A DNA stretch of 64,000 nucleotides, taken from positions 1,426,001-1,490,000 of the forward strand of contig NZ_CP077107.1 in the NCBI RefSeq assembly GCF_019263745.1, written 5' to 3'. The stretch comes from Methanospirillum hungatei (GTDB lineage Archaea > Halobacteriota > Methanomicrobia > Methanomicrobiales > Methanospirillaceae). The notes beneath the pieces are model-generated. The model searched no databases, had not been told where the DNA came from, and was given only the letters and a program-made list of their open reading frames with translations. Shown here piece after piece: positions 1-64,000 of this stretch. Made by a program: the position numbers and the translations under genes. The first letter of the stretch is position 1, and each line of letters begins with the position of its first letter.

Positions 1-438
1 TTGAATGGCTACCATAAGATCTGCTTTTGATATTTGAAGGTCCTGATTTTCCCACCTGTTCCAAATATAATCTTGAATCAGCCGTGATGTTAATGAGTCT
101 CGTAAAATATAATGTATCTGTAACATTTGGAGGAAATCAGAATCCCTTTCTCCTAGCTTAGCTGCAGAACAAATATCTGCTATTACCCACTCAGGTCTGC
201 TTAAATAACGATATTGAATTACTTCCCAGAATCTTTCACGGGTTGTTCTGGCCTTTTGAGGAAACAATATCCCATCGGATGCTTTTTGTCGAACCTCTTT
301 AATAGAAAGTCCTTCATATAATGCTGAAAAAACTAGCCAGTTTTCATGAATTAACGCACCTATCTGGTGTCGTGCACAATGAGGTGTTTCATCACGATAT
401 GGTGATGAGAGTAAATTGTTAGTAATGTTTCGCTCCAA
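1..438 (-). CDS. brxA: BrxA-like (DUF1819) protein, N-terminal part, runs off left edge
   Basis: This reading frame is open for 146 codons from 438 down to base 1 and has no stop, so the gene continues left of the window. The translation has the layout of the DUF1819/BrxA family: a helical segment with GLSIKEVRQKA, then ILFPQKARTTRERFW, then repeated helical segments (LQMLQIHYILRDSLTSRL). BrxA is a small DNA-binding protein of BREX phage-defence systems and is usually the first gene of the operon, which would place brxB, brxC, pglX and pglZ beyond the left edge on this strand. No ATG is near the front; TTG at 438 is the first usual start after an in-frame stop, and no clear ribosome binding site precedes it. 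Family assignment is from memory of the family pattern. Confidence 0.62.
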   Translation of the reverse strand, partial: MERNITNNLLSSPYRDETPHCARHQIGALIHENWLVFSALYEGLSIKEVRQKASDGILFPQKARTTRERFWEVIQYRYLSRPEWVIADICSAAKLGERDSDFLQMLQIHYILRDSLTSRLIQDYIWNRWENQDLQISKADLMVAIQ

Positions 439-549
439 GGTCTTTATTTCTAAAAATATTCTATTATTGCCCTATAAGTTTTGTTATTTGGTAGTTACCT
501 TTTGAAAATCTAATGGGTTTTGTTAATACTACCTGCAAATTCATTTTAT

Positions 550-1170
550 TTATGATGAACTATTAAATAAATCATTACATGCAATCCAGATTGGGAAAAA
601 ATTATCATGTACTCCCATATCCATCCGGAACATCCTTAAAATCCCCCAAGGAGAGGGGTCAAGAATAGTAATCCTGAAGCTGCTTACCTTGTCAGCTATC
701 ATTACATCAATGTTCAGTTCGAGATAACTCCGGATCCGTTCACTCCGATCCATATTGTCAGCTAACTGCGGTAAAGCTGTCACACCCGCTGTAACCTCAG
801 CTGTCAGGTCTGACCAGATGATGTTCATGAGCACTTCAACGGAAATGCAGAGCAAAATGGGTGAGACTCTCATGGGAAGCCTGATACAAAAACCCACCCG
901 GAGAGTGAGCGATATTAAACCAAGGTAGCGATCCCGGTAAAGGTGATGAGGACTCCCCACCCGAACGCCGAGGATGACCCCTGGACTTATTTCCCGGAGG
1001 ACCAGAGGGCCCGAAGATGAGGAGGGTATCAATACAGATCGGCCAGCACCAGACAAGAAGAGGATTAAATCGGCGAGGGCTGCTGATGAATGGAGATTTG
1101 AAAAGGAGAAGACGAAGGAACAGAGGGCGACGACGAGAGTGAGAACTCCGGCTCTTGCCGGGATGAGTGA
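550..1170 (-). pseudogene. Decayed copy A of a membrane-anchored helix-turn-helix gene
   Basis: Minus-strand translation is open from 1170 to 550 but lacks a convincing start. It begins with a hydrophobic stretch (GVLTLVVALCSFVFSF) followed by a second one (SAALADLILFL), then a conserved block containing VTAGVTALPQL and DRSERIRSYLEL. Copy B (1706-2360) matches it at the DNA level across roughly 450 bp. Compared with B, copy A has lost about 23 bases exactly where B encodes a helix-turn-helix (ADIARNIGVTRQTASRHL), and the sequence after that is unrelated. I read both as dead copies of a membrane protein with a C-terminal DNA-binding domain. An alternative is a structured non-coding repeat, because several indels break the frame between copies. 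Confidence 0.45.
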
Positions 1171-1171
1171 T
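724..1171. repeat. Direct repeat, copy 1 (second copy 1882-2329)
   Basis: About 450 bp here match 1882-2329 in the same orientation, by eye at roughly 80 percent. Nearly identical blocks include TAAAGCTGTCACACCCGCTG and CCCACCCGAACGCCGAGGAT. The copies bracket the hicA-hicB pair. They differ by substitutions and short indels, so this is an old duplication, not a recent insertion-sequence pair; no terminal inverted repeats or target duplications were found. Confidence 0.8.
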
Positions 1172-1199
1172 CAAATTAGATAGGAAAAAAGTGTATGGA

Positions 1200-1430
1200 T
1201 TAGGCTTCAATTTGAGGTACTTGAATTCTTCCGATAATGAGATCATTTTCAACGGGGACTGGTTCGTGTTCTTCCATGAGACCTTCGATGTGGAGCTCGA
1301 TTGCCTCCTTGACGTTTATCATTGCTTCCTCTATTGATTCCCCTTGTGAGAAACATCCTGGCAATGTTGGGACTTCAACCCAATATCCTCCTTCTTCAGC
1401 TGGATGAATAATAATGGTATATTCAGTCAT
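1200..1430 (-). CDS. hicB: HicB family antitoxin
   Basis: A 76-residue protein with the HicB fold signature: short strands (YTIIIHPAEEGGYWVEVPTLPGC) then FSQGESIEEAMINVKEAIELHIEGL, which is the partially degraded RNase H-like fold of HicB. HicB binds and silences the HicA mRNA interferase and usually represses the operon. The ATG at 1430 lies one base after the hicA stop; a TTG at 1442 would add four residues and overlap hicA by 11 bases. This short form has no obvious C-terminal ribbon-helix-helix or helix-turn-helix domain, so DNA binding may come from another protein. The gene lies between the two decayed regulator copies. Confidence 0.85.
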   Translation of the reverse strand: MTEYTIIIHPAEEGGYWVEVPTLPGCFSQGESIEEAMINVKEAIELHIEGLMEEHEPVPVENDLIIGRIQVPQIEA

Positions 1431-1431
1431 T

Positions 1432-1656
1432 TCAATCCTCAAGGTAATGTAAATATTCTTCTTCAGTTAGTCCGGCTTTACGGATTGATGCCTTTAGCAA
1501 TCCGGTTTTTATTTCACCAGATATTGGTATAGTTATTAGTTGTCCATTGGGCATTTTAATGTTAATGTGATCCCCTTTGCCCTTTCTGGGTATTCCACCC
1601 GCTTTATAGAAGCCTTTAATTGCTTCTTGGCCTTTCAAACCTTTTAGGTTCTTCAT
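1432..1656 (-). CDS. hicA: HicA family mRNA interferase toxin
   Basis: A 74-residue protein with the HicA double-stranded-RNA-binding-like fold. It contains GGIPRKGKGDHINIKMPNG, where the histidine in GDH is the usual catalytic residue, and then the ITIPISGEIKTGLLKASIRKAGL segment typical of the family. HicA cleaves mRNA when not held by HicB. It is the first gene of a two-gene minus-strand unit, with hicB starting one base after its stop, so translation is coupled. The length is normal and the catalytic histidine is present, so the toxin looks intact. Confidence 0.87.
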   Translation of the reverse strand: MKNLKGLKGQEAIKGFYKAGGIPRKGKGDHINIKMPNGQLITIPISGEIKTGLLKASIRKAGLTEEEYLHYLED

Positions 1657-1705
1657 CTTACTCCTATATTGTGGCGCAATATGTGTTTGATTTTCAAAGT
1701 AGTAC

Positions 1706-2360
1706 TCAAACTGTTATGATTAGTGCGATTATTGCTCGGATATTATTTTCGCCGAATCTGATTATCGTTATCACTCCTCCCCCTGTAACACCCTCATTTT
1801 ACTCAGGTGTCGTGAAGCTGTTTGCCTTGTTACCCCAATATTGCGGGCTATGTCAGCAGCCGCTCTCCGGATGCAGTTCTATTTAACTCCTGATCCGTTC
1901 ACTTCGATCCTCCTTGTCACTGAGCTGCGGTAAAGCTGTCACACCCGCTGTAACCTCAGCTCTCAGGTCTGACCGGATGATGTTCATCAGTACTCCCATA
2001 CTAATGCAGAGCGAAATGGGCGGAACTCTCATGGGTAGCCTGATACAAATACCCACCCGGAGAGTGGGCGATGTTAAATCAGTTACTGATTCCGGTGAAG
2101 GAGATGAGGGCTCCCCACCCGAACGCCGAGGATGACCCCTGGACGTTGGACCGGAGGACCAGAGGGCCCGGAGATGAGGAGGGCATCGATATAGTTCGGC
2201 CAGCTACCCGAGCGAGAATAGGATCAAATCCGCGAGAACTGCTGTTGAGCGAAAGCTCTCAAAGGAGAGGACGAAGGAGCAGAGGGCGACGACAAGGGTG
2301 AGGACTCCGGTAGCAGCCGGGACGCTTGATTCGATTTTTTTGATAGATGGGGTTGGAAGA
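1706..2360 (-). pseudogene. Decayed copy B of a membrane-anchored helix-turn-helix gene
   Basis: Manual minus-strand translation gives, in pieces across several frames, a hydrophobic N-terminal segment (TGVLTLVVALCSFVLSF, VLADLILFSLG), the conserved middle block (IIRSDLRAEVTAGVTALPQL, EDRSERIRS), a recognisable helix-turn-helix (ADIARNIGVTRQTASRHLSKM) and a short hydrophobic tail ending in IRAIIALIITV at a stop near 1706. At least three frame changes and an in-frame stop interrupt it, and no start codon is evident, so it is a pseudogene. It is homologous to copy A and lies directly upstream of hicA on the same strand; its remains end about 50 bases before the hicA start. Confidence 0.45.
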
Positions 2361-2371
2361 TACGCAATTTA

Positions 2372-2991
2372 CACTTTCACCCTGCTTATCTAAAATTCAT
2401 ATACTCCCACTTTATTGAGATAAGTAATGAGAGATCGGAACAATCCGCTCAAGAATTTCCCCCCCAATGCCTTCACCATCACCCAGACCTCCCACGAAGA
2501 GTTTCACAAAGAACTAGCCGATATCCCTTCCCGATACCCAACCGGACAAATCACCTATATCAATAACCATAATTTCATCCCTCTTCTGATGATTAACGAG
2601 GAGGATCAGGACCGGTTTGTTCATTTGCAGATTGGGAGTCTCCCTGAACTTCTCACCTACATCGAATTCGATATTTCTTCACTTCTCATAATGGAACATT
2701 ATCACTCCTGGTATACCTGACTGCATGGATGAACTCTTGAATTTCAATACGGTGTGTAGAAAACGGGCATTATTGGGAGGTTCTGTTCTTTATATTACCG
2801 TTGTTATGGATCGGAGGCTTCTCAAACTCGATGGGAAGGCAGATTACTTCTTTCAGTTAGGGAAGATACCCCTCCGGGGGAAGGCCTTGGCAATAAAAGA
2901 GCAGACCTATCTCGATAAACTACCTGAGTATCCTCCGGTAGTAATGGAAAAAGCACAGGTTTATGGACAGACCAGTTTTCGAGATTGGTGA
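2372..2991. repeat. Dispersed gene repeat, copy 1 (second copy 6550-7174)
   Basis: The two frameshifted copies of an unknown gene share not only coding sequence but also about 50 bases upstream, including ACTTTCACCC and AAAATTCATATACT just before the ATG. The shared leader carries an AT-rich box that could be a TATA element, so the duplicated unit includes its own promoter region. Confidence 0.7.
2427..2991 (+). pseudogene. Unknown 188-codon family, copy 1, broken by frameshift
   Basis: The reading frame starts MRDRNNPLKNFPPNAF and stops at 2718-2720; a second frame resumes with KRALLGGSVLYITVVMDRRLLKLDG and ends at 2991. Aligned with the paralogue at 6609-7174, these are halves of one protein of about 188 residues, and the break near 2710-2720 is a small indel. 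Conserved features are a basic start, HITYINNH-like and EEDR-like segments and a C-terminus rich in basic and aromatic residues (YGQTSFRDW). I recognise no domain and suggest no function. It has the same leader as the second copy and is followed by the AlbA_2-type regulator. Confidence 0.7.
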
Positions 2992-3142
2992 AATTCTTGA
3001 TGAACTAAAATGGTTGTATCATGAATTGATAGTAAGCTTGCCGTACTCGATATGAATAGACGGGAACCCAGGCATTATGAATAGTCAGTTTTTTGCAATA
3101 TTCTAATGGTATCAACAAGATACATATAGACAGACAAAGACG

Positions 3143-4864
3143 ATGCCCATTCCAACAAACGATGATATCCTTCAATTATTGGACCAATTGGACCATGCTA
3201 TTGCTGATAATCTAGAATCTGAAACCCTGGATTTTAAACCGTGGAACGATTCTAAAAACGACATGAAGGTCGCTATCGAATACGCTGTGTGCTTTTCAAA
3301 TGCGGATGGTGGGGTTGTTGTTTTTGGTGTTTCCGACAAAACCCTTGGGCGTTCGAATGCGATTCATGGTGTTAAAGCATATACTCTTGACACATGGAGA
3401 AGGGGGATTTTTGATGGAACTACTCCTCATATCCATGCTGAAGTGGAAGAACTAACAGTTCCCGAAGGTACTGGGCAACTTCTCATCGTCAGAATCCCAA
3501 AAGGGGACAATCCACCTTATGGAACTACGCAGGGATTGTTTAAACAGCGGGTTGGAAAAAACTGTATGCCCATGGACCCTGCTGTATTTGCCTCATCAAG
3601 AGTTTCAACCGGAGCAGTAGACTGGAGTGGGCAGCCGGTCCATGGTATTACCTTTGAAGATCTTGATTCATTCGAAATTGCAAGAGCTCGGGCAATATTA
3701 CGAAGCAAAAACCCAGAGTCCGAACTTCTTAAAATGAGTGATGAACCATTTTTGAGAGGCTTGGAGGCTATTCGAGGGAATAATGTAACTAATACCGGAC
3801 TCCTTCTATTCGGAAAATCAGACATCATCTCTGCCCTCTGTCCGCAAAATCAGGTCCATTATGTCCACCAGCCATCAGAAACCAAAGTAGCTCGCAATGA
3901 TCTATGGAGAATTGGGCTTCTTCAGATTATTGAAAAGATAGAAAACATCTTTTCAAGCCCAACCAATCCAGAAGAGGAGATCCAGGTTGGCTTATTTAAC
4001 CTCAGAATCCCTGCATTTCCTCTTGATGTGGTCCGTGAAGTAGTGCTTAATGCGGTAACACACCGTGATTATACGAATCCTGGAGAAGTGCTGATCCGGC
4101 ATGCTTCTCAGGAACTGGTAGTCACCAGTCCAGGAGGTTTTATTGGGGGAATTACACTCCAGAATATCCTTCGTCATGAATCGGCCCCTCGTAACCGGAC
4201 TTTGGCCAACGCTTTTCTTAAACTGAGACTCGTTGAGTCAGCAGGAACAGGAAGGCGTAAGATATTCATACCAATGCTTGAATATGGGAAACGAATGCCT
4301 CATTACGAGGCGGATAGTTCCCACGTAACCCTTCACATCTTCGATGGAAGTTTCGACCATGTAATGGCAAGTCTTATTGCCAGATGGCATAGGGAGGGAA
4401 AAGATATCGGGCTAGATGAGTTGATTGTCTTGACCCATCTTAAAGATCACCGGTTTATCAGCACTGATGATGTTTCAAACATCCTCCAATTAGATCGGAA
4501 TATGGGCATTGCAGCCCTAGATAAGATGAGTCATCCGAAGCGAGGAATTCTTGAAAGAAAGGGACACACAAAAACAGCAACATATTACCTTGCAAAACCC
4601 ATTGCAAAAGAGCTAATTGGAAAGGTTGCATATTCAAAGTCAAAGGGAATTGACCCTATAAGATACCCAGAAATGGTTAGGGATTATCTTCAGTCTCATG
4701 GAGTGATCACAAATAAAGAATGTCGTCAATTACTGGATCTTGGAGATAGTGACTCTGCCCAGGTAGAGGCATCACGACACCTGAAAAAATGGTCCGGAGA
4801 TGATGGTTTTCTTGTTGCTGAAGGGAAGGGTTCTCAAAGAAAATATAGACTCAAGGGTTCTTAA
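3143..4864 (+). CDS. AlbA_2/Schlafen-domain ATP-binding transcriptional regulator
   Basis: A 573-residue protein. Residues about 25-140 form an AlbA_2 (Schlafen-type) domain, with LDFKPWND near the start and the signature FSNADGGVVVFGV at 51-63. Residues about 285-400 match the associated GHKL-like ATP-binding domain: NAVTHRDY at 303-310, TSPGG at 328-332, SAGTG at 366-370. The last 170 residues look like two winged helices (one around 425-485, one around 505-573). The family is annotated as putative regulators or ATP-dependent helicase-related proteins and is frequent in defence islands. Its stop codon lies inside the first of four GTTCTTAAC-type boxes, which may be its own or a neighbour's operator. 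No partner gene follows. Confidence 0.8.
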   Translation: MPIPTNDDILQLLDQLDHAIADNLESETLDFKPWNDSKNDMKVAIEYAVCFSNADGGVVVFGVSDKTLGRSNAIHGVKAYTLDTWRRGIFDGTTPHIHAEVEELTVPEGTGQLLIVRIPKGDNPPYGTTQGLFKQRVGKNCMPMDPAVFASSRVSTGAVDWSGQPVHGITFEDLDSFEIARARAILRSKNPESELLKMSDEPFLRGLEAIRGNNVTNTGLLLFGKSDIISALCPQNQVHYVHQPSETKVARNDLWRIGLLQIIEKIENIFSSPTNPEEEIQVGLFNLRIPAFPLDVVREVVLNAVTHRDYTNPGEVLIRHASQELVVTSPGGFIGGITLQNILRHESAPRNRTLANAFLKLRLVESAGTGRRKIFIPMLEYGKRMPHYEADSSHVTLHIFDGSFDHVMASLIARWHREGKDIGLDELIVLTHLKDHRFISTDDVSNILQLDRNMGIAALDKMSHPKRGILERKGHTKTATYYLAKPIAKELIGKVAYSKSKGIDPIRYPEMVRDYLQSHGVITNKECRQLLDLGDSDSAQVEASRHLKKWSGDDGFLVAEGKGSQRKYRLKGS

Positions 4865-4985
4865 CAGAGTTCTTAACACTGTTAAGAACATCAAGAAGAA
4901 AAGTTCAATGATAGCTGCTTCTTTCAGAATAAAACCTATTTTTTTATTTTTTTCCTTCTTATCAAGATCTTACATTGTTAAGAAC
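4857..4985. promoter_or_regulatory. Cluster of GTTCTTAAC / GTTAAGAAC boxes, with perfect hairpin
   Basis: GTTCTTAAC occurs at 4857-4865 and 4869-4877, and its reverse complement GTTAAGAAC at 4881-4889 and 4977-4985. The second and third form a 9-bp stem with a 3-base loop. The first contains the TAA stop of the AlbA_2-type gene. This could be an operator array, a transcription-termination hairpin, or both. The stretch 4865-5208 holds nothing else I can support as a gene. Confidence 0.5.
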
Positions 4986-5208
4986 TCCAGGAAGATTACT
5001 CACCATCTGATGATGTTTGTATTGCTTCTGAGTGTGTATCAAAATAGTGAGATAACTAACCTATATCGCATGTTAAAGGATTAATCGGCCAGAATCAGGG
5101 GTTAAGTATTCAGTTCAGGCAGGATATCTTTGTTTGATCCTTTACGATACTCTTCGGAATCAGAAAGGAAAGGTAGCAGGACAATAATAACGAGGAGGAA
5201 AAAATAGG

Positions 5209-5471
5209 ATTATATCTGGGGCGTTGTCATCAGCCAGGTGGTACTGTTCGAATAACTATACCGCTCAATCTTAAACTCCGGACAGATCTCCGACAGTAAA
5301 GCCATATTGGTACCCACTTCTTTTGAAGATAACCCGGTATCCTTAGCGATATACTTCGACATAGAAGTTTGAACCGGGCTTCATCTGGGTCTTCAGGTAG
5401 TCTATCAAACAAATCTGATTTTCATTGTATGTTGTGGTAAATTTACTTTGTAATAGCATGTCTATCTCCAT
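5209..5471 (-). pseudogene. DUF7123-like small winged-helix protein, one frameshift
   Basis: Translation from ATG 5471 gives an N-terminal part ending in IDYLKTQMKPGSNFY. One base-shift later, the next frame reads SKYIAKDTGLSSKEVGTNM and continues to IERYSYSNSTTWL before stopping at 5209. Together they match the small archaeal winged-helix family known best from haloarchaea (DUF7123: KYIAE..LS.KEIG...L...IEKWSYS..TTW). The open length from start to stop is 263 bases, not a multiple of three, which shows the frameshift directly. It is either a sequencing error or a dead gene; the family is thought to bind DNA but has no proven role. Confidence 0.6.
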
Positions 5472-6222
5472 AAGTACTGAATTTTGCTGAATGAATTGTA
5501 GGAGGAAATCCGGTCTGGTGTAGACCGGGTGAAGTTCGTTCTGGTCAGGAGGAAAGAGTCGGAGGACATGAAACTCTCTCCTGACCGGGGGAGTTCCCTT
5601 TACGGGATGAGTTGGATACAACAGAGCAGAGGACATGTTGAACACTACTCACCGACAGAGATCCTGTCAGTCATCCTGGAGTTACTTCCAGGATTTTTCG
5701 CAGGTCTTCTTATGTGACATACAAGTGTTGTTCGAAACAGGTTAAAAGACAAATAGCCCAAACCGATGGAAAACAGTCTGAAACGCCTCTTCGTTTACAT
5801 ATTGCGATTTTTTGAGAACCACATTCTCCCTTCAAACCCTTTGATGAACGAAGGATTATTCATCGGTTGCATCTGGTTTATCAGTTACATATGGAGATGG
5901 AAAATGTACATGATATGCGGGTGAAATTTTGAAATCTATTTTGTTTCAGGAGTTGCAACCGGTTGCAACATTCTTTTTTGGTGGAGTAATTTTCACATTT
6001 CTAGCATGGGAGTGTGAGGATTTTTTCTCATCGCGGAAAGGCAATGACCCAGTCTTACATTACAAGCACTCGGATGTGATGTCCCAGTTGTGTTCATTAC
6101 GATGATTTATTTGAGAAACAGGTAATTCAATTTGGGCATACCTACTTGAACTGGCGAAAAGGGCTTGTTAATGTTTACTAAGGAGGAAATTTATAATAAT
6201 TCCTGTTAATGATAAGAACTAT
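5472..6222. other. Gene-free stretch with two inverted repeats
   Basis: No credible coding sequence was found. It contains a hairpin at 5510-5528 (CCGGTCT and AGACCGG, 5-base loop) and a perfect 18-bp palindrome at 5952-5969. A GGAGG-type site at 6181-6185 lies well before the antitoxin start at 6223. Short open frames are poor in composition and are not reported. Confidence 0.5.
5952..5969. promoter_or_regulatory. Perfect 18-bp palindrome GTTGCAACCGGTTGCAAC
   Basis: The sequence equals its own reverse complement over all 18 bases and stands in a gene-free region about 250 bp upstream of the antitoxin at 6223. A related half-site GGTTGCATC occurs near 5863. The size and symmetry fit the binding site of a dimeric regulator, but no bound protein can be named. 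Confidence 0.45.
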
Positions 6223-6396
6223 ATGGCTAAGGTTGTATCAGAGAATAATGAAGTCTTATTTCTTCTCCAAAAAATCGAGAGCATCATTGATACCCGGCTA
6301 ATCGGAGAGGTTGAACCTCTTGATGATGAAATCGAGTTAATTGGTGAATATCAGAAAAGAAAAAGCGAAGGTACTCTTGAGCTTCATGAAATATAG
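6223..6396 (+). CDS. Small RelB-like antitoxin
   Basis: A 57-residue acidic protein (MAKVVSENNEVLFLLQKIE, then EVEPLDDEIELIGEYQKRK) placed directly before a RelE-type toxin start with an 11-base overlap. Size, charge and position fit an antitoxin whose C-terminal helix wraps its toxin. The neighbouring toxin gene is truncated, so this antitoxin is probably an orphan. Start ATG 6223 is the only ATG in frame. Confidence 0.6.
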   Translation: MAKVVSENNEVLFLLQKIESIIDTRLIGEVEPLDDEIELIGEYQKRKSEGTLELHEI

Positions 6397-6505
6397 AATA
6401 CTCCTTGATACGCATGCCTTCCGGGATTTTCAGGATATTCCCGAACCAGATCATACATCAATAAAGGAAAAGTTAGGGCGATTAAAAGAAGGTTTTCTCG
6501 ATTAA
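6386..6505 (+). pseudogene. Truncated RelE/ParE family toxin
   Basis: Only 39 codons remain: MKYRILLDTHAFRDFQDIP followed by EPDHTSIKEKLGRLKEGF and a stop. This is the N-terminal strand and helical hairpin of RelE-type toxins, which are normally 85-95 residues; the sheet carrying the catalytic basic residues is absent. About 45 bases further on begins the leader shared by the two dispersed unknown-gene copies, so arrival of that unit may have replaced the 3' end. It overlaps the antitoxin by 11 bases. Confidence 0.6.
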
Positions 6506-6608
6506 TACCTCTATGTTTTTCCCACCAGGTATAAATCCAAAAACCGCTTCTTTCACTTTCACCCGGTTTATCAAAAATTCATATACTGTTGGTCCCAATG
6601 TTGAGTAA

Positions 6609-7174
6609 ATGAAGGATAGAAACAATCCTCTCAAGATTTTTCCACAGAATGCATTCACTTTTATCCAGGGATCTCATACTCTCTTTCGTAAAGAACTGTC
6701 AAATCTCCCATCCCGATATAAGACCGGGCACATAACATATATCAATAATCATCAATACGTTCCGCTTCTGAAGATCCGGGAGGAGGATCGTTACCGATAT
6801 ACTCACCTCCAGATCAATAATCTTCCCGAATTACTGATGACCATAGAGAACAATACATCGGCTGTTCTCATCATCGAACATCATCTTTCATGGTTCAAAC
6901 CCGATTGTCCGGATGAACAAAAAAGTCTCAATTCCGTCTTCAGGAAACGGGCTTTGCATGGTGGCCCAGTTGTGCATATTACCGTGATTATGGACCGGGG
7001 GCTACTTGAACTGGATGGTCAGGCAGATTTTTTTTTCAGATAGTGAAGAATCCTCTCAAGGGAAAAGCCCTGACACTCAAAGAACAGGTGTATCTTGATC
7101 AGATCCCGGATTCTCCTCCAGGTGTATACGGGAAAGCGAAAATGTATGGGCAGACGAATTGGAAGGAGTGGTGA
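6609..7174 (+). pseudogene. Unknown 188-codon family, copy 2, frameshift in T tract
   Basis: The frame starts MKDRNNPLKIFPQNAF and stops after DGQADFFFR inside a run of nine T. Shifting one base at the run gives continuation IVKNPLKGKALTLKEQ to YGQTNWKEW and a stop at 7172-7174, matching the C-terminus of copy 1. So this copy is intact except for the homopolymer slip, and it could be a sequencing error, a switchable locus or a pseudogene. The restored protein is about 188 residues. I recognise no domain. The leader from about 6550 matches that of copy 1. Confidence 0.7.
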
Positions 7175-7566
7175 ATAGAAGTATTGAATCCAGGAGGATT
7201 GTGAAGATAATTGAGACTGTAGGCGGCTTTGTTTGGGGTAGTTGACTGAGTCGGATGGTGAGGTAACGATTACAGAGGTGAGATATGAAAATTCAAATTC
7301 ATACTTAACATTGTAACCTGGTAAAAATTCGGACTGATGGTTATTCGGTTTTTTGCTAAGGATTGATGTAACCTCTATTCCCGCGAACTCATGACGATAT
7401 CATTATAATTCATCATTCAATCAGGATAAACAGAACTTTCCTATCAACCCTGAATTGTAATATTCTCGATTTACCTCCAACAGGCCCATTGAAATCAAAA
7501 AAATCCATATAATAATTGATGGCCAGAAACCATTTAATTCCTATGATAGCACAGATGTTGGATTAA
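7175..7566. other. Gene-poor stretch with a possible 5' gene stump
   Basis: No full gene. At 7201-7245 a GTG start with a good GGAGG site (7193-7197) opens a 14-residue frame KIIETVGGFVWGS; the motif resembles the N-terminus of AgcS-type alanine/glycine:cation symporters, so this may be a stump of such a gene. The rest is AT-rich and shows nothing else I can support. Confidence 0.25.
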
Positions 7567-8052
7567 ATGTTGCAGAATATTACAATATCACCAATGAATC
7601 CGGGTAATTTCAATGAAGCGAAAAGAATGATGGAGATATCTTTTGCCGCTTCTATGCACGATTTTCCGGATAATTATGGAGCAAATCATGATCCCGAAGA
7701 CCTTCCATCAATAGATGGAATACTTGAAAAAACAGAAGAAACTCCATTAGTTTTTTATCAAGATAAGAAGATGGTTGGAGGGGCTGTATTAACGATTAAG
7801 GATGATAATCACAACATTTTAAGCCTTTTATTTGTCGATTCTGATTATCTTGACAGAGGTATCGGTTATAGAGCATGGTTGGAAATTGAAAAAAGATATC
7901 CACAAACAAAGACATGGACAACAATAACACCACCTGTTTTGATGAGAAATGTGTATTTTTATGTAAACAAATGTGGTTTTCAGATGATTAGAGTAGAGGA
8001 TCCCAAAAGTGATGAACCAATGTTTGTGTTTCAAAAAGTTATGACAAAATAA
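7567..8052 (+). CDS. GNAT family N-acetyltransferase
   Basis: A 161-residue protein with a GNAT layout: ISPMNPGNFNEAKRMMEISF at the start, a central strand pair around VGGAVLTI and LSLLFVDSDYLDRGIG (the V-x-x-x-x-R-G-x-G region where acetyl-CoA binds), and YFYVNKCGFQMIR near the end, the usual strand-helix-strand of the fold. The substrate cannot be read from sequence. It stands alone; a perfect hairpin at 8255-8279 lies between it and the convergent gene at 8335. Confidence 0.8.
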   Translation: MLQNITISPMNPGNFNEAKRMMEISFAASMHDFPDNYGANHDPEDLPSIDGILEKTEETPLVFYQDKKMVGGAVLTIKDDNHNILSLLFVDSDYLDRGIGYRAWLEIEKRYPQTKTWTTITPPVLMRNVYFYVNKCGFQMIRVEDPKSDEPMFVFQKVMTK

Positions 8053-8254
8053 AAATTATTTGATCCACTTAATTTCGTGATGGGATTTCCCGGTGTATCT
8101 TATTGTTTATCCGATCTTTTCCAGCTTCACATCTTTCTCATGTGGATCGGTAGAGCGGTAATTTATCTGTTTCTCGTGTTATTTGCTCGATGTACCATGT
8201 TCATCGATACCCTGAATAATACAACAGATAATCCGATTATCCAAAACTTTTATT

Positions 8255-8279
8255 AAACACTCGGCGGCAACGAGTGTTT
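8255..8279. terminator. Hairpin between convergent genes
   Basis: AAACACTCG (8255-8263) and CGAGTGTTT (8271-8279) form a perfect 9-bp stem around a 7-base loop, between the ends of the GNAT gene and the GyrI-like gene. It could end transcription from either side, although no long T run follows. Confidence 0.4.
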
Positions 8280-8334
8280 GGTATCAAAATTGGAGTTTCT
8301 GTTCTCACTTCCCTGGTATCCATGCAAAAAAAAT

Positions 8335-8805
8335 TTACAGGACAGGGACATGGATCTCGGTTAGTATCTCTTCGGGTTTTACCATCCTGGGATCATTGGG
8401 GTATATCTCCCTGATTGGGCCAGCAATCTGAAGGTGTTGCTCATCAATCCAATCAAATATTTTATAATATGTTGATTCACAGGTTTCATAGGGTCCCTTG
8501 TGAAAAGCCCGAACCATTTTTCCTCCCGGGAGTTCATACATTTTGATCTCACCGGAATTATCAGAACTCCCTGATACAGGCCAGGCAACCTCCACAACAG
8601 CAGTTCCTTTCTCATTCGCCTCCAATACTGCTTCAGGACAGGTTTCGTGGCAGATAAACATCGGTGCACCGGTGATTGTCAGTTTCTTATCCACAATGGA
8701 TTCATAGACTTTCATAAGGAGTTCAGGTATTATCCCGTATGTTCCTGTCTTTGTTATCCCCATTACCTGTTGAGGAGGGAGGTTAATGATGGTGATTTCA
8801 TCCAT
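8335..8805 (-). CDS. GyrI-like small-molecule-binding protein
   Basis: A 156-residue single-domain protein of the GyrI/AraC effector-binding family. It begins EITIINLPPQQVMGITKTGTYG, the usual first strand with its following helix, and the second half repeats the fold: GGKMVRAFHKGPYETCESTYYKI and EIYPNDPRMVKPEEILTEIHVPV, the last being the characteristic ending. These domains bind hydrophobic or cationic ligands; free-standing ones may sense or hydrolyse small molecules. No DNA-binding part is attached. Confidence 0.8.
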   Translation of the reverse strand: MDEITIINLPPQQVMGITKTGTYGIIPELLMKVYESIVDKKLTITGAPMFICHETCPEAVLEANEKGTAVVEVAWPVSGSSDNSGEIKMYELPGGKMVRAFHKGPYETCESTYYKIFDWIDEQHLQIAGPIREIYPNDPRMVKPEEILTEIHVPVL

Positions 8806-9141
8806 AATCGATCAATGGAACACAGATTACATAAAATTTGTGAATTAACAATATTCGTTGCTATTCAGCCGTAATCATCAATTCAGGAATATTATTTCTT
8901 CCCCTGGCTGAATAGTTCCTACACAGTATAGAGAAATTGAAATTTTAATATTCAGAACGGTGATGTTGGCTGAATAGTTACCTATGTTGAAATATATCTA
9001 TTCACATCTCGAAAAAGCATTTAAAAACGTTTTGAATGAAAATTAACACCATTTTATTTGAACAAATCTATCTTAAGATATAATTTAAATTTTAAAAATA
9101 CCTAGAACTGATATCATTACACATCAATATAACTCATTCAT
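8806..9141. promoter_or_regulatory. Intergenic region with three GGCTGAATAG boxes and an AT-rich promoter
   Basis: GGCTGAATAG occurs at 8906-8915 and 8968-8977, and inverted (CTATTCAGCC) at 8861-8870. The segment 9070-9110 is strongly AT-rich (ATATAATTTAAATTTTAAAA) and could supply the TATA region for the antitoxin gene at 9142. The boxes lie between divergent genes and may be operators for either. Confidence 0.45.
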
Positions 9142-9375
9142 ATGTCTACATCAACAATCCAATTACCTGAATCTACCATACACGCCTTAGATAACCTCAA
9201 AGCCCTACCTGAAGAGAGCTATGCAGAGGTAATAGAACGACTTATCACCCTCTGTTCCGAGGAGGAAGAACTCACCCCCGAAGCATGGGCCAGGGTTCAA
9301 AAAGCCGAGGAAGAATACAAAACCGGGAAGACATACTCCCTCGAAGAGATAAAAAGAAGATTGGGGGACGAATAA
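9142..9375 (+). CDS. Antitoxin of RelBE-type module
   Basis: A 77-residue protein: STIQLPESTIHALDNLKAL resembles a ribbon-helix-helix-like N-terminus, and the acidic C-terminal half (ELTPEAWARVQKAEEEYKTG, then SLEEIKRRLGDE) is typical of an antitoxin helix that wraps a RelE toxin. Such antitoxins are common in methanogens. It is followed at once by the RelE-type toxin whose apparent start begins one base after this stop codon. Control by the upstream GGCTGAATAG boxes is possible. Confidence 0.75.
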   Translation: MSTSTIQLPESTIHALDNLKALPEESYAEVIERLITLCSEEEELTPEAWARVQKAEEEYKTGKTYSLEEIKRRLGDE

Positions 9376-9376
9376 T

Positions 9377-9646
9377 ATTTTTACTCTCTCTTTCACCCAT
9401 TCTGCAGAGCAGGGTCTGAAACAGATACCCAAAGAGTACCGATTCACAATATATCAGAAACTGGAAGAACTCTGCCATCTTGAAAATCCTGCTCTTACGT
9501 TAAAGAAATTGAAAAGCCCTGATGGCGTCAGACGATACTCCTTACGAGTAGGAATATACCAGGTCACAATCAGGATTGAACAGGATACACTGATCATCAT
9601 CGTGCTTGATGCAGGACATCGAAAGCATGCATATCGCAAATACTAA
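9377..9646 (+). CDS. relE: RelE/ParE family toxin with apparent ATT start
   Basis: The frame following the antitoxin encodes a full RelE-type toxin of 89 residues: FTLSFTHSAEQGLKQIP, KLEELCHLENPALTLKKL, VRRYSLRVGIYQVTIRIE and ending in AGHRKHAYRKY. The final basic and aromatic residues are those used for mRNA cleavage on the ribosome. No ATG, GTG or TTG is available between the upstream in-frame stop and the conserved start of the fold; the ATT at 9377 falls exactly where the family's initiator would be. Either ATT is used, which would lower toxin expression, or the start was mutated and the toxin is silent. Confidence 0.72.
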   Translation: MFTLSFTHSAEQGLKQIPKEYRFTIYQKLEELCHLENPALTLKKLKSPDGVRRYSLRVGIYQVTIRIEQDTLIIIVLDAGHRKHAYRKY

Positions 9647-10147
9647 GTTATCGTTACTAATCAGCCATACTCGTGAAACCTAGTATTTAGGTAAAAGGAT
9701 TTTTTAAAATCAGGTCAATACTGGTTCATGAGAAGGTGAAATAAATAGAAAGTGAGTTTTTTAAGAGAAATCAGGAAGCCATGGCTCCTCATTTACAGCT
9801 TTAATCACTCCATCTTTGATCGAAACATCATTTTTCTACACCATAGAGACATAACTCAGGACTGAATAGACAAGGTAGCGGATTACCTAAAGACTACCCC
9901 TATACCCCTAAGACTCTCTGTATGCCATTGAGGGAATAAGGATTATTCCCCCTGCTGCTGCCAGATAGACGGCCCCGGAGGAAAAAGAAGCCTGTTTTCA
10001 TCAGAAAGGCAGTCTGGCAGGATGCGAACTAATAACTCCTCTGCATCATTTCATCAGATTTAAATGAATACAGGAAATATTCCATATGGGAACCCTGAGT
10101 CCGGAATTGGTGCTGAAAAGCCGGATGTCACAATGGAGTAATAATTT
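9647..10147. other. Gene-free stretch with a short coding remnant
   Basis: No full gene. On the minus strand near 9765-9838 a short frame (NDVSIKDGVIKAVNEEPWLP) ending in a stop looks like the C-terminal remnant of a lost gene, but it is too short to identify. The final part before 10148 is the promoter side of the solute-binding protein gene. Confidence 0.25.
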
Positions 10148-11377
10148 ATGAAAAAGATATTTTTTTGCATCTTGATATTGTGGTGTGCCCTCCTTGTCGG
10201 ATCTGTATCTGCAGAGAGAGAGATAGTTATCGGGGCAATCATCGATGAAAGCGGAGATTCCGCTTCATTTGCGAAGGGAATTGAAGCAGCCGTGAATCTT
10301 GCGGCAGCTGACATGAACGAATACTACGCAAAGACCGGAAAAAACATAACGGTTATCATCAGGAAAGCCGGAACAGACGGATCAAAGGAAGCTGCAGCAC
10401 AGGCAGCTCGGGATCTCATCAACCAGGGTGTGCAGATCATTGTCGGACCAACTACGTCTGAAGAGGTATCCGGGTACCTGCCGATCATCACCAACGAGGG
10501 GATCCTGTCAATCAGCCCGTCTACCTCAATCAAGCTGTCACTCCCCGGGGATGCAGTTGTCAGGTTGTGTCCCGATGATTACCATATTCTCCAGGCACTG
10601 GAAAGTTTCAATACCGATTTCAAGGGCATGATTAACCCGATGACCATTGTTGTATCACGGGGGGATATATACGGAATTAATCTTGCTGATTTGGTCAGTT
10701 CGGTCACCAATGTTACCGGTATCGTTTCATATCCCCCGAATACCCAGGACTTTACCGGAACCCTTGATGAACTCGATTCTCTCGTTACTCCTGTCATTGA
10801 AGAATATGGGGAAGAGAGCGTCTGCATCTTTGCCATATCCATGGATGAGATAACGGATCTGATGGCACAGGCTTCTGCATATCCAAACCTGAAAAAGATT
10901 CACTGGTCAGGGATGGATGGTGTTGCCCTGAACCCGACGGTCCTTGAGAATGAAACGGCTGCTGAGTTTGCAGATGCAACCGGGCTTGCCGCACTTTCCT
11001 TTGACGCGAGCCAGGTTGCAAGTTCTGATTACTGGCGTGTACATGAGACCGTGCAGGCCGCTATCGGCGGGCGTCAGCCCCATATTTACGAGATTCTCCC
11101 CTATGATGAAACGGTTATGGCAACCCGGATTGTCGAGCACAATATGTCTGGCATACAGGACAATCTCTATCTTGCAGATTACCTGGGAAAAACGTCGTAT
11201 GGTGCAACAGGCAGGCTCAAATTGAACGAAAACGGTGATCGCGAGTTTGGTGATTACTGCTTTTACCAGGTGAGAAAAGGAGATGACGGGAAGTATACCT
11301 GGGTTCCATCATTCACATATCTGTATGGGATGGATACCACGATTCCCCTCGTCGACCTGAATAGTACCACCATGTAA
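10148..11377 (+). CDS. Branched-chain amino acid type periplasmic-binding protein
   Basis: A 409-residue exported protein. It starts with a signal peptide (KKIFFCILILWCALLVGSVSA) followed by REIVIGAIIDESGDSASFAKGIEAA, the standard opening of the type I (LivJ/amide) binding fold, and later IIVGPTTSEEVSGYLPI and YGATGRLKLNENGDR, which are typical of this family. It would capture a ligand outside the cell, classically a branched-chain amino acid, urea or amide. No ABC permease or ATPase is nearby, so it may serve a transporter encoded elsewhere or act in sensing. Confidence 0.83.
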   Translation: MKKIFFCILILWCALLVGSVSAEREIVIGAIIDESGDSASFAKGIEAAVNLAAADMNEYYAKTGKNITVIIRKAGTDGSKEAAAQAARDLINQGVQIIVGPTTSEEVSGYLPIITNEGILSISPSTSIKLSLPGDAVVRLCPDDYHILQALESFNTDFKGMINPMTIVVSRGDIYGINLADLVSSVTNVTGIVSYPPNTQDFTGTLDELDSLVTPVIEEYGEESVCIFAISMDEITDLMAQASAYPNLKKIHWSGMDGVALNPTVLENETAAEFADATGLAALSFDASQVASSDYWRVHETVQAAIGGRQPHIYEILPYDETVMATRIVEHNMSGIQDNLYLADYLGKTSYGATGRLKLNENGDREFGDYCFYQVRKGDDGKYTWVPSFTYLYGMDTTIPLVDLNSTTM

Positions 11378-11473
11378 TATTTGATCTAAAAAATACGTCA
11401 CGATCTCGCCAAAGAACAAGAAACAGCATGGAATGGTCAACAAATGTCCCCTTCCTGAAAGGAATGGATATTT

Positions 11474-11501
11474 CATTGAGGGATCATCCGATTCCTCAAT
11501 G
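11474..11501 (+). terminator. Hairpin downstream of solute-binding protein gene
   Basis: CATTGAGG (11474-11481) and CCTCAATG (11494-11501) form an 8-bp stem with a 12-base loop, about 100 bp after the stop. It may end the transcript or stabilise its 3' end. Confidence 0.35.
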
Positions 11502-11648
11502 AAGACCCTTTTTGCTCTATTCGGTAAATCAGGTTAAGAAAGCAAGATAAAAAAATCTGTCATTATCCCTTTCCTCGATATATTTCAGGCTTCTCCCAAT
11601 AAATCCAAAAAGTAAAATATTAAATACTCTCTTTCCATACAACGTTGC

Positions 11649-12485
11649 ATGAATCCTGAATTCTCACTGTTTTTGTTACTTTCATGTGTTTTCATGGCAT
11701 CATTGGTTGTTTTTCAATCAGGGCAGGCTATTCCCATGAAAGAAAACTACCCCCAGGAAAAGATCTCAATGCCTGTTGACAATCCATCATATCCGGCTCC
11801 ACCATACCATTTCGTCGATCGGGAATATTTCATCATTACGTATGAGACTGATCCAGATATTTTAAAGACAAAAGTGCCACCCCCTCTAGAAATAACAGAA
11901 CCAGTTGTAAAATACGAATTTATTCGAATGCCTGATTCTTCAGGACTTGGTGACTATACTGAATCAGGACAGGTAATCCCGGTCCAGTATAAAGGAAAGC
12001 CAGGACTCTTTATTTTATCAATGTATCTGGACAATGAACCGGCCATCCTGGCCGGGAGAGAGATATGGGGATTTCCAAAAAAACTCGCAACTCCTTCCCT
12101 TGGTGTTGACAAGGTAAGTAAAGATACGCTTGTAGGCAGACTATTTTATGGAGAACTGGAAGTCGCCCGTGGAACCATGGGCTACAAATGGGAAACACTG
12201 CCAACCGATGAGATAAAAAAATCGCTTGAGGAGACACCAAATTACCTGGTAAAATTGATCCCTGATGTCGATGGAACACCAAAGATTCACCAGCTGGTCA
12301 GGTACCATGTTGGAAATGTAACGGTCAAAGGTGCCTGGACAGGTCCGACTGACCTTGAACTCTTCTCTCATGCACTGGCACCCGTAGCAGACCTTCCCAT
12401 AAAACGGATAGTATCAGGAGTTCATTTTGTGAGTGACCTGACTCTGCTTCCCGGAACGGTTGAGTATGATTACATCCAGAACTGA
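11649..12485 (+). CDS. Exported acetoacetate decarboxylase-family protein
   Basis: A 278-residue protein. Residues about 55-270 match the acetoacetate decarboxylase (ADC) fold: FVDREYFIITYETDPDILK, FILSMYLDNEPAILAGREIW and GFPKKLATPSL. The double lysine at 144-145 corresponds to the Schiff-base lysine pair of ADC. The first 30 residues (SLFLLLSCVFMASLVVFQSG) are a hydrophobic signal or anchor, which is odd because classical ADC is cytosolic. The actual substrate is unknown; many family members act on other beta-keto acids or have different chemistry. It stands alone, with an AT-rich region just upstream. Confidence 0.75.
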   Translation: MNPEFSLFLLLSCVFMASLVVFQSGQAIPMKENYPQEKISMPVDNPSYPAPPYHFVDREYFIITYETDPDILKTKVPPPLEITEPVVKYEFIRMPDSSGLGDYTESGQVIPVQYKGKPGLFILSMYLDNEPAILAGREIWGFPKKLATPSLGVDKVSKDTLVGRLFYGELEVARGTMGYKWETLPTDEIKKSLEETPNYLVKLIPDVDGTPKIHQLVRYHVGNVTVKGAWTGPTDLELFSHALAPVADLPIKRIVSGVHFVSDLTLLPGTVEYDYIQN

Positions 12486-12492
12486 TTTTATT

Positions 12493-12690
12493 CTATAACT
12501 CACCGTTTATTTTACTTTTATCATACCATTCCCAGTACCACCTGGTGCCGTGGATGAAATCCGTTGTGATCCTAGGAAAGCGTAGTACCTCTTCTCGCAG
12601 ACTTCTCCATCCCTTCCTTGTGTCCGATCTGTTTTAAAATCACTCCGTCCACACCAGATCAGAGATGATATACATGGCACCGACAGTGTA
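12493..12690 (-). pseudogene. Possible remnant of an unidentified gene
   Basis: On the minus strand the frame ending at 12493 reads LREEVLRFPRITTDFIHGTR followed by WYWEWYDKSK, which looks like real protein, while upstream pieces in other frames (AGYTVGAMYIISDLVW, then GVILKQIGHKEGMEKS) look like its earlier parts. No frame is open across the whole stretch. I cannot name a family. Confidence 0.25.
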
Positions 12691-12707
12691 TCCCGCTTTC
12701 ACATGAG

Positions 12708-12725
12708 AAAAAAAAAAAAAAAAAA
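12708..12725 (-). terminator. A18 tract, reads as poly-T end of the minus-strand gene
   Basis: Eighteen consecutive A on the plus strand lie 7 bases downstream of the cysteine-repeat gene's stop on the minus strand. Transcribed from that side it is an 18-T run, the classic archaeal terminator form. Its length also makes it prone to slippage. Confidence 0.65.
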
Positions 12726-12732
12726 GAATTGA

Positions 12733-13305
12733 TTAATATGTACACTCAACTTTTCCTTCACTAACTTTCCCTTTACAACAGGATTCTGTCTTCGGGTTAT
12801 AGCAGGTATCACCGCATTTTGTGTACCCCTTCCCATCATATACTTCCCCAAGACAACAACTCTGATTGTTTGTGTTATAACAGGTGTCACCACATTTTTG
12901 CCAGCCAGTCCCCGGGTATATTTGATTATTACAACATGTTTCGTTCGTTAAATCATAACAGATCCCTCCACACACACCCCAGAGTAACCCGTCTTTTGGT
13001 TCTCCCTGACAACAGGATTGAGTAGTTGGATTATAGAATGAATCGCCGCATGATGGAAGACACCGGGTTCCATTTACCGGCACACCATTACAGCAAACCT
13101 GCTGTTCCATATTAAAGCAGACTCCTTTGCATACCCCCCAGCGGAGTCCGTCATATACCTCACCCTGACAGCAGGATTGTGTACTTGGATCATAGCAACT
13201 GTCACCGCATGGCACACATGTCTGATTTGCGCCGATAACGGTAACAGAAACGAGAATTGAGATCAGAAGGACCGCTCCTGCGACCCAGATATGTAACCGT
13301 TGCAT
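12733..13305 (-). CDS. Secreted cysteine-repeat protein (galaxin-like di-cysteine repeats)
   Basis: A 190-residue protein with an N-terminal signal or anchor (WVAGAVLLISILVSVTVIGA) followed by about five and a half degenerate repeats of the form CGDxCYxPxTQSCCxGEVYDG. Each repeat carries a C-x3-C group and a CC pair, roughly 30 cysteines in all. The CC-x-G-x-x-Y pattern resembles the di-cysteine repeats of galaxin-type extracellular proteins, but I cannot claim homology. Disulfide bonding outside the cell is the likely reason for the cysteines. Repeat spacing alternates, with GLRWGVCKGVCF-like units between CGD units. The gene ends at an 18-T terminator. Confidence 0.8.
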   Translation of the reverse strand: MQRLHIWVAGAVLLISILVSVTVIGANQTCVPCGDSCYDPSTQSCCQGEVYDGLRWGVCKGVCFNMEQQVCCNGVPVNGTRCLPSCGDSFYNPTTQSCCQGEPKDGLLWGVCGGICYDLTNETCCNNQIYPGTGWQKCGDTCYNTNNQSCCLGEVYDGKGYTKCGDTCYNPKTESCCKGKVSEGKVECTY

Positions 13306-13435
13306 ATAGCTTTGTACAGTATCAGCAGCTCAAGAAGTTTCTTTCTAAACCAAAAACATGAGAAAGTATCAGATCTGATGACAGTGAAAAAACGACCTTA
13401 TTCATACCCCTTGAGATACATATACCTCTATATCT

Positions 13436-13903
13436 ATGCCCGAAGAGCCAACACAAAGAGTTGCACTCCTGGTAATGGGCTGTCCAAAAGTCCCGGTACA
13501 GACAAGCCTGGTTCTGTATCTCTCAAACCGGATGAAGAAGGCAGGAATCAGAACCATTATTGCAGGTACCCCTTCTGCCAGACAATTAATTCGGGTTGCA
13601 GATCCGGACGGTCATTACACCATGGAGATGAAAGATCTGGATGCGACAATAGCAGCGCTCGCAGAGGGAGCACTCTCTGTTACTGACAGTTATGTATTTG
13701 TTCACAATGATGCAGGTATAAGTTATGCAGCGACATTAGAATCATTGACAAAACGACCTGTTACTGCAATAATTTTTGGTGAAGAAGCAGAACTGATGAC
13801 ACGAGAGATATCATTTCCCTGCACCATCATTGCCGAACCTGCCATACATAACCCAATGCCTTTAAAACGAAAACTTGAGGAGGTTGCACCATGGGATGTC
13901 TAG
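13436..13903 (+). CDS. DUF1890 family methanogen protein
   Basis: A 155-residue protein with RVALLVMGCPKVPVQTSL near the start, a Rossmann-like strand-loop-helix, and TIIAGTPSARQLIRVADPDGHY, matching DUF1890, a small family found almost only in methanogens. It overlaps the DUF1894 gene by 13 bases, an arrangement conserved among methanogens. The function is unknown; close linkage to arfC may hint at cofactor metabolism, but this is inference. An AT-rich box near 13409-13420 lies about 20 bases before the ATG. Confidence 0.8.
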   Translation: MPEEPTQRVALLVMGCPKVPVQTSLVLYLSNRMKKAGIRTIIAGTPSARQLIRVADPDGHYTMEMKDLDATIAALAEGALSVTDSYVFVHNDAGISYAATLESLTKRPVTAIIFGEEAELMTREISFPCTIIAEPAIHNPMPLKRKLEEVAPWDV

Positions 13904-14163
13904 AGTCACTTCCGTATGAAGTTCTTCTGTCAAAAATATCCTTTAAAGAATCACGTGAATTCCTCTCCCGGTACCAGGAAAAATATGATATTGAACCAGG
14001 ATACCGGATGTTTGATCTCAACATAATTGGAGTTCCACCAATCAGAGTTGCTGTGGATGGAAATGCATTGATCTTTCCTTTCACAAAACCCTGTCATGGG
14101 ACATTCCTCATTAGGGTTCCTGAGGCGACGGAAGAGATAGAACGACTTCGAAACAGAAAATAG
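13891..14163 (+). CDS. DUF1894 family methanogen protein
   Basis: A 90-residue protein, GCLESLPYEVLLSKISFKES at the start and ALIFPFTKPCHGTFLIRVP toward the end, matching DUF1894. It overlaps the DUF1890 gene by 13 bases and ends two bases before arfC, so the three genes form an operon. Residues CHGTF in the C-terminal part are a family hallmark. No function has been shown. Confidence 0.8.
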   Translation: MGCLESLPYEVLLSKISFKESREFLSRYQEKYDIEPGYRMFDLNIIGVPPIRVAVDGNALIFPFTKPCHGTFLIRVPEATEEIERLRNRK

Positions 14164-14165
14164 GG

Positions 14166-14849
14166 ATGGAAATGCGCCCATATGTCATCGTGAATGTAGC
14201 GGTTAGTGCTGATGGTAAATTATCTACCAGAGAGCGCAGACAGGTGAAGATATCTGGAAGTCAGGATTTTGAACGGGTAGACACCTTAAAAGCCGGATGT
14301 GATGCCATTATGGTAGGAATTGGCACGGTGCTGGCAGATGATCCTTCACTTACTATTAAATCACCTGATCATATCGCCGAGCGAACCAGGCAGGGAAAAC
14401 CAGAACACCCGGTGCGGATCGTAGTCGACAGCCACGCACGAACTCCTCCGGATGCAAAAATCCTCCATAAAGGTTCTGGAAAGCGAATCGTTGCCGTATC
14501 TGAAGCAGCACCAACGGAAAGGATGCAGAACCTAAAATCGATATCAGATGTGATCGTTGCCGGAAAAGAACAGGTAGATCTTACATATCTCCTTCATAAA
14601 CTTGCAGAAGAAGGAATTACCCGACTGATGGTTGAAGGTGGGGGGACACTGATCTGGGGTTTAATCTCTGAAGGTCTGGTTGACGAATTATTCATGTTTG
14701 TGGGCAATATTATCATTGGAGGATATAATGCCCCAACTCTTGCAGACGGACCTGGATTTATCAAAGAATCAGATTTTCCGACCTTAAAACTCATCAGTAC
14801 ATCAATAATAGAGGAAGGGGTTTTGATCCACTGGAAAATGGGTAATTAA
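14166..14849 (+). CDS. arfC: 2,5-diamino-6-(ribosylamino)pyrimidinone 5'-phosphate reductase
   Basis: A 227-residue RibD C-terminal-type reductase. It opens RPYVIVNVAVSADGKLST, the NADPH-fold start of this family, with DAIMVGIGTVLADDPSLT in the middle and RLMVEGGGTLIWGLI later, the classical G-G-G segment. It reduces the ribosylamino-pyrimidinone phosphate in archaeal riboflavin and F420 synthesis, before deamination. The free-standing form without a deaminase domain is the archaeal ArfC (MJ0671-like) type. Third gene of the DUF1890 operon. Confidence 0.9.
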   Translation: MEMRPYVIVNVAVSADGKLSTRERRQVKISGSQDFERVDTLKAGCDAIMVGIGTVLADDPSLTIKSPDHIAERTRQGKPEHPVRIVVDSHARTPPDAKILHKGSGKRIVAVSEAAPTERMQNLKSISDVIVAGKEQVDLTYLLHKLAEEGITRLMVEGGGTLIWGLISEGLVDELFMFVGNIIIGGYNAPTLADGPGFIKESDFPTLKLISTSIIEEGVLIHWKMGN

Positions 14850-14962
14850 TCGGCATCTGCTAAAATAATTAACAATACACCCATATTTTTTTAGGCAATA
14901 ATTTCATGCTGTGCAAATGCGATACCTTATTGCATTGGAAGTGTGAAGTTTCCGAGGTTGTT

Positions 14963-15331
14963 GTGCCAGAGGTAACACTCTTTATTGTTGAAGATAATCC
15001 GGTAATTGCCGATCTCATCTCCTGGCGGCTTTCAGAGATGGGATACAATGTTGCGGGAACTGCTGAAGATAGCATAGAAGCGCTGAGCCGCATAGAAGAG
15101 ATACTTCCAACTCTGGTATTAATGGATATCAACCTGCCAGGAGAGATGGACGGGATAGAGGTTGCATCTGAGATTATCAGGAAATTTAATATCCCAATTG
15201 TTTATATCAGCTCAATAATTGACTCTGCAATTATGGAGCGGGCAAAAAAAACAAAACCAAGAGGGTACATTGTAAAACCCTTTACTGATAATCAACTTCG
15301 CGCTACTATTGAAATGGCATTGCATCCGTAA
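14963..15331 (+). CDS. Stand-alone response-regulator receiver domain (CheY-like)
   Basis: A 122-residue receiver. The acidic pair is at residues 10-11 (VEDN), the phosphoacceptor is D55 in LVLMDINLPG, the switch region is VYISS and the conserved lysine is in GYIVKPF. I chose GTG 14963 because a GAGG site lies five bases before it and the fold begins there; an ATG at 14906 would add 19 residues rich in cysteine that do not belong to the domain. No kinase is adjacent. It is convergent with hisH, with 7 bases between their stops. Confidence 0.82.
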   Translation: MPEVTLFIVEDNPVIADLISWRLSEMGYNVAGTAEDSIEALSRIEEILPTLVLMDINLPGEMDGIEVASEIIRKFNIPIVYISSIIDSAIMERAKKTKPRGYIVKPFTDNQLRATIEMALHP

Positions 15332-15338
15332 ATCAGCC

Positions 15339-15944
15339 TCACATCATCCCGATAAAATTTCGTAATATTGAAAGACCAGTGTCTCCACTTTTTTCCGGAT
15401 GAAATTGAACTCCGACAGCGGTTCCGTTTCGAATCGACGATGCAAAGGTATTGATGTAATCGGTCGATGTGACACAATATTCTGCCAGAGTATCTGCCCA
15501 GTATGAATGTACAAAGTATACATACGACTGATCAGGGATACCCTCAAAAAGCGGATCGTCCTGTTTCTTCAGATTTATCTGATTCCATCCCATATGGGGA
15601 ATTTTATACCCCGGAGTATCGGAAAAACGCCTCACAGTCCCTGGTATAAGGCCTAGACCCTGGTGAAGCCCATGTTCTTCAGAGAACTCCATCATCATCT
15701 GCATACCAAGGCAGATACCAAGAATCGGAACCTGACCTTCGGATTCGATTAAGGTCTGCGACAGATCTGCAAGCTGGGTCATCCCTTCATGAAAGGCACC
15801 AACGCCGGGGAGAATGATTCCTTCTGCTGCCCGGATCTCATCAAGGTCATGCGAGATCAGAACCTCTGCTCCGGCCTTTTGAACTGCTTTACTGACACTG
15901 CGCATATTCCCAAGGCCATAATCGACGATAACAATGGTGCTCAT
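15339..15944 (-). CDS. hisH: Imidazole glycerol phosphate synthase, glutaminase subunit HisH
   Basis: A 201-residue class I glutamine amidotransferase. The nucleophile is C78 in GICLGMQ and the partner residues are H182 and E184 in FHPEKS. It opens IVIVDYGLGNMRSV, typical of HisH, and supplies ammonia to HisF in histidine synthesis. No other his gene of the main pathway is adjacent, although a HisA-like gene lies at 59.5 kb. Its ATG overlaps the upstream gene's stop by four bases, so it is co-translated with the PAPS-reductase-like gene. Confidence 0.93.
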   Translation of the reverse strand: MSTIVIVDYGLGNMRSVSKAVQKAGAEVLISHDLDEIRAAEGIILPGVGAFHEGMTQLADLSQTLIESEGQVPILGICLGMQMMMEFSEEHGLHQGLGLIPGTVRRFSDTPGYKIPHMGWNQINLKKQDDPLFEGIPDQSYVYFVHSYWADTLAEYCVTSTDYINTFASSIRNGTAVGVQFHPEKSGDTGLSILRNFIGMM

Positions 15945-17341
15945 ACTGCTTTATCTCCCCGTGTTCTCCATTCTCCGCTCTCAAACCAGTCTTGCGATAT
16001 CCCTTTGGTTTTCATCCACTGTGATACGGCCTGCTCCCATTCCTGCCAGAGTTCAGGATGCGTAATTTTGATCTTCTCCAAAATACCAAGGTCGCTTGCA
16101 GGGCACATGTAGCACCCCATCCGGTCAACACCGTGCTTATACATAGAATTGAACGGAGCTTTCTCCCGGAAGATATAGAGCCACACATGAAGGGCTGTCC
16201 AGGTATGAATCGGAGCGAGACAAATCTGGTTCTTTACATAAGAATTGCGCCAGACCCGGGGATTTTTCATGCGTGAAAATGACTCATACTTGCGTTGTCC
16301 GATAAATGATACCATCTCACCTTCTTCACCATAGGTGTTTACAATGTGTTGGCGCAGAGGTTCAAGTTTGGAGGTTCTGCAACACCACCGGTTATCCCTG
16401 GCAGGTGGACCGGATTCTTCAAAGTCCTGCCAGAACTCTTCTATTGATTCTATCCTGACACACTCGAGTCCATACTGTTCCTGCACGTCACAAACATTTT
16501 CTTCGGTTGAGGGAAACTCAAGGCCGGTATCGATATACAGAATCGGGAGTTTCCGGTACGTGTTCATCACAACAAGCAATGTTGCAAGACTGTCTTTTCC
16601 ACCCGAATATGAGACTGACATGGGAAGATGCTCATAAGGGCCGATACTGTCGGCGATGAACTTTCCGGATGCTGCTTCAGCTTTTAATAGCACGTCGGCA
16701 TTTGCTTTGATGACATCATCCCACGTTGCCTGACCGGGTGTATATGCAGAAGGAATATTTTTTCTTGTCTTTACAACCTGCCCCCGTTCCATGCAGCTTG
16801 CTTCATCCGCATCAACCCGTGCCCTGCCAACACCAGCACAGATCCCGGACGGAGTCATCATAAAGACCTCATCTCCTTCCCTGACCGAAGAGTCACAGGA
16901 GATAAGACCGGGAGCCAGAAGACTTCTGCCTTCCCTGACCGATGAAAGCGCTCCCTCGTCAATAATAATAAACCGCTTTTTTGGGGTAGCGATGAGGGCT
17001 GCATCCGGACGGGGAAGAGCCTCCCAGCGACCTTCTGCCGGAAGGTACCGGATTGCTCCGATTATCGCCCCACCCACGATTATCTCTTCCATCCGGTCAT
17101 GATCCGGGACTTTGTTCAGAAGGGCAATCTGGCCTTCGGGAATGATCGACATTCCAAACTGATCTTCATATATTGAATTGACAAAGGCAATATCATCAGA
17201 AAATGCTGGTCGTGCATCACCAGGAGGGGTCACAGGGACTGCACGGGTACTTGCCCCGCATGCACAACGCTCTGCAAGAACCGGCGTATGACACGAATCA
17301 CACCAGTGAAGGAGAATTCTGCCGTGGTATAATCCACCCAT
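15941..17341 (-). CDS. Zinc-ribbon/PUA/PAPS-reductase-like protein
   Basis: A 466-residue three-part protein. C14, C17, C26 and C28 form an N-terminal zinc ribbon; residues about 120-195 look like a PUA domain (RFIIIDEGALSSVREGRSL, EGDEVFMMTPSGICAGVG); residues about 235-460 are a PP-loop PAPS-reductase domain with SGGKDS at 246-251. A CC pair at 320-321 and CxxC at 410-413 have the spacing of the iron-sulphur ligands in assimilatory APS reductases. Methanogens carry several such proteins, some linked to sulphur assimilation; the PUA domain suggests an RNA substrate instead. Function is unproven. It is the first gene before hisH. Confidence 0.75.
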   Translation of the reverse strand: MGGLYHGRILLHWCDSCHTPVLAERCACGASTRAVPVTPPGDARPAFSDDIAFVNSIYEDQFGMSIIPEGQIALLNKVPDHDRMEEIIVGGAIIGAIRYLPAEGRWEALPRPDAALIATPKKRFIIIDEGALSSVREGRSLLAPGLISCDSSVREGDEVFMMTPSGICAGVGRARVDADEASCMERGQVVKTRKNIPSAYTPGQATWDDVIKANADVLLKAEAASGKFIADSIGPYEHLPMSVSYSGGKDSLATLLVVMNTYRKLPILYIDTGLEFPSTEENVCDVQEQYGLECVRIESIEEFWQDFEESGPPARDNRWCCRTSKLEPLRQHIVNTYGEEGEMVSFIGQRKYESFSRMKNPRVWRNSYVKNQICLAPIHTWTALHVWLYIFREKAPFNSMYKHGVDRMGCYMCPASDLGILEKIKITHPELWQEWEQAVSQWMKTKGISQDWFESGEWRTRGDKAV

Positions 17342-17439
17342 ATCTCCCCATTTGTATGATCTATCCCTACATACTGCTTTGTACTGACCAGTCCTCCAAA
17401 CTTCAAAAAAAGCCGTTTTTCAAAAAAATAAGAAAGCTG

Positions 17440-17558
17440 ATCGAATAAAAAATATTATATGATGCGGATAACCACCTCAGTTGATCACGATCTATCATGA
17501 CATATCGAGAGGGTTTGGCATGGGTATGCCATTATGATGACCGGGAAAAGGTGATACA
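17440..17558 (+). promoter_or_regulatory. Promoter and leader of the mbh operon
   Basis: CGAATAAAAAATATTATATG (17440-17460) looks like a BRE/TATA pair; transcription would begin near 17485, giving a leader of about 75 bases. The leader contains GGCAT/ATGCC around 17517-17530, a short hairpin. AGGTGAT just before the ATG at 17559 is the ribosome binding site. Confidence 0.5.
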
Positions 17559-18086
17559 ATGATCCCGTTTATCGTTACTGCTTGTGTGGCTTTTCTGTTT
17601 TATCTGGCGTTGGTTATTGGATCCGGCTCTGTTCTCTTCTGGTCATGGGAGGAAATTTTTGCAGGAATAATCATCGGCCTTGTGACCGGAGTTATCTGTA
17701 GGAAGATCTTTTGCAGGTATAAGAATTACCGGATGTTAAGCCCGGTCCGGCTCATCAGTATTCTCATATATATCTGTGGGCCTTTCCTGGTAGAACTGAC
17801 AAAAGCAAATCTTGACGTTGCATACCGGGTTATTACCGGAAGGGTCAGACCAGGTATTATCAGGCTGCATTCCGGGATGAAATCTGATCTGGGAGTGACC
17901 ATGCTTGCTCATTCAATTACGCTCACACCAGGAACCCTGAGTGTTGACGTAGATGAAAAGAACCATGACCTCTTTATCCACGTCATCCATCTGAACGAAG
18001 GTGATGAGAAGAAACCTGCATTTGAGGCAAAAGAGATCTTTTCATACATGGATATTCCGGCATGGATCCGGAGGATAGCCGAATGA
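17559..18086 (+). CDS. mbhA: MbhA, MnhE-like antiporter subunit
   Basis: A 175-residue membrane protein of the MnhE/MrpE family: two N-terminal membrane segments, then PFLVELTKANLDVAYRVITG and a soluble tail containing HSITLTPGTLSVDVDEKNHDLFIHVI, the family signature. In Mbh hydrogenases it belongs to the Mrp-like Na+/H+ module. First gene of the 14-gene operon, overlapping mbhB by 25 bases. Confidence 0.9.
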   Translation: MIPFIVTACVAFLFYLALVIGSGSVLFWSWEEIFAGIIIGLVTGVICRKIFCRYKNYRMLSPVRLISILIYICGPFLVELTKANLDVAYRVITGRVRPGIIRLHSGMKSDLGVTMLAHSITLTPGTLSVDVDEKNHDLFIHVIHLNEGDEKKPAFEAKEIFSYMDIPAWIRRIAE

Positions 18087-18340
18087 CAGATATCTTTATG
18101 ATTGCCGCCCTGCTCACGGTAATTATCGCCTTTGGGGCTATGGTAAGACTGGTTCTCGGGCCGACAAACCCGGATCGGGTCGTGGCGGTGGATACCATCA
18201 ACACGCTCACGGTAGCGGTCATGATTCTGCTCGGTGTGGTGTACCAGCAGTACATCTTCATTGATGTTGCAATCGTCTACGCTCTGCTATCCTTTGTCTC
18301 AACCCTGTATATTGCAAAGCATATCGGCGGTGAACTCTGA
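18062..18340 (+). CDS. mbhB: MbhB, MnhF-like antiporter subunit
   Basis: A 92-residue protein with three membrane helices and the MnhF core motif RLVLGPTNPDRVVAVDTIN. Part of the ion-translocating module. The stop overlaps the start of mbhC (TGATG), so the genes are translationally coupled. Confidence 0.9.
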   Translation: MDPEDSRMTDIFMIAALLTVIIAFGAMVRLVLGPTNPDRVVAVDTINTLTVAVMILLGVVYQQYIFIDVAIVYALLSFVSTLYIAKHIGGEL

Positions 18341-18696
18341 TGATCGCAGATACTATTATACTCGTCCTGCTTGTCATCGGACTCTTATTCAATGCTCTTG
18401 GAGTAATCGGACTCTTGCGATTCCCTGATGTGTACACGCGACTTCATGCATCGACCAAGGCAACAACATTTGGAAGTATCTTCCTCTGCCTTGGAGTGGT
18501 CGTATTTGCAATATCACAATACCTAGGGACCAGTGATTCCCAGTATCTCATGGTCATCACCCACACCATCATTGCCGTCTTTGCTCTGGCAATAACGAAT
18601 GCTGCAGGATCTCATGCAATCGCCCGTGCTGCACACCGGAGCGGACAAAATCCAGACCCCGCAGTCGTAGATAAACTAACGGAGGCAGGCCTGTGA
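18340..18696 (+). CDS. mbhC: MbhC, MnhG-like antiporter subunit
   Basis: A 118-residue protein with three membrane helices and the MnhG signature GVIGLLRFPDVYTRLHASTK followed by ATTFG. It works with MbhA and MbhB in the Mrp-type module. The C-terminal 25 residues are hydrophilic. Overlaps mbhD by four bases. Confidence 0.9.
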   Translation: MIADTIILVLLVIGLLFNALGVIGLLRFPDVYTRLHASTKATTFGSIFLCLGVVVFAISQYLGTSDSQYLMVITHTIIAVFALAITNAAGSHAIARAAHRSGQNPDPAVVDKLTEAGL

Positions 18697-18938
18697 TAGA
18701 CATTATTCACATTCTGGTTTTAATCGGCATCCTCATCACTGCAGCATTTATTGTCTGGCAGAAGAACCTCATTTCCGCCGCGGTTACCTTTGCAGCGTTC
18801 AGTTTTCTCCTCTCGATTGAATTTTATATCCTCCAGGCCCCGGATGTTGCTATTGCTGAGGCAGCCGTCGGTGCCGGAGTCTCAACGGCAATATTTTTGA
18901 TTGCCATCAGGGCGACCCATGACCAGGAGGTGACATGA
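18693..18938 (+). CDS. mbhD: MbhD, DUF4040 antiporter subunit
   Basis: An 81-residue membrane protein with the DUF4040 motif APDVAIAEAAVGAGVSTAIF, which corresponds to the C-terminal part of MrpA. In Mbh this piece is a separate gene, as here. GTG start overlapping the mbhC stop. Confidence 0.9.
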   Translation: MIDIIHILVLIGILITAAFIVWQKNLISAAVTFAAFSFLLSIEFYILQAPDVAIAEAAVGAGVSTAIFLIAIRATHDQEVT

Positions 18939-19222
18939 TGCGAACCAAAGTAGCATGGTTTACGCTTGTAGTTCTGGCAGCCGGCCTCTTGTTTGCTGCA
19001 GTCTCATTACCGTTCGGAAGCCCTGCGATGTCAGACATGGATGACTACTTTATCGCTCACGGGCAGGAGCAGACCGGTGCAAATAACATCGTGACATCCA
19101 TTGTCTTCGATTTCCGTGGTTTTGATACCCTGGGAGAGGCATGTGTCCTGTTTACCGCAGTCTTTGGAGTATCAGTCCTTTTCAGACTTCGGAAAAAAGA
19201 GGAGGACTACGAATATGAGTGA
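18935..19222 (+). CDS. mbhE: MbhE, MrpA C-terminal-like subunit
   Basis: A 95-residue protein with two membrane helices flanking an extracellular loop (NNIVTSIVFDFRGFDTLGEA, the family's hallmark). Like MbhD it equals a segment of the large MrpA polypeptide. ATG overlaps the mbhD stop, and its own stop overlaps the mbhF start. Confidence 0.88.
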   Translation: MMRTKVAWFTLVVLAAGLLFAAVSLPFGSPAMSDMDDYFIAHGQEQTGANNIVTSIVFDFRGFDTLGEACVLFTAVFGVSVLFRLRKKEEDYEYE

Positions 19223-19694
19223 CAGTCTGAGTAAAATCATCCGGACCACAGCGGATGTGATGTTCCTCTTTATCACGGTGTTTGGTTTTTACATCGTGCT
19301 TCACGGGCACTTAACCCCCGGGGGAGGATTCCAGGGTGGAGCAGTAATCGCAACCGGATTCATTTTGCTGATAGTTGCCTATAAACTGGAGGACTTTTTG
19401 GGATGGTTCCAGAAGAAAACTTTTCAGTCATGCGAGATGTCAGGTCTTATTCTGTTTATCGGAACCGCCCTTGCCGCAATACCACTCGGGTATCTCTTCT
19501 TCATGAACTTCTTAAATGGAACCGGAGGTCTGTTTGGTCAGGCAGTCCCATTTGGGATTAATCCAGGTTTTCTGAATACCGCAGGCACAATTCCTATCAT
19601 GAATATCGCTGTGGGGATTGAAGTGCTCGGCGGACTCAGCATCATCATTCTGTATATGACAAGTGGAATTCGATCTCACGAGGAGGGAGAATGA
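19215..19694 (+). CDS. mbhF: MbhF, MnhB-like antiporter subunit
   Basis: A 159-residue membrane protein with the MnhB motif LHGHLTPGGGFQGGAVIAT. I chose ATG 19215, eight bases before the mbhE stop ends, because the longer in-frame extension lies inside mbhE and lacks family similarity. Four membrane helices follow, ending with a short charged tail. Confidence 0.9.
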   Translation: MSDSLSKIIRTTADVMFLFITVFGFYIVLHGHLTPGGGFQGGAVIATGFILLIVAYKLEDFLGWFQKKTFQSCEMSGLILFIGTALAAIPLGYLFFMNFLNGTGGLFGQAVPFGINPGFLNTAGTIPIMNIAVGIEVLGGLSIIILYMTSGIRSHEEGE

Positions 19695-20035
19695 TAGATA
19701 ATCTTCCATTCCTGGTCGTTGCAATCACCATCCTGCTCGGCCTGTATACCATCCTTCTAAAAAAGGATCTTATCAAAATTATCATGGGAATATCACTCAT
19801 AGAATCCGGAGTCAACCTCTTCCTCATCGCACTTGGCTACCGGTGGGACAGAATTGCACCCATCTTTACCGGGGCTCCTTCTCTTGCCATGGTGATGCCC
19901 ACAGTTCAGGCTCTGACGCTGACGAGCATTGTCATCGGTGTTGCAACCCTTGCCCTGCTGCTCTCCATGGTGATGATAATTTATCGGTATTATCGGACAA
20001 CTGACGTCCGTGAAGTCTCAAAACTGCAGGGGTAA
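19691..20035 (+). CDS. mbhG: MbhG, MnhC/NuoK-like subunit
   Basis: A 114-residue NuoK-type protein with three membrane helices; the conserved segment is IIMGISLIESGVNLFLIAL, whose glutamate lies in a helix used for ion transfer. QALTLTSIVIGVATLALLLS is the second hallmark. Overlaps mbhF by four bases and ends three bases before mbhH. Confidence 0.92.
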   Translation: MIDNLPFLVVAITILLGLYTILLKKDLIKIIMGISLIESGVNLFLIALGYRWDRIAPIFTGAPSLAMVMPTVQALTLTSIVIGVATLALLLSMVMIIYRYYRTTDVREVSKLQG

Positions 20036-20038
20036 AAA

Positions 20039-21607
20039 ATGGATATACTACTTGACAACCTGCCAGGACTTCTTATCGCAATCCCTCTGCTGGGAGCATT
20101 TTTAACTCCACTCCTCTCCAGAGCAGGCGATACGGTCCGAAATGTCTGGATACTTCTCATCACCGCCCTTTCATCACTCTGCGGGCTTTTAGTTGCATCA
20201 CGGGTTCTTGAAACCGGGACGATTGTGTATACATTCGGGGTTGACACGATATCACAGGTAATCCCACCAGATTCAGGGGGCATCCCCATCAGGATCATCT
20301 TTACCATTGATCCGATGAACGCCTTCATGCTCATAATCGCCGCTATCGTCGGTTTTTGTATCACCCTCTACTCCATATCCAGCATGGAGAAATTATCAGG
20401 AAAGGACGGATTCTTTACCCTCCTCCTGCTTCTTATCACCGGCGTATATGGGATGATCGCAACCGGAGACCTCTTCAACTTCTTTGTCTTCCTTGAGATC
20501 AGTTCCCTTGCCGGAGCTGCTCTGGTTGCCTACCGGATAGATAAGGGAGTTGCTGCAGAAGCCGGACTGAAATATGCAGCACTCTCTACCCTCGGGGGCA
20601 TGCTCTTCCTGGTAGGAGTCGGTCTTCTCTTTGCCCAGTATAACTCCCTCAATATGGCAGTTATCGCTGACCGGATGCAGATGACCGGGCTTGATATCAT
20701 CGCATTTGTCCTGTTCTTTACTGCCCTTGCCATGAAGTGTGGAGCAGTCCCCATGCACTTCTGGACGCCGGACAGTTATGCCATGGCACCATCAGCAGTC
20801 ACGGCATTCCTGGTTGTCTCATCACAGGCAAGTCTGTATGCTCTCTTCAGAGTATGTTTCACCCTCTACGGAGGCCAGATAAACCTGCTTACCGTCGGAT
20901 GGGTCATCATCATTCTTGGAGTGCTCTCTATGTTCATCGGTGTCACGATGGCAATCCCACAAAAGGATGTAAAGAGGTTGATGGCATATCATGCAGTCTC
21001 TCAGACCGGATACATGTTGCTTGGTGTCGGAGTCGGACTAGCTGCACTTTCCAGTACCTGCCTTTCCCAGAGTGTCGGGATGATGGCACTCAAGGGAGGG
21101 CTCTTCCATATCATGAACCATGCCCTGTACAAGGGTCTTCTGTTCCTGACCGCCGGTGTCATCATGTACCGGTGTGGAACACGAAATCTCAACCAGCTTG
21201 GTGGCCTTGGACACAATATGAAATGGACCATGGTCTTTTTCATGATCGGAGCACTGGCAATCGCCGGGATTCCGCCATTCAACGGATTTGCATCCAAGTT
21301 GCTCATTTATGAGTCCACGTTCCTGTTCAATCCCCTTCTTGCCGTCATCGCCATGGTCGTGAGTATCCTGACTCTGGCTTCCTTCGTCAAAGTCTTCCAT
21401 TCCATGTTCATGGGTCCAAAACTGCCTGAATATCAGGACGTTGAGGATGCACCAAGACCGATGCTCATTGCGATGGGAATACTGGCAGTTCTGGTTATCC
21501 TCTTTGGTATATTCCCTCAACAGGTGGTAGATGCCCTGGTTGCTCCGGCAGCAACGGCACTCATCGATTACCAGGGCTATATATCGGCAGTCCTCGGAGG
21601 TGCTTAA
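20039..21607 (+). CDS. mbhH: MbhH, MnhD/NuoN-like antiporter subunit
   Basis: A 522-residue polytopic protein of the proton/sodium-translocating family, about 14 helices. Conserved pieces are FFVFLEISSLAGAALVAYR (helix 5 glutamate), the lysine-bearing AMKCGAVPMHFWTPDSYAMA, and AYHAVSQTGYMLLG. It is the main ion-pumping subunit of the antiporter module. Ends exactly where mbhI begins. Confidence 0.94.
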   Translation: MDILLDNLPGLLIAIPLLGAFLTPLLSRAGDTVRNVWILLITALSSLCGLLVASRVLETGTIVYTFGVDTISQVIPPDSGGIPIRIIFTIDPMNAFMLIIAAIVGFCITLYSISSMEKLSGKDGFFTLLLLLITGVYGMIATGDLFNFFVFLEISSLAGAALVAYRIDKGVAAEAGLKYAALSTLGGMLFLVGVGLLFAQYNSLNMAVIADRMQMTGLDIIAFVLFFTALAMKCGAVPMHFWTPDSYAMAPSAVTAFLVVSSQASLYALFRVCFTLYGGQINLLTVGWVIIILGVLSMFIGVTMAIPQKDVKRLMAYHAVSQTGYMLLGVGVGLAALSSTCLSQSVGMMALKGGLFHIMNHALYKGLLFLTAGVIMYRCGTRNLNQLGGLGHNMKWTMVFFMIGALAIAGIPPFNGFASKLLIYESTFLFNPLLAVIAMVVSILTLASFVKVFHSMFMGPKLPEYQDVEDAPRPMLIAMGILAVLVILFGIFPQQVVDALVAPAATALIDYQGYISAVLGGA

Positions 21608-21955
21608 ATGATAGAATCATTCACGCTTTCAACCGGATTTGGTGCATGGAATGCCGTATTCTGGGTGATTGCCTTCATTATAGCCTTCATCATAGGATGG
21701 CTCATCTGGTCACGTGGAGAGAAGACCTATGATTCGAGTGCAGGAGCAACGGCCCCGTTCCTCTCAGGAAATGCAGAACCTGAAAAAGAGGCGGTACACA
21801 TCCGGGCAGGAAACCTGTACTGGGGATATACCGATGCCCTGTCAGGATACTACAAATTCATAAAGCCCTTCCATACCGGTAATCTTTCGGATTATTTCCT
21901 GGCATATTTGTTTGTGACGGCTCTCGTCCTCATCGTGGTGGTGATCCTGAAATGA
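21608..21955 (+). CDS. mbhI: MbhI, linker subunit of membrane-bound hydrogenase
   Basis: A 115-residue protein with one helix at each end (WVIAFIIAFIIGWLIWSRG and LAYLFVTALVLIVVVIL) and a soluble middle with YKFIKPFHTGNLSDY. In known Mbh structures MbhI links the antiporter module to the hydrogenase module. Position and length match the archaeal mbhI. Confidence 0.85.
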   Translation: MIESFTLSTGFGAWNAVFWVIAFIIAFIIGWLIWSRGEKTYDSSAGATAPFLSGNAEPEKEAVHIRAGNLYWGYTDALSGYYKFIKPFHTGNLSDYFLAYLFVTALVLIVVVILK

Positions 21956-22389
21956 AACTCTCTCCATCATTTAACCGGTCACTCTGGGTATTTCATGTGA
22001 ATTCAGGGTCTTGTAACGGATGTGATATCGAGATTGTCGCAGCACTCTGCCCCCGGTACGACCCTGAACGATTTGGAATAAAACTGGTCGGATCACCACG
22101 GCATGCAGATGTCCTGCTTGTTACCGGTCCAGTTACTCACCAGATGAGAGACCGGGTAAAACGGGTCTATGACCAGATGGCAGCTCCAAAAGTTGTCATG
22201 TGTGTAGGAACCTGTGGTCAGTCAGGAGGAGTGTTTTACGACTCCTACAATCTTGACGGACCAATCGACCAGGTTATCCCAGTGGATGTGTATGTGCCAG
22301 GCTGTGCACCACGGCCTGAAGCGATTATTTATGGCGTGGTGCAGGCGATTGCAAAACTTGAGAGGCTAGAAAAGGAGGTGAGATCATGA
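21952..22389 (+). CDS. mbhJ: MbhJ, [NiFe]-hydrogenase small subunit (NuoB-like)
   Basis: A 145-residue protein that holds the proximal [4Fe-4S] cluster. The ligands are C21 and C24 (SGSCNGCDIE), C88 (VGTC) and C118 (PGCAPRP). It passes electrons between MbhN and the NiFe site of MbhL. All four cysteines are present. Overlaps mbhI and mbhK by four bases each. Confidence 0.94.
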   Translation: MKLSPSFNRSLWVFHVNSGSCNGCDIEIVAALCPRYDPERFGIKLVGSPRHADVLLVTGPVTHQMRDRVKRVYDQMAAPKVVMCVGTCGQSGGVFYDSYNLDGPIDQVIPVDVYVPGCAPRPEAIIYGVVQAIAKLERLEKEVRS

Positions 22390-23018
22390 GAGCAACCATG
22401 ACACCACAGGAACTGGCAGACCGGTTTGTCCAGAAATTCGGCACCCGGGTGAGTAATGTCCAGGTAAAGGAGCGGTGTGAAGGAGTGAAAAAACTCCCCC
22501 AGAAGACGGTGTGGATGACGGTTTCCCGTGAAGATATCAATGATGCGGTTGCAGAACTCATCTCAATCGATTATCCACACCTCGGGGTTATCGCAGCATC
22601 AGATAATGGGGATATGATAGACCTTCTCTACCATCTTCAGGTCTTCTTTGGTGGAAAACATGAGGAGATTTGTGTTGTGTTCACCATTCAGGTCCCAAAA
22701 TCAGACCCCCATGTGCCCACGATATCCGGGCTCATCCCCGGTGCAGTCTATTCTGAACGTGAGAAACAGGACATGATCGGGGTTACCGTTGATGGCATTC
22801 CTGACTCACGGCGTATCTTTCTACCAGATGACTTTCCTGAAAATGTATACCCCTGGAGGAAGGATGAAAAAGGCATTCCCCCCTCTATGGTCAGGGAACT
22901 CTGGAAAGTTGATCGCCCCACCGACAGGGCTGTTCCCACGGTAGCAGAACCTGAACCGGTCGAGAAGAAGGAACCAGAACCTGCGAAGGAGGCCCCATCC
23001 GGAGGTGCAGCAGAATGA
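22386..23018 (+). CDS. mbhK: MbhK, NuoC-like subunit
   Basis: A 210-residue NuoC-type protein: FGGKHEEICVVFTIQVPKSD and SEREKQDMIGVTVDGIPDSR, then FLPDDFPENVYPWRKDE, the typical C-terminal element that contacts the large subunit. A 30-residue tail rich in P, E and K (VAEPEPVEKKEPEPAKEAP) follows and appears lineage-specific. It supports assembly of MbhL. Confidence 0.92.
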   Translation: MRATMTPQELADRFVQKFGTRVSNVQVKERCEGVKKLPQKTVWMTVSREDINDAVAELISIDYPHLGVIAASDNGDMIDLLYHLQVFFGGKHEEICVVFTIQVPKSDPHVPTISGLIPGAVYSEREKQDMIGVTVDGIPDSRRIFLPDDFPENVYPWRKDEKGIPPSMVRELWKVDRPTDRAVPTVAEPEPVEKKEPEPAKEAPSGGAAE

Positions 23019-24244
23019 GTCAGAAAAAAGCACCCTATGAACTCCCTATCGGTCCGATACATCCGGCATTAAAAGAGCCAATCAATTTCACCTTTCAGAT
23101 GAATGGTGAGGTTGTTGAAAAGGTCAATTTTTCACCAGGCCGGGCACACCGTGGCATTGAATGGATGGGCATGCGAAGAAATCCGGTTCAGATCCTGCAC
23201 CTGTGTGATAGGATCTGCGGTATCTGTGGCGTTGCTCATGCACTTGTCTTTGCACAGGCAGTTGAGCAGATTGCAGATATCGAGGTTCCTGACCGGGCGT
23301 ATTATGTCCGGACCATTATTGCCGAGTTTGAGAGAATCCAGTCTCACATCCTTTGGGCCGGAGTCGCCGCCCACGAACTCGGATTTGATACCCTCTTTTA
23401 CCTTGCCTGGCAGATTCGGGAAGAGTCAGTCGATGTAATTGAGTATATTACCGGAAACCGGGTCAATTATGGTATCATGATGCTTGGAGGAACCCGTCGT
23501 GACATCACAGTCGATATGTTCCCCCGTCTTGAGCAGGCTCTCCAGTACTATGAGGGGCTCCTGGAAAAGATGGTCAACCTCTTCCTCAATGACAAGACCA
23601 TTGCCATGCGGTGCAAAAACACCGGAATTCTGACGAAACGCCGGGCATTGGAACTTGCAACGGTTGGACCAACCTCTCGGGCTTCCGGCCTTGCCATGGA
23701 TGTCAGAATTGATTCTCCCTATGCAGCATATGGAGACCTTGATTTTGATATCGTGCTTCCTGATGTCTATGGCAGTGATGGTACCGGGGATGTATATGAC
23801 CGGATCATTGTCCGCATCTTTGAGGTGAAACAATCAATCGACATCATCAGGCAGTGCATGAAACAGATGCCCGAAGGCCCGGTTCTTGCTGAAGAGAAGT
23901 ATGCCAAACTGCTCATGAATCTCAAGAAGGCATCCGGCGAGGCATTTGCACGGGTTGAAGCTCCCCGTGGAGAGGATATGCACTATGTCAGGATGAATGG
24001 AAAGCAGGAAGCTCCTGAGATGTGGAAAGTCAAGGCATCAACCTACTCAAACCAGATGGCCTGGGTTGAGATTCTGCAGGGAGAGCAGATTGCTGACATC
24101 CCGATTATTGTCGCATCCATTGATCCCTGTATGTCATGCACCGATCGGGTTGCTGTGGTAAGTACAGACGGGGATGCTGGGATCATGACAAAGGAACATC
24201 TTCACCGGTTATCGGTTGAAAAGACACGGAGGCTTCAGGCATGA
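23015..24244 (+). CDS. mbhL: MbhL, [NiFe]-hydrogenase large subunit
   Basis: A 409-residue group 4 hydrogenase large subunit. Both metal-binding pairs are present: C68 and C71 in RICGICGVAHA, and C372 and C375 in DPCMSCTDR. This distinguishes it from Mbs sulfane reductases and from NuoD, which lack one or both pairs. About 34 residues follow the last cysteine, and a maturation protease normally trims the large subunit there. It would make or use H2 with ferredoxin as partner. No maturation genes (hyp) or protease are in the window. Confidence 0.95.
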   Translation: MSQKKAPYELPIGPIHPALKEPINFTFQMNGEVVEKVNFSPGRAHRGIEWMGMRRNPVQILHLCDRICGICGVAHALVFAQAVEQIADIEVPDRAYYVRTIIAEFERIQSHILWAGVAAHELGFDTLFYLAWQIREESVDVIEYITGNRVNYGIMMLGGTRRDITVDMFPRLEQALQYYEGLLEKMVNLFLNDKTIAMRCKNTGILTKRRALELATVGPTSRASGLAMDVRIDSPYAAYGDLDFDIVLPDVYGSDGTGDVYDRIIVRIFEVKQSIDIIRQCMKQMPEGPVLAEEKYAKLLMNLKKASGEAFARVEAPRGEDMHYVRMNGKQEAPEMWKVKASTYSNQMAWVEILQGEQIADIPIIVASIDPCMSCTDRVAVVSTDGDAGIMTKEHLHRLSVEKTRRLQA

Positions 24245-25272
24245 TAATGGAGCTTCTTACCACCATTGCTGGTGTTGTACTCATCACGTTGTTTGGGATA
24301 ATAGCCGGTCTTTTCCTGATAGGTGTTGACCGAATCTGTGCAGCACGAATGCAGATGAGACAGGGACCTCCCCTGACCCAGCCCTTTACCGATATCAGAA
24401 AACTCCTCTGCAAGGATTCAGTCGTACCTGCAAATGCTATCCCGTCACTTTTTAATGCAGCACCCATCGTTGCATTTGCATCAGCAGTGACGGTACTCTT
24501 TTACCTTCCCCTGGGCAGCATTCTCCCGGTCGGGACACCTCTTCCCATGATTGGTGAATATGGAGACCTGATCTTGATCATGTACCTGTTGACGGTCCCG
24601 GCCCTTGCGATGGTTGCCGGGGGATTTGCTTCAGGATCTCCCTATGCAAGTGTGGGTGCCCAGCGTGAGATGGTGACTATGATCGCCTATGAGTTTCCTC
24701 TTGCAATCGCAATTGTCGCAATTGCCTGGAGACTTGCCGTAGAAGGTTTGGTCATGCCATTCTCTGTGAACACGCTCGCAGCAAATCCCATTTGGACAGT
24801 TGTCGGACCGGTCGGAATCATCGGCTGTATCCTCCTGCTCATCGTACTTGCATGGGTCACCCCTGCTGAGCTCTCCCGGATCCCCTGTGATACCCCGGAA
24901 GCAGAAACCGAACTGTGTGGTGGGCTTCTGGTCGAGTACTCGGGACGAAACCTTGCCCTCTTCTCCCTCTCCATGGCTGCGAAACTGGTGGCGATGGCAG
25001 GCCTTGCGGTGCTCCTCTTCTTCCCCTGGAATCTCTCTCCGGTTCTTGGAATGTCAGGAGTCATGGCAGCCGGAGTAGATCTGATCTTCTTCCTTCTCAA
25101 GGTGATTGTGGTCATGTTTTTCTCCGTTTCACTTGTCCGGGTGGTTATGGCACGGTTCAGGATCAACACCGTGGTATCTTTGTATTGGGGATGGCTCACG
25201 ACCATCGGACTCATCGGGATGTTTCTTATCATACTTGATGGGAGTATTCTCAGTGCGGGGTGTTTCTTATGA
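24241..25272 (+). CDS. mbhM: MbhM, NuoH-like membrane anchor
   Basis: A 343-residue membrane protein, about eight helices, with GVDRICAARMQMRQGPPLTQ and FTDIRKLLCKD near the start and SPYASVGAQREMVTMIAYEF in the middle, the conserved loops that line the quinone-like cavity in complex I and the corresponding site in Mbh. It joins the hydrogenase arm to the membrane. ATG overlaps the mbhL stop. Confidence 0.94.
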   Translation: MIMELLTTIAGVVLITLFGIIAGLFLIGVDRICAARMQMRQGPPLTQPFTDIRKLLCKDSVVPANAIPSLFNAAPIVAFASAVTVLFYLPLGSILPVGTPLPMIGEYGDLILIMYLLTVPALAMVAGGFASGSPYASVGAQREMVTMIAYEFPLAIAIVAIAWRLAVEGLVMPFSVNTLAANPIWTVVGPVGIIGCILLLIVLAWVTPAELSRIPCDTPEAETELCGGLLVEYSGRNLALFSLSMAAKLVAMAGLAVLLFFPWNLSPVLGMSGVMAAGVDLIFFLLKVIVVMFFSVSLVRVVMARFRINTVVSLYWGWLTTIGLIGMFLIILDGSILSAGCFL

Positions 25273-25673
25273 TCAAACTCCCCTCAGTTCCGATGGTGCT
25301 TCGCCAGCTCTTTAAAAAGCCGGCAACTAATTTCTTCCCGGCAAAAAACCTGCCATCGACGATCACCGGATTTCTGGAGTCAGTTGCTGCAGGAAAGGCA
25401 ACAATTCATCCGCCGATCCCAACACCGGTCAAGTACCGGGGTAAGATCCTGTATGACCGGAACACCTGTATTGGATGTAAAATGTGTATCAGGGTCTGTC
25501 CGGCAAATGCTATTGAATTTATACCAGAGATAAAAAGAATCAGGATCTGGGTTACCCAGTGTGTCTTCTGCAGCCAGTGTAATGATATCTGTCCAAAAGA
25601 CTGCCTGCATATGTCTTCAGATTTCCTGCTTGCAACTGAAGACCGGTTTAATGAAAATATGATTGTCGAATAA
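25269..25673 (+). CDS. mbhN: MbhN, ferredoxin-like 2x[4Fe-4S] subunit
   Basis: A 134-residue NuoI-type protein. Two cluster motifs are complete: C67, C70, C73 with C77 (CIGCKMCIRVCP) and C98, C101, C104 with C108 (CVFCSQCNDICP). It accepts electrons from reduced ferredoxin. I chose ATG 25269, which overlaps the mbhM stop (ATGA) as at the other junctions; GTG 25260 would add three residues. It is the last gene of the operon; pncB faces it 16 bases later. Confidence 0.93.
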   Translation: MIKLPSVPMVLRQLFKKPATNFFPAKNLPSTITGFLESVAAGKATIHPPIPTPVKYRGKILYDRNTCIGCKMCIRVCPANAIEFIPEIKRIRIWVTQCVFCSQCNDICPKDCLHMSSDFLLATEDRFNENMIVE

Positions 25674-25688
25674 TGTGAGTATGCCGGA

Positions 25689-27065
25689 TTAACCGGTAAA
25701 CTCATTCATCATTTTTTCCCTGGCCTTTGTAAGGGCTGGCCCGATTGATACCGGATACCTGGATGGATACATCAGCCTGACCACGTCTGGAGGTATCGTC
25801 TGCAAAGCGCTCATTACATGATTTCTGATATCATGCAAAGATCGTTCTGGTCGGACGATGGAACCATCACGAAGAGCCGGGATGAGTAAGGGGACATAAC
25901 CTGGAACATCAAATCCAGCGGACTCAAGTTCAATACAGTCACCGGTCATCATCCCATTGCCATCAAAGGAGCGATATACCTGCTTAATGCCAGGAAGCGA
26001 GATCTTTTCAGTATGGTCAGTAACCTTCATCCTCATCTCGCTATGTCCGAGAGTGTGTTCTATCGCGGATAACTTATACACCCCGGCGATTGCAGGTGAT
26101 TCATGACCGGTCACCAGCCTGGTCCCGACTCCGTAGAGATCTATGGGGGCACCCTGCTCTTTGAGTGTGTGAATGCCATACTCATCAAGGTCTCCGGACG
26201 CGACAATCTTCGTATCAGAAAGTCCTGCATCGTCAAGCATCTTCCTTGCCTGTTTCGAAAGCGAGAGCATATCACCGCTGTCAAGTCTCACACCAGCCAA
26301 AGTCCGGCCTTGTCTTTTCATCTCAAGACCTACCTCAATGGCATGAACCATTCCACTGAAGATGGTGTCATACGTATCGACCAGAAGAACAGATGCTTGG
26401 GGAAAAACCTCTGCATACCGCCTGAATGAATCCAGTTCAGAATGGTATGACATGACATAGGAATGAGCATGGGTTCCCTTCACCGGGATGCCAAACATCT
26501 TTCCCGCTTCAACGTTGGATGTCCCAGTGCACCCACCAATATAGGCTGCACGTGAAGCAGATAATGCTCCGTCCGGTCCCTGGGCTCTTCTGGCTCCAAA
26601 TTCCATTACCGTATCAAACCCGGCAACCATGCATATCCGGGCTGCTTTCGTTGCGATGAGAGAAGAAAAATTGATAAGGTTTAATAGAGCGGTCTCGACC
26701 AGCTGACAGGATCCAATAGGGCCACTCACCCTGAAGACAGGTCCGCCAGGAAACACAACGGTTCCTTCATCCACTGCATGAACAGAACCATCAAATCTCC
26801 ATTCAGAGAGCCAGATCAGGAAAGATTCATCAAAGAGATTGAGTGACCTGATATACGCGATATCTTCCCTGGAAAACCGGGCATTTTGAAGAAATAAGAG
26901 CGCATCGTCTATACCGGCTGCAACTATGTATTCACCCTGAAAGGGACAGGATCTGAAAAAAAGATCAAAGCAGGACTGATTATTTATGGTGTCCGATAAA
27001 AACCAGACATACATCATGGTCAATTCATACAAATCAGTAAGGATTGGAGATTTCAGGTTACTCAT
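25689..27065 (-). CDS. pncB: Nicotinate phosphoribosyltransferase
   Basis: A 458-residue protein of the NAPRTase family. It begins SPILTDLYELTMMYVWF, the standard opening, and contains MEFGARRAQGPDGALSASRA, GTHAHSYVMSYHSE and GVRLDSGDMLSLSKQAR, covering the substrate and PRPP sites. It makes nicotinate mononucleotide for NAD salvage; nadE lies 5.7 kb away. I chose ATG 27065 with AAAGG upstream; the ATG at 27107 has its purine run immediately adjacent and adds 14 non-conserved residues. Confidence 0.92.
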   Translation of the reverse strand: MSNLKSPILTDLYELTMMYVWFLSDTINNQSCFDLFFRSCPFQGEYIVAAGIDDALLFLQNARFSREDIAYIRSLNLFDESFLIWLSEWRFDGSVHAVDEGTVVFPGGPVFRVSGPIGSCQLVETALLNLINFSSLIATKAARICMVAGFDTVMEFGARRAQGPDGALSASRAAYIGGCTGTSNVEAGKMFGIPVKGTHAHSYVMSYHSELDSFRRYAEVFPQASVLLVDTYDTIFSGMVHAIEVGLEMKRQGRTLAGVRLDSGDMLSLSKQARKMLDDAGLSDTKIVASGDLDEYGIHTLKEQGAPIDLYGVGTRLVTGHESPAIAGVYKLSAIEHTLGHSEMRMKVTDHTEKISLPGIKQVYRSFDGNGMMTGDCIELESAGFDVPGYVPLLIPALRDGSIVRPERSLHDIRNHVMSALQTIPPDVVRLMYPSRYPVSIGPALTKAREKMMNEFTG

Positions 27066-27219
27066 AAATACAAATACCTTTCTTGTATCAGGTATGTCAT
27101 CCCTCAATAAAATAGACCTCTAGTCTGATTTTGACGGTATCATTGCAGAAAAACCGAAAACTGACAGATCGAAATATTGATGCGATAAGCACTTGAGATG
27201 ATCACCTTGGTGATACAAG

Positions 27220-27873
27220 ATGCACCTCCCCCCACTCATACCTCCCGTATCAATCACTCCATACCTTTCCTGCTCAGGAGTGATTAACTGCACAAATGCA
27301 GAGATACGCACATTGGCACGAACTATTACCACATCTGAAATCGACGACATCGAACGAACAAGAACACTGTATACCTGGGTTCGGGATTCTATTGCTCATT
27401 CAGTCGATGCTGGACACAAAGATCTGATGTGGAATGCGACCGATGTCCTGAACGCCAGACATGGACTCTGTTTTGGGAAGTCCCACCTGTTTGTTGCGTT
27501 ATGCAGGGCACTTGGGATCCCAGCCGGTCTGTGTTATCAGCGGGTGCGAAGTGAGAATGGGAGCTGGGTGCTTCATGGCCTTGCTGCAGTTTATATCGAA
27601 CCTCTGGATAAATGGATCAGATTAGATCCCAGAGGAAATAAACCAGGTATTTCTGCAGAATTTTCTATCGAATATGAACAAATTGCTTATGAACCAGTAT
27701 CTGAAGGTGAATGGCTTGACCAGCACATATATCCAGAACCATGGCAGGATGTGTCACATCTGGTTGAGTTATCCATGAATGTTCCTGAATTTATTGAAAA
27801 TTCTGGAAAAATCCATATTCCCCCGATAACCCAGGAACGAATACAAATTATGAAGTCATCCTGTTCTTCCTGA
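27220..27873 (+). CDS. Transglutaminase-like domain protein
   Basis: A 217-residue cytosolic protein with a transglutaminase/cysteine-protease-like core: the nucleophile in NARHGLCFGKSHLFVALCRA, the histidine in WVLHGLAAVYIEP and the aspartate in IRLDPRGNKPG. Such archaeal proteins may cleave or amidate peptides; the substrate is unknown. It starts with a short preceding segment (YLSCSGVINCTNAEIRTLA) and has no signal peptide. Convergent with rlmH. Confidence 0.82.
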   Translation: MHLPPLIPPVSITPYLSCSGVINCTNAEIRTLARTITTSEIDDIERTRTLYTWVRDSIAHSVDAGHKDLMWNATDVLNARHGLCFGKSHLFVALCRALGIPAGLCYQRVRSENGSWVLHGLAAVYIEPLDKWIRLDPRGNKPGISAEFSIEYEQIAYEPVSEGEWLDQHIYPEPWQDVSHLVELSMNVPEFIENSGKIHIPPITQERIQIMKSSCSS

Positions 27874-27890
27874 ATCATCTTTTTGAATCA

Positions 27891-28370
27891 TCAACGATGA
27901 TACGGCTGCCCTCTGATAATGGTAAAAGCACGGTATATCTGTTCATACAATAATAGTCGTGCCAGTTGATGTGGAAACGTCATTGCTGACATCGAAAGTA
28001 TATAATCCGCCCTGTTTTTACAAGAAACTGACAATCCATGTGGACCACCAATAAGAAAAACGATCTGATAAGGACCATTGACCTCACATGATTTGATAAT
28101 ATCAGCGAGACCCTCACTGGTGTTGGTTTTTCCAGTACGATCAAGGGCTATTACATAATCCTGCTGTGTGATCCCACTGCATAATTTTTCTCCTTCATTT
28201 TTTTTTGCTCCGTCAACAGAAGCCGGATGGTCATCAGGTATTGTGGATTCAAGGAATTCTTTACATTCTATCTGGCAATATGAACCAATTCGTTTGGCAT
28301 AATCGGCAATTGCCTCACGGATATACGACTCTTTCACCTTTCCAATAACAAATAATTTGATCCTGACCAT
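27891..28370 (-). CDS. rlmH: 23S rRNA (pseudouridine1915-N3)-methyltransferase RlmH
   Basis: A 159-residue SPOUT methyltransferase, the usual RlmH length. It begins VRIKLFVIGKVKESYIREA, contains YVIALDRTGKTNTSEGLA and the SAM-binding knot FLIGGPHGLS, and ends with HQLARLLLYEQIYRAFTIIRG and QPYHR, the invariant C-terminus. It methylates a pseudouridine in helix 69 of 23S rRNA. I start at ATG 28370, which gives the conserved N-terminus; ATG 28385 would add five residues. Confidence 0.92.
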   Translation of the reverse strand: MVRIKLFVIGKVKESYIREAIADYAKRIGSYCQIECKEFLESTIPDDHPASVDGAKKNEGEKLCSGITQQDYVIALDRTGKTNTSEGLADIIKSCEVNGPYQIVFLIGGPHGLSVSCKNRADYILSMSAMTFPHQLARLLLYEQIYRAFTIIRGQPYHR

Positions 28371-28445
28371 CAGGATTGTAATCATACCCAGAGCCGTTAA
28401 TGATATCTGGTTTCATCATCCAATCACAAGGTTAGGAAGATAGGA

Positions 28446-28928
28446 ATGAATGAAGAACTCAAAACAGGAGATCCCGCGCCGAATTTCAACCTTCCGGATC
28501 ATTCAGGAACTCTCCATACCCTCGCTTCACATCATGGATCTTGGTTAATTCTTTACTTTTATCCAAAAGATAACACCTCGGCATGCACAACAGAAGCACT
28601 GGCATTTTCTGCGGTGTACGAAGAGTTATCAGAACATGGAGTCCCAGTCATTGGAATCAGTCCAGACAATCCGGAAAGTCACAGGAAATTTATTGAAAAG
28701 CATGACCTGAAAATTACCTTATTGTCAGATGAAAACCATTCTGTCATCGAAACATTTGGGGCCTGGAAGCTCAAAAAAATGTACGGAAAGGAGTACATGG
28801 GTGTCGAACGATCAACATTTCTCATAGATCCTGAAGGTATCATCAGAGGGATCTGGAGAAAAGTGAAAGTAAAAGGTCATGTTGAAGAAGTAACCGAAAG
28901 ACTTTCAGATTTAAAAAGAAGGATTTAA
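28446..28928 (+). CDS. Peroxiredoxin, BCP/PrxQ type
   Basis: A 160-residue thioredoxin-fold peroxidase. The peroxidatic cysteine is C47 in PKDNTSACTTEA, after the conserved proline and threonine. The usual second cysteine five residues later, found in two-Cys BCP enzymes, is absent, so it is probably a one-Cys form. It would reduce peroxides, helping an anaerobe survive oxygen exposure. Its end overlaps the convergent gene by four bases. Confidence 0.9.
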   Translation: MNEELKTGDPAPNFNLPDHSGTLHTLASHHGSWLILYFYPKDNTSACTTEALAFSAVYEELSEHGVPVIGISPDNPESHRKFIEKHDLKITLLSDENHSVIETFGAWKLKKMYGKEYMGVERSTFLIDPEGIIRGIWRKVKVKGHVEEVTERLSDLKRRI

Positions 28929-29869
28929 AAAACTTCCACACCATCATCGAGCGGTTCAATCAGTCGTTTTCCGGTAAACGCATTAATCTCTACAATCTTC
29001 TTTCCTTTTATCTGCCAGACCGGGATATAGATCTCCCGAAGATCAAGTGAAATATTATCCGGATCAGGGGAGAGATTCTTCTCTTCGTAAAAAATTGCAT
29101 CCCCTTTTACCTGTCGAATCCTGACCCGTTTTGTCATTGAACTAATGAGATGGCGGGTGATTTTTACTTCAGCATCATCGCGGTTTATTGAAGGTTTTGC
29201 AATCTCACTTCCATCAGGAATTTCTCTCCTGGTAACAGTATCTGCATCAATATCTGAAAGCGCGCCATTAATGGCATTTAAAGCTCCCGAACCATCTCCA
29301 TCAAAATTGATATTCTGGTCTTTATACACTGCACAGCCCCTGCAACTATATCGGAACATCCAGTATGGAAGAAAACGAAGGGTTGCGACTCCAGGTATTC
29401 CGGCCTTTTCTTCAGCTTCATCCCGATGAACACGGACAGGAAGGTGAGGGATCCGGACACTTGTGTCGGGTTCGTGTGAACCACGCGCCTTATATGAAGA
29501 ACTCTCTTCCATCCCATCAAGTGGAAGAACCAGTGTTTTATTCAAGACCCGGGCCAGAACTGCTTCACCTGCATACAGAGCAAACTCTTCCGGGTACCAG
29601 ACGAGACAATTGTCGGCTGTAATAGAAGGATTAAATGTAACCAGAAGTTTTTCACAGACCTTTTCTTCCTGCCCCACCCGGATGGTATACTCAGTATCAG
29701 AGTATGAGTATGCCTCTTCCGGATCATCAGTACACATCACCAGAAGGTATGTGTTTTTCCTGATTGCAGACATGTCCAGGGGCGCTGTTGCATGATGAAC
29801 GTCAAATCCGGCTGCTTTCAGAATATCTGAAACTGCCCGTGATGCTTTTTCCCTGGTTCTCTGCTCCAT
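28925..29869 (-). CDS. Conserved methanogen protein of unknown function
   Basis: A 314-residue protein I do not recognise. It has an N-terminal region like a small nuclease-like alpha/beta fold (SRAVSDILKAAGFDVHHA, YLLVMCTDDPEEAY), a middle with HLPVRVHRDEAEEKAGIPGV and a Cys pair in RYSCRGCAVYKD, and a C-terminal beta-rich half ending EIYIPVWQIKGKKIVEINAF. The C-terminal WQIKGKKIVEINA segment resembles membrane-attached or lipid-binding beta domains only vaguely. No signal peptide. It is transcribed alone. Confidence 0.6.
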   Translation of the reverse strand: MEQRTREKASRAVSDILKAAGFDVHHATAPLDMSAIRKNTYLLVMCTDDPEEAYSYSDTEYTIRVGQEEKVCEKLLVTFNPSITADNCLVWYPEEFALYAGEAVLARVLNKTLVLPLDGMEESSSYKARGSHEPDTSVRIPHLPVRVHRDEAEEKAGIPGVATLRFLPYWMFRYSCRGCAVYKDQNINFDGDGSGALNAINGALSDIDADTVTRREIPDGSEIAKPSINRDDAEVKITRHLISSMTKRVRIRQVKGDAIFYEEKNLSPDPDNISLDLREIYIPVWQIKGKKIVEINAFTGKRLIEPLDDGVEVF

Positions 29870-29931
29870 ACCGTACTGTTTGCCGTCCGAAAAAAGAATA
29901 TTTTTCTATCTACGGGCTCGTACAATGAGTC

Positions 29932-30678
29932 ATGAGTGATTTCCTCAGGTTTGTCAGTCACCGGATAGAGGATTTTGCCATGCAGGTCACATTTAGCCCT
30001 TTAGAAGGGACGGGGACCGTGGTATATAACCTCTCTCTGGTGCGTGCAGCAGACCTTGAGCATACATTATCCGTGTTTCGCGCTACGTGTGAAGCTGGGG
30101 TCTCACCAAGCAGTCTTATCAGGATCCTTTTCGCCGGTGAAGAGATAGATGGCTTTGTTATACCACCGGATCAGTGTGGGATTCTGACCCTTTGTAGTAC
30201 CACCCTTGACGGTCTGTTACTCCAGCGTGGGATCCCCTTTAATCCAATCGGCGGAGGTGTTGTTGAAGTCGCAGACAACATTCCCAAGCGGTTTACCCAC
30301 CTGATAAAATACGAATATACGACTATTGATCCCTTACAGGTCCTGGTCTCCCAGGAGATAACATCAGTCCTTCAGGTCATGAAAAATGGGAACGGGAGTC
30401 TGCTTGGTAATATACGTGAGTGCCATATGGAAGCAGAAGATGATGTGGAGGAAGTATTAGAAGAACTTACTGATGGATACTTTACCGGAATACTGGATCT
30501 CGGACTTCCCAATACTCCTTGCCTAGGTGTCGCGGTTGACCCCCAGTATATGGGGCTTGCGGCTCTTGGGGGAACGAACTGGATGGCGGCACTCCGGGAA
30601 GAAGGAATAAATGTCATCATGCAGGCGATGAAAGGGCTGACTGACATTTCGACAATGCAGTTTGTATCAGATTTGTAA
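29932..30678 (+). CDS. NrpR regulatory domain (DUF128) protein lacking DNA-binding part
   Basis: A 248-residue single DUF128/NRD domain. Conserved pieces are EGTGTVVYNLSLV, GILTLCSTTLDGLLLQRGIP, FNPIGGGVVEVAD and YFTGILDLGLPNTPCLGVAVD. In the methanogen nitrogen repressor NrpR this domain binds 2-oxoglutarate, and a separate winged helix binds DNA. Here no helix-turn-helix precedes it, so it must pair with another protein or act as a sensor only. No nitrogen genes adjoin. Confidence 0.82.
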   Translation: MSDFLRFVSHRIEDFAMQVTFSPLEGTGTVVYNLSLVRAADLEHTLSVFRATCEAGVSPSSLIRILFAGEEIDGFVIPPDQCGILTLCSTTLDGLLLQRGIPFNPIGGGVVEVADNIPKRFTHLIKYEYTTIDPLQVLVSQEITSVLQVMKNGNGSLLGNIRECHMEAEDDVEEVLEELTDGYFTGILDLGLPNTPCLGVAVDPQYMGLAALGGTNWMAALREEGINVIMQAMKGLTDISTMQFVSDL

Positions 30679-30728
30679 ATCACAGGTAATGCGGTAAGTA
30701 TTAGTGTAAATAGGAGAGATGAACTGAC

Positions 30729-31433
30729 ATGCAAATACTCCCTCTTGAAAATCCGGACATAAGAAGTTGCGCAGAACTCCTTTCAGTCATGGCAGACCCG
30801 GATTGCAGATGTGAAGGGATGGCATACGAGATGTTTCGTGGCCTGTCAAAAAATGAACAGGATAAAGAATGGTTAGAGCGGCATCAGATCAGATATGATG
30901 TCACCAGAATTCCAGGAAAGGTAATCTGCGGCGAATGGATAAAAACCAAAGGGCATTATCATCAGCCTGCCCCAGATGGTCATGCGTATCCTGAGATATA
31001 CGAAGTCCTTGATGGGGAGGTGCTCTATCTGTTACAAAAGGAAGACTTGTCAGATATTGTCCTGGTCAGGGCACGAAAAGGTGATCTGGTTCTTATACCC
31101 CCCGGATATGGTCATGTGACTATCAATCCCTCTGCTGAAACACTTCTGATGGCAAATCTTGTCTCATCCGCATTTACAAGTGAGTACCATCCATTTGAGA
31201 CATTTCAGGGGGCTGCGTATTATATTTTTGCCGACGGGAAAAAGGAGAGAAATCCACGGTACCCGGATTTTGTTCCACACATACGCGAAGTGACCTGTTA
31301 TGGGAAACCACTACCGCATCCTTTCCCTCAGCAGGCGCTTTATTCCTGTGTCGGTGATGAACAAAGCCTGGCATTCCTTAATAAACCTGGATCATATCTT
31401 GAACAATATCAGAAATTATTCCTTTTTACCTGA
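30729..31433 (+). CDS. pgiA: Glucose-6-phosphate isomerase, archaeal cupin type
   Basis: A 234-residue cupin. The metal ligands H76, H78 and E89 are in GHYHQPAPDGHAYPEIYE and H129 is in IPPGYGHVTINP. This replaces the classical isomerase in Euryarchaeota and interconverts glucose- and fructose-6-phosphate in gluconeogenesis and glycogen metabolism. Its 3' end overlaps the convergent nadE by 25 bases. Confidence 0.93.
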   Translation: MQILPLENPDIRSCAELLSVMADPDCRCEGMAYEMFRGLSKNEQDKEWLERHQIRYDVTRIPGKVICGEWIKTKGHYHQPAPDGHAYPEIYEVLDGEVLYLLQKEDLSDIVLVRARKGDLVLIPPGYGHVTINPSAETLLMANLVSSAFTSEYHPFETFQGAAYYIFADGKKERNPRYPDFVPHIREVTCYGKPLPHPFPQQALYSCVGDEQSLAFLNKPGSYLEQYQKLFLFT

Positions 31434-32155
31434 GGAACCGGGCGCTGTTTGTGGCCCGCACGCTGGATCTTTTCCAGTACTATCCTTTCTTCCTGCGTTT
31501 TTGGTACCCATTCCTGTATTTCAAGGCATTTTATGGCTGTATCTATGACCTCATATGTCATACCAAGTTCATCCTCATCAGTCTGATTATGCCAGAGTCC
31601 TGCGGATGGTGTTTTGGTAATCAACCTTTCCGGAATGCCAATCTTTCGGGCAAACTGCCATACCTGAGATTTTTGCAGATGTAGAATTGGTTGCACATCT
31701 GCAGCATTATCACCATATTTTGTGCAATATCCTACCAAATACTCAGTGTAATTCGAAGTTCCGCACACCAGTCTGTTCATCTGGTTTGCATAATAGTAGA
31801 GAATTGTCATCCTGGTTCGTGCCATAAGGTTCCCAGCAAGGTACGGTGTGTCATTAAATCCAGGCATGCTCCGGTACTGGTCAATGATGGAACCGATTGG
31901 AATCGTCATGACCGGAATTTCAAGAAATTCCGCGAGCATTCTGACATCTTCAGCATCCTGGGATGGAGTAACATCTGAAGGCAGAAAGATGCCCTGCACA
32001 TATTCCGGGCCAACAGCCTGAACACAAAGGGCTGCTGATACACTTGAATCAATACCCCCGGATAATCCGATAACAAAACCGGAAGCTTGACTGGACTGGA
32101 TAGTATCCTTCAGAACTGCAAGTATTGGTTCGGGATCTGGTGAATCAGTGATCAT
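31409..32155 (-). CDS. nadE: NAD+ synthase
   Basis: A 248-residue ammonia-dependent NAD synthetase with the PP-loop SGGIDS at 32-37 and the typical blocks GNLMARTRMTILYYYANQMN, VCGTSNYTEYLVGYCTKYGD and KTPSAGLWHNQTDEDELG. It amidates deamido-NAD, the last step of NAD synthesis, and complements pncB upstream. No glutaminase domain is attached. Confidence 0.94.
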   Translation of the reverse strand: MITDSPDPEPILAVLKDTIQSSQASGFVIGLSGGIDSSVSAALCVQAVGPEYVQGIFLPSDVTPSQDAEDVRMLAEFLEIPVMTIPIGSIIDQYRSMPGFNDTPYLAGNLMARTRMTILYYYANQMNRLVCGTSNYTEYLVGYCTKYGDNAADVQPILHLQKSQVWQFARKIGIPERLITKTPSAGLWHNQTDEDELGMTYEVIDTAIKCLEIQEWVPKTQEERIVLEKIQRAGHKQRPVPQVKRNNF

Positions 32156-32209
32156 GATTGTTTACTTCTTTTATGAGATAGGAAAAAAGGGTAAGCATAA
32201 TAGGGAAGA

Positions 32210-32935
32210 TCATATCTGGTTTTTACCAAGTTCACAAAGTCGATCCCGATAATTCAGGAGCGAAAAGGGAAGAGATGGATGATTATTTGTAAGATCTGTT
32301 ACAATCTTTCTGATATCACTCTCTTCTCCTTTCTTTTCTTGAATCGGCACCCCCCAATAATCAGCCACCATCATGAGTTCTGTATAGGGAATTTCCCTCA
32401 GAGGAGTAAGACAGGGTACCGGAAAGGTCTGATCAGAACATATGAGAGAACAACAGTCTCCGGATAATAACGAAGATAGGACCTGTTCCGCTTCATCATC
32501 AAGAGTACATGCCTGCACAATCCTATCTGAACCAGAACTGGTAACGACTTCCGTAATATGCTCATATTGCAGATATTTCTCCCTGATGGTGATTCCGGAA
32601 GGTAATGGTACCTGATTGGATGGGGAGTCCTGGTGATTACATCCGGAGTTGATATGAAGAATGACAAATTCCATATTCGGACGATTCCCAACGATACATC
32701 CAAGAATGTAGAGGAGCAGATATCTGGCGGAGCCGTCCCAGATTATTGAGAGAACCGGTTTTTTACCAAGCCCTCCCTGAATCCGGATAGTTCTTTTTGC
32801 TCGAATTAAAATATCGGCAGCAAGATGTGTAGCGCACAAGTGTCGTCCAGAATACCGTTGAAATAACACAGATGGTTCCCGACATCTGCTGCATGGTTCT
32901 GACAACACCCTGCCCAGGAGGTTCATGTGGTACAT
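32210..32935 (-). CDS. TtuA/Ncs6-like protein with degenerate PP-loop
   Basis: A 241-residue relative of the tRNA thiolation enzymes TtuA/Ncs6. The N-terminal zinc finger is kept (C15, C18, C34, H37 in PCSRCREPSVLF and RHLCATHLA), followed by KRTIRIQGGLG and the fold's first strand. The ATP-binding SGGKDS signature is replaced by IIWDGSARYLL (WDGSAR at 66-71), and the C-terminal second zinc finger of TtuA is missing, making it shorter than usual. Catalysis by the normal route is therefore unlikely. It could regulate or support a true paralogue. ATG 32926 is an alternative start. Confidence 0.68.
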   Translation of the reverse strand: MYHMNLLGRVLSEPCSRCREPSVLFQRYSGRHLCATHLAADILIRAKRTIRIQGGLGKKPVLSIIWDGSARYLLLYILGCIVGNRPNMEFVILHINSGCNHQDSPSNQVPLPSGITIREKYLQYEHITEVVTSSGSDRIVQACTLDDEAEQVLSSLLSGDCCSLICSDQTFPVPCLTPLREIPYTELMMVADYWGVPIQEKKGEESDIRKIVTDLTNNHPSLPFSLLNYRDRLCELGKNQI

Positions 32936-33014
32936 AATGCATACTGAATCTTTTTTTATGTACCCTCTGACCGATACAATGCACTATAACATACCATGAT
33001 AAAACCATAAGCAA

Positions 33015-33875
33015 ATGCACCTCTCGGCAGACCATATAAAATCCCTCCATAAATATGAACTTCGCATCCTTCAGTCCATTGAGTTCCTCATGGGCAGATT
33101 CTCCTGGGTGCCGGAAGAAGAACTGGTTCGCAACACACGACTGTCTGCAAATGAAGTTCATTTCAGAATCTCAAAACTGATGGAAAAGGGAATGGTCAAA
33201 TTTTCGCAGGTTCCATATCCAGGATACTGCCTGGTTTTTAATGGATATGATACACTTGCAATCGCTCACCTGGTCAAAAAGGGAATAATTAGTGCCCTTG
33301 GATCCTGCATCGGGGAAGGAAAAGAATCCAGGGTATATGAAGCACTTGGGACCGGCCCTGTCATCCTTAAATTACACAGGATTGGCCAACGATCATTTCA
33401 AACGGTGCGAAAAGGGAGGAATTATCTTCCTGAAAAACAGCACTGCCCCTGGGTAATTGCATCGCATTTCTCTGCAGAACAGGAATACATGGCCTTATGC
33501 ACATTACAGAACCATGTGCGAGTACCGACGCCGTTAATAATGAACCGTAATGTAATCGCGATGACATATATCACCGGTGACCGACTTTCTGAGTGTACTC
33601 TTGACAATCCAAAAGAAGTCCTTGAAGAGATCTTACTACAATTGCAGGCGGCATATAAACGTGGGTTTATCCATGGTGATCTTTCCGAGTACAATGTGAT
33701 GTTTGATGGAGAGCAGATCTGGATCATCGACTGGCCTCAATGGGTTTCACCAGACCATGAAAATGCAGAGGAAATCCTGGATCATGATCTTGAGACCATC
33801 ACAAAATTTTTCTCCCGACGGTACCGGATTTCTTCTGATATGAAAGATGTGAAAACACTGGTGACCGGGTGCTGA
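33015..33875 (+). CDS. rio2: RIO2 serine/threonine protein kinase
   Basis: A 286-residue RIO2 kinase. Residues 1-85 form the RIO2-specific winged helix (YELRILQSIEFLMGRFSWVP), then the P-loop IGEGKESRVYEAL, the catalytic loop FIHGDLSEYNVM and the metal motif IIDWPQ. It acts in maturation of the small ribosomal subunit. First gene of a three-gene unit; it overlaps the DUF460 gene by seven bases. Confidence 0.93.
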   Translation: MHLSADHIKSLHKYELRILQSIEFLMGRFSWVPEEELVRNTRLSANEVHFRISKLMEKGMVKFSQVPYPGYCLVFNGYDTLAIAHLVKKGIISALGSCIGEGKESRVYEALGTGPVILKLHRIGQRSFQTVRKGRNYLPEKQHCPWVIASHFSAEQEYMALCTLQNHVRVPTPLIMNRNVIAMTYITGDRLSECTLDNPKEVLEEILLQLQAAYKRGFIHGDLSEYNVMFDGEQIWIIDWPQWVSPDHENAEEILDHDLETITKFFSRRYRISSDMKDVKTLVTGC

Positions 33876-35809
33876 TTTTCGGAATAGATCTTATTACCGG
33901 ATCAGTCCGTTCCCGGACAGTTCAGCCGAAATATGCCCTGGTTATTCATGACGAAGGAGAGATTGTAAAAGAACTTGCAGTCTCCCTTCACCGGCTGGTT
34001 CAACTTATTCACCGGTATCAGCCAGATATCCTTGCAGTAGACTCGGTCCAGGAGATTGCCCCGCATACCCAGGATCTCTATAGGTTTTTGGAACTTCTTC
34101 CATCAAAGACACGACTCATTGTTGTAACGGGAGGCGATCGACAGATTGGTCTTATTCAGGTCGCTGCACGGTATAATATCACGTTTGACAGGTTTGATCC
34201 ATATGCAGAAGCCAGGGCAGCAGCTCAGGTTGCATTCCATGGAGCAGGTGTTGAGGTCGTTGCATTTGAGAAAGAAACTGAAATCACCATAACAAGAAAC
34301 CGATCTCCTGGGAAAGGAGGATGGAGTCAGAACAGGTATGCCAGGAAAATTCATGGAAATGTTCTCAGGTATGCGAGGGAAGTTGAGCACGAACTTCAAA
34401 GTAGGGGTCTCTCGTACTGGAAAAAAGAATATAAGGCATTTGGAGGAGTTTCACGAGTTACATTTCATGTCAGGGAAGAACGCGACCAGATTCCGGTTTC
34501 ATCTTCAAGAGGGGGTGATGTCCAGATCCGGCTTTCAGGAAAACGCCTGGACAGGATCCAGTACAGACCTGCTTCTGCCCGTCCCAAGTACCTGATAGTC
34601 GGAATTGATCCTGGCACTACTATCGGAATTGCAGTCATTGATCTCAACGGTGAGTTGATTAAGGTTCAAAGTTCCCGACAGATGACCATGGCCGATGTCA
34701 TAGAGCTTATCTGGTCACTAGGGAAACCAATCATTGTCGCCTCTGATGTTGTGCCGATGCCTTTTACCGTTGAGAAGATCCGCAGGGCATTTCAGGCAGT
34801 CCCATTTACACCACGGCAGGATATTCCGGTAGAAACCAAATATGAACTCGCCGGAAAATTCGGATATAGCAATGACCATGAACGGGATGCCTTAACTGCT
34901 GCTCTTGAGGCCTTCAGGTTCTGGAAACATAAATTTTCAGGGATATTAAAACGTGTCCCCCAGAGCGTCGATCTGGACGAGGTAAAAGCAGGGATTATAA
35001 AAGGGCAATCCCTTGAAAAAATCCTGTCAGATAGGAAAGAACCGCCGGCCAAACCTGAAGAAAAGAAACCAGAAATATCTCTTGACACCTCCGATGAACG
35101 GGTCAGAATCCTGGATGGAAAGGTAAAAGACCTCAGAATTCTCGTCTCTGATCTCCAGAAGGAGATTATGGATCTGAAAAAGCAGAACCAGAAATTATCT
35201 CGGCAGCTGACAGGCATGAAAGCTGAACGACAGAAGAATCTGAATGCCGAACCCGAAGTTATCAAACGGGAACAGATAATTGCAAATCTCAAACACCGGC
35301 TCAGACAGGAAGAACGTAACAATAAAAAACTTCAGCGCAGGCTCAAGCGAATGAAAGAGACTACAGATGAGATGAGGCCGGAAGGAACACGGGTGATAAA
35401 AGTGCTTCCAGATCTCTCCCGCGATAGTGTGCGTCTTTTGACTGAGCGAGTCGGCATTCAACCTGGTGACATCCTCTATATCAGAACACTGGCAAAGTGG
35501 GGGAAAGGGATAGTGCATGATATAACCAAGGCTGGTATTGAAGCAGTCATCCTGAATGAAAAAGCAGCAGAAACCTTAAGTCGGGAACTCAGGGATGTGT
35601 TCCTGGAGGAGTCACTTCCCCTTCTATTGTCAACAGATCTGCAGATCCAGATTAAAGGAGATTTGGGAACCTGTGATGAAGAAAAATTTGCTGATGCTCT
35701 TGATGGATGGGGCGATGAGCATGAAAAATTCCTGAAAGATAAGAGCGAGGAGATGCTTGATGATCTGATGAAAGAGTATCTTGCTGAACGTGAACGAAAG
35801 GTGCGGTAA
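33869..35809 (+). CDS. DUF460 archaeal protein (RNase H-like fold, coiled coil)
   Basis: A 646-residue archaeal-specific protein. It opens LIFGIDLITGSVRS, and a second RNase H-like start, YLIVGIDPGTTIGIAVIDLNG, lies near residue 245, so the family probably has two related folds. Residues about 395-515 form a long charged coiled coil (KVKDLRILVSDLQKEIMDLK, LKHRLRQEERNNKKLQRRLK). The C-terminal domain lies around 520-640. No activity is established; a nucleic-acid role is suspected. GTG start overlaps rio2, and its stop overlaps the thiL start by one base. Confidence 0.82.
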   Translation: MLIFGIDLITGSVRSRTVQPKYALVIHDEGEIVKELAVSLHRLVQLIHRYQPDILAVDSVQEIAPHTQDLYRFLELLPSKTRLIVVTGGDRQIGLIQVAARYNITFDRFDPYAEARAAAQVAFHGAGVEVVAFEKETEITITRNRSPGKGGWSQNRYARKIHGNVLRYAREVEHELQSRGLSYWKKEYKAFGGVSRVTFHVREERDQIPVSSSRGGDVQIRLSGKRLDRIQYRPASARPKYLIVGIDPGTTIGIAVIDLNGELIKVQSSRQMTMADVIELIWSLGKPIIVASDVVPMPFTVEKIRRAFQAVPFTPRQDIPVETKYELAGKFGYSNDHERDALTAALEAFRFWKHKFSGILKRVPQSVDLDEVKAGIIKGQSLEKILSDRKEPPAKPEEKKPEISLDTSDERVRILDGKVKDLRILVSDLQKEIMDLKKQNQKLSRQLTGMKAERQKNLNAEPEVIKREQIIANLKHRLRQEERNNKKLQRRLKRMKETTDEMRPEGTRVIKVLPDLSRDSVRLLTERVGIQPGDILYIRTLAKWGKGIVHDITKAGIEAVILNEKAAETLSRELRDVFLEESLPLLLSTDLQIQIKGDLGTCDEEKFADALDGWGDEHEKFLKDKSEEMLDDLMKEYLAERERKVR

Positions 35810-36669
35810 TGGATGACCGTGAATTACTCAACATAATCCGCCCGGTATGTGGCACAGAAACCTGTAGTGATGACTGTGCAATTCTCCCCCTTTCCTGTGG
35901 GACTCTTGTCACATCAACCGACATGCTTCATGAACGTTCAGATTTCCCCCAGGGAATGACTGACTGGCAGATAGGATGGATGTCTGTTGCGGTAACTATC
36001 AGTGATATTGCGGCAATGGGAGCACAGCCGATTCAGATTCTCCTGGCTATTGGTCTGAATACCGAAGAGCGTCTTTCAGGTATTGTTTCTGGGGCGCAAG
36101 CCTGCTGCAGAAAGTATGGCGCAACCTATGCTGGTGGTGATCTGGATGCCCACACAGAACTTACCCTCGTTTCTACCGGTATTGGGATCATAACCGATGG
36201 AACACCGGTACGAAGAATAGGAGCACATGTGGGGGATTGCATCTGCGTAACCGGAACCCTGGGCAGGGCAATTCTCGGACTTTCAGGGGATAAAAGGTAC
36301 TGGAAAGATCTCTGTGAACCACAGCCCAGAGTTCATGAGGGAATAGCAGTTCGGACTGCTGGAGCGACTGCTATGATGGATATCAGTGATGGTCTGGCCA
36401 TCTCACTCTATGACATAGCCAGTGAGTCAGGAGTTGGAATGGATATATCCTCTATTCGTATTCCTCTGCCTCCTGATGCTGAGCGTGAGAAGGCATTAGA
36501 AGCAGCCTTGTTTGGAGGGGGAGATTTTGAGCTTCTCTTTTTTATTCCGGAGAATGCCACATCTACCTTATCCATTCCTTTTTCAATCATCGGAAGGGTA
36601 ACCGAAGGATCAAATATCACAATGGATGGAGGAATTCTTCAAAAAAGAGGATACCTTCACCACTGGTAA
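35809..36669 (+). CDS. thiL: Thiamine-monophosphate kinase
   Basis: A 286-residue PurM-like kinase. Conserved pieces are CSDDCAILPLSCGTLVTSTD, DWQIGWMSVAVTISDIAAMG, YAGGDLDAHTELTLVSTGIG and AMMDISDGLAISLYDIA, which hold the magnesium and phosphate sites. It makes thiamine diphosphate. Its stop lies inside the convergent TPR gene, giving a 13-base overlap. Confidence 0.92.
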   Translation: MDDRELLNIIRPVCGTETCSDDCAILPLSCGTLVTSTDMLHERSDFPQGMTDWQIGWMSVAVTISDIAAMGAQPIQILLAIGLNTEERLSGIVSGAQACCRKYGATYAGGDLDAHTELTLVSTGIGIITDGTPVRRIGAHVGDCICVTGTLGRAILGLSGDKRYWKDLCEPQPRVHEGIAVRTAGATAMMDISDGLAISLYDIASESGVGMDISSIRIPLPPDAEREKALEAALFGGGDFELLFFIPENATSTLSIPFSIIGRVTEGSNITMDGGILQKRGYLHHW

Positions 36670-38588
36670 GAGAAACGCCAGTAGTTCCAGTTATTGGAAA
36701 AGTAGGTTACTCCCTGATACAAAGAGTCATAAACCCGGGCAATATAGAGATTTTCTCCAATCTTTTTAAAGTACGGGAATGATTCATTCACTTTCCCCAT
36801 TTTATACAGTGTCTTTCCCATGCCATACTGAGCATCACGGCTTTCAGGATCTAGTTCAAGTGCTTTGGAGAAGTCATCATATGCCTTATCAAGTTTGTCA
36901 ATCTTCTGATACGCTGCTCCCCGGTTTACGTAGAAGACTGACTGATTGGGATTTATCTTTAGTGTTTCGTTGAATGCATCAATAGCACCATAGTAATTCC
37001 CCTGCTGGAACCGGGCAAATCCAAGGTTTGTCCATCCCTCAGTATTACCTGGTTCAATTCGTACCACCTCCCGGTACGCATCTTCTGATATTCCATACTC
37101 TTTCGCGAGATCAGCCGCATACCCCTTCCTCATCCAGGCGATGGTAATATTTGGATTATCAGAAATTACCCGATCATAATAGTGGACAGTATCGTACGCC
37201 TGGTTTAATTGTCGCATTGCTTCTACCAGATATTTGAATGCATCCTCATAGAGGGGATTTATTTGTAAAGCAGTCTCGAATGCTTCCTTTGCCACATCAT
37301 ACTGTTTATTGACTGAGGCAACATCACCGAGCAGGTACCATGCATCTACTGAATACGGAGACAACTTAGTTGCTCTGGTAGCAGAGGCTTGTGCATCATT
37401 ACGTTTTCCTAAAGCGAGCTCTGCACGTGCTTTCTGCATCCAGGTTGCTGCATCATCAGGATTGATCCGGGATGCATTATCAAACCGGTATAAAGCATCC
37501 TGATACCTTCCTGACTGCATGAGCAAAAATCCGACATTTGTGATAGTGATTGGATCGAATGGATCAATCTTCAGCGATTGATTAAAAGCATCAAAAGATG
37601 CCTCTAACTTCTTCAGATTCGCATATGAAAATCCAAGGTTTGCCCAGACATCTGGATTGCTCTGGTTTATCATCAATGCACTTCGGGATATTGCGGCCGA
37701 TTCTTCAAATTCTCCAAGAACATTCTGAACTCTTGCAAGAGCAATCAGAAGATCAACGTTTTTTGGATCGTTTTTCACCAGTTGAGCATAGATTTCTTTT
37801 GATTCTTTAAATTTCCCGGTTTTTTCAAGAAGATCTGCCTGAATATATAAATTATCAGTATTATCCGGAACAAGTGTATTCAGCTGCCCATATGCAACTG
37901 CAGCCTCTTCAAGCCGGTTAGAAAGCCGGAGCATTTCCCCAAGCCGCTTCCATGCATGAGCATCCTTCAGATTCTGTTTCAGCGCATTGTCGTACGCTTT
38001 GGCCGCTTCGTTATACCTTCCAACGTTGTATAACAATTCAGCCTGCTTTACATATATGTCAGAATTCTTTCGGGTGAGGTTTACTGCAATTCCATACTCA
38101 TAGAGTGCAGATTCAGTTTCATTCATCCCGGCATAGACATCACCAAGTTCTGAATGTGCAGCAGCATTCCCGGGGTCTAAAACTATAGCCTGATTCAAAT
38201 CATTGATGGCTTCAGATAAATTACCTGTTCGTGCATATGCTGCCCCTCTTCCTACGAAAGCAGTGCTGTTATTAGGATTTAGTAAAAGAACATGGGAAAA
38301 GGTCGTAATTGCCTCCAGATCCTTTGTTTGATTCGCCAGAAGATCAGCAGTTTTCAGCCAGAGACCTGGATCTGAATCATCTAGTTTTATGGCTGCGTCA
38401 TACAGGGATATCGCTTCACTGACACTACCATTCTCTGCCTTTTCTTGAGCAAGAAGTGTCAGATTTGAAGAGATATTTGACACATTAATAGGCCGGTCTT
38501 CAACACATCCACATATGAGCAGGATTCCTGTCAGAAGGGAAATGGAGAGTACATGTATTAGAATACGATTTCTGCTTTTATTTTCCAT
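36657..38588 (-). CDS. TPR-repeat lipoprotein
   Basis: A 643-residue protein made of a signal peptide with a lipobox-like end (LLTGILLICGCVEDRP) and about sixteen tetratricopeptide repeats, each of 34 residues with the usual W/L-G-A-Y-A-F-A-P pattern (for example AEAAAYD-like and IDAFNETLKINPN units). It would sit outside the cell membrane as a scaffold. I chose ATG 38588, since the preceding four codons begin at TTG. It follows the PKD gene by 18 bases, so both are likely one transcript. Confidence 0.85.
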   Translation of the reverse strand: MENKSRNRILIHVLSISLLTGILLICGCVEDRPINVSNISSNLTLLAQEKAENGSVSEAISLYDAAIKLDDSDPGLWLKTADLLANQTKDLEAITTFSHVLLLNPNNSTAFVGRGAAYARTGNLSEAINDLNQAIVLDPGNAAAHSELGDVYAGMNETESALYEYGIAVNLTRKNSDIYVKQAELLYNVGRYNEAAKAYDNALKQNLKDAHAWKRLGEMLRLSNRLEEAAVAYGQLNTLVPDNTDNLYIQADLLEKTGKFKESKEIYAQLVKNDPKNVDLLIALARVQNVLGEFEESAAISRSALMINQSNPDVWANLGFSYANLKKLEASFDAFNQSLKIDPFDPITITNVGFLLMQSGRYQDALYRFDNASRINPDDAATWMQKARAELALGKRNDAQASATRATKLSPYSVDAWYLLGDVASVNKQYDVAKEAFETALQINPLYEDAFKYLVEAMRQLNQAYDTVHYYDRVISDNPNITIAWMRKGYAADLAKEYGISEDAYREVVRIEPGNTEGWTNLGFARFQQGNYYGAIDAFNETLKINPNQSVFYVNRGAAYQKIDKLDKAYDDFSKALELDPESRDAQYGMGKTLYKMGKVNESFPYFKKIGENLYIARVYDSLYQGVTYFSNNWNYWRFSYQW

Positions 38589-38606
38589 TCGTATCAACAA
38601 AAAAGA

Positions 38607-39314
38607 TTAAAATCCAGTATTATAGGGGACACTATGTACCAGGTAATATGCCCCGTTTATATCAAGCGTTTCCTTGTAACCACGTTCTGTCAGGAAGCCC
38701 TGTGAACTATTGTACAATGTTATTTCATTTGCAGTAAAGGATGCACTCCCAATTGCACCATCAGCACCAGAGGGCATTTCAACCCGGTTTCTCGGCTCCG
38801 GATACCAACCTTCAGGGACTTCCTGCCTGACACCAGAACCACGTTCATGAACAGTTATGTAATCAAGTTCACGATCTATACTGGACCACATAAAATCGGT
38901 CATTTGTCCCCGACTTGTATTCCGGTATTCGGTCATCGGAGTTTCGTAGGTGTAATTGGAATAGAGAGTCAGAGTGACGTCATATTTACCAGGTTCCCGA
39001 TAGGTATGTATGGGATTTTTATCAGTTGATGTGTTGCCGTCGCCAAAATCCCATATTCGTCCATCTGCAAATCCATAACTGACATCATAGAACCGTACCC
39101 GGAATGGCGCATCTCCTTCAGTCCTGTCTGAAGTGAAATCTGCAGCAATTGTAGAGATGACAAACTCATCATATGAGGGGTGGCATCCACGGGTAAATCC
39201 AGGTGGAGAGGGAAGCATTGATGGTTTTAAGGTATATGCAGCATGCACCGTTGTGCTAATCAATATCATGATAACACATAATCCGAGAACGTATCTCCAC
39301 CAGGCAGATGTCAT
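38607..39314 (-). CDS. Secreted PKD-domain protein
   Basis: A 235-residue protein with a signal peptide (YVLGLCVIMILISTTVHAAY). Residues about 55-120 form one PKD domain: DAPFRVRFYDVSYGFADG, then IWDFGDGNTSTDKNPIHTYR and GKYDVTLTLYSNY. The C-terminal part ends in ITLYNSSQGFLTERGYKETL. PKD domains usually mediate protein or sugar contacts on archaeal surfaces. Overlaps the upstream gene by four bases. Confidence 0.85.
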   Translation of the reverse strand: MTSAWWRYVLGLCVIMILISTTVHAAYTLKPSMLPSPPGFTRGCHPSYDEFVISTIAADFTSDRTEGDAPFRVRFYDVSYGFADGRIWDFGDGNTSTDKNPIHTYREPGKYDVTLTLYSNYTYETPMTEYRNTSRGQMTDFMWSSIDRELDYITVHERGSGVRQEVPEGWYPEPRNRVEMPSGADGAIGSASFTANEITLYNSSQGFLTERGYKETLDINGAYYLVHSVPYNTGF

Positions 39315-39736
39315 AATTTAATTCCTGAGGTATAGGTAAAGGACTTCATAAAGTTTACAATTGCGCCACTGACCATTGACGAATCACGCCATTCATTTCT
39401 TGCAGATTCATTGTGATGAATTCCCCTGGCCTCAAGGATACTCCCCCTGAAATCAGTGCGAACGGTCCCAATAGCAGCGTCAGAACCAATAATTGGAGAG
39501 ATACTTACCATGTATTCCACACCGGCCGGACCGGCATCATCCCCGACAGCCCGGATTTTGAGCTTCGATTCCATCGCAAATGACTGCATATTAACAAGAC
39601 TTGTTGATCCACTCACATGATCATCAAAAGCCGGAGAGACTGACCAGGAGTCTGCACTAATGAGAACAGGTGTAAAGAGGATAAAGAGTATTGTGGAGAT
39701 GAAAACGCGAATATGCGTCATGTAATTCACGCTCAT
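39311..39736 (-). CDS. Secreted protein of unknown function
   Basis: A 141-residue exported protein: signal peptide FISTILFILFTPVLISADS, then a beta-rich body with SFAMESKLKIRAVGDDAGPA and AAIGTVRTDFRGSILEARGI, ending in FMKSFTYTSGIKL. The ending and the A-x-G-T-x-x-x-F motif resemble the next protein upstream (SFTVTSGL, AAGSASTEF), so the two may be paralogues. ATG 39721 is an alternative start with a tidier signal peptide. No domain recognised. Confidence 0.7.
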   Translation of the reverse strand: MSVNYMTHIRVFISTILFILFTPVLISADSWSVSPAFDDHVSGSTSLVNMQSFAMESKLKIRAVGDDAGPAGVEYMVSISPIIGSDAAIGTVRTDFRGSILEARGIHHNESARNEWRDSSMVSGAIVNFMKSFTYTSGIKL

Positions 39737-39776
39737 CTGGTTTGTCAGACAGTTCTAATATGTTTCCTGCCGGAGA

Positions 39777-40604
39777 TCAAGTAGGGGAGAGACCAGAAGT
39801 CACCGTAAATGATTTTCCAAAGGTGAATATCTGCCCATCTACCGTTGTTTTATCCTTGACCTGCTTTGTTGAAGAGAGGTTTGTACTATTCGTCGGTGCT
39901 CCCTCTTCATTAGTCATAACAAATTCGGTACTTGCTGATCCTGCTGCATAAGGTATTCCAGATGACATATCCGGATGAATTCCGATAAGATAGCGAAGCT
40001 CAGCAGGTATTGTATTATCTGTTCCTACTGAACGTGCACGAGCCATCGTTGCAATCTGTCCGGTAGTCATGTCAGTTGCAGATGCACCTTTGTAATAACT
40101 GTTAAAGCCACCGACATAGTCACCAATGATCTCAGCAACAAGCGGATTTCGGACTGAAAGATTGTTCTGAGAATAATTACCGGATGTGTACATCTCAAGA
40201 GAATCAGAAGATGACATCTTACTTCCTATTTCCGGGTCAGTAAGATATGTAGAGACTATTTTTGAATCTACATTGAAGGCACCTTTTTGTTGTGGACCCT
40301 CATCTATCTTCAGACCTTTACTTTGCGCAAGATATCCTCCGTTTGTTGTCATATCATTTTTATATACAACGGATGAAACCCGCTCACCATCATAGAGGAA
40401 ACCACCCTCATGTGCTCCATGACTTGTTGTTTCCAATTGGTAGGTCTGATGAGAAGACATTGAACCTATCACTTCCAGATAGGTCTCGGACGGAATCTGT
40501 CTGTTTGTAGTATTTGTTCCATTCGGAAGAATATCTGCCGTCACAGCAGAGATGAGAATGAAAGAGAGACAGATACTGACTAGAAAGGTGATCTTATGAT
40601 TCAT
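39777..40604 (-). CDS. Secreted protein of unknown function, related to its neighbour
   Basis: A 275-residue exported protein: signal peptide FLVSICLSFILISAVTAD, then many serine, threonine and asparagine residues with several N-x-S/T sites, and the ending IFTFGKSFTVTSGLSPT. I chose ATG 40604 because the upstream part of the open frame overlaps both tRNA genes. It lies 69 bases downstream of tRNA-Asp. No family recognised; a cell-surface role is likely. First gene of the minus-strand secreted block. Confidence 0.75.
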   Translation of the reverse strand: MNHKITFLVSICLSFILISAVTADILPNGTNTTNRQIPSETYLEVIGSMSSHQTYQLETTSHGAHEGGFLYDGERVSSVVYKNDMTTNGGYLAQSKGLKIDEGPQQKGAFNVDSKIVSTYLTDPEIGSKMSSSDSLEMYTSGNYSQNNLSVRNPLVAEIIGDYVGGFNSYYKGASATDMTTGQIATMARARSVGTDNTIPAELRYLIGIHPDMSSGIPYAAGSASTEFVMTNEEGAPTNSTNLSSTKQVKDKTTVDGQIFTFGKSFTVTSGLSPT

Positions 40605-40672
40605 GAACGGCACCGGATTATCTTCATAGATATTGGAATGATTACTATAGAAGATTGCCGGAAAATGAGAAC

Positions 40673-40744
40673 GCCCAGATCGGAATTCGAATCCGAGTCG
40701 TCGGCGTGACAGGCCGACATGATAGGCCACTACACTATCTGGGC
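40673..40744 (-). tRNA. tRNA-Asp (GTC)
   Basis: The 72-base minus-strand sequence folds as a standard cloverleaf: acceptor GCCCAGA with TCTGGGC, anticodon stem TCGGC with GCCGA around loop CTGTCAC (anticodon GTC), and T-arm TCGGA-TTCGAAT-TCCGA. The CCA end is not encoded. It lies eight bases downstream of tRNA-Tyr and is probably processed from the same transcript. Confidence 0.95.
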
Positions 40745-40752
40745 TAGGCATA

Positions 40753-40858
40753 TCCCGCCTCCCGGATTTGAACCGGGGACATCGCGGTAGCTGCGCTTTT
40801 GCCTCATGCGGCAATTCAGTCTACAGCCGCGCACTCTACCAGTCTGAGTTAAGGCGGG
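40753..40858 (-). tRNA. tRNA-Tyr (GTA) with intron
   Basis: The 106-base minus-strand sequence has acceptor CCCGCCT paired with AGGCGGG, an anticodon stem CGCGG with CCGCG and T-arm around GGTTCAAATCC. The anticodon loop is CTGTAG, then an intron of about 32 bases, then A, so the intron sits at the canonical 37/38 position and anticodon is GTA. The intron can form a helix with the anticodon region, as needed for the archaeal splicing endonuclease (bulge-helix-bulge). Confidence 0.92.
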
Positions 40859-40883
40859 ATTGTGCTCTAATAGGTGGTAGTTA

Positions 40884-40900
40884 TCAACATATATAGATTT
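40884..40900 (-). promoter_or_regulatory. TATA element of the tRNA-Tyr/tRNA-Asp unit
   Basis: On the minus strand, ATCTATATATGTTGA lies about 27-30 bases upstream of the tRNA-Tyr 5' end, the right distance for an archaeal TATA box. Confidence 0.6.
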
Positions 40901-41016
40901 CGGACTTCACACCCCTGAAATTTTTTTCCCGCTGTACCCTCCTGAAGCATACACCATCACAATAAAAAAACATCTATTACAAGACAAACGGAATACTTAC
41001 TCACAGGTTAGTCTTC

Positions 41017-43305
41017 ATGACGGGAGTTCCAGACATTCTTTGGCTTGAGGAGATCCGAAAAGAGGATATCCCATCAGTTGGCGGAAAAGGTGCCTCACTC
41101 GGGGAAATGGCCTCAATCGGGCTGCCCGTTCCCCCGGCTTTTGTCGTTACCAGTCAGGCATTCAGACGATTTTTAGTTCAGACAGGCCTTGAAAAGCCCC
41201 TCTTTGAATTATTAGAGTCCCTGGATGTGGATGATAATGATTTGCTTGAATCTGCGGCACAAAAAGCCAAGGATCTGGTTCATAAGGCAAAAATGCCTGA
41301 TGATATTAAAAGTGAGATCAGCATCGCATATGAAAAACTCTCCCGTACAGGAGAGATTGTAGCTGCCCGGTCTAGCGCGACTGCAGAGGATCTGCCGGAT
41401 GCTAGTTTTGCAGGACAGCAGGAGACTGTTCTCAACATCAGGGGTATTGAAAACCTCCTGAATGGAATACAGACATGTTGGGCTTCTTTGTATGGAGCTC
41501 GTGCTATCTATTATCGCTCCAAACAGGGGTTTGATCACCATATTGTGAATATTGCAGTGGTTGTTCAACAGCTTATCAACTCTGAGAAGGCTGGTGTCTT
41601 ATTCACCTCTCATCCGGTAACCGGAGAATCTCTGACAATCATTGAAGGATCCTGGGGTCTTGGTGAAGCCGTAGTATCCGGTGCAGTATCCCCTGATAAT
41701 TATGTATTTGACAGACGGCTTGAGCGGACGACTGATCGTCTCATATCACCGAAAATAATTGAAATTGTAGCCGACGGCAATTACGGCACTATCACCAGGG
41801 ATGTTGAAAAGTCCCGCCAGGAGATGCAGGTCTTATCTGATGATGAAGTGAAAAGACTTGCAACATATGGTATTGTTTCTGAAGAGCACTATGGAATTCC
41901 TCAGGATATGGAATGGGCGATTGTCGGAGATAAAATATTTATCCTTCAGTCCCGCCCCATAACAACCATAAAAGGAGTCGGAGCCGTGAAAAAAGAAAAT
42001 AACACTGGTTCTGCTGATGCAGTCATTCTGCAGGGACAGGGTGCATCACCAGGAATTGCAAGTGGTCCGGTAATCATCATTGATGATGTCAAGGATATCG
42101 GAAAGGTCAAAGAAGGTGACATCATGATCACCAGGATGACAAATCCCGATATGGTTCCTGCAATGCGAAAAGTTGCTGCCATCGTCACTGATGAGGGAGG
42201 AATGACCTGTCATGCAGCAATCGTCTCACGAGAACTTGGAACTCCGGCAGTCGTCGGAACCAGGAAGGCTACACAGATTCTCAAAGATGGGCAGGTAATT
42301 ACCGTTGATGGTGAGAAGGGACTTATTTACGAGGGAGTGATCGCCCAACAGGTTCCTGCTGCAGGTTCTGCCCAGGTTCAGATCGCTTCTGCTCCGGCAA
42401 AAATTATCACGGCGACCTCTGTAAAGGTGAACGTTTCAATGCCTGAAGCAGCCCAGCGGGCAGCAGCAACCGGTGCTGATGGAGTGGGTCTCTTAAGAAT
42501 TGAGCACCTTATCCTTGGTCTGAATAAAACGCCAAACTGGTATATCCAGAATCACCGTGAAGAAGAATTCATTTCAGAACTTATGAATGGCATTAAAGTC
42601 GTCCTTGATTCTTTCCCGGGAAAACCGGTATGGGTCAGAACCCTTGATGCACCAACCGATGAATTCAGAAATATGCAGGGAGGAGAGAATGAACCCATTG
42701 AGCATAACCCGATGCTTGGATGGCGGGGCATTCGAAGAGATCTGCAGAGTCCAGCCCAATTTAAACTACAGATAGACACGTTCAAACGTCTCTGGGATCT
42801 CGGATATGACAATCTTGGAATAATGTTCCCGATGGTCTCTCATCCACGAGAATTCATCAAAGCAAAAGAACTCTTCAGACAGGCCGGAGTAGATGTTGAG
42901 AACGTGGATCTTGGTATCATGATCGAGATACCGGCAAGTGCCGTCCTTGTTGATGATTTCATCAAAGCAGGGATCAAATTTGCTTCATTCGGAACCAATG
43001 ACCTGATCCAATATACCATAGCCATTGATCGGAACAATGAAAACGTCACGGATATGTACTGGCCCAAGCACCCCGCTGTGCTCGCTCTGATTGATCAGGC
43101 AATACAGGCATGTAGAAAAGGCGGCGTTGAAGTGTCCATCTGTGGACAGGCCGGAAGTGAGCCAGATATGGTCACCTGGCTTGTTGAGCACGGCATTACC
43201 AGTGTCTCCTCCAATATCGATGCAATCCCAAAGATCCGCGAAACGGTTGCACGGACTGAACAGCGGATCATCCTTGACGCGGCGAGAAGACCTTATGGAT
43301 GCTGA
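41017..43305 (+). CDS. ppsA: Phosphoenolpyruvate synthase
   Basis: A 762-residue enzyme. The N-terminal nucleotide-binding domain begins VGGKGASLGEMASIGLPVPP; the phosphohistidine is H399 in GGMTCHAAIVSRELG; the C-terminal PEP domain includes FGTNDLIQYTIAIDRNN and the catalytic C709 in SICGQAG. It converts pyruvate and ATP to PEP, AMP and phosphate, the gluconeogenic entry in methanogens. First gene of an overlapping five-gene operon, sharing 11 bases with mfnA. Confidence 0.95.
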   Translation: MTGVPDILWLEEIRKEDIPSVGGKGASLGEMASIGLPVPPAFVVTSQAFRRFLVQTGLEKPLFELLESLDVDDNDLLESAAQKAKDLVHKAKMPDDIKSEISIAYEKLSRTGEIVAARSSATAEDLPDASFAGQQETVLNIRGIENLLNGIQTCWASLYGARAIYYRSKQGFDHHIVNIAVVVQQLINSEKAGVLFTSHPVTGESLTIIEGSWGLGEAVVSGAVSPDNYVFDRRLERTTDRLISPKIIEIVADGNYGTITRDVEKSRQEMQVLSDDEVKRLATYGIVSEEHYGIPQDMEWAIVGDKIFILQSRPITTIKGVGAVKKENNTGSADAVILQGQGASPGIASGPVIIIDDVKDIGKVKEGDIMITRMTNPDMVPAMRKVAAIVTDEGGMTCHAAIVSRELGTPAVVGTRKATQILKDGQVITVDGEKGLIYEGVIAQQVPAAGSAQVQIASAPAKIITATSVKVNVSMPEAAQRAAATGADGVGLLRIEHLILGLNKTPNWYIQNHREEEFISELMNGIKVVLDSFPGKPVWVRTLDAPTDEFRNMQGGENEPIEHNPMLGWRGIRRDLQSPAQFKLQIDTFKRLWDLGYDNLGIMFPMVSHPREFIKAKELFRQAGVDVENVDLGIMIEIPASAVLVDDFIKAGIKFASFGTNDLIQYTIAIDRNNENVTDMYWPKHPAVLALIDQAIQACRKGGVEVSICGQAGSEPDMVTWLVEHGITSVSSNIDAIPKIRETVARTEQRIILDAARRPYGC

Positions 43306-44404
43306 AGGCCTTTCAGCCGACGAACTTTTTTGTTTTCTCAAGGCGAAGCGTAACGAGGATAGATCCTATTCCCATATCCTCTCTTCCATGTGCACAACCC
43401 CACATCCAGTCGCAGTGCAGGCACATAATCTGTTCATGGAAACAAATCTTGGAGATCCGGGGTTATTTCCGGGAACTGCACAACTTGAAGACCGTTTAAT
43501 CAGGTGGTTTGCTGATCTTTATCAGGAGCCATCTGCCGGGGGATGTACAACATCAGGGGGAACGGAGTCAAATATTCAGGTTCTTCGGTTTTGTAAAAAA
43601 ACAAAGCAGGTTAAGAATCCAAATATTATCGTCCCGGCATCAGCGCATTTCTCATTTGAGAAAGCATGCGGGATGATGGATGTTGAGATGCGTGTTGCCC
43701 CAATTGATGACCAGTACCGAATGATACCTGATGCAACCGGTGAACTTATTGACAAAAACACATGCTGTATAGTGTCTGTTGCAGGAACTACAGAATATGG
43801 AATGACTGATCCCATACCCGCTCTTGGAAAACTTGCGGAGCAGGAGGGAGTACATCTTCATGTTGATGCTGCATTTGGGGGATATGTGCTTCCATTTATC
43901 GATCATGCACCACCATTTGACTTTTCTGTCCCCGGTGTCGGATCAATATCAGTCGATCCCCACAAGATGGGAATGAGCACAATTCCATCAGGAATTCTGA
44001 TGGTTCGGGATGAACGGGTATTTTGCAACCTGCTTGTTGAAACACCATATCTGACAACAAAACAGGCATACAGTCTGACCGGAACACGGCCTGGTGCGTC
44101 AGTTGCAGCAGCATATGCTGTAATGGCATATCTAGGACGAAAAGGAATGAAAGCACTTGTCACCGGATGTATGGAGAATACCAGAAGACTCATTGAAGGG
44201 ATGGAAGCGTTCGGAGTGCCACGAAAAGTTACACCTGATGTAAATGTCGCAACTTTTGATCATGTCAGCGTTCCTTCCCCCTGGACAGTCTCGTACACAC
44301 GGAAGGGCGACCTTCGGATAGTGTGCATGCCACATGTAACCCGTGATGTTGTCGAGTCATTCCTCACAGACTTTGGAGAATCGTATGTTTCCCATTCTAA
44401 CTAA
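43295..44404 (+). CDS. mfnA: L-tyrosine decarboxylase MfnA (methanofuran biosynthesis)
   Basis: A 369-residue PLP enzyme. The PLP lysine is K224 in SVDPHKMGMST; other family signatures are GCTTSGGTESN and VHLHVDAAFGGYVLPF. It makes tyramine for methanofuran (some homologues also decarboxylate aspartate to beta-alanine for coenzyme A). ATG 43295 lies inside the ppsA end; the longer frame upstream overlaps ppsA in full and is not conserved. Overlaps the next gene by 20 bases. Confidence 0.93.
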   Translation: MDAEGLSADELFCFLKAKRNEDRSYSHILSSMCTTPHPVAVQAHNLFMETNLGDPGLFPGTAQLEDRLIRWFADLYQEPSAGGCTTSGGTESNIQVLRFCKKTKQVKNPNIIVPASAHFSFEKACGMMDVEMRVAPIDDQYRMIPDATGELIDKNTCCIVSVAGTTEYGMTDPIPALGKLAEQEGVHLHVDAAFGGYVLPFIDHAPPFDFSVPGVGSISVDPHKMGMSTIPSGILMVRDERVFCNLLVETPYLTTKQAYSLTGTRPGASVAAAYAVMAYLGRKGMKALVTGCMENTRRLIEGMEAFGVPRKVTPDVNVATFDHVSVPSPWTVSYTRKGDLRIVCMPHVTRDVVESFLTDFGESYVSHSN

Positions 44405-44933
44405 TTCACTTATTACCTGCCCCATTGTTAAAAAAGGTGAATACAATTATTTTGTTCATCCTATCACCGATGGAATTCCTGATATCGACCCCGGACTGCT
44501 CCGGGAGATAGCCGTCGGTATGATCCGCCTTCTGGACCTTGCAGATGTGAAGTATATTGTGACTGCTGAAGCCATGGGAATACCAATTGCAACAGCGTTG
44601 TCTCTCATGACCGATATTCCGGTGAACATTATCAGAAAACGAAGATATAATCTGCCTGGAGAGTGTGATGTCTGTCAGGTGACCGGATACTCAAAGGGAG
44701 AGATGTACATAAACGGAATTTGCCCAGGTGATCGGGTGGTCATTGTTGATGATGTCATCAGTACCGGAGGCACAATGAATGGGATCATTGCCGCTCTGGA
44801 GAGTATCGGTGCTGATATTGTTGATATCGGATTTGTTATAAAGAAAGGAAAACCGACCCTTTCACGTCCGTATTCCTATCTTGTCTCCATTGAAGTAACC
44901 GATTCGGTGAGAGTAGTTGATCAGACTTCCTGA
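44385..44933 (+). CDS. hpt: Hypoxanthine/guanine phosphoribosyltransferase, archaeal type
   Basis: A 182-residue phosphoribosyltransferase with the PRPP motif VVIVDDVISTGGT and the upstream VTAEAMGIPIATALSLM. The length and the ending PYSYLVSIEVTDSVRVVDQ fit the archaeal Hpt (adenine-PRT-like) family that salvages purine bases. ATG 44385 overlaps mfnA. Its stop overlaps the dph2 start by 17 bases. Confidence 0.87.
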   Translation: MFPILTNSLITCPIVKKGEYNYFVHPITDGIPDIDPGLLREIAVGMIRLLDLADVKYIVTAEAMGIPIATALSLMTDIPVNIIRKRRYNLPGECDVCQVTGYSKGEMYINGICPGDRVVIVDDVISTGGTMNGIIAALESIGADIVDIGFVIKKGKPTLSRPYSYLVSIEVTDSVRVVDQTS

Positions 44934-45858
44934 CCTTCATAACCGGCTTGCTTCTCATGGATACCATACAATAGCACTTCAAGCACCGGAGGGACTGAAA
45001 CGCCTCCTTCCCCGTCTTGCACAGGATCTGCAAAACCTCGGATATGAAGTAATCATAAGTGGTGATCCCTGTTATGGTGCCTGTGACCTGGATCTCAATG
45101 CCCGTGATTGTGCTGATGTATTGGTTCATATAGGTCATACCCCGGTGGATGAAACCGATCGTGTTATTTATGAACCCTGGCCTGTTGATGGTGATATTTC
45201 AGTAATTAACGAAGCCATCCCAAGGTTGATCGGAAAAAAGGTGGGACTGGTCACCACCGTCCAGCATATCCATCTCCTTCCAAAAGTAGTAGAACTCCTA
45301 TCAAACGCCGGAATTGAATCAGTTGTCGCCGAGCCATCATCACGGACACCATGTCCTGGTCAGGTCCTGGGGTGTTCATTTCATGCAGCCCGAAAGGCTG
45401 GAGCTGACGAGATATTGTTTCTCGGGACCGGACTATTTCACCCAATCGGAATAAAACTGGCGACCGGGGCACGGGTAATTGCATGTGATCCTATAACCGG
45501 GAGAATTGAAGAGCCGGATGCAGATCGGTTACTCCGGGTGCGTTTCGGCCTTATCCAAAAAGCAAAAGAAGCATATTCTTATGGAATTATTGTTTCATCA
45601 AAGACCGGTCAGTGTAGATCAGACCTGGCGGACCATCTCTGCAGTCTTTCTAAGAGAGCATACAAAATCATGCTCAGAGAGGTCACACCCGACCAACTGC
45701 TCAACATGGGATTTCCCTGCTATGTAAATACTGCATGTCCCCGCCTTGCCTATGATGATCAAATCAGGTTTTCTGTTCCGGTTCTAACACCGGCGGAGTT
45801 TGAGATTGTTTGTGGATTTAGGGATTTTGCAGATTATGAGGTAGACGAAATATCATGA
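44917..45858 (+). CDS. dph2: Diphthamide biosynthesis enzyme Dph2
   Basis: A 313-residue radical-SAM enzyme of the noncanonical Dph1/Dph2 type. The three cluster cysteines lie in DPCYGACDL, CPGQVLGCSF and NTACPRLAYDD, widely spaced as the family requires. It transfers a 3-amino-3-carboxypropyl group to a histidine of elongation factor 2. It starts at TTG 44917, overlapping hpt. Confidence 0.92.
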   Translation: MIRLPDLHNRLASHGYHTIALQAPEGLKRLLPRLAQDLQNLGYEVIISGDPCYGACDLDLNARDCADVLVHIGHTPVDETDRVIYEPWPVDGDISVINEAIPRLIGKKVGLVTTVQHIHLLPKVVELLSNAGIESVVAEPSSRTPCPGQVLGCSFHAARKAGADEILFLGTGLFHPIGIKLATGARVIACDPITGRIEEPDADRLLRVRFGLIQKAKEAYSYGIIVSSKTGQCRSDLADHLCSLSKRAYKIMLREVTPDQLLNMGFPCYVNTACPRLAYDDQIRFSVPVLTPAEFEIVCGFRDFADYEVDEIS

Positions 45859-46463
45859 AACTCCGACAACTCGAGATGCTATTACAGCGGGTATCCGGGT
45901 TTAATAATCCATCTGCAGAACGGGAACAGTACCAGACTCCTGCCCCCCTGGCAGCTCGTCTCCTTCATATGGCAATGCTTGCAGGTGATATCTCCGGACG
46001 GACGGTTCTTGACCTTGGGTGTGGAACTGGTATCCTTGCAATAGGCGCTGCATTGCTTGGAGCGGATGTCGTGGCTGTTGAAGATGACGGAGAAGCGATC
46101 CGGATTGCAGAAGCAAATGCTCATGATCTCGGATGTAATATCAGGCTCATCCAGATTGATATAACAGATCCTCAGGCCATGACTCTTATTCCAAAAGGAG
46201 ACACAGTTATCATGAACCCGCCCTTTGGAGCACAGACTGAGCATGCAGATCGCCCGTTTCTTGATATGGCACTTACAAAAGCAGATATAACCTACGGAAT
46301 CTTTAACGCCCGATCCGAGCAATTCATCAGAGAATTTATCCAGGGTAGAGGGGAAATTACCTCATCCATACTTGCCGGACTTACCATACCACGGACTTTC
46401 TGGTTTCACTCCAGGGATCGGCATGAAATACCTGTTGAAATCCATGTAATAAAAAGAAAATAA
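45855..46463 (+). CDS. METTL5-like RNA m6A methyltransferase
   Basis: A 202-residue class I methyltransferase: SAM-binding VLDLGCGTGILAIGAALLGA and the base-binding NPPFG motif. The PAEREQYQTPAPLAARLLHMA start matches archaeal relatives of METTL5, which methylate adenosine in small-subunit rRNA. An RNA target is inferred from the family. ATG overlaps the dph2 stop by four bases; last gene of the operon. Confidence 0.85.
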   Translation: MKLRQLEMLLQRVSGFNNPSAEREQYQTPAPLAARLLHMAMLAGDISGRTVLDLGCGTGILAIGAALLGADVVAVEDDGEAIRIAEANAHDLGCNIRLIQIDITDPQAMTLIPKGDTVIMNPPFGAQTEHADRPFLDMALTKADITYGIFNARSEQFIREFIQGRGEITSSILAGLTIPRTFWFHSRDRHEIPVEIHVIKRK

Positions 46464-46512
46464 CAAAAACTATTTTGGCAGATTTCTCTGCTGGATATTA
46501 CTGTAATGAGAA

Positions 46513-46692
46513 TTAATCCTTAACGAGGATAAATCCGATACCGGCAAGCATAATACCGGCAAGCAGAGCAATGATTCCGATAGCTCCCTTCACAACGTTG
46601 ATAACATCAGGCAGGAAAAACCAGATTCCATAGGCACCAGCAATAACAAGGATGATACCAACAATTAACATTCCAAGGCCCATTTTATCCAT
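46513..46692 (-). CDS. 59-residue membrane peptide
   Basis: A small gene with a GGAGGA site eight bases before its ATG. The product is almost all membrane: GMLIVGIILVIAGAYGIWFF, a short charged turn with PDVINVVKG, then IGIIALLAGIMLAGIGFILV and a final KD. Two helices in a hairpin are expected. No family recognised. A TATA-like TTTATAAATA lies on the minus strand near 46739-46750. Clear start and ribosome site argue it is real. Confidence 0.75.
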   Translation of the reverse strand: MDKMGLGMLIVGIILVIAGAYGIWFFLPDVINVVKGAIGIIALLAGIMLAGIGFILVKD

Positions 46693-46797
46693 TTTTTGAA
46701 TCCTCCAATCAGATATACAATACTCGTTTGTTCCAAAGATATTTATAAACTAATATGTATGAATATTTTTTCTCGCTAATTTAAGAGTTTTTTACCA

Positions 46798-47229
46798 TCA
46801 GTCCGGATACTCAACCAGCATACATACTTCAAGGTCAGCTCCCTTCGCGAGCAGGGAAACCATTTCCCGGGGTATGGTACTAGCGGTATGATCTGAAAGT
46901 ACCCCAATAGTCCGGTTACAGGTAAAAGACGACCGCCTCCATACCAGATCTGTTGGATGAGTAAGGGTAAGGTTCGGATCTCCCTGTGAACGGATCTCAA
47001 TCATGTGCGGACCACATGTGAGCGTCGTGACTAGCACCTGATCCTGATGCCTTAACGCAGCACAGAGACTGCGACTGAGATCTGCTGCACCTTTTTTTGC
47101 TCCCACTGCAATGATACAACTACCTGCCAGAGAAAGTTCGTCTTCTTTTGTTATCTCAAAAGTAGTGCGATGTGTTGCCGTTACATTCGAGTGTCCATGA
47201 GCAATGAAATACTCCTCTTCCCTGACCAT
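46798..47229 (-). CDS. DUF371 family protein
   Basis: A 143-residue protein matching the archaeal DUF371 family: EYFIAHGHSNVTATHRTTFE at the start, then GSCIIAVGAKKGAADLS, DLVWRRSSFTCNRTIGVLSD and a C-terminal tail. It is restricted to archaea, and no function is known; a small nucleotide-related role has been supposed. ATG 47229 gives the conserved start; the longer frame to 47277 overlaps the divergent gene. Confidence 0.82.
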   Translation of the reverse strand: MVREEEYFIAHGHSNVTATHRTTFEITKEDELSLAGSCIIAVGAKKGAADLSRSLCAALRHQDQVLVTTLTCGPHMIEIRSQGDPNLTLTHPTDLVWRRSSFTCNRTIGVLSDHTASTIPREMVSLLAKGADLEVCMLVEYPD

Positions 47230-47260
47230 GTATTTACACACTCTCTTCCATGTGTAATCA

Positions 47261-47842
47261 ATGGATCTGGTAGACATCTATTGCACTACATGTAAAGAAG
47301 AGACAGAACAGGAGGTTCTGAGCGAATCACGCGATCTCATCACCCGCTGCACCGTGTGCGGACTGACATCCCGAAGACCTCTCCCACCTGAACCTGAACC
47401 TGTTTTTGTAAAGACCATTGTGAGCCGGGAAGCTGAATCCTACGTTGGAAAAGCCGAACTCATGAAAGGTGAAGTTGTCGAGGTTGGAGATTATATCGTT
47501 GCGGAGAGAGATGACGGTGAAGGCGCCGGAGTCGAAATTATGTCTCTTGAAGTAGGAGACAAACGAGTTCAGAAAGCAACCGCAGAAGAGATTGATACCA
47601 TCTGGTCACGTGCTATTGATGAGGTGATCGTCAGGATTTCTGTTCATGATGGGAAGAAGACTATCCCTATGTACGTTGCCTGTGACGGAGATGACCGGTT
47701 CACTATCGATGAGATCGTCTCAATTGATCGGGTTCGTGCCAGAATCGACCATATCTGCTTAAGAAACGGGATAATTCAAAGAAGAAAAGGAAAATATGAG
47801 ATTGCAAACCGCATAAAGCGGATATATGCCTACCGGCTTTAA
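47261..47842 (+). CDS. HVO_0476-family zinc finger protein
   Basis: A 193-residue archaeal protein with an N-terminal zinc ribbon (C8, C11, C30, C33 in IYCTTCKEET and ITRCTVCGL) and a C-terminal body of about 140 residues with RDDGEGAGVEIMSLEVGDKR and VARIDHICLRNG-like motifs. It matches the HVO_0476 family of euryarchaeal zinc-finger proteins, thought to bind nucleic acids. Divergent from DUF371 with 31 bases between. Confidence 0.82.
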   Translation: MDLVDIYCTTCKEETEQEVLSESRDLITRCTVCGLTSRRPLPPEPEPVFVKTIVSREAESYVGKAELMKGEVVEVGDYIVAERDDGEGAGVEIMSLEVGDKRVQKATAEEIDTIWSRAIDEVIVRISVHDGKKTIPMYVACDGDDRFTIDEIVSIDRVRARIDHICLRNGIIQRRKGKYEIANRIKRIYAYRL

Positions 47843-47850
47843 CCGGTTTT

Positions 47851-48555
47851 TTATGAAGTTGTCAGTTTGGCCAGTATAATCTCAACGGTTGGATATCCGT
47901 AATTTAACGTAATGTTGGCTGCATCCCGGTCAACCACCGTGGCAGTTCTGATATACGATGCCGGAGTTGCATTGTCCAGTGGGATCTGCGGCTGGTCAAT
48001 AAAGGCAAGCGGAACCTGATCTCCAACCTGAACATTTGCAAAACTCTCACCTGAAATATTCACGAACTGTTCCATACTCATCTGCCTGGACATCTGTCCT
48101 GCATACGGGTAGGTCAGGATCTTTGAATCACCAACACCCATACCGGCGATGGAATTACTGATCATATCGATTTCAGGGCCAAAGAGACCAAACTCCATGA
48201 CTCCGTATTCATTGTACGGATTGATAACCTGGATCGGGACAAGGTCTTCACCGGAAGAGACATTTACTCTGACCGGAAGTGAATTTGCCTTAAAGGTCAT
48301 GACACTTGGATCCTGGGCCTTTGTTATGACAGAAAGGACACTGGTTACAACCGGACGGTCCTGCGCGTCACGGAAGGTAAAATCAACGAGAGCGGTGTTC
48401 CCCGGCTTTGCCTGAGTGAAGATGTTCAGCCATGACATTCCGAACATTGATACAATCATAAAGACAGCCATCAGAACACAAACTGCGACGATTCCAATTT
48501 TCGTCCAGTTCATCTCTTCCTTTTTTTCTGAAGGCTGGTGGCGGAATCCTTTCAT
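47851..48555 (-). CDS. Membrane-anchored FKBP-like protein
   Basis: A 234-residue protein with one N-terminal membrane helix (TKIGIVAVCVLMAVFMIVSM) after a short cytosolic start. The exported part contains SIAGMGVGDSKILTYPYAGQ and a later ATVVDRDAANITLNYGYPTV, which fit an FKBP/SlyD-type peptidyl-prolyl isomerase with an inserted flap, though the active-site aromatic residues are poorly kept. It might help fold secreted proteins. ATG 48513 would put the start close to the helix and is a possible alternative. Confidence 0.6.
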   Translation of the reverse strand: MKGFRHQPSEKKEEMNWTKIGIVAVCVLMAVFMIVSMFGMSWLNIFTQAKPGNTALVDFTFRDAQDRPVVTSVLSVITKAQDPSVMTFKANSLPVRVNVSSGEDLVPIQVINPYNEYGVMEFGLFGPEIDMISNSIAGMGVGDSKILTYPYAGQMSRQMSMEQFVNISGESFANVQVGDQVPLAFIDQPQIPLDNATPASYIRTATVVDRDAANITLNYGYPTVEIILAKLTTS

Positions 48556-48689
48556 TCCTATTACGTAATCCCTGCCGGAAGATAAAGGATGCAACTGTTT
48601 ACTGTCAAAGAGATCTGTTCTTGTATTCTCCTCATACTGCCCCCTTTTGAAACGATGAATTCATACCTGCAAAGGGTGAGTAGATTCGT

Positions 48690-49520
48690 ATGGAAAAAAA
48701 GAGGGTCCGTGATTACATGACCACAGACGTGGACACCGTCCCTTTGACGGGAACCGCGCGAGAGGTCATCCATGCAATCAGGGTCACCTCTCATGATGGC
48801 TTTCCCGTAGTAGACGGAAACATTGTGGTGGGATATATTGCAGCCAGGGATCTTTTGTTTGTTCATCCAGAAACACCGGTGAAGGAGATCATGAGTCATC
48901 ATCTCATTGTGGCAGATCCTGAAATGGCAATTAGTGACGTAGCACGGGTAATTATCAGGTCTGGTATTCAGAAACTGCCAGTTGTCAATGAGAAGAATGA
49001 ACTCCTCGGTATCATCTCGAACACAGATGTTGTGCGATCCCAGATAGAGCATGTTTCACCAGAAAAAGTCTACAAGCTCATGGATACCATCGAACGACTC
49101 CATGAAATAAAGCCACACCTTTCAAAAGGGCCGGTTCAGGTTCATACTCTTCTCCCAACCCAGTCCAGAATTTATATGGATGAACTGGAAGGACGGATTT
49201 ATGAGATCAAAAAGGGACTTGCAGAGCCGGTTATTGTGATTAAAAAACCTGGCCGGCTCATCCTTGTTGATGGGCATCACCGTGCAGTTGCTGCAAGGCG
49301 GCTTGGCATTAAAATTCTTGAGGCATATATTATCGAGATCATGGAAAACCTTGAACTCGGACTTGAACGGACAGCAAAAGCCATGAACCTGAAGACCATC
49401 GATGATATCCAGATCATGGACTATGCCCGTCACCCGCTCATTGCCGGAACTCACCGGTTTGGAGGGATTGGAACAGCTCCTTCTGATCTGGATCAGGATC
49501 CTTCGCACCGGGTATCATAA
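48690..49520 (+). CDS. CBS-pair protein with ParB-like nuclease domain
   Basis: A 276-residue protein. Two CBS motifs (residues about 8-55 and 67-115, VRDYMTTDVDTVP and VKEIMSHHLIVADPEMAISD) form a nucleotide-sensing pair. A ParB/sulfiredoxin-like domain follows with EPVIVIKKPGRLILVDGHHR and AVAARRLG. The combination suggests control of a nuclease or ATP-dependent reaction by adenine nucleotides. Its 3' end overlaps the convergent nucleotidyltransferase gene by 28 bases. Confidence 0.83.
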   Translation: MEKKRVRDYMTTDVDTVPLTGTAREVIHAIRVTSHDGFPVVDGNIVVGYIAARDLLFVHPETPVKEIMSHHLIVADPEMAISDVARVIIRSGIQKLPVVNEKNELLGIISNTDVVRSQIEHVSPEKVYKLMDTIERLHEIKPHLSKGPVQVHTLLPTQSRIYMDELEGRIYEIKKGLAEPVIVIKKPGRLILVDGHHRAVAARRLGIKILEAYIIEIMENLELGLERTAKAMNLKTIDDIQIMDYARHPLIAGTHRFGGIGTAPSDLDQDPSHRVS

Positions 49521-50671
49521 GAGTCATTCAGCATATGTTCGGTCACGGTAGTGCCATCAGCAATAACCATATCTGGCCATATTCGGGTGTTTGAATGAAC
49601 CGTCACCCGGTTCCGGATAACTGTTCTTGGACCGATGACCGAACCATGTTCAATACTGCAAGAGTCACCAATCATTGCTTCATTGTCTATGATTGCACCA
49701 GAAACCGATGTTCCCTGCCCGATAACCACCCGGTTATACAACGTGGAAGATAAGACGCGGACATTATTTCGAATAATACAATTTTTACCTATTGATGTAT
49801 ACGGTCCGATAAGAACATTGTCCCCAATGGATGTCCCACTTCCAATCGCAACCGGCCCGACGATTCTGCTGTTATGACCAACATAAATTGATCCACCAAA
49901 ATCTACCGGGCCTTGTATGTTCGCATTTTTAATATCCATATCACCGGAGATGTTCGCATAACTCATCTCCTGAAGTTTCCATTTTTCTGCAAGTCTGAGT
50001 GATGCGGGGCTCCCCACGTCTGACCAGTTCCCCCGTGCAAGCCATCCATCCAGCAACATCCCCTTTTCCATCAGAAGCGGGAAGAGATTTTTTGCGAAAT
50101 CAAACTTGGTATTGTCAGGTATGTAATCAAAAATATCTGGTGAGCAGACATACATACCGGTTGATGCAAGATTGGAGAAAATTTCACCAGGCCCTGGTTT
50201 TTCTCTAAATCGCCTGATTCGGTTATCAACATCAATCTCCGCGATACCATATTCAGAGGGATCATCTACGCTAATAAGACCAATGGTAATGATTGGAGAA
50301 TGTTTGAGATGTTCCCGGTAAAATTCTAATAGGTTAATATCGGTTAAGTGGTCACCACCGACCACCAGGAAGGGTTTTTCTCCAAGAAGATCACGTGCAT
50401 TTTTAACGCTCCCAGCGGTTCCGAGTTTTATTTCTTCGTACACATAACTTATTTTTGCACCAAACAGGGCTCCATCTCCAAGTGCCTGCTCAATGGCATC
50501 GCTCTTATATCCGACGGTGATGATGATATCATGAAATCCAAGATTTGAGAGATGTGATACGAGATGTTCTATTGAAGGCTTATTGACGATTGGAATACAT
50601 GGTTTTGGACGTTCAAAGGTGAGCGGGCGAAGACGGGTTCCTTCGCCTCCACACATGATACAGACCTTCAT
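49493..50671 (-). CDS. Sugar-phosphate nucleotidyltransferase with left-handed beta-helix
   Basis: A 392-residue two-domain protein: the NTP-transferase part starts IMCGGEGTRLRPLTFERPKP with the GDHLTDINLLEF catalytic region, and a C-terminal left-handed beta-helix of hexapeptide repeats (AIGSGTSIGDNVLIGPYTSI). Such enzymes activate mannose, glucose or N-acetylglucosamine phosphate with a nucleotide, for glycans of the surface layer. The exact sugar cannot be told from the sequence. Confidence 0.85.
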   Translation of the reverse strand: MKVCIMCGGEGTRLRPLTFERPKPCIPIVNKPSIEHLVSHLSNLGFHDIIITVGYKSDAIEQALGDGALFGAKISYVYEEIKLGTAGSVKNARDLLGEKPFLVVGGDHLTDINLLEFYREHLKHSPIITIGLISVDDPSEYGIAEIDVDNRIRRFREKPGPGEIFSNLASTGMYVCSPDIFDYIPDNTKFDFAKNLFPLLMEKGMLLDGWLARGNWSDVGSPASLRLAEKWKLQEMSYANISGDMDIKNANIQGPVDFGGSIYVGHNSRIVGPVAIGSGTSIGDNVLIGPYTSIGKNCIIRNNVRVLSSTLYNRVVIGQGTSVSGAIIDNEAMIGDSCSIEHGSVIGPRTVIRNRVTVHSNTRIWPDMVIADGTTVTEHMLNDSYDTRCEGS

Positions 50672-50731
50672 ATCGATTATGTAGGCTTTCCGGACATTTA
50701 AGACCGCAGGAGAAATCCCTACTTAAAAAAG

Positions 50732-51052
50732 TTACAAACTATCCAGGCTGACCGAGTCAAAGTCCTGAACAACTTCTGATATTTCTTTCACACCAAAAGC
50801 GGTTTTTACCGCGGTAATCTCGAGATCTGATGCAATCGCACACATATAATCGAGCACATCAATGGAGAGTTCTTTCTTCATTTTACTCTGTTTGAGTTGC
50901 TCAACCAGATGTCCAATCATCTCGACATCTTCACCACGAAGTTTGGCAAGGCTTATGACACACATATATATCCGGGTAAGATTCCTGTCGGTACCCGTGA
51001 TTGTGTCAAAGAAATTCTTCAGAACCTGGGCCTGATACACCTCGCCGCCCAT
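50732..51052 (-). CDS. Small conserved protein of unknown function
   Basis: A 106-residue protein I do not recognise: AQVLKNFFDTITGTDRNLTR and HLVEQLKQSKMKKELSIDVL suggest an all-helical fold. It is 44 bases downstream of the YchF-type GTPase and on the same strand, so it may be co-transcribed with it. No cysteine or metal motif is seen apart from two scattered cysteines. Confidence 0.55.
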   Translation of the reverse strand: MGGEVYQAQVLKNFFDTITGTDRNLTRIYMCVISLAKLRGEDVEMIGHLVEQLKQSKMKKELSIDVLDYMCAIASDLEITAVKTAFGVKEISEVVQDFDSVSLDSL

Positions 51053-51096
51053 AATTAAACCATTATATTAATTCAGTAGTATAAAAAGGTGCGGAT

Positions 51097-52266
51097 TTAT
51101 TTTGCAGTGCTCACAATCTTTATGATATCGCCATCTTTTAGGATTGCACTTTCTTTAATCCGCATTTTTGTCTTCGCATCAATAGCATACAAGAACCCGT
51201 TCCCAATGTCTGAGTGAACCTGGAATGCTAAGTCATGAGGAGTGGTACCTTTCTTCATCAGGAAGGCATCAGGAAGAACCCGTCCCTGTCCGTCAGTCAG
51301 ATGGGTTTCATCTTCAACCGGGTACAGGACAATCATGTCAAGCAGATCAAACACTGCCCGGTTAATTATATCCTGAACTCCGGTACCACCATGCTCATCC
51401 ATGTATGATTTCATCTTCATGAGACCTGCTTTCTGAGCCTCACTCAGTTTTCCTTCATCTGGAATTGAAAATGTCTTATCTCCCGGATGATAGGCGATCA
51501 TCTGTGATGTAGCTGCAGTCCGCAGAGCCAACTCTGCTGCACCTGATGTCAGGATGGCACCAGATCCTTTTACCTTTTCAAGAAGTTCAGGGGAGGCAAG
51601 GTCGGCCTTATTACCTGCAATAATCATCGGTTTTGCTTTGTGCATCAGGATCTTTGAAAAATCAATCAGATCACTGGCAGCAGTCAGCCTGAGCTCAATT
51701 CCCGCTTCCCGCTCAGCTTCCATCACATGTTCTTCCCTGATCGAGAGACCGGCAAGAATCTCGGCAAGACCTGCGTAAATTGAAAATGTACGTGACTGAG
51801 CCTGCCGCTGCATTTTTGGCCAGTGCTTTTCGATAATTCCATGCAGCCACATCGCCATCTCGATCTTGAGCATCGGAATTTCCAATAATGGATCATGGGT
51901 ACCGGGATTATCCGGGTTTCCTTCAATATCAGTACTTCCGCTTGCATCAATAACCTGGATTATAGCGTCAGCCTGCCTGAGATGATCCAGGAACTGATTT
52001 CCAAGACCTTTGCCGGTATGGGCTTCAGGTACCAGGCCCGCAACATCAATCAGGTGGACAGCAATATACCTGATTCCATCTGCGCAAACACCGCAGCGAT
52101 GCGCAAGTGTGCTGCAGGGGCAGGGAACTCTGACATAAGCCACTCCCCGGTTTGCGTCTATTGTCGTGAACGGATAATTGGCAATTTCAGCGGGAGCCAT
52201 AGTTGCTGCCCGATATAAGGTTGATTTGCCACAGTTTGGTTTTCCAGCAAGTGCGAGGGTTATCAT
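51097..52266 (-). CDS. YchF/Obg-type GTPase, archaeal form
   Basis: A 389-residue TRAFAC GTPase. G1 is GKPNCGKST at 8-16; the switch II equivalent is DVAGLVPEAHTGKGLGNQ; G4-like NKAD is in IIAGNKADLASPE. The C-terminal TGS domain is present, with LPDAFLMKKGTTPHDLAF and ending IIKIVSTAK. The NPFTTID-type start and the CPCSTLAHRCGVC cysteine-rich insertion (residues about 50-62) are typical of the archaeal group. It is thought to act with ribosomes or translation stress. Confidence 0.88.
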   Translation of the reverse strand: MITLALAGKPNCGKSTLYRAATMAPAEIANYPFTTIDANRGVAYVRVPCPCSTLAHRCGVCADGIRYIAVHLIDVAGLVPEAHTGKGLGNQFLDHLRQADAIIQVIDASGSTDIEGNPDNPGTHDPLLEIPMLKIEMAMWLHGIIEKHWPKMQRQAQSRTFSIYAGLAEILAGLSIREEHVMEAEREAGIELRLTAASDLIDFSKILMHKAKPMIIAGNKADLASPELLEKVKGSGAILTSGAAELALRTAATSQMIAYHPGDKTFSIPDEGKLSEAQKAGLMKMKSYMDEHGGTGVQDIINRAVFDLLDMIVLYPVEDETHLTDGQGRVLPDAFLMKKGTTPHDLAFQVHSDIGNGFLYAIDAKTKMRIKESAILKDGDIIKIVSTAK

Positions 52267-52305
52267 AGATGGTCCTCAAATCCCAGTGCGAACTAACAGG
52301 TATGT

Positions 52306-52896
52306 ATGGGATACTGCACCAAAAAAGTGTATTATTTTGACAAACCCGGTGAGGCCAACAGTCGGGATGCGATCCGGATTGGTGCTGAGCGTGCTCAGGA
52401 ACTTGGAATATCAACAATAATCGTGCCAAGTACAAGCGGCAGAACCGCACAGATTGCGTATGAAGAACTCAAAGAAACCCCTCTACGCCTTGTGATTGTG
52501 ACCCATGTCGTCGGATTTTCTTCGCCCGGTGTCTGGGAGTTTGATTCTGAAATTGCATCGTCACTACGAAAAGAAGGTGTTACCATAATAACCGGTACAC
52601 ATGTCTTATCCGGCCTGGAACGCGCATTTTCGTCATCTCCCAAAGTCGGCGGAGGATCCAGGAGTGAAGCAGTTGCACATGCTCTTCGAAAAGTGATCGC
52701 AGTCGGCCTGAAAGTCGCGATTGAATGTACCCTGATTGCAGCAGATCAGGGAACAATAAGTGTTCCTGATGAAGTAATTGCCCTCGGGGGTACAGGGTCT
52801 GGTGTTGATACCGTTTGTGTCATCAGGCCATCTCATACCCAACACTTTTTCGATCTACAGGTTCGTGAAATTGTAGCAATGCCAAGGGATCGGTAA
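52306..52896 (+). CDS. Pyruvate-kinase C-terminal-domain protein (stand-alone)
   Basis: A 196-residue protein equal to the alpha/beta (C-terminal) domain of pyruvate kinase: TIIVPSTSGRTAQIAYEELK, RLVIVTHVVGFSSPGVWEFD and TGTHVLSGLERAFSSSPKVG. The catalytic barrel is missing, so this is not pyruvate kinase. Many archaea have such stand-alone domains, probably binding a phosphorylated ligand. It is followed 2 bases later by a membrane-protein gene. Confidence 0.82.
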   Translation: MGYCTKKVYYFDKPGEANSRDAIRIGAERAQELGISTIIVPSTSGRTAQIAYEELKETPLRLVIVTHVVGFSSPGVWEFDSEIASSLRKEGVTIITGTHVLSGLERAFSSSPKVGGGSRSEAVAHALRKVIAVGLKVAIECTLIAADQGTISVPDEVIALGGTGSGVDTVCVIRPSHTQHFFDLQVREIVAMPRDR

Positions 52897-52898
52897 CA

Positions 52899-53741
52899 AT
52901 GGTACTTGAAACATTGAAAAGAACACTCCATTTACTCATACACAGGCCTCTTCTCTGGATCTCCGGAGTCTACGCAGGGTGTATTGCAGCACTTGTAATC
53001 TGGCTTGAATTCACCGGAGGAATGTTTCTAGCGGGAAAAATAGCCATGCTTGCTGTCATCGCATTCCCATTTATTGTCGGGATAATGAACCATCATCTTA
53101 TGACCGGAGACACCGATTTAAAAAATCTCATAACCACGGGTCTTCGAAATTACTTCCCTATTGTCCTTCCTGTAGTTATTCTTGGTGGAATGATTGTAAT
53201 CATGGCATTACTTTTAAGCGTTCCTCTTTCGATTATGGGTTATGGAAGCGATGAGTATGCCCTCACCGGCCTCATGCTTGGGATTTTAATACCTGCAATT
53301 CTCTTTTCAATCTACATCGACAATGTTGCAGTCTGTGAAAAAACCAGAATTTTTGATACTTTGAAACGAAGTCTGGAACTTGTTACCATCAAGCTCTCCA
53401 CGTCAGTCGGTTTTTTTATCATCAGTGTAATCATGACCGTGATTGTGTCTCTCTTTGGAGCTTTTCTCTGGGGTATGATCCTTGCTGATCGATTTACTCA
53501 ATTTATTGACATGAACCTGACAACACAGCAGGGAGTTTTTTCTCAGTACACTCTCACTGACTGGCAAGCCCTTATCGGTCCAGAAGGAACAATCGTTACA
53601 TCATTGGTTTTTGGATTGGTTACTTTTATTCTGGTTCCTTTCCTGCTTACTTTCAAATATTCATGCTACAAAGAAGCAACACAGGAAGTAGTCACTATTC
53701 CTGGTGAATATGACGAAAAAGGAAGATGGTATAAGTACTAA
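52899..53741 (+). CDS. Membrane protein, six or seven helices, unknown
   Basis: A 280-residue integral membrane protein with hydrophobic segments around residues 15-45, 47-65, 88-112, 125-145, 170-200 and 235-260. FDTLKRSLELVTIKLSTSVG is a long amphipathic linker that recalls the DUF7847 archaeal family, not a known transporter. It is transcribed with the pyruvate-kinase-domain gene and converges on the DUF92 gene. Function unknown. Confidence 0.65.
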   Translation: MVLETLKRTLHLLIHRPLLWISGVYAGCIAALVIWLEFTGGMFLAGKIAMLAVIAFPFIVGIMNHHLMTGDTDLKNLITTGLRNYFPIVLPVVILGGMIVIMALLLSVPLSIMGYGSDEYALTGLMLGILIPAILFSIYIDNVAVCEKTRIFDTLKRSLELVTIKLSTSVGFFIISVIMTVIVSLFGAFLWGMILADRFTQFIDMNLTTQQGVFSQYTLTDWQALIGPEGTIVTSLVFGLVTFILVPFLLTFKYSCYKEATQEVVTIPGEYDEKGRWYKY

Positions 53742-53747
53742 CCGGGT

Positions 53748-54953
53748 TTAACCGGAAAAAAATGAGACTATTGCCCAGAGGAGTGCGGTAACAAGTCCTC
53801 CCCCAAGGGTTGCGAGGAAATTTGTTCCAGCATTCCCCCACAAATGCTTATTTTCATATAATTCTCCGAGCAGACTGTCAAGATTTGTTCCGATAAATCC
53901 TCCGATGACAGCTGCAACAAAAATGGAAAAATCTGCGACACCAAGCAGAACTGCACTGGTTGACACAAAAACTGCACCAAATAGTCCGGCAAGTTCTCCA
54001 ACAAAAGAGATGCCACCATTTGTTCCTTCCCGGACCGGCTGCATGGTTGTAATCAGCCTTGGTTTACCATAACAGACACCAATTTCTCCGGCGACGGTAT
54101 CCGCTGCTGCGGTTGCAACACTTCCAAGGTATGCCGCAACAAATGCAGGATGTTGAGTAACGCCATATCCCACTGCAGCACAAACAGAAACCAATCCATT
54201 TGCAAAGACATTTACATACCCTCTGACACCTCCTTTTTCCTCTTCAACATGGAGGGACTTTTTATAGTCCATATGAAACCGGGTTGCAATAGCACCCAGA
54301 ATAAAAAAAGAGAGCATTATCATAAACCAGGAGATCCCGGCAAAGACAATAAGAAGGACACCGACCAGAGCAGCAGAAAATAATCCAGGAATGTCAGCAG
54401 TTTTCAGCCGGTAGGCAAAGTAACTAAATCCGAACGCTATCACAACAGCGGTCGCCACCAATGGGAAGGTTGCTTCATACTCAAGATCCTCAATCAGGAG
54501 CATAATCATGGCAACCGCAATCAGTTCGATTGTCACTGCATTTTTTTGAGTTCCTAAAATCGAATGCAGGAGGACACAGACCGTGGCCCCGACCACCGCT
54601 GACAGCCATGACTGAACACCAAGGTATTCCATAACCAACGCAGTTATCAGAAGACCGCAAATGAAGGATAACGCGTATTCAATAGTTTTCCCTCCGGTTA
54701 GAGAAAAAACAAGTTCTTTTGTCGTGACTATAAGGATAGACGCACAGAGAACAAAAATCGGGAGAATACCCAATAGTCCCAGTAATCCGATTATTCCCAA
54801 GGCGATCGAAAGCCACTGTTCTACAGACTTAAACCAGAGAGCAAGGGCAGTAATAACTACGATAAGTCCCGGAACTCCGGGAGGGAGATATGGGGATATT
54901 ATCAGGAGAAGAACCGCCAGTACAAATGCAATCCATCTCACTGTGCTAAACAT
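53748..54953 (-). CDS. DUF92 (TIGR00297) family membrane protein
   Basis: A 401-residue membrane protein. Its C-terminal half matches DUF92: ATAAADTVAGEIGVCYGKPR, LITTMQPVREGTNGGISFVG and GGFIGTNLDSLLGELYENK. The family includes phytol and polyprenol kinases, so a CTP-dependent lipid kinase role is possible. An extra N-terminal set of about five helices precedes the domain. Confidence 0.8.
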   Translation of the reverse strand: MFSTVRWIAFVLAVLLLIISPYLPPGVPGLIVVITALALWFKSVEQWLSIALGIIGLLGLLGILPIFVLCASILIVTTKELVFSLTGGKTIEYALSFICGLLITALVMEYLGVQSWLSAVVGATVCVLLHSILGTQKNAVTIELIAVAMIMLLIEDLEYEATFPLVATAVVIAFGFSYFAYRLKTADIPGLFSAALVGVLLIVFAGISWFMIMLSFFILGAIATRFHMDYKKSLHVEEEKGGVRGYVNVFANGLVSVCAAVGYGVTQHPAFVAAYLGSVATAAADTVAGEIGVCYGKPRLITTMQPVREGTNGGISFVGELAGLFGAVFVSTSAVLLGVADFSIFVAAVIGGFIGTNLDSLLGELYENKHLWGNAGTNFLATLGGGLVTALLWAIVSFFSG

Positions 54954-55158
54954 TGGGTACGTATTTGGTTATTCACCGAATATATAGTATCATGCACCTG
55001 TTCCGGAATGAAATGCCAATAATGAGATTTTGTAAAGAAAAATGGAGTATACATGTGTGATGGAGAGACATAAGATCCTTCACATGTCCAACACCCAGGT
55101 GTCGGGGTACTGAAACCCTATTATCTTTCACAGCAATGGATACGAAGGTGTTCACCTG

Positions 55159-56229
55159 ATGCCAGAATATTCCGGATCCAATAGAATAATAATTGCACCT
55201 GCGGTGCTTCTTTGTCTCTTATGCTTCTCATCTTGTGTATCTGCAGCCCCGACTTATGCCCCAACTGAAGGGAAAAATCCTTTACCTGTTTACTTTACAT
55301 TTCCCGGAGGAGAAGAATGCGACAAGGTTTTATGGACATTCGGCGATGGAAATACTTCTTCTGCTCTCACAACTGACCATACATATCATTCTCTTGGAAT
55401 GTACTATCCAACATGTCAATGCGAATTACCTGGGGCAAATATATCCTATACGTACGATTATGTGTATGTTATTCCCTGGTCGTCAAGTATTCGCGATAGC
55501 GTCACCGGTGGAAAACCCTCACAGGTAAGAGTGAACAGATCATCTGAAAATCTGGGTGCTGAATCACTAAAAAAGCAGGCAGAAGGCCTTGCAGCAATCG
55601 GAGAGATGAAACATGCAGCTGATGCATATGCTGATCTGCAAAAGACATCAGACCTTGACTATGATACCCTCACAACATATGGTGATGTCCTTAGTGGTCT
55701 GGGACGGCTTTCAGAAGCTGAAGTAGTTTTTAAAGAAGCACTGGCGACGAATGAAACAGCGCCGGTTATGAAAAAACTAGCAGATGTCCTTTTTTCCCTC
55801 GGGAAGACAAGTGAAGCAATTGATGTTATGAACCAGACGCTCATTCTGTCTCCACAAGATGCGGCGGCATATGGAACATATGCTGGTTTTCTTCAGAAAG
55901 CAGGAAAAACTACTGAAGCACTAGATGCCTATAATCAGTCATTCAGATTATCAGACAACCAGCCGCAGCTCTGGTCAGAGTATGCAGGTATTCTCACTTC
56001 AATCGGACGAATTGAGCAGGCTGCTGGGGCATATGAACATGCTATTAATCTTGGTTCTTCAGGATCCGATGTATGGAATAGTTACTCTCGGGTACTTCAG
56101 AAACTGGGACGAAAAGATGAAGCTCAACGGGCAAAAGAGCAGGCCATGAATACATATACGCCCATATCCTCATCCATGTTCGGCTCGAATGACAACATCC
56201 CTACCTGCGGCATCGGTTCTTTGTGCTGA
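55159..56229 (+). CDS. Secreted PKD-TPR protein
   Basis: A 356-residue exported protein. The signal peptide is IAPAVLLCLLCFSSCVSAAP; residues about 35-95 form a PKD-like domain with VLWTFGDGNTSSALTTDHTY; residues about 135-335 contain six TPR units. It combines the two architectures found separately in the surface cluster at 36.6-39.3 kb, suggesting a common cell-surface theme. N-glycosylation sites (N-x-S/T) are frequent. Confidence 0.8.
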   Translation: MPEYSGSNRIIIAPAVLLCLLCFSSCVSAAPTYAPTEGKNPLPVYFTFPGGEECDKVLWTFGDGNTSSALTTDHTYHSLGMYYPTCQCELPGANISYTYDYVYVIPWSSSIRDSVTGGKPSQVRVNRSSENLGAESLKKQAEGLAAIGEMKHAADAYADLQKTSDLDYDTLTTYGDVLSGLGRLSEAEVVFKEALATNETAPVMKKLADVLFSLGKTSEAIDVMNQTLILSPQDAAAYGTYAGFLQKAGKTTEALDAYNQSFRLSDNQPQLWSEYAGILTSIGRIEQAAGAYEHAINLGSSGSDVWNSYSRVLQKLGRKDEAQRAKEQAMNTYTPISSSMFGSNDNIPTCGIGSLC

Positions 56230-56337
56230 TACCAGAATCTTTTTTTCATCCTGATGGTGCCAGGATTATGAACCAGTTCATATTCACCCCACATGTTCCA
56301 TCATCTACATTACCCTTCACCTTCAAACGTATGGGCA

Positions 56338-58935
56338 ATGTCTCGGGTCTTGCGGGAACTTCCCAAAACCTATGAATATCGTGAGGTGGAAGCACGATGG
56401 CAACAGACGTGGAAGGATGAAGACGTCTACTTCAAGGAAGGCTCTGAAAAGCCACAATTTGTCATTGACACGCCACCGCCCTATCCCACCGGAGAATTTC
56501 ATATCGGAAATGCATTCAACTGGTGTTATATCGATTTTTTAGCCAGATACAAGCGGATGAAAGGATACAATGTCATGTTCCCGCAGGGATGGGACTGCCA
56601 TGGTCTTCCAACCGAAGTAAAAGTTGAAGAGATCCATAAGATCACAAAAAATGATGTTGACCGGCAGAAGTTTCGTGAGATGTGCCGTGAGCTGACGATT
56701 GGAAACATCAAGAAGATGCGGGCATCCATGCGCAGGATGGCCTTTTCCATCGACTGGAGCCACGAATACATCACCATGATGCCGGAGTACTTCGGCAAAA
56801 CCCAGCTCTCATTTTTGCGTATGTATCACGCAGGACAGATCTACCAGTCTGACCATCCGGTTAACTTCTGTCCACGGTGTGAGACTGCCATTGCATTTGC
56901 CGAGGTCAATTACAGCGACCGGACAACAAAACTCAACTATTTCAACTTCTCCGGACTTGAAATTGCAACATCACGGCCAGAGCTGCTTGCCGCTTGTGTG
57001 GCAGTTGCCGTTCACCCTGATGATGACCGGTACAAAGGTCGAAAAGGCGAACAACTGAAAGTTCCCCTGTTCGGTCATGAGGTTCCCATCATCTGTGACG
57101 AAGCGGTTGACCCGTCCTTTGGTTCAGGGGCCGTTATGATCTGTACCTTTGGTGATAAGCAGGATGTCATCTGGTGGAAGGTTCATAATCTCCCGCTCAG
57201 AAAAGCAATTGACAAGACTGGTCATATGACCCAGATAGCCGGGAAGTATGAGGGGATGAATACCACCAGCTGCCGGGAAGCAATTCTTGCAGATATGAAG
57301 TCCGAAGGAATCCTGCTCCGCCAGGAACCTCTTGAGCAGCGTGTCGGAACCTGCTGGCGGTGTAAAACACCCATCGAGATCCTCTCCGAACATCAGTGGT
57401 TTGTAAAGATCCCACATGAAGCCGCATTAAAAGCCGCAAAGGAAGTCAAGTGGTACCCTGAACACATGTTTCTCCGGATGGAGAACTGGATCACCCAGAT
57501 GGAGTGGGACTGGTGTATCTCACGTCAGCGGATCTTTGCATCCCCTATCCCGGTCTGGTTCTGTAAGGACTGTGGTGATATCATACTGCCGGAGGAGAGC
57601 GAACTCCCTATTGACCCGACGGTTGATATACCAAAGCGCCCTTGTCCAAAATGTGGCAGCTCAAATTTCATCCCGGAGACTGACGTCCTTGACACCTGGA
57701 TGGACTCTTCCATCTCGGTGATGCACGTGACCGGATGGGACGGAACACAGAAAGTCCCACCCCTGTTCCCTGCACAGATTCGGCCACAGGGTCATGATAT
57801 CATCCGGACCTGGGCATTTTATACAATACTTCGTGCAGTATCCCTCACCGGTGGCAAACCCTGGGAGCAGATCCTGGTAAACGGCATGGTGCTGGGAGAA
57901 GATGGTTTTAAGATGAGTAAGAGCAGGGGCAATGTAACGGTCCCTGAGGAGATTCTGGAGCAGTACGGTGCTGACTCCCTTCGTCAGTGGGCCGCTCTTG
58001 GTGCTGCAACCGGATCAGATATTCAATTTAACTGGAATGATGTGGTCGCTGCAAACCGGTTCCTTACCAAGATGTGGAATATCTCACGGTTTGCCCTGAT
58101 GCAACTTGATCGGGCCCCGTACAAGGCCGATGCACAGGTGACTGCTCTCGCAGACCGGTGGCTTCTGACCAAATTAAGCCAGACCATTCGGGAAGTATCA
58201 GAATCTCTTGAAACCTATCAGTTTGATAAGGGTCTGAAAGCAATACGGGAGTTTGCCTGGGATGTCCTCGCAGACAATTATATCGAGATCGTGAAGGGCA
58301 GGCTCTACTCGGATTCTGCAGACCGTGACGGGGCCTGTGTTGCCATCCGGACATCGATGGATGCAATCTGCCGGATGCTTGCACCCTTTACCCCGTACTT
58401 TGCCGAAGAAGTCTGGTCAGCCATGGAGGAGAGTTCTGTTCATCAGCAGCCCTGGGTGACATTCTCCTATGAGGATGAAGAGGCTGTCAGGTCTGGTGAG
58501 ATCCTGGTCCAGGTCATCTCTGAGATCAGACGGTACAAGCATGATAAGGGGCTTGCCCTGAATGCTCCGCTCGGCAATGTGACAGTATACACGGCTCTTG
58601 CGGTTGATGATGCAGGAGACGCAAGCACCGCATCCACCTGTACCCTTACCTGGAAGACCGGCATGCCTGAACTGACACAGGTAGTCAGTGGGGTTAAGTT
58701 TGATATGGGTATCATTGGTCCGAAACTCCGGGGGAAGGCAAAAGGATTCATGCAGGCAATTGAGGCATTACCAAAAGAGAGTCTTACATCCGTTCCGGCT
58801 ACGATAACCGTTGACGGAGAAGAGATTGTAGTGCCTGATGGTTCAGTACTCCCCCAGCTCTCCTACACTGTTGCAGGAGCCAGTGTTGACCTGATTCCGG
58901 TCAGTGACAGTTTAGTAATAACGATAGAGCAGTAA
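56338..58935 (+). CDS. valS: Valyl-tRNA synthetase
   Basis: An 865-residue class Ia synthetase. HIGN (residues 55-58) replaces the HIGH motif, and KMSKS begins at K525. Zinc-binding cysteine pairs are in [30 protein letters not shown] and [10 protein letters not shown]. The CP1 editing domain lies between about 150 and 330, and the anticodon-binding domain and C-terminal part follow. It charges tRNA-Val and edits threonyl-tRNA errors. ATG 56338 is chosen since the upstream 15 residues are not conserved. Confidence 0.93.
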
Positions 58936-58938
58936 AAA

Positions 58939-59562
58939 TTAATATTTTTTCTTTTTCTTCCTGTTCATCTCATCATATCGGAACCGAATCACTTCACCTG
59001 CAACCCTCAGTATATGTTCAGGGGGGAGTGTCCCGTCCAGTATAAGGAACCGGGCTGTATCCTCTTCAACTAGTTCCATGTAATACTCCTGAACTTTGGT
59101 CAACACTGATTCCTGCTCAAAATGTTCTCCGCTCTCGCGTTTACCGGTCCGCTCCAGGGCGACCGGGACCGGAACGGCAAGCAGAATAGTGAGATCCGGC
59201 ATTATCGTCCACCCATGATGCACCGCCCTTAGCCAGGTGAGCGGATCAGGAATTATCCCGTCAAGGGTAACCTGCTGGTAGACAAGTCGACTGTCAATAT
59301 ACCGGTCAGATATGACAAGACGATCCTCTGACAAAGCTGGCCGGATGACTTCCCGGAGATGGGCAGCATGATCAGCAACAAACAGGAGAGCCTCTGCTAT
59401 AGGGTCGGCATGTTCCCGGATGGCACGACGAACTGCCTCACCAATCCATGTCGATCCTGGTTCACAGGTAATTACTGGATCAAGATCTGCAAGATATGGT
59501 CCCAAGGCCTTGTGAAGCGTTGACTTTCCACTCCCGTCTATGCCTTCTATGGTGACGAGCAA
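58939..59562 (-). CDS. tmk: Thymidylate kinase
   Basis: A 207-residue P-loop kinase with GIDGSGKST at 7-15, the DR-type TMP-binding motif SDRYIDSRLVYQQ and a short lid with GKRESGEHFE. It phosphorylates dTMP for DNA synthesis. It starts inside the upstream gene (16-base overlap) and ends four bases past valS. The C-terminus ends with RKKKKKY, an unusual basic tail. Confidence 0.93.
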   Translation of the reverse strand: MLVTIEGIDGSGKSTLHKALGPYLADLDPVITCEPGSTWIGEAVRRAIREHADPIAEALLFVADHAAHLREVIRPALSEDRLVISDRYIDSRLVYQQVTLDGIIPDPLTWLRAVHHGWTIMPDLTILLAVPVPVALERTGKRESGEHFEQESVLTKVQEYYMELVEEDTARFLILDGTLPPEHILRVAGEVIRFRYDEMNRKKKKKY

Positions 59563-60227
59563 AATACTCCCCTCCGGATATACTCAATTGGAATTTTGCC
59601 GGTGTGAACTGCTGTCGCGATAATTGCCCCATCAAACCCGGCTTTTTCAAGGAGCACCAGATCCTCTTCAGATGATACCCCTCCTCCCCAGAGGAGAGGA
59701 CCTGCATAAGCAGACCTGAATGCAGATAATTTTTCAGTGTCAAGTCCCCGTCCGGTACCGACCCGGCCAATGTCAAGGAGTATGACCATCTCAAACTGGT
59801 ACCGGTTGCAGGATGAGAGAAAAGTAACCGGATCAGTGTTCCAGGGAATCACCAGATCATTTTTAATATCAACCGAGAGGACGCCCCCATTGAATTGATC
59901 CAGAGTATCTGCAGCAGTCTCAGTTCCAACGATCATGTGAACACGCGGAAGAACCAGGACATCATCCGGGCTCCGGCATCCGCGATCCAGAAGTATGCGT
60001 TCTGTCCGATCTGCAAGGGCAGGAATCAGGGCATCATGATCTCCAACGCCGCAAATCCGGTCCAAATCTGCAATATACAAGTACCTGGGTTTTATCTGTT
60101 CAATAAATCTGACCGGTTCAGCAGTGTCTGCGTACAGAGAGGTAACCGGAACGTACCAATCCCGCATACCGCTCTTTCCATGAACGATTTGTCCGGATTT
60201 TAAGTCTGTGGCTAGATATAGGTCCAT
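59547..60227 (-). CDS. HisA/HisF-related TIM-barrel protein
   Basis: A 226-residue protein related to HisA: DLYLATDLKSGQIVHG, RYLYIADLDRICGVGDHDAL, LSVDIKNDLVIPWNT and GPLLWGGGVSSEEDLVLLEK. The strand-end phosphate groups are retained but the start DLKSG and the D in strand 5 (VILLDIGRVGTG) differ from true HisA. Divergent from mfnB with a 44-base gap, so a methanofuran or other cofactor role is at least as likely as histidine synthesis. No activity is proven. Confidence 0.78.
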   Translation of the reverse strand: MDLYLATDLKSGQIVHGKSGMRDWYVPVTSLYADTAEPVRFIEQIKPRYLYIADLDRICGVGDHDALIPALADRTERILLDRGCRSPDDVLVLPRVHMIVGTETAADTLDQFNGGVLSVDIKNDLVIPWNTDPVTFLSSCNRYQFEMVILLDIGRVGTGRGLDTEKLSAFRSAYAGPLLWGGGVSSEEDLVLLEKAGFDGAIIATAVHTGKIPIEYIRRGVFCSSP

Positions 60228-60271
60228 ATTACAAACGTAATCACTATTTAGATACCGGTTCCATAAAATGT

Positions 60272-60958
60272 ATGCAGTTGCTTGTCAGCCCAGCAACATT
60301 AGAAGAAGCGAAGAAGGCACTTTCTGCCGATATTGTCGATGTGAAACGACCCGAAGAGGGATCGCTTGGAGCCTCTTTTCCCTGGATAATCAGGGCAATA
60401 AAAGACCTGACTGATAAACCCGTAAGTGCAGCTATTGGTGATTTTGACTATAAACCAGGAGGTGCAGCTCTGACCGCTCTCGGTGCTGCAGCAGCTGGTG
60501 CTGATTACATAAAGATCGGGCTGATGTTTGATGGGGCAGAAGAAGCACAGATGGTTATCAACTCAGTAACCCGTGCTGTGAAAGATACGTACCCTGTAAA
60601 AAAGGTAGTTATCGCCGCTTATTCTGATTGGGAACGACTTGACACCATTTCACCATTTGAGATGGCTCCACTTGCAGCCAAAGCAGGTGCAGATATATCA
60701 ATGGTGGATACTGGTATCAAAGATGGAAAATCGACCTTTGAATTTATGGATGAGGCACTTCTCACAGAGTTTACAGCCCTGAATAGATCTCTGGGTCTTT
60801 CTACTGCCCTTGCCGGATCCCTGAAGTTTCCGGATATAGAAATTCTCAAACGCATTAATCCGGAGATCATCGGAGTCAGGGGTATGGTATGCGGGGGAGA
60901 TCGAACGGCGATGGTACAGGAAGAACTTGTTTTAAAGGCAGTAAGTATGGTTCACTAA
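60272..60958 (+). CDS. mfnB: (5-Formylfuran-3-yl)methyl phosphate synthase MfnB
   Basis: A 228-residue TIM barrel (DUF556 family). The catalytic lysines are K25 in VDVKRPEEGSLG and K81 in YIKIGLMFDG, matching the two key lysines of MJ1099 (K27 and K85). It joins two glyceraldehyde-3-phosphate molecules to make the furan precursor of methanofuran. It complements mfnA at 43.3 kb. It is followed by guaB with a single base between. Confidence 0.94.
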   Translation: MQLLVSPATLEEAKKALSADIVDVKRPEEGSLGASFPWIIRAIKDLTDKPVSAAIGDFDYKPGGAALTALGAAAAGADYIKIGLMFDGAEEAQMVINSVTRAVKDTYPVKKVVIAAYSDWERLDTISPFEMAPLAAKAGADISMVDTGIKDGKSTFEFMDEALLTEFTALNRSLGLSTALAGSLKFPDIEILKRINPEIIGVRGMVCGGDRTAMVQEELVLKAVSMVH

Positions 60959-60959
60959 A

Positions 60960-62420
60960 ATGTATATAGAAAAATTACAGGCAGAAACCGGGCTTACTTT
61001 TGATGACGTTCTGCTCATTCCGGCCGCCTCTGAAGTAGAGCCGAATCAGGCAGAGGTCACCACCCGTTTTTCTCGCAATATTGAACTGAATATTCCTCTT
61101 GTCAGTGCTGCAATGGACACGGTCAGTACCTCTTCGATGGCAGTAGCACTGGCCCGAGCCGGTGGCATTACCGTTATTCACCGGAACATGACTGCAGAAC
61201 AGGAGGTTGAAGAGGTCAGAAAAGTCAAACTTGAGTCTGAAATCGTTCAGCGTGAAGTACTCACAGTAAAACCCGACTCTCTTATTGCTGACGTTGACCG
61301 TATGATGACTTATCATGGGATCGGCGGTGTCCCCGTCGTTGAAAATGATAAAGTCATAGGAATAGTCAGTAGGCGTGATCTTAGGGCTATGGTCAGTCGG
61401 ATAGGAAACCAGCCGGTTAAGTCAATAATGACTCCTGAGCCGATTGTTGCCAGAGAGGGAATTTCAATAGATGATGCATTTGACCTCATGTACTCCAGGA
61501 AAGTTGAACGACTTCCGGTTGTGGACGATGAAGGGACATTAACCGGGATTATTTCTATGCAGGAGCTCCTGGAAAAAAGACAGTTCCCAAATGCCATCAG
61601 GGATGGTAATGGAAATCTCCGGGTTGCTGCATCAGTAGGCCCATATGATCACGCACGGGCCATGATGTTGGTAGATGCTGGGGTGGATGCTATTGTTGTC
61701 GATTGTGCTCATGGTCATAACCTCAACGTAGTAAAAAGTGTCAAGGATATCAAAGGCAGTATTTCGGTTGATATTGTCGCAGGTAATATTGCAACAAAAA
61801 CTGCGGCAGAAGCTCTTGCTGATACTGTTGATGGTCTGAAAGTGGGTATTGGTCCGGGATCTATCTGTACCACCCGGGTAGTGGCCGGTGTCGGGGTTCC
61901 ACAAATTACCGCAATTTCCACCGTTGCAGAAGTAGCAACAGAAGCTGATGTTCCGATCATCGCCGACGGAGGTATACGATTCTCAGGAGATATCGCAAAG
62001 GCGATTGCTGCCGGTGCAGATTCAGTCATGATGGGAAACCTGTTTGCAGGGACAGATGAATCACCAGGTCAGATCGTAACTATCCAGAGCAGGAAATATA
62101 AACAGTACCGGGGAATGGGTTCCCTTGGTGTCATGTCAACCGGTGTCTCATCAGACCGGTATTTCCAGAAAAAAGAGATTGGAAAGACGAAATTTGTTCC
62201 TGAAGGTGTGGAAGGAGTCACCCCATATGTCGGACCGGTTGCTGATGTTATATACCAGATGATCGGTGGATTAAAATCTGCAATGGGATATGTTGGAGCG
62301 CGTAACATCAGAGATATGCATGAAAAAACCAGATTTATCAGGATCACCCAGGCTGGGTATCATGAAAGCCATCCACATAACATAACTATCACCGATGAAG
62401 CTCCCAACTATAGAATATAA
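60960..62420 (+). CDS. guaB: Inosine-5'-monophosphate dehydrogenase
   Basis: A 486-residue IMPDH. The catalytic cysteine is C303 in [13 protein letters not shown]; the barrel includes [20 protein letters not shown] and [20 protein letters not shown]; two CBS motifs (about residues 90-205) are inserted in the barrel. It makes XMP in GMP synthesis. Translated together with mfnB, whose stop is one base upstream. Confidence 0.95.
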
Positions 62421-62433
62421 TAAATACTCATTT

Positions 62434-62454
62434 TCACTAACATAGAGTTAGTGA
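62434..62454. promoter_or_regulatory. Palindromic operator overlapping the ArsR start
   Basis: TCACTAAC (62434-62441) and GTTAGTGA (62447-62454) are perfect inverted arms around 5 bases, and the right arm covers the start codon. An AT-rich segment AATATAATAAATAC lies about 10-20 bases before it. Such a site would block transcription or translation of the downstream genes and suggests autoregulation. Confidence 0.6.
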
Positions 62455-63074
62455 TGTTGGAACAGGCAGATCTGTCCCGGCTGCTGGATATTCTCGGTAA
62501 CCGGAACCGTAGGAGAATCATTGAACTTCTCCGGGAAAAGCCCTGTTTTGTAACTGAGATATCTGAACGGCTGATGATATCACCAAAGGCCGTTATTGAT
62601 CATCTCCAGATGCTTGAAGATGCACGAATACTTGCGTTCCGAAGTGATGAACGGAGAAGAAAGTATTACTATCTTGAGCATGACATCAGTATTCAGGTAC
62701 ATCTGGATGTCCAGAGCCATGATTTGGTCCCGGTAATTCTCTCAGGTGAACAACGGCTCCTGATCTCCTTACAGAAACTCAGGCAGATGATCAAGGAACG
62801 TGATGAAATTGCCCAGAAACTTGAAGAGATGGAACGGGAGATAGATCATCAGATCAGTGAAGTTCTCCATGAAGGAAAACGTGCTGGTAGTGGAGAAGAA
62901 AGCATGCTGGTTTCAGTTGCCCTGGCACATGGGGCAAAAAGTACTGAAGAAATACGGGATCTGACCAGCCTTCCTCCGGAAATGGTGGATAGGACCCTCC
63001 AGAATTTGATGGATGAAGGCATAGTTTGTAAGAAAGGAACAGGATTAGAAATTCGAGGTATTTATGCCGAATAA
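62451..63074 (+). CDS. ArsR-family winged-helix regulator
   Basis: A 207-residue protein. Residues about 5-75 form an ArsR-type winged helix (LLDILGNRNRRRIIELLREK, FVTEISERLMISPKAVIDHL), and residues about 95-145 a coiled coil (LRQMIKERDEIAQKLEEM). A second winged-helix-like region follows (TEEIRDLTSLPPEMVDRTL). No metal-binding cysteines are in place, so it probably senses something other than arsenic. It likely binds the palindrome over its own start, and it is co-transcribed with the Hsp20-like gene. Confidence 0.83.
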   Translation: MMLEQADLSRLLDILGNRNRRRIIELLREKPCFVTEISERLMISPKAVIDHLQMLEDARILAFRSDERRRKYYYLEHDISIQVHLDVQSHDLVPVILSGEQRLLISLQKLRQMIKERDEIAQKLEEMEREIDHQISEVLHEGKRAGSGEESMLVSVALAHGAKSTEEIRDLTSLPPEMVDRTLQNLMDEGIVCKKGTGLEIRGIYAE

Positions 63075-63534
63075 TCCCTATGATGATCTACTCAAAAACC
63101 TGGTAAAACTACTTGAGCAGATCACATCACTGGAACAGAATATGAAAAAAATGCAGGACGGACCTTCGATGAAACCAGGGATCATCGGGTGTGCAATCAT
63201 CACCGGGAGCCTGCCCCACCAGGGATCCCAAAACCAGGATCCAGAAGGAAAAACCGGGCTCTCCTATGAGATGGTTGATGCAGGAAAGACTGCATACCTG
63301 ACCGTTCAACTCCCTGCCCACCTTTCAGAAGATCCATTGGTTGAATTTTCTGAACGAAGCTGTCACATCAGTACTCAGGGCCTTTCGGGAAACATCGAAC
63401 TGCAATTTCCAATTGTTCCGCAGACATCCACATGGACATTCTGCAATGGGATACTGGATGTAGTTCTTGAAAAAGTCCCGCCAGAGCTACCGGGTGTTGA
63501 TCCGGAATATATCTCTGAAGCAGAGTTTTCCTAA
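63064..63534 (+). CDS. Hsp20/GvpH-like protein
   Basis: A 156-residue protein with an N-terminal coiled coil (LKNLVKLLEQITSLEQNMKK) and a C-terminal beta-sandwich like that of small heat-shock proteins: KTAYLTVQLPAHLSEDPLVE and GNIELQFPIVPQTSTWTFCN with DVVLEKV near the end. It may be a chaperone controlled by the ArsR-type gene it overlaps by 11 bases. Gas-vesicle GvpH proteins share this layout, but no gas-vesicle genes are near. Confidence 0.65.
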   Translation: MPNNPYDDLLKNLVKLLEQITSLEQNMKKMQDGPSMKPGIIGCAIITGSLPHQGSQNQDPEGKTGLSYEMVDAGKTAYLTVQLPAHLSEDPLVEFSERSCHISTQGLSGNIELQFPIVPQTSTWTFCNGILDVVLEKVPPELPGVDPEYISEAEFS

Positions 63535-63603
63535 AAACCACATTTCACTTTTTTCCGATATCAATTCATTGCATATATTATCACCGGTGTCTGATACTCC
63601 TTT

Positions 63604-64000
63604 ATGATTGTCGTGATAGGCGGCGGACCAGCGGGGCGGTACGCGGCTATGCGGCTTTCCGGAGCAGGAAAGAAAGTCAGACTGGTAGAAAAACGGTCAG
63701 CGGGAGTCGGAGGACAGTGTCTGCACCAGGGATGTATGACCATTTGTGCTCTCAATGATGTTGCGAGGCTCATGGATCAGGCAAGGGGCTTTCAGGGTTT
63801 AGGAATATTGGGTCCAATTTCTGAATTTTCATATGAATCCCTGATTCATCGGATGCAGGAGACAATACGGATAATTGCCGGTGTTCTCGAGCAGGAGACT
63901 GTGCAGGCAGGAGTTGAAATAATACATGGATCAGCTGATATTCAGGGATCATCACTTCTTATTGACGGGGTAGAAACACCAGCTGATGCCATTATTATTG
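63604..64000 (+). CDS. FAD-dependent disulfide oxidoreductase, N-terminal part, cut by right edge
   Basis: The first 132 codons of a dihydrolipoamide-dehydrogenase-like flavoprotein. It starts IVVIGGGPAGRYAAMRLSGA, the FAD-binding motif, and contains the redox pair C-x4-C in GGQCLHQGCM, with the basic residues of the next helix replaced by acidic or neutral ones (TICALNDVARL). The NAD-binding and dimer domains lie beyond the window. In methanogens such genes often lie near chaperone or redox genes. Confidence 0.85.
   Translation, partial: MIVVIGGGPAGRYAAMRLSGAGKKVRLVEKRSAGVGGQCLHQGCMTICALNDVARLMDQARGFQGLGILGPISEFSYESLIHRMQETIRIIAGVLEQETVQAGVEIIHGSADIQGSSLLIDGVETPADAIII

Follow-up and report, generated by a model that had tools for sequence, protein, structure and literature searches.

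Four consecutive minus-strand genes of Methanospirillum hungatei, which encode the proteins U1 and U2, an exported PKD protein and a TPR lipoprotein, very probably represent an accessory module of the archaeal sheath (Table 1). They lie in the analyzed window, a stretch of 64,000 nucleotides from contig NZ_CP077107.1 (positions 1,426,001 to 1,490,000). The Methanospirillum sheath is built by the amyloid-like major member of the SH/MspA family, and profile comparisons identify U1 and U2 as divergent secreted members of this archaeal sheath protein family. Moreover, the gene of the TPR lipoprotein is conserved alongside SH genes, and the PKD gene is conserved alongside U1 and U2 within the Methanospirillum lineage.

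Table 1. Genes of the putative sheath accessory module and the adjacent locus marker (positions within the window).
Feature	Position	Strand	Description
U1	40604-39777	minus	275 aa; secreted full-length SH-family protein
U2	39736-39311	minus	141 aa; secreted half-length SH-family protein, C-terminal SH half
Exported PKD protein	39314-38607	minus	235 aa; single PKD domain plus lineage-specific tail
TPR lipoprotein	38588-36657	minus	643 aa, counted from an ATG that relatives share
thiL-like gene	35809..36669	+	locus marker; outside the module

The original prediction had described a closely spaced row of four genes for exported proteins, and this row is real: the spacing from U1 to the TPR gene amounts to 40, -4 (an overlap) and 18 bases, and all four proteins carry a hydrophobic segment at the N-terminus. 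When the block was sought in other genomes, counting TPR matches of at least 150 bits, the four-gene order was found intact in seven of nine carriers and interrupted by contig ends in the other two. Co-transcription of the four genes is likely in view of their tight spacing, the overlap of 4 bases and the gene order kept among genomes, and the block looks like one minus-strand operon. An alternative TTG start for the TPR gene is located at 38600. At its other end the gene shows a convergent overlap of 13 bases with the 3' end of a gene that we take to be thiL-like, a name based on its sequence rather than on a family search.

U1 and U2 were assigned by comparing sequence profiles with the sheath protein of Methanospirillum, in which the MspA group was matched by the U1 group at E 2.3e-27 and by the U2 group at E 3.5e-31 (hhalign). 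Both also belong to the same paralogous family (108 residues aligned, blastp E 1e-9). U1 covers the entire SH core in the alignment, has no cap insertion, and its sole cysteine is residue 12 inside the signal segment. U2 is cysteine-free and spans positions 152-269 of the 270 positions in the SH model. Signal segments are visible in the two proteins as hydrophobic N-termini, and the AlphaFold model of U2 (mean pLDDT 73) contains a signal helix and six strands. Since six strands correspond to about half of the SH core with its two six-stranded beta-sheets, U2 is regarded as a half-length homologue. The MspA/SH protein of M. hungatei JF-1 (WP_011449234.1, Mhun_2271), which was recognised by its length, its mass and the positions of its cysteines, shares with U1 and U2 the signal segment, the homologous core and the C-terminal signature. 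However, it possesses a cap insertion and the cysteines 257 and 271, all of which are missing from U1, whereas U2 lacks cap, cysteines and also the N-terminal half. Orthologues of U1 are present in eight other genomes, and the identity to the JF-1 counterparts is 88% for both U1 and the PKD protein and 68% for the MspA pair. Searches in Pfam gave no family above the cut-off for U1; U2 had no match there even at E 1 and MspA none up to E 0.01, and NCBIfam returned nothing at E 0.01 or better for any of the three. Likewise, U1 and the MspA orthologue of this genome had no sequence match among solved structures, and the fold search with the U2 model in viral structures stayed without a hit at the threshold of E 0.001, the best value being 0.027. 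A common origin of U1 and the thiL-linked SH proteins of other genera was not supported, because their clades failed to join in an analysis with a quick method and flagged long branches.

The common ending noticed earlier in U1 and U2 (SFTVTSGL and SFTYTSGI) is indeed present in both and can be attributed to their homology. The second claimed similarity, a motif A-x-G-S/T-x-x-x-F extending to the PKD protein, did not hold, because in its literal form it matches none of the four block proteins. Four residues precede the F in U1 (AAGSASTEF) and U2 (AIGTVRTDF) and two in the PKD protein (AIGSASF), which is hence out of register. The PKD domain itself is well defined (PKD_4, E 2.5e-12 in Pfam), and the tail, which occurs in 9 of 199 genomes, was modelled below pLDDT 50. 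Its comparison with SH profiles gave hhalign probabilities of 2.5% for all SH proteins (3 of 300 column shuffles scoring as high), 1.2% for U2 (13 of 300), 0.4% for U1 and 0.1% for the MspA group (207 of 300). Given the motif out of register, the weak and uneven profile signal and the low pLDDT, the extension of the motif to the PKD protein is unsupported, and we also did not accept the tail as a third SH module.

The TPR protein contains a lipobox-like segment ending in GC and an array of repeats that Pfam detected in 11 stretches of the 647-aa form (TPR_2, E 3.7e-71). It resembles the NCBIfam TPR lipoproteins PilW, Tgl and PrsT in the combination of lipobox and TPR array, being matched via the repeats, but its scores stay below the curated cut-offs of these families (138.5/154, 83.9/225 and 167/312 bits, respectively). 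Membership in the LcrH_SycD chaperones was rejected although the score passes (147.4 vs 104.8 bits), because in our reading it results from summed repeats over five stretches. The protein at 55.2 kb, previously thought to combine PKD and TPR architectures, has clear TPRs, but its PKD match is under the Pfam cut-off (E 7.6e-5; 23.1 vs 27 bits).

The linkage of TPR and SH genes emerged from a genome comparison. SH-positive genomes were defined by an SH profile (37 of 199 at E 1e-6), because a search with the single U1 sequence undercounted them (26 of 199 at E 1e-5). Within the Methanomicrobiales, thiL was matched in 35 SH-positive genomes, and 32 of them encode a TPR lipoprotein of about 660 aa downstream of it; the remaining three loci are contig ends. 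No such gene was found in any of the 45 SH-negative loci examined, which were picked by listed thiL places from 162 SH-negative genomes and include four loci with less than 6 kb past thiL (L191, L192, L195, L198). With a threshold of E 1e-40, G185 and G189 were scored as lacking thiL, and G178, whose locus is divided between two contigs, was therefore counted from separate genome-wide matches; one set of matches behind the counts, including G178, comprised those at E 1e-45 or better with six candidates scored per genome. The lipobox pattern missed four of the 32 TPR proteins; in three of these AGC or SGC was recognised on visual inspection, and the fourth is without its N-terminus. Half-length and full-length SH genes are both present in 27 of the 32 TPR-bearing loci, and the half-length matches correspond to the C-terminal part of the SH model; among the 29 short matches, one (L109 11532-11885) is truncated by the locus end, and that in L185 is weak (E 8e-4). 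Speaking against the module, no such TPR gene was seen in the SH loci of another family code (L172-L180), and G077 has the TPR gene at thiL without SH genes nearby. The early suggestion that the block may build a cell-surface structure is supported by the SH/MspA homology of U1 and U2 and by the SH-gene linkage of the TPR lipoprotein, but not by the supposed motif sharing of the PKD protein.

It might be possible, though we lean slightly against it, that the module acts as a tethered start or anchor of the sheath; for this mechanism combined with a sheath accessory operon we regard the chances as even. The TPR lipoprotein would be seated at the external side of the membrane, holding U2 and U1 via the PKD protein. 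With its SH core limited to the C-terminal half, U2 would offer one native edge for the addition of SH monomers while the other edge is missing, and could for this reason start or cap beta-ring segments close to the membrane. Instead of contributing bulk sheath, U1 might serve as an adaptor or a minor ring subunit, because it lacks the cap and the cysteines thought to join rings. Functional amyloid systems such as curli (CsgA/CsgB with CsgG) and Fap (FapB/FapC), to which PMC6242892 draws a comparison, would be similar in the proposed logic only, i.e. a surface-held minor subunit of amyloid fold starts the polymer. An outer-membrane secretion pore, chaperone homologue or other homologous gene of these systems was not found among the four genes, in which PKD and TPR are the only Pfam families above cut-off, and archaea are not known to have an outer membrane of that kind.

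A rather unlikely alternative is that U1 and U2 form a minor structure specific to the end of the sheath, for example an inner tube with hoops of smaller size or the contact between sheath and end plug, to which the TPR and PKD proteins provide a link from membrane or S-layer without starting ordinary rings. Cryo-electron tomography revealed an inner tube of smaller hoops and plug-side densities without assigned proteins (PMC11641113, PMC10593813), the 2024 sheath survey suggests that small-cap SH proteins may connect hoops or support plugs (PMC11576556), and the absence of cap and cysteines in U1 would fit as well. However, half-length SH and TPR lipoprotein genes occur in further genera that are not known for plugs of this kind, and the plugs have been proposed to be S-layer isoforms (PMC11641113).

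The linkage could also reflect descent only, if an ancestral thiL happened to have a cluster of SH genes and the gene of an unrelated TPR lipoprotein as neighbours, which were then kept or lost jointly. Few independent events and the possible joint loss of neighbouring genes speak for this reading and against the accessory module. The thiL tree, from which G178 is absent and with three loci excluded from the TPR count, contains four changes for the SH trait and three for the TPR trait, with one independent pair on well-supported branches, too few for significance in the independent-pairs test. Moreover, the SH-positive Methanomicrobiales genomes are all within one family code, and TPR proteins are plentiful in the genome (25 matches at E 1e-10 or better). 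Nevertheless, the adjacency of TPR and SH genes is kept across several genus codes despite varied strand order and SH copy number, and the genes are tightly packed in the Methanospirillum lineage, making mere descent improbable. Least probable is a surface adhesion complex outside the sheath with a borrowed SH fold. PKD domains are frequent among surface proteins. Methanothrix SH proteins with Ig-like chains were proposed as adhesins (PMC11576556); but U1 and U2 are without such a chain, SH-negative genomes lack the TPR partner together with SH genes at the loci examined, and U1, 88% identical between species, is unlike a variable adhesin.

Genomes of Methanospirillum and Methanolinea harbor 3-31 SH copies, and SH genes besides the two main ones show very low transcription (PMC11576556), as would be expected of minor components, provided that these genes include U1 and U2. 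Against the accessory module, mass spectrometry of bands from dissolved JF-1 sheath detected MspA alone (PMC6242892). The main text of the 2024 survey mentions neither TPR, tetratricopeptide, lipoprotein nor PKD and does not report a conserved genomic context for SH genes (PMC11576556), whereas here TPR lipoprotein and half-length SH genes are linked at thiL. Our literature search found no paper joining sheath protein, tetratricopeptide and Methanospirillum. The most far-reaching possibility, less likely than not, is that half-length SH protein and thiL-linked TPR lipoprotein together make up a machine dedicated to starting and anchoring the giant amyloid-like sheath rings of Methanomicrobiales, in which the half-subunit would break the symmetry of the ring polymer and the lipoprotein would hold it at the membrane. 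If true, an assembly apparatus of an archaeal sheath would be identified here for the first time, judged by the literature consulted. Half-length and full-length SH proteins, recurring together with the TPR lipoprotein, provide concrete, testable candidates for sheath anchoring and assembly.

Both uncharacterised exported proteins of the block, U1 and U2, can be assigned to the archaeal sheath (SH) family, because profile comparison joins their groups to that of MspA, the major sheath protein of M. hungatei JF-1 (E 2.3e-27 for the U1 group, 3.5e-31 for the U2 group). Hence, the ending shared by U1 and U2 in the original prediction is real and represents the C-terminal signature of this family. 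In the own genome, a single contig of 3,393,136 bases that contains the window, U1 has five other matches at E 1.6e-5 or better, U2 among them, and U2 has six at E 1.6e-6 or better. A 360-aa protein, the MspA orthologue of this strain, belongs to the same family. Its counterpart in genome G156, taken here as that of JF-1, has 377 aa, a computed mass of 40.5 kDa and cysteines at positions 257 and 271; the published sheath protein has 377 aa, 40.6 kDa and Cys271 (PMC6242892), and Cys257 is given in PMC10593813. The earlier of these papers counts one cysteine and the later two, and two are found in the G156 sequence. No Pfam or NCBIfam family was found for MspA at E 0.01. In 2018, six homologues of 111-370 aa were counted in JF-1 (PMC6242892), and U1 and U2 are probably among them. 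The own genome also contains a family match with a 284-aa frame (E 3.7e-45) that was absent from the matches listed for U1, and another half-length SH gene, of 142 aa, which lies away from thiL and adjoins a receiver/CheB-like cluster.

Coordinates of the block and of other features mentioned in the text (L, locus; G, genome)
Feature	Sequence	Position	Strand
U1	window	40604-39777	minus
U2	window	39736-39311	minus
PKD protein	window	39314-38607	minus
TPR lipoprotein	window	38588-36657	minus
thiL-like gene	window	35809-36669	plus
Candidate intron-containing tRNA	window	40750-40860	minus
MspA orthologue, own genome	L023	7243-8325	
AglB/STT3-type gene, own genome	L023	8477-10906	
SH gene	L023	10987-11808	
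Repeat-rich ORF	L025	11096-15106	
Further SH-family match, own genome	G000:C1	1635076-1635876	
Second half-length SH gene, own genome	L026	6007-6435	
TPR lipoprotein of G077	L120	6976-8991	

U2 spans positions 152-269 of the 270 in the SH model, and its predicted structure (mean pLDDT 73, pTM 0.50) shows six strands besides a signal helix, whereas the published SH core has twelve strands. Compared with MspA (alignment A3), U1 lacks the cap insertion and carries other residues at both MspA cysteine positions; its single cysteine lies within the signal segment, and U2 has none. In the published model, hoops touch each other through the cap, and disulfides are proposed to connect the rings of one hoop (PMC10593813). 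The MspA orthologue is separated from another SH gene by a gene for an oligosaccharyltransferase of the AglB/STT3 type (AglB_core-like, E 3.5e-23), and this neighbourhood points to possible glycosylation of sheath proteins. Near an SH gene, a 1336-aa ORF shows long T-V-E-P-T / V-T-P-E-P repeats.

The four genes encode proteins with export-like N-termini and follow each other in the order U1, U2, PKD, TPR with inter-gene gaps of 40, -4 and 18 bases, and the TPR gene overlaps the convergent thiL-like gene by 13 bases at its 3' end. Upstream of U1, ARAGORN (bacterial mode) listed a single tRNA gene, that for tRNA-Asp, on the U1 strand; an intron-containing tRNA, perhaps tRNA-Tyr (GTA), was recognised by eye further upstream. 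The block recurs in other Methanospirillum genomes, where the original prediction had proposed to look for it. The arrangement was found in eight genomes of this genus, the own included, and in G047, whose block proteins share 29-41% identity with those of the window. The order is complete in seven of these nine (own genome, L067, L070, L071, L072, L073, L074), and a contig end cuts the TPR gene in L068 and the PKD gene in L069; the 4-base U2/PKD overlap occurs in six. Identity between the own genome and JF-1 amounts to 88% for U1 and PKD, 82% for U2, 78% for TPR, 68% for the MspA pair and 77-79% for three other SH pairs.

The PKD protein has one clear PKD domain and a tail found in nine of 199 Methanomicrobiales genomes, which are exactly those with the U1-U2-PKD arrangement. 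The A-x-G-S/T-x-x-x-F motif, previously thought to extend to this protein, is out of register there; profile support for an SH-like tail is weak and uneven, and AlphaFold left it unresolved. We treat the PKD protein as a lineage-specific partner. The surface repertoire of the own genome is unusually PKD-rich: a search with this protein gave 129 matches at a cut-off of E 1, most of them to PKD domains and many within ORFs of more than 1,000 aa.

In genomes with and without SH proteins, the DNA downstream of thiL was scored against profiles of SH and of TPR. SH proteins were detected by profile in 37 of the 199 genomes, all within one family code, and 35 of them gave a thiL match. In 32 of these 35, thiL is followed downstream by a TPR lipoprotein gene (G178, whose locus is split over two contigs, being counted from separate matches and tabulated via L068); in the other three (G167, G179, G195) the contig stops 1.6-2.0 kb past thiL. 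Neither SH nor TPR lipoprotein genes were found at 45 SH-negative thiL loci. Half-length and full-length SH occur together at 27 of the 32 TPR-bearing loci, full-length SH alone at two, both on contigs ending nearby, and no SH at three, of which L108 and L184 lie at contig ends. In the third, G077, the TPR lipoprotein adjoins thiL with no SH in the 9 kb fetched and SH genes elsewhere in the genome, which might permit a test of its function in trans. The lipobox pattern is present in 28 of 32 TPR rows and by eye in three more, one row lacking its N-terminus, and an ending of the kind A-I-R-x-x-W-P-x-Y is found in most rows outside Methanospirillum and G047. For the short SH rows, the match covers the C-terminal part of the SH model and starts at position 149-168 in nearly all cases with one or both of the two models used; the weakest row, L185, matches only from 209. 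Gene orientation at these loci can be same-strand, divergent or convergent. A separate SH clade (SH-aLRT 100) holds one SH per fetched locus from 15 genomes of other genera and none from the seven genus-code-g2 loci in the tree. U1 groups with its counterparts in a distinct clade (98), next to the other Methanospirillum SH proteins; joining the two clades was not supported by the tree.

The clean co-distribution of SH and TPR genes rests on few events, because the thiL tree (79 rows) requires four changes for SH and three for TPR, with one independent pair on well-supported branches, and joint loss of adjacent genes could contribute. Nine SH loci of another family code (L172-L180, three on contigs below 5 kb) showed no such TPR gene, hence we do not extend the partner to other sheathed lineages.

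It has been proposed that ring segments form close to the membrane by edge-to-edge joining of SH monomers, then cross the S-layer and are added to the sheath between daughter cells (PMC10593813). A half-subunit would offer one native joining edge and one normally internal edge, and might begin or end a polymer, not extend it normally. TPR arrays are typical protein-binding scaffolds. The sheath survey lists assembly and plug factors alike as unknown (PMC11576556). In the simplest model, the half-subunit and the TPR lipoprotein would act together as a membrane-tethered starter or cap, with the PKD protein as spacer and U1 as first or linking subunit. Homology, the half-length form, gene linkage and export-like N-termini are seen in the sequences, and from them the tethering, the contacts between the proteins and the start of the polymer are inferred. 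The chief alternative would place the proteins at the end rim or plug.

The 2024 survey describes SH genes without conserved context (PMC11576556), which is not borne out in this Methanomicrobiales family. Three things are new as far as the literature searched shows: the conservation of the operon, a partner TPR lipoprotein encoded at thiL, and the recurrence of half-length SH.
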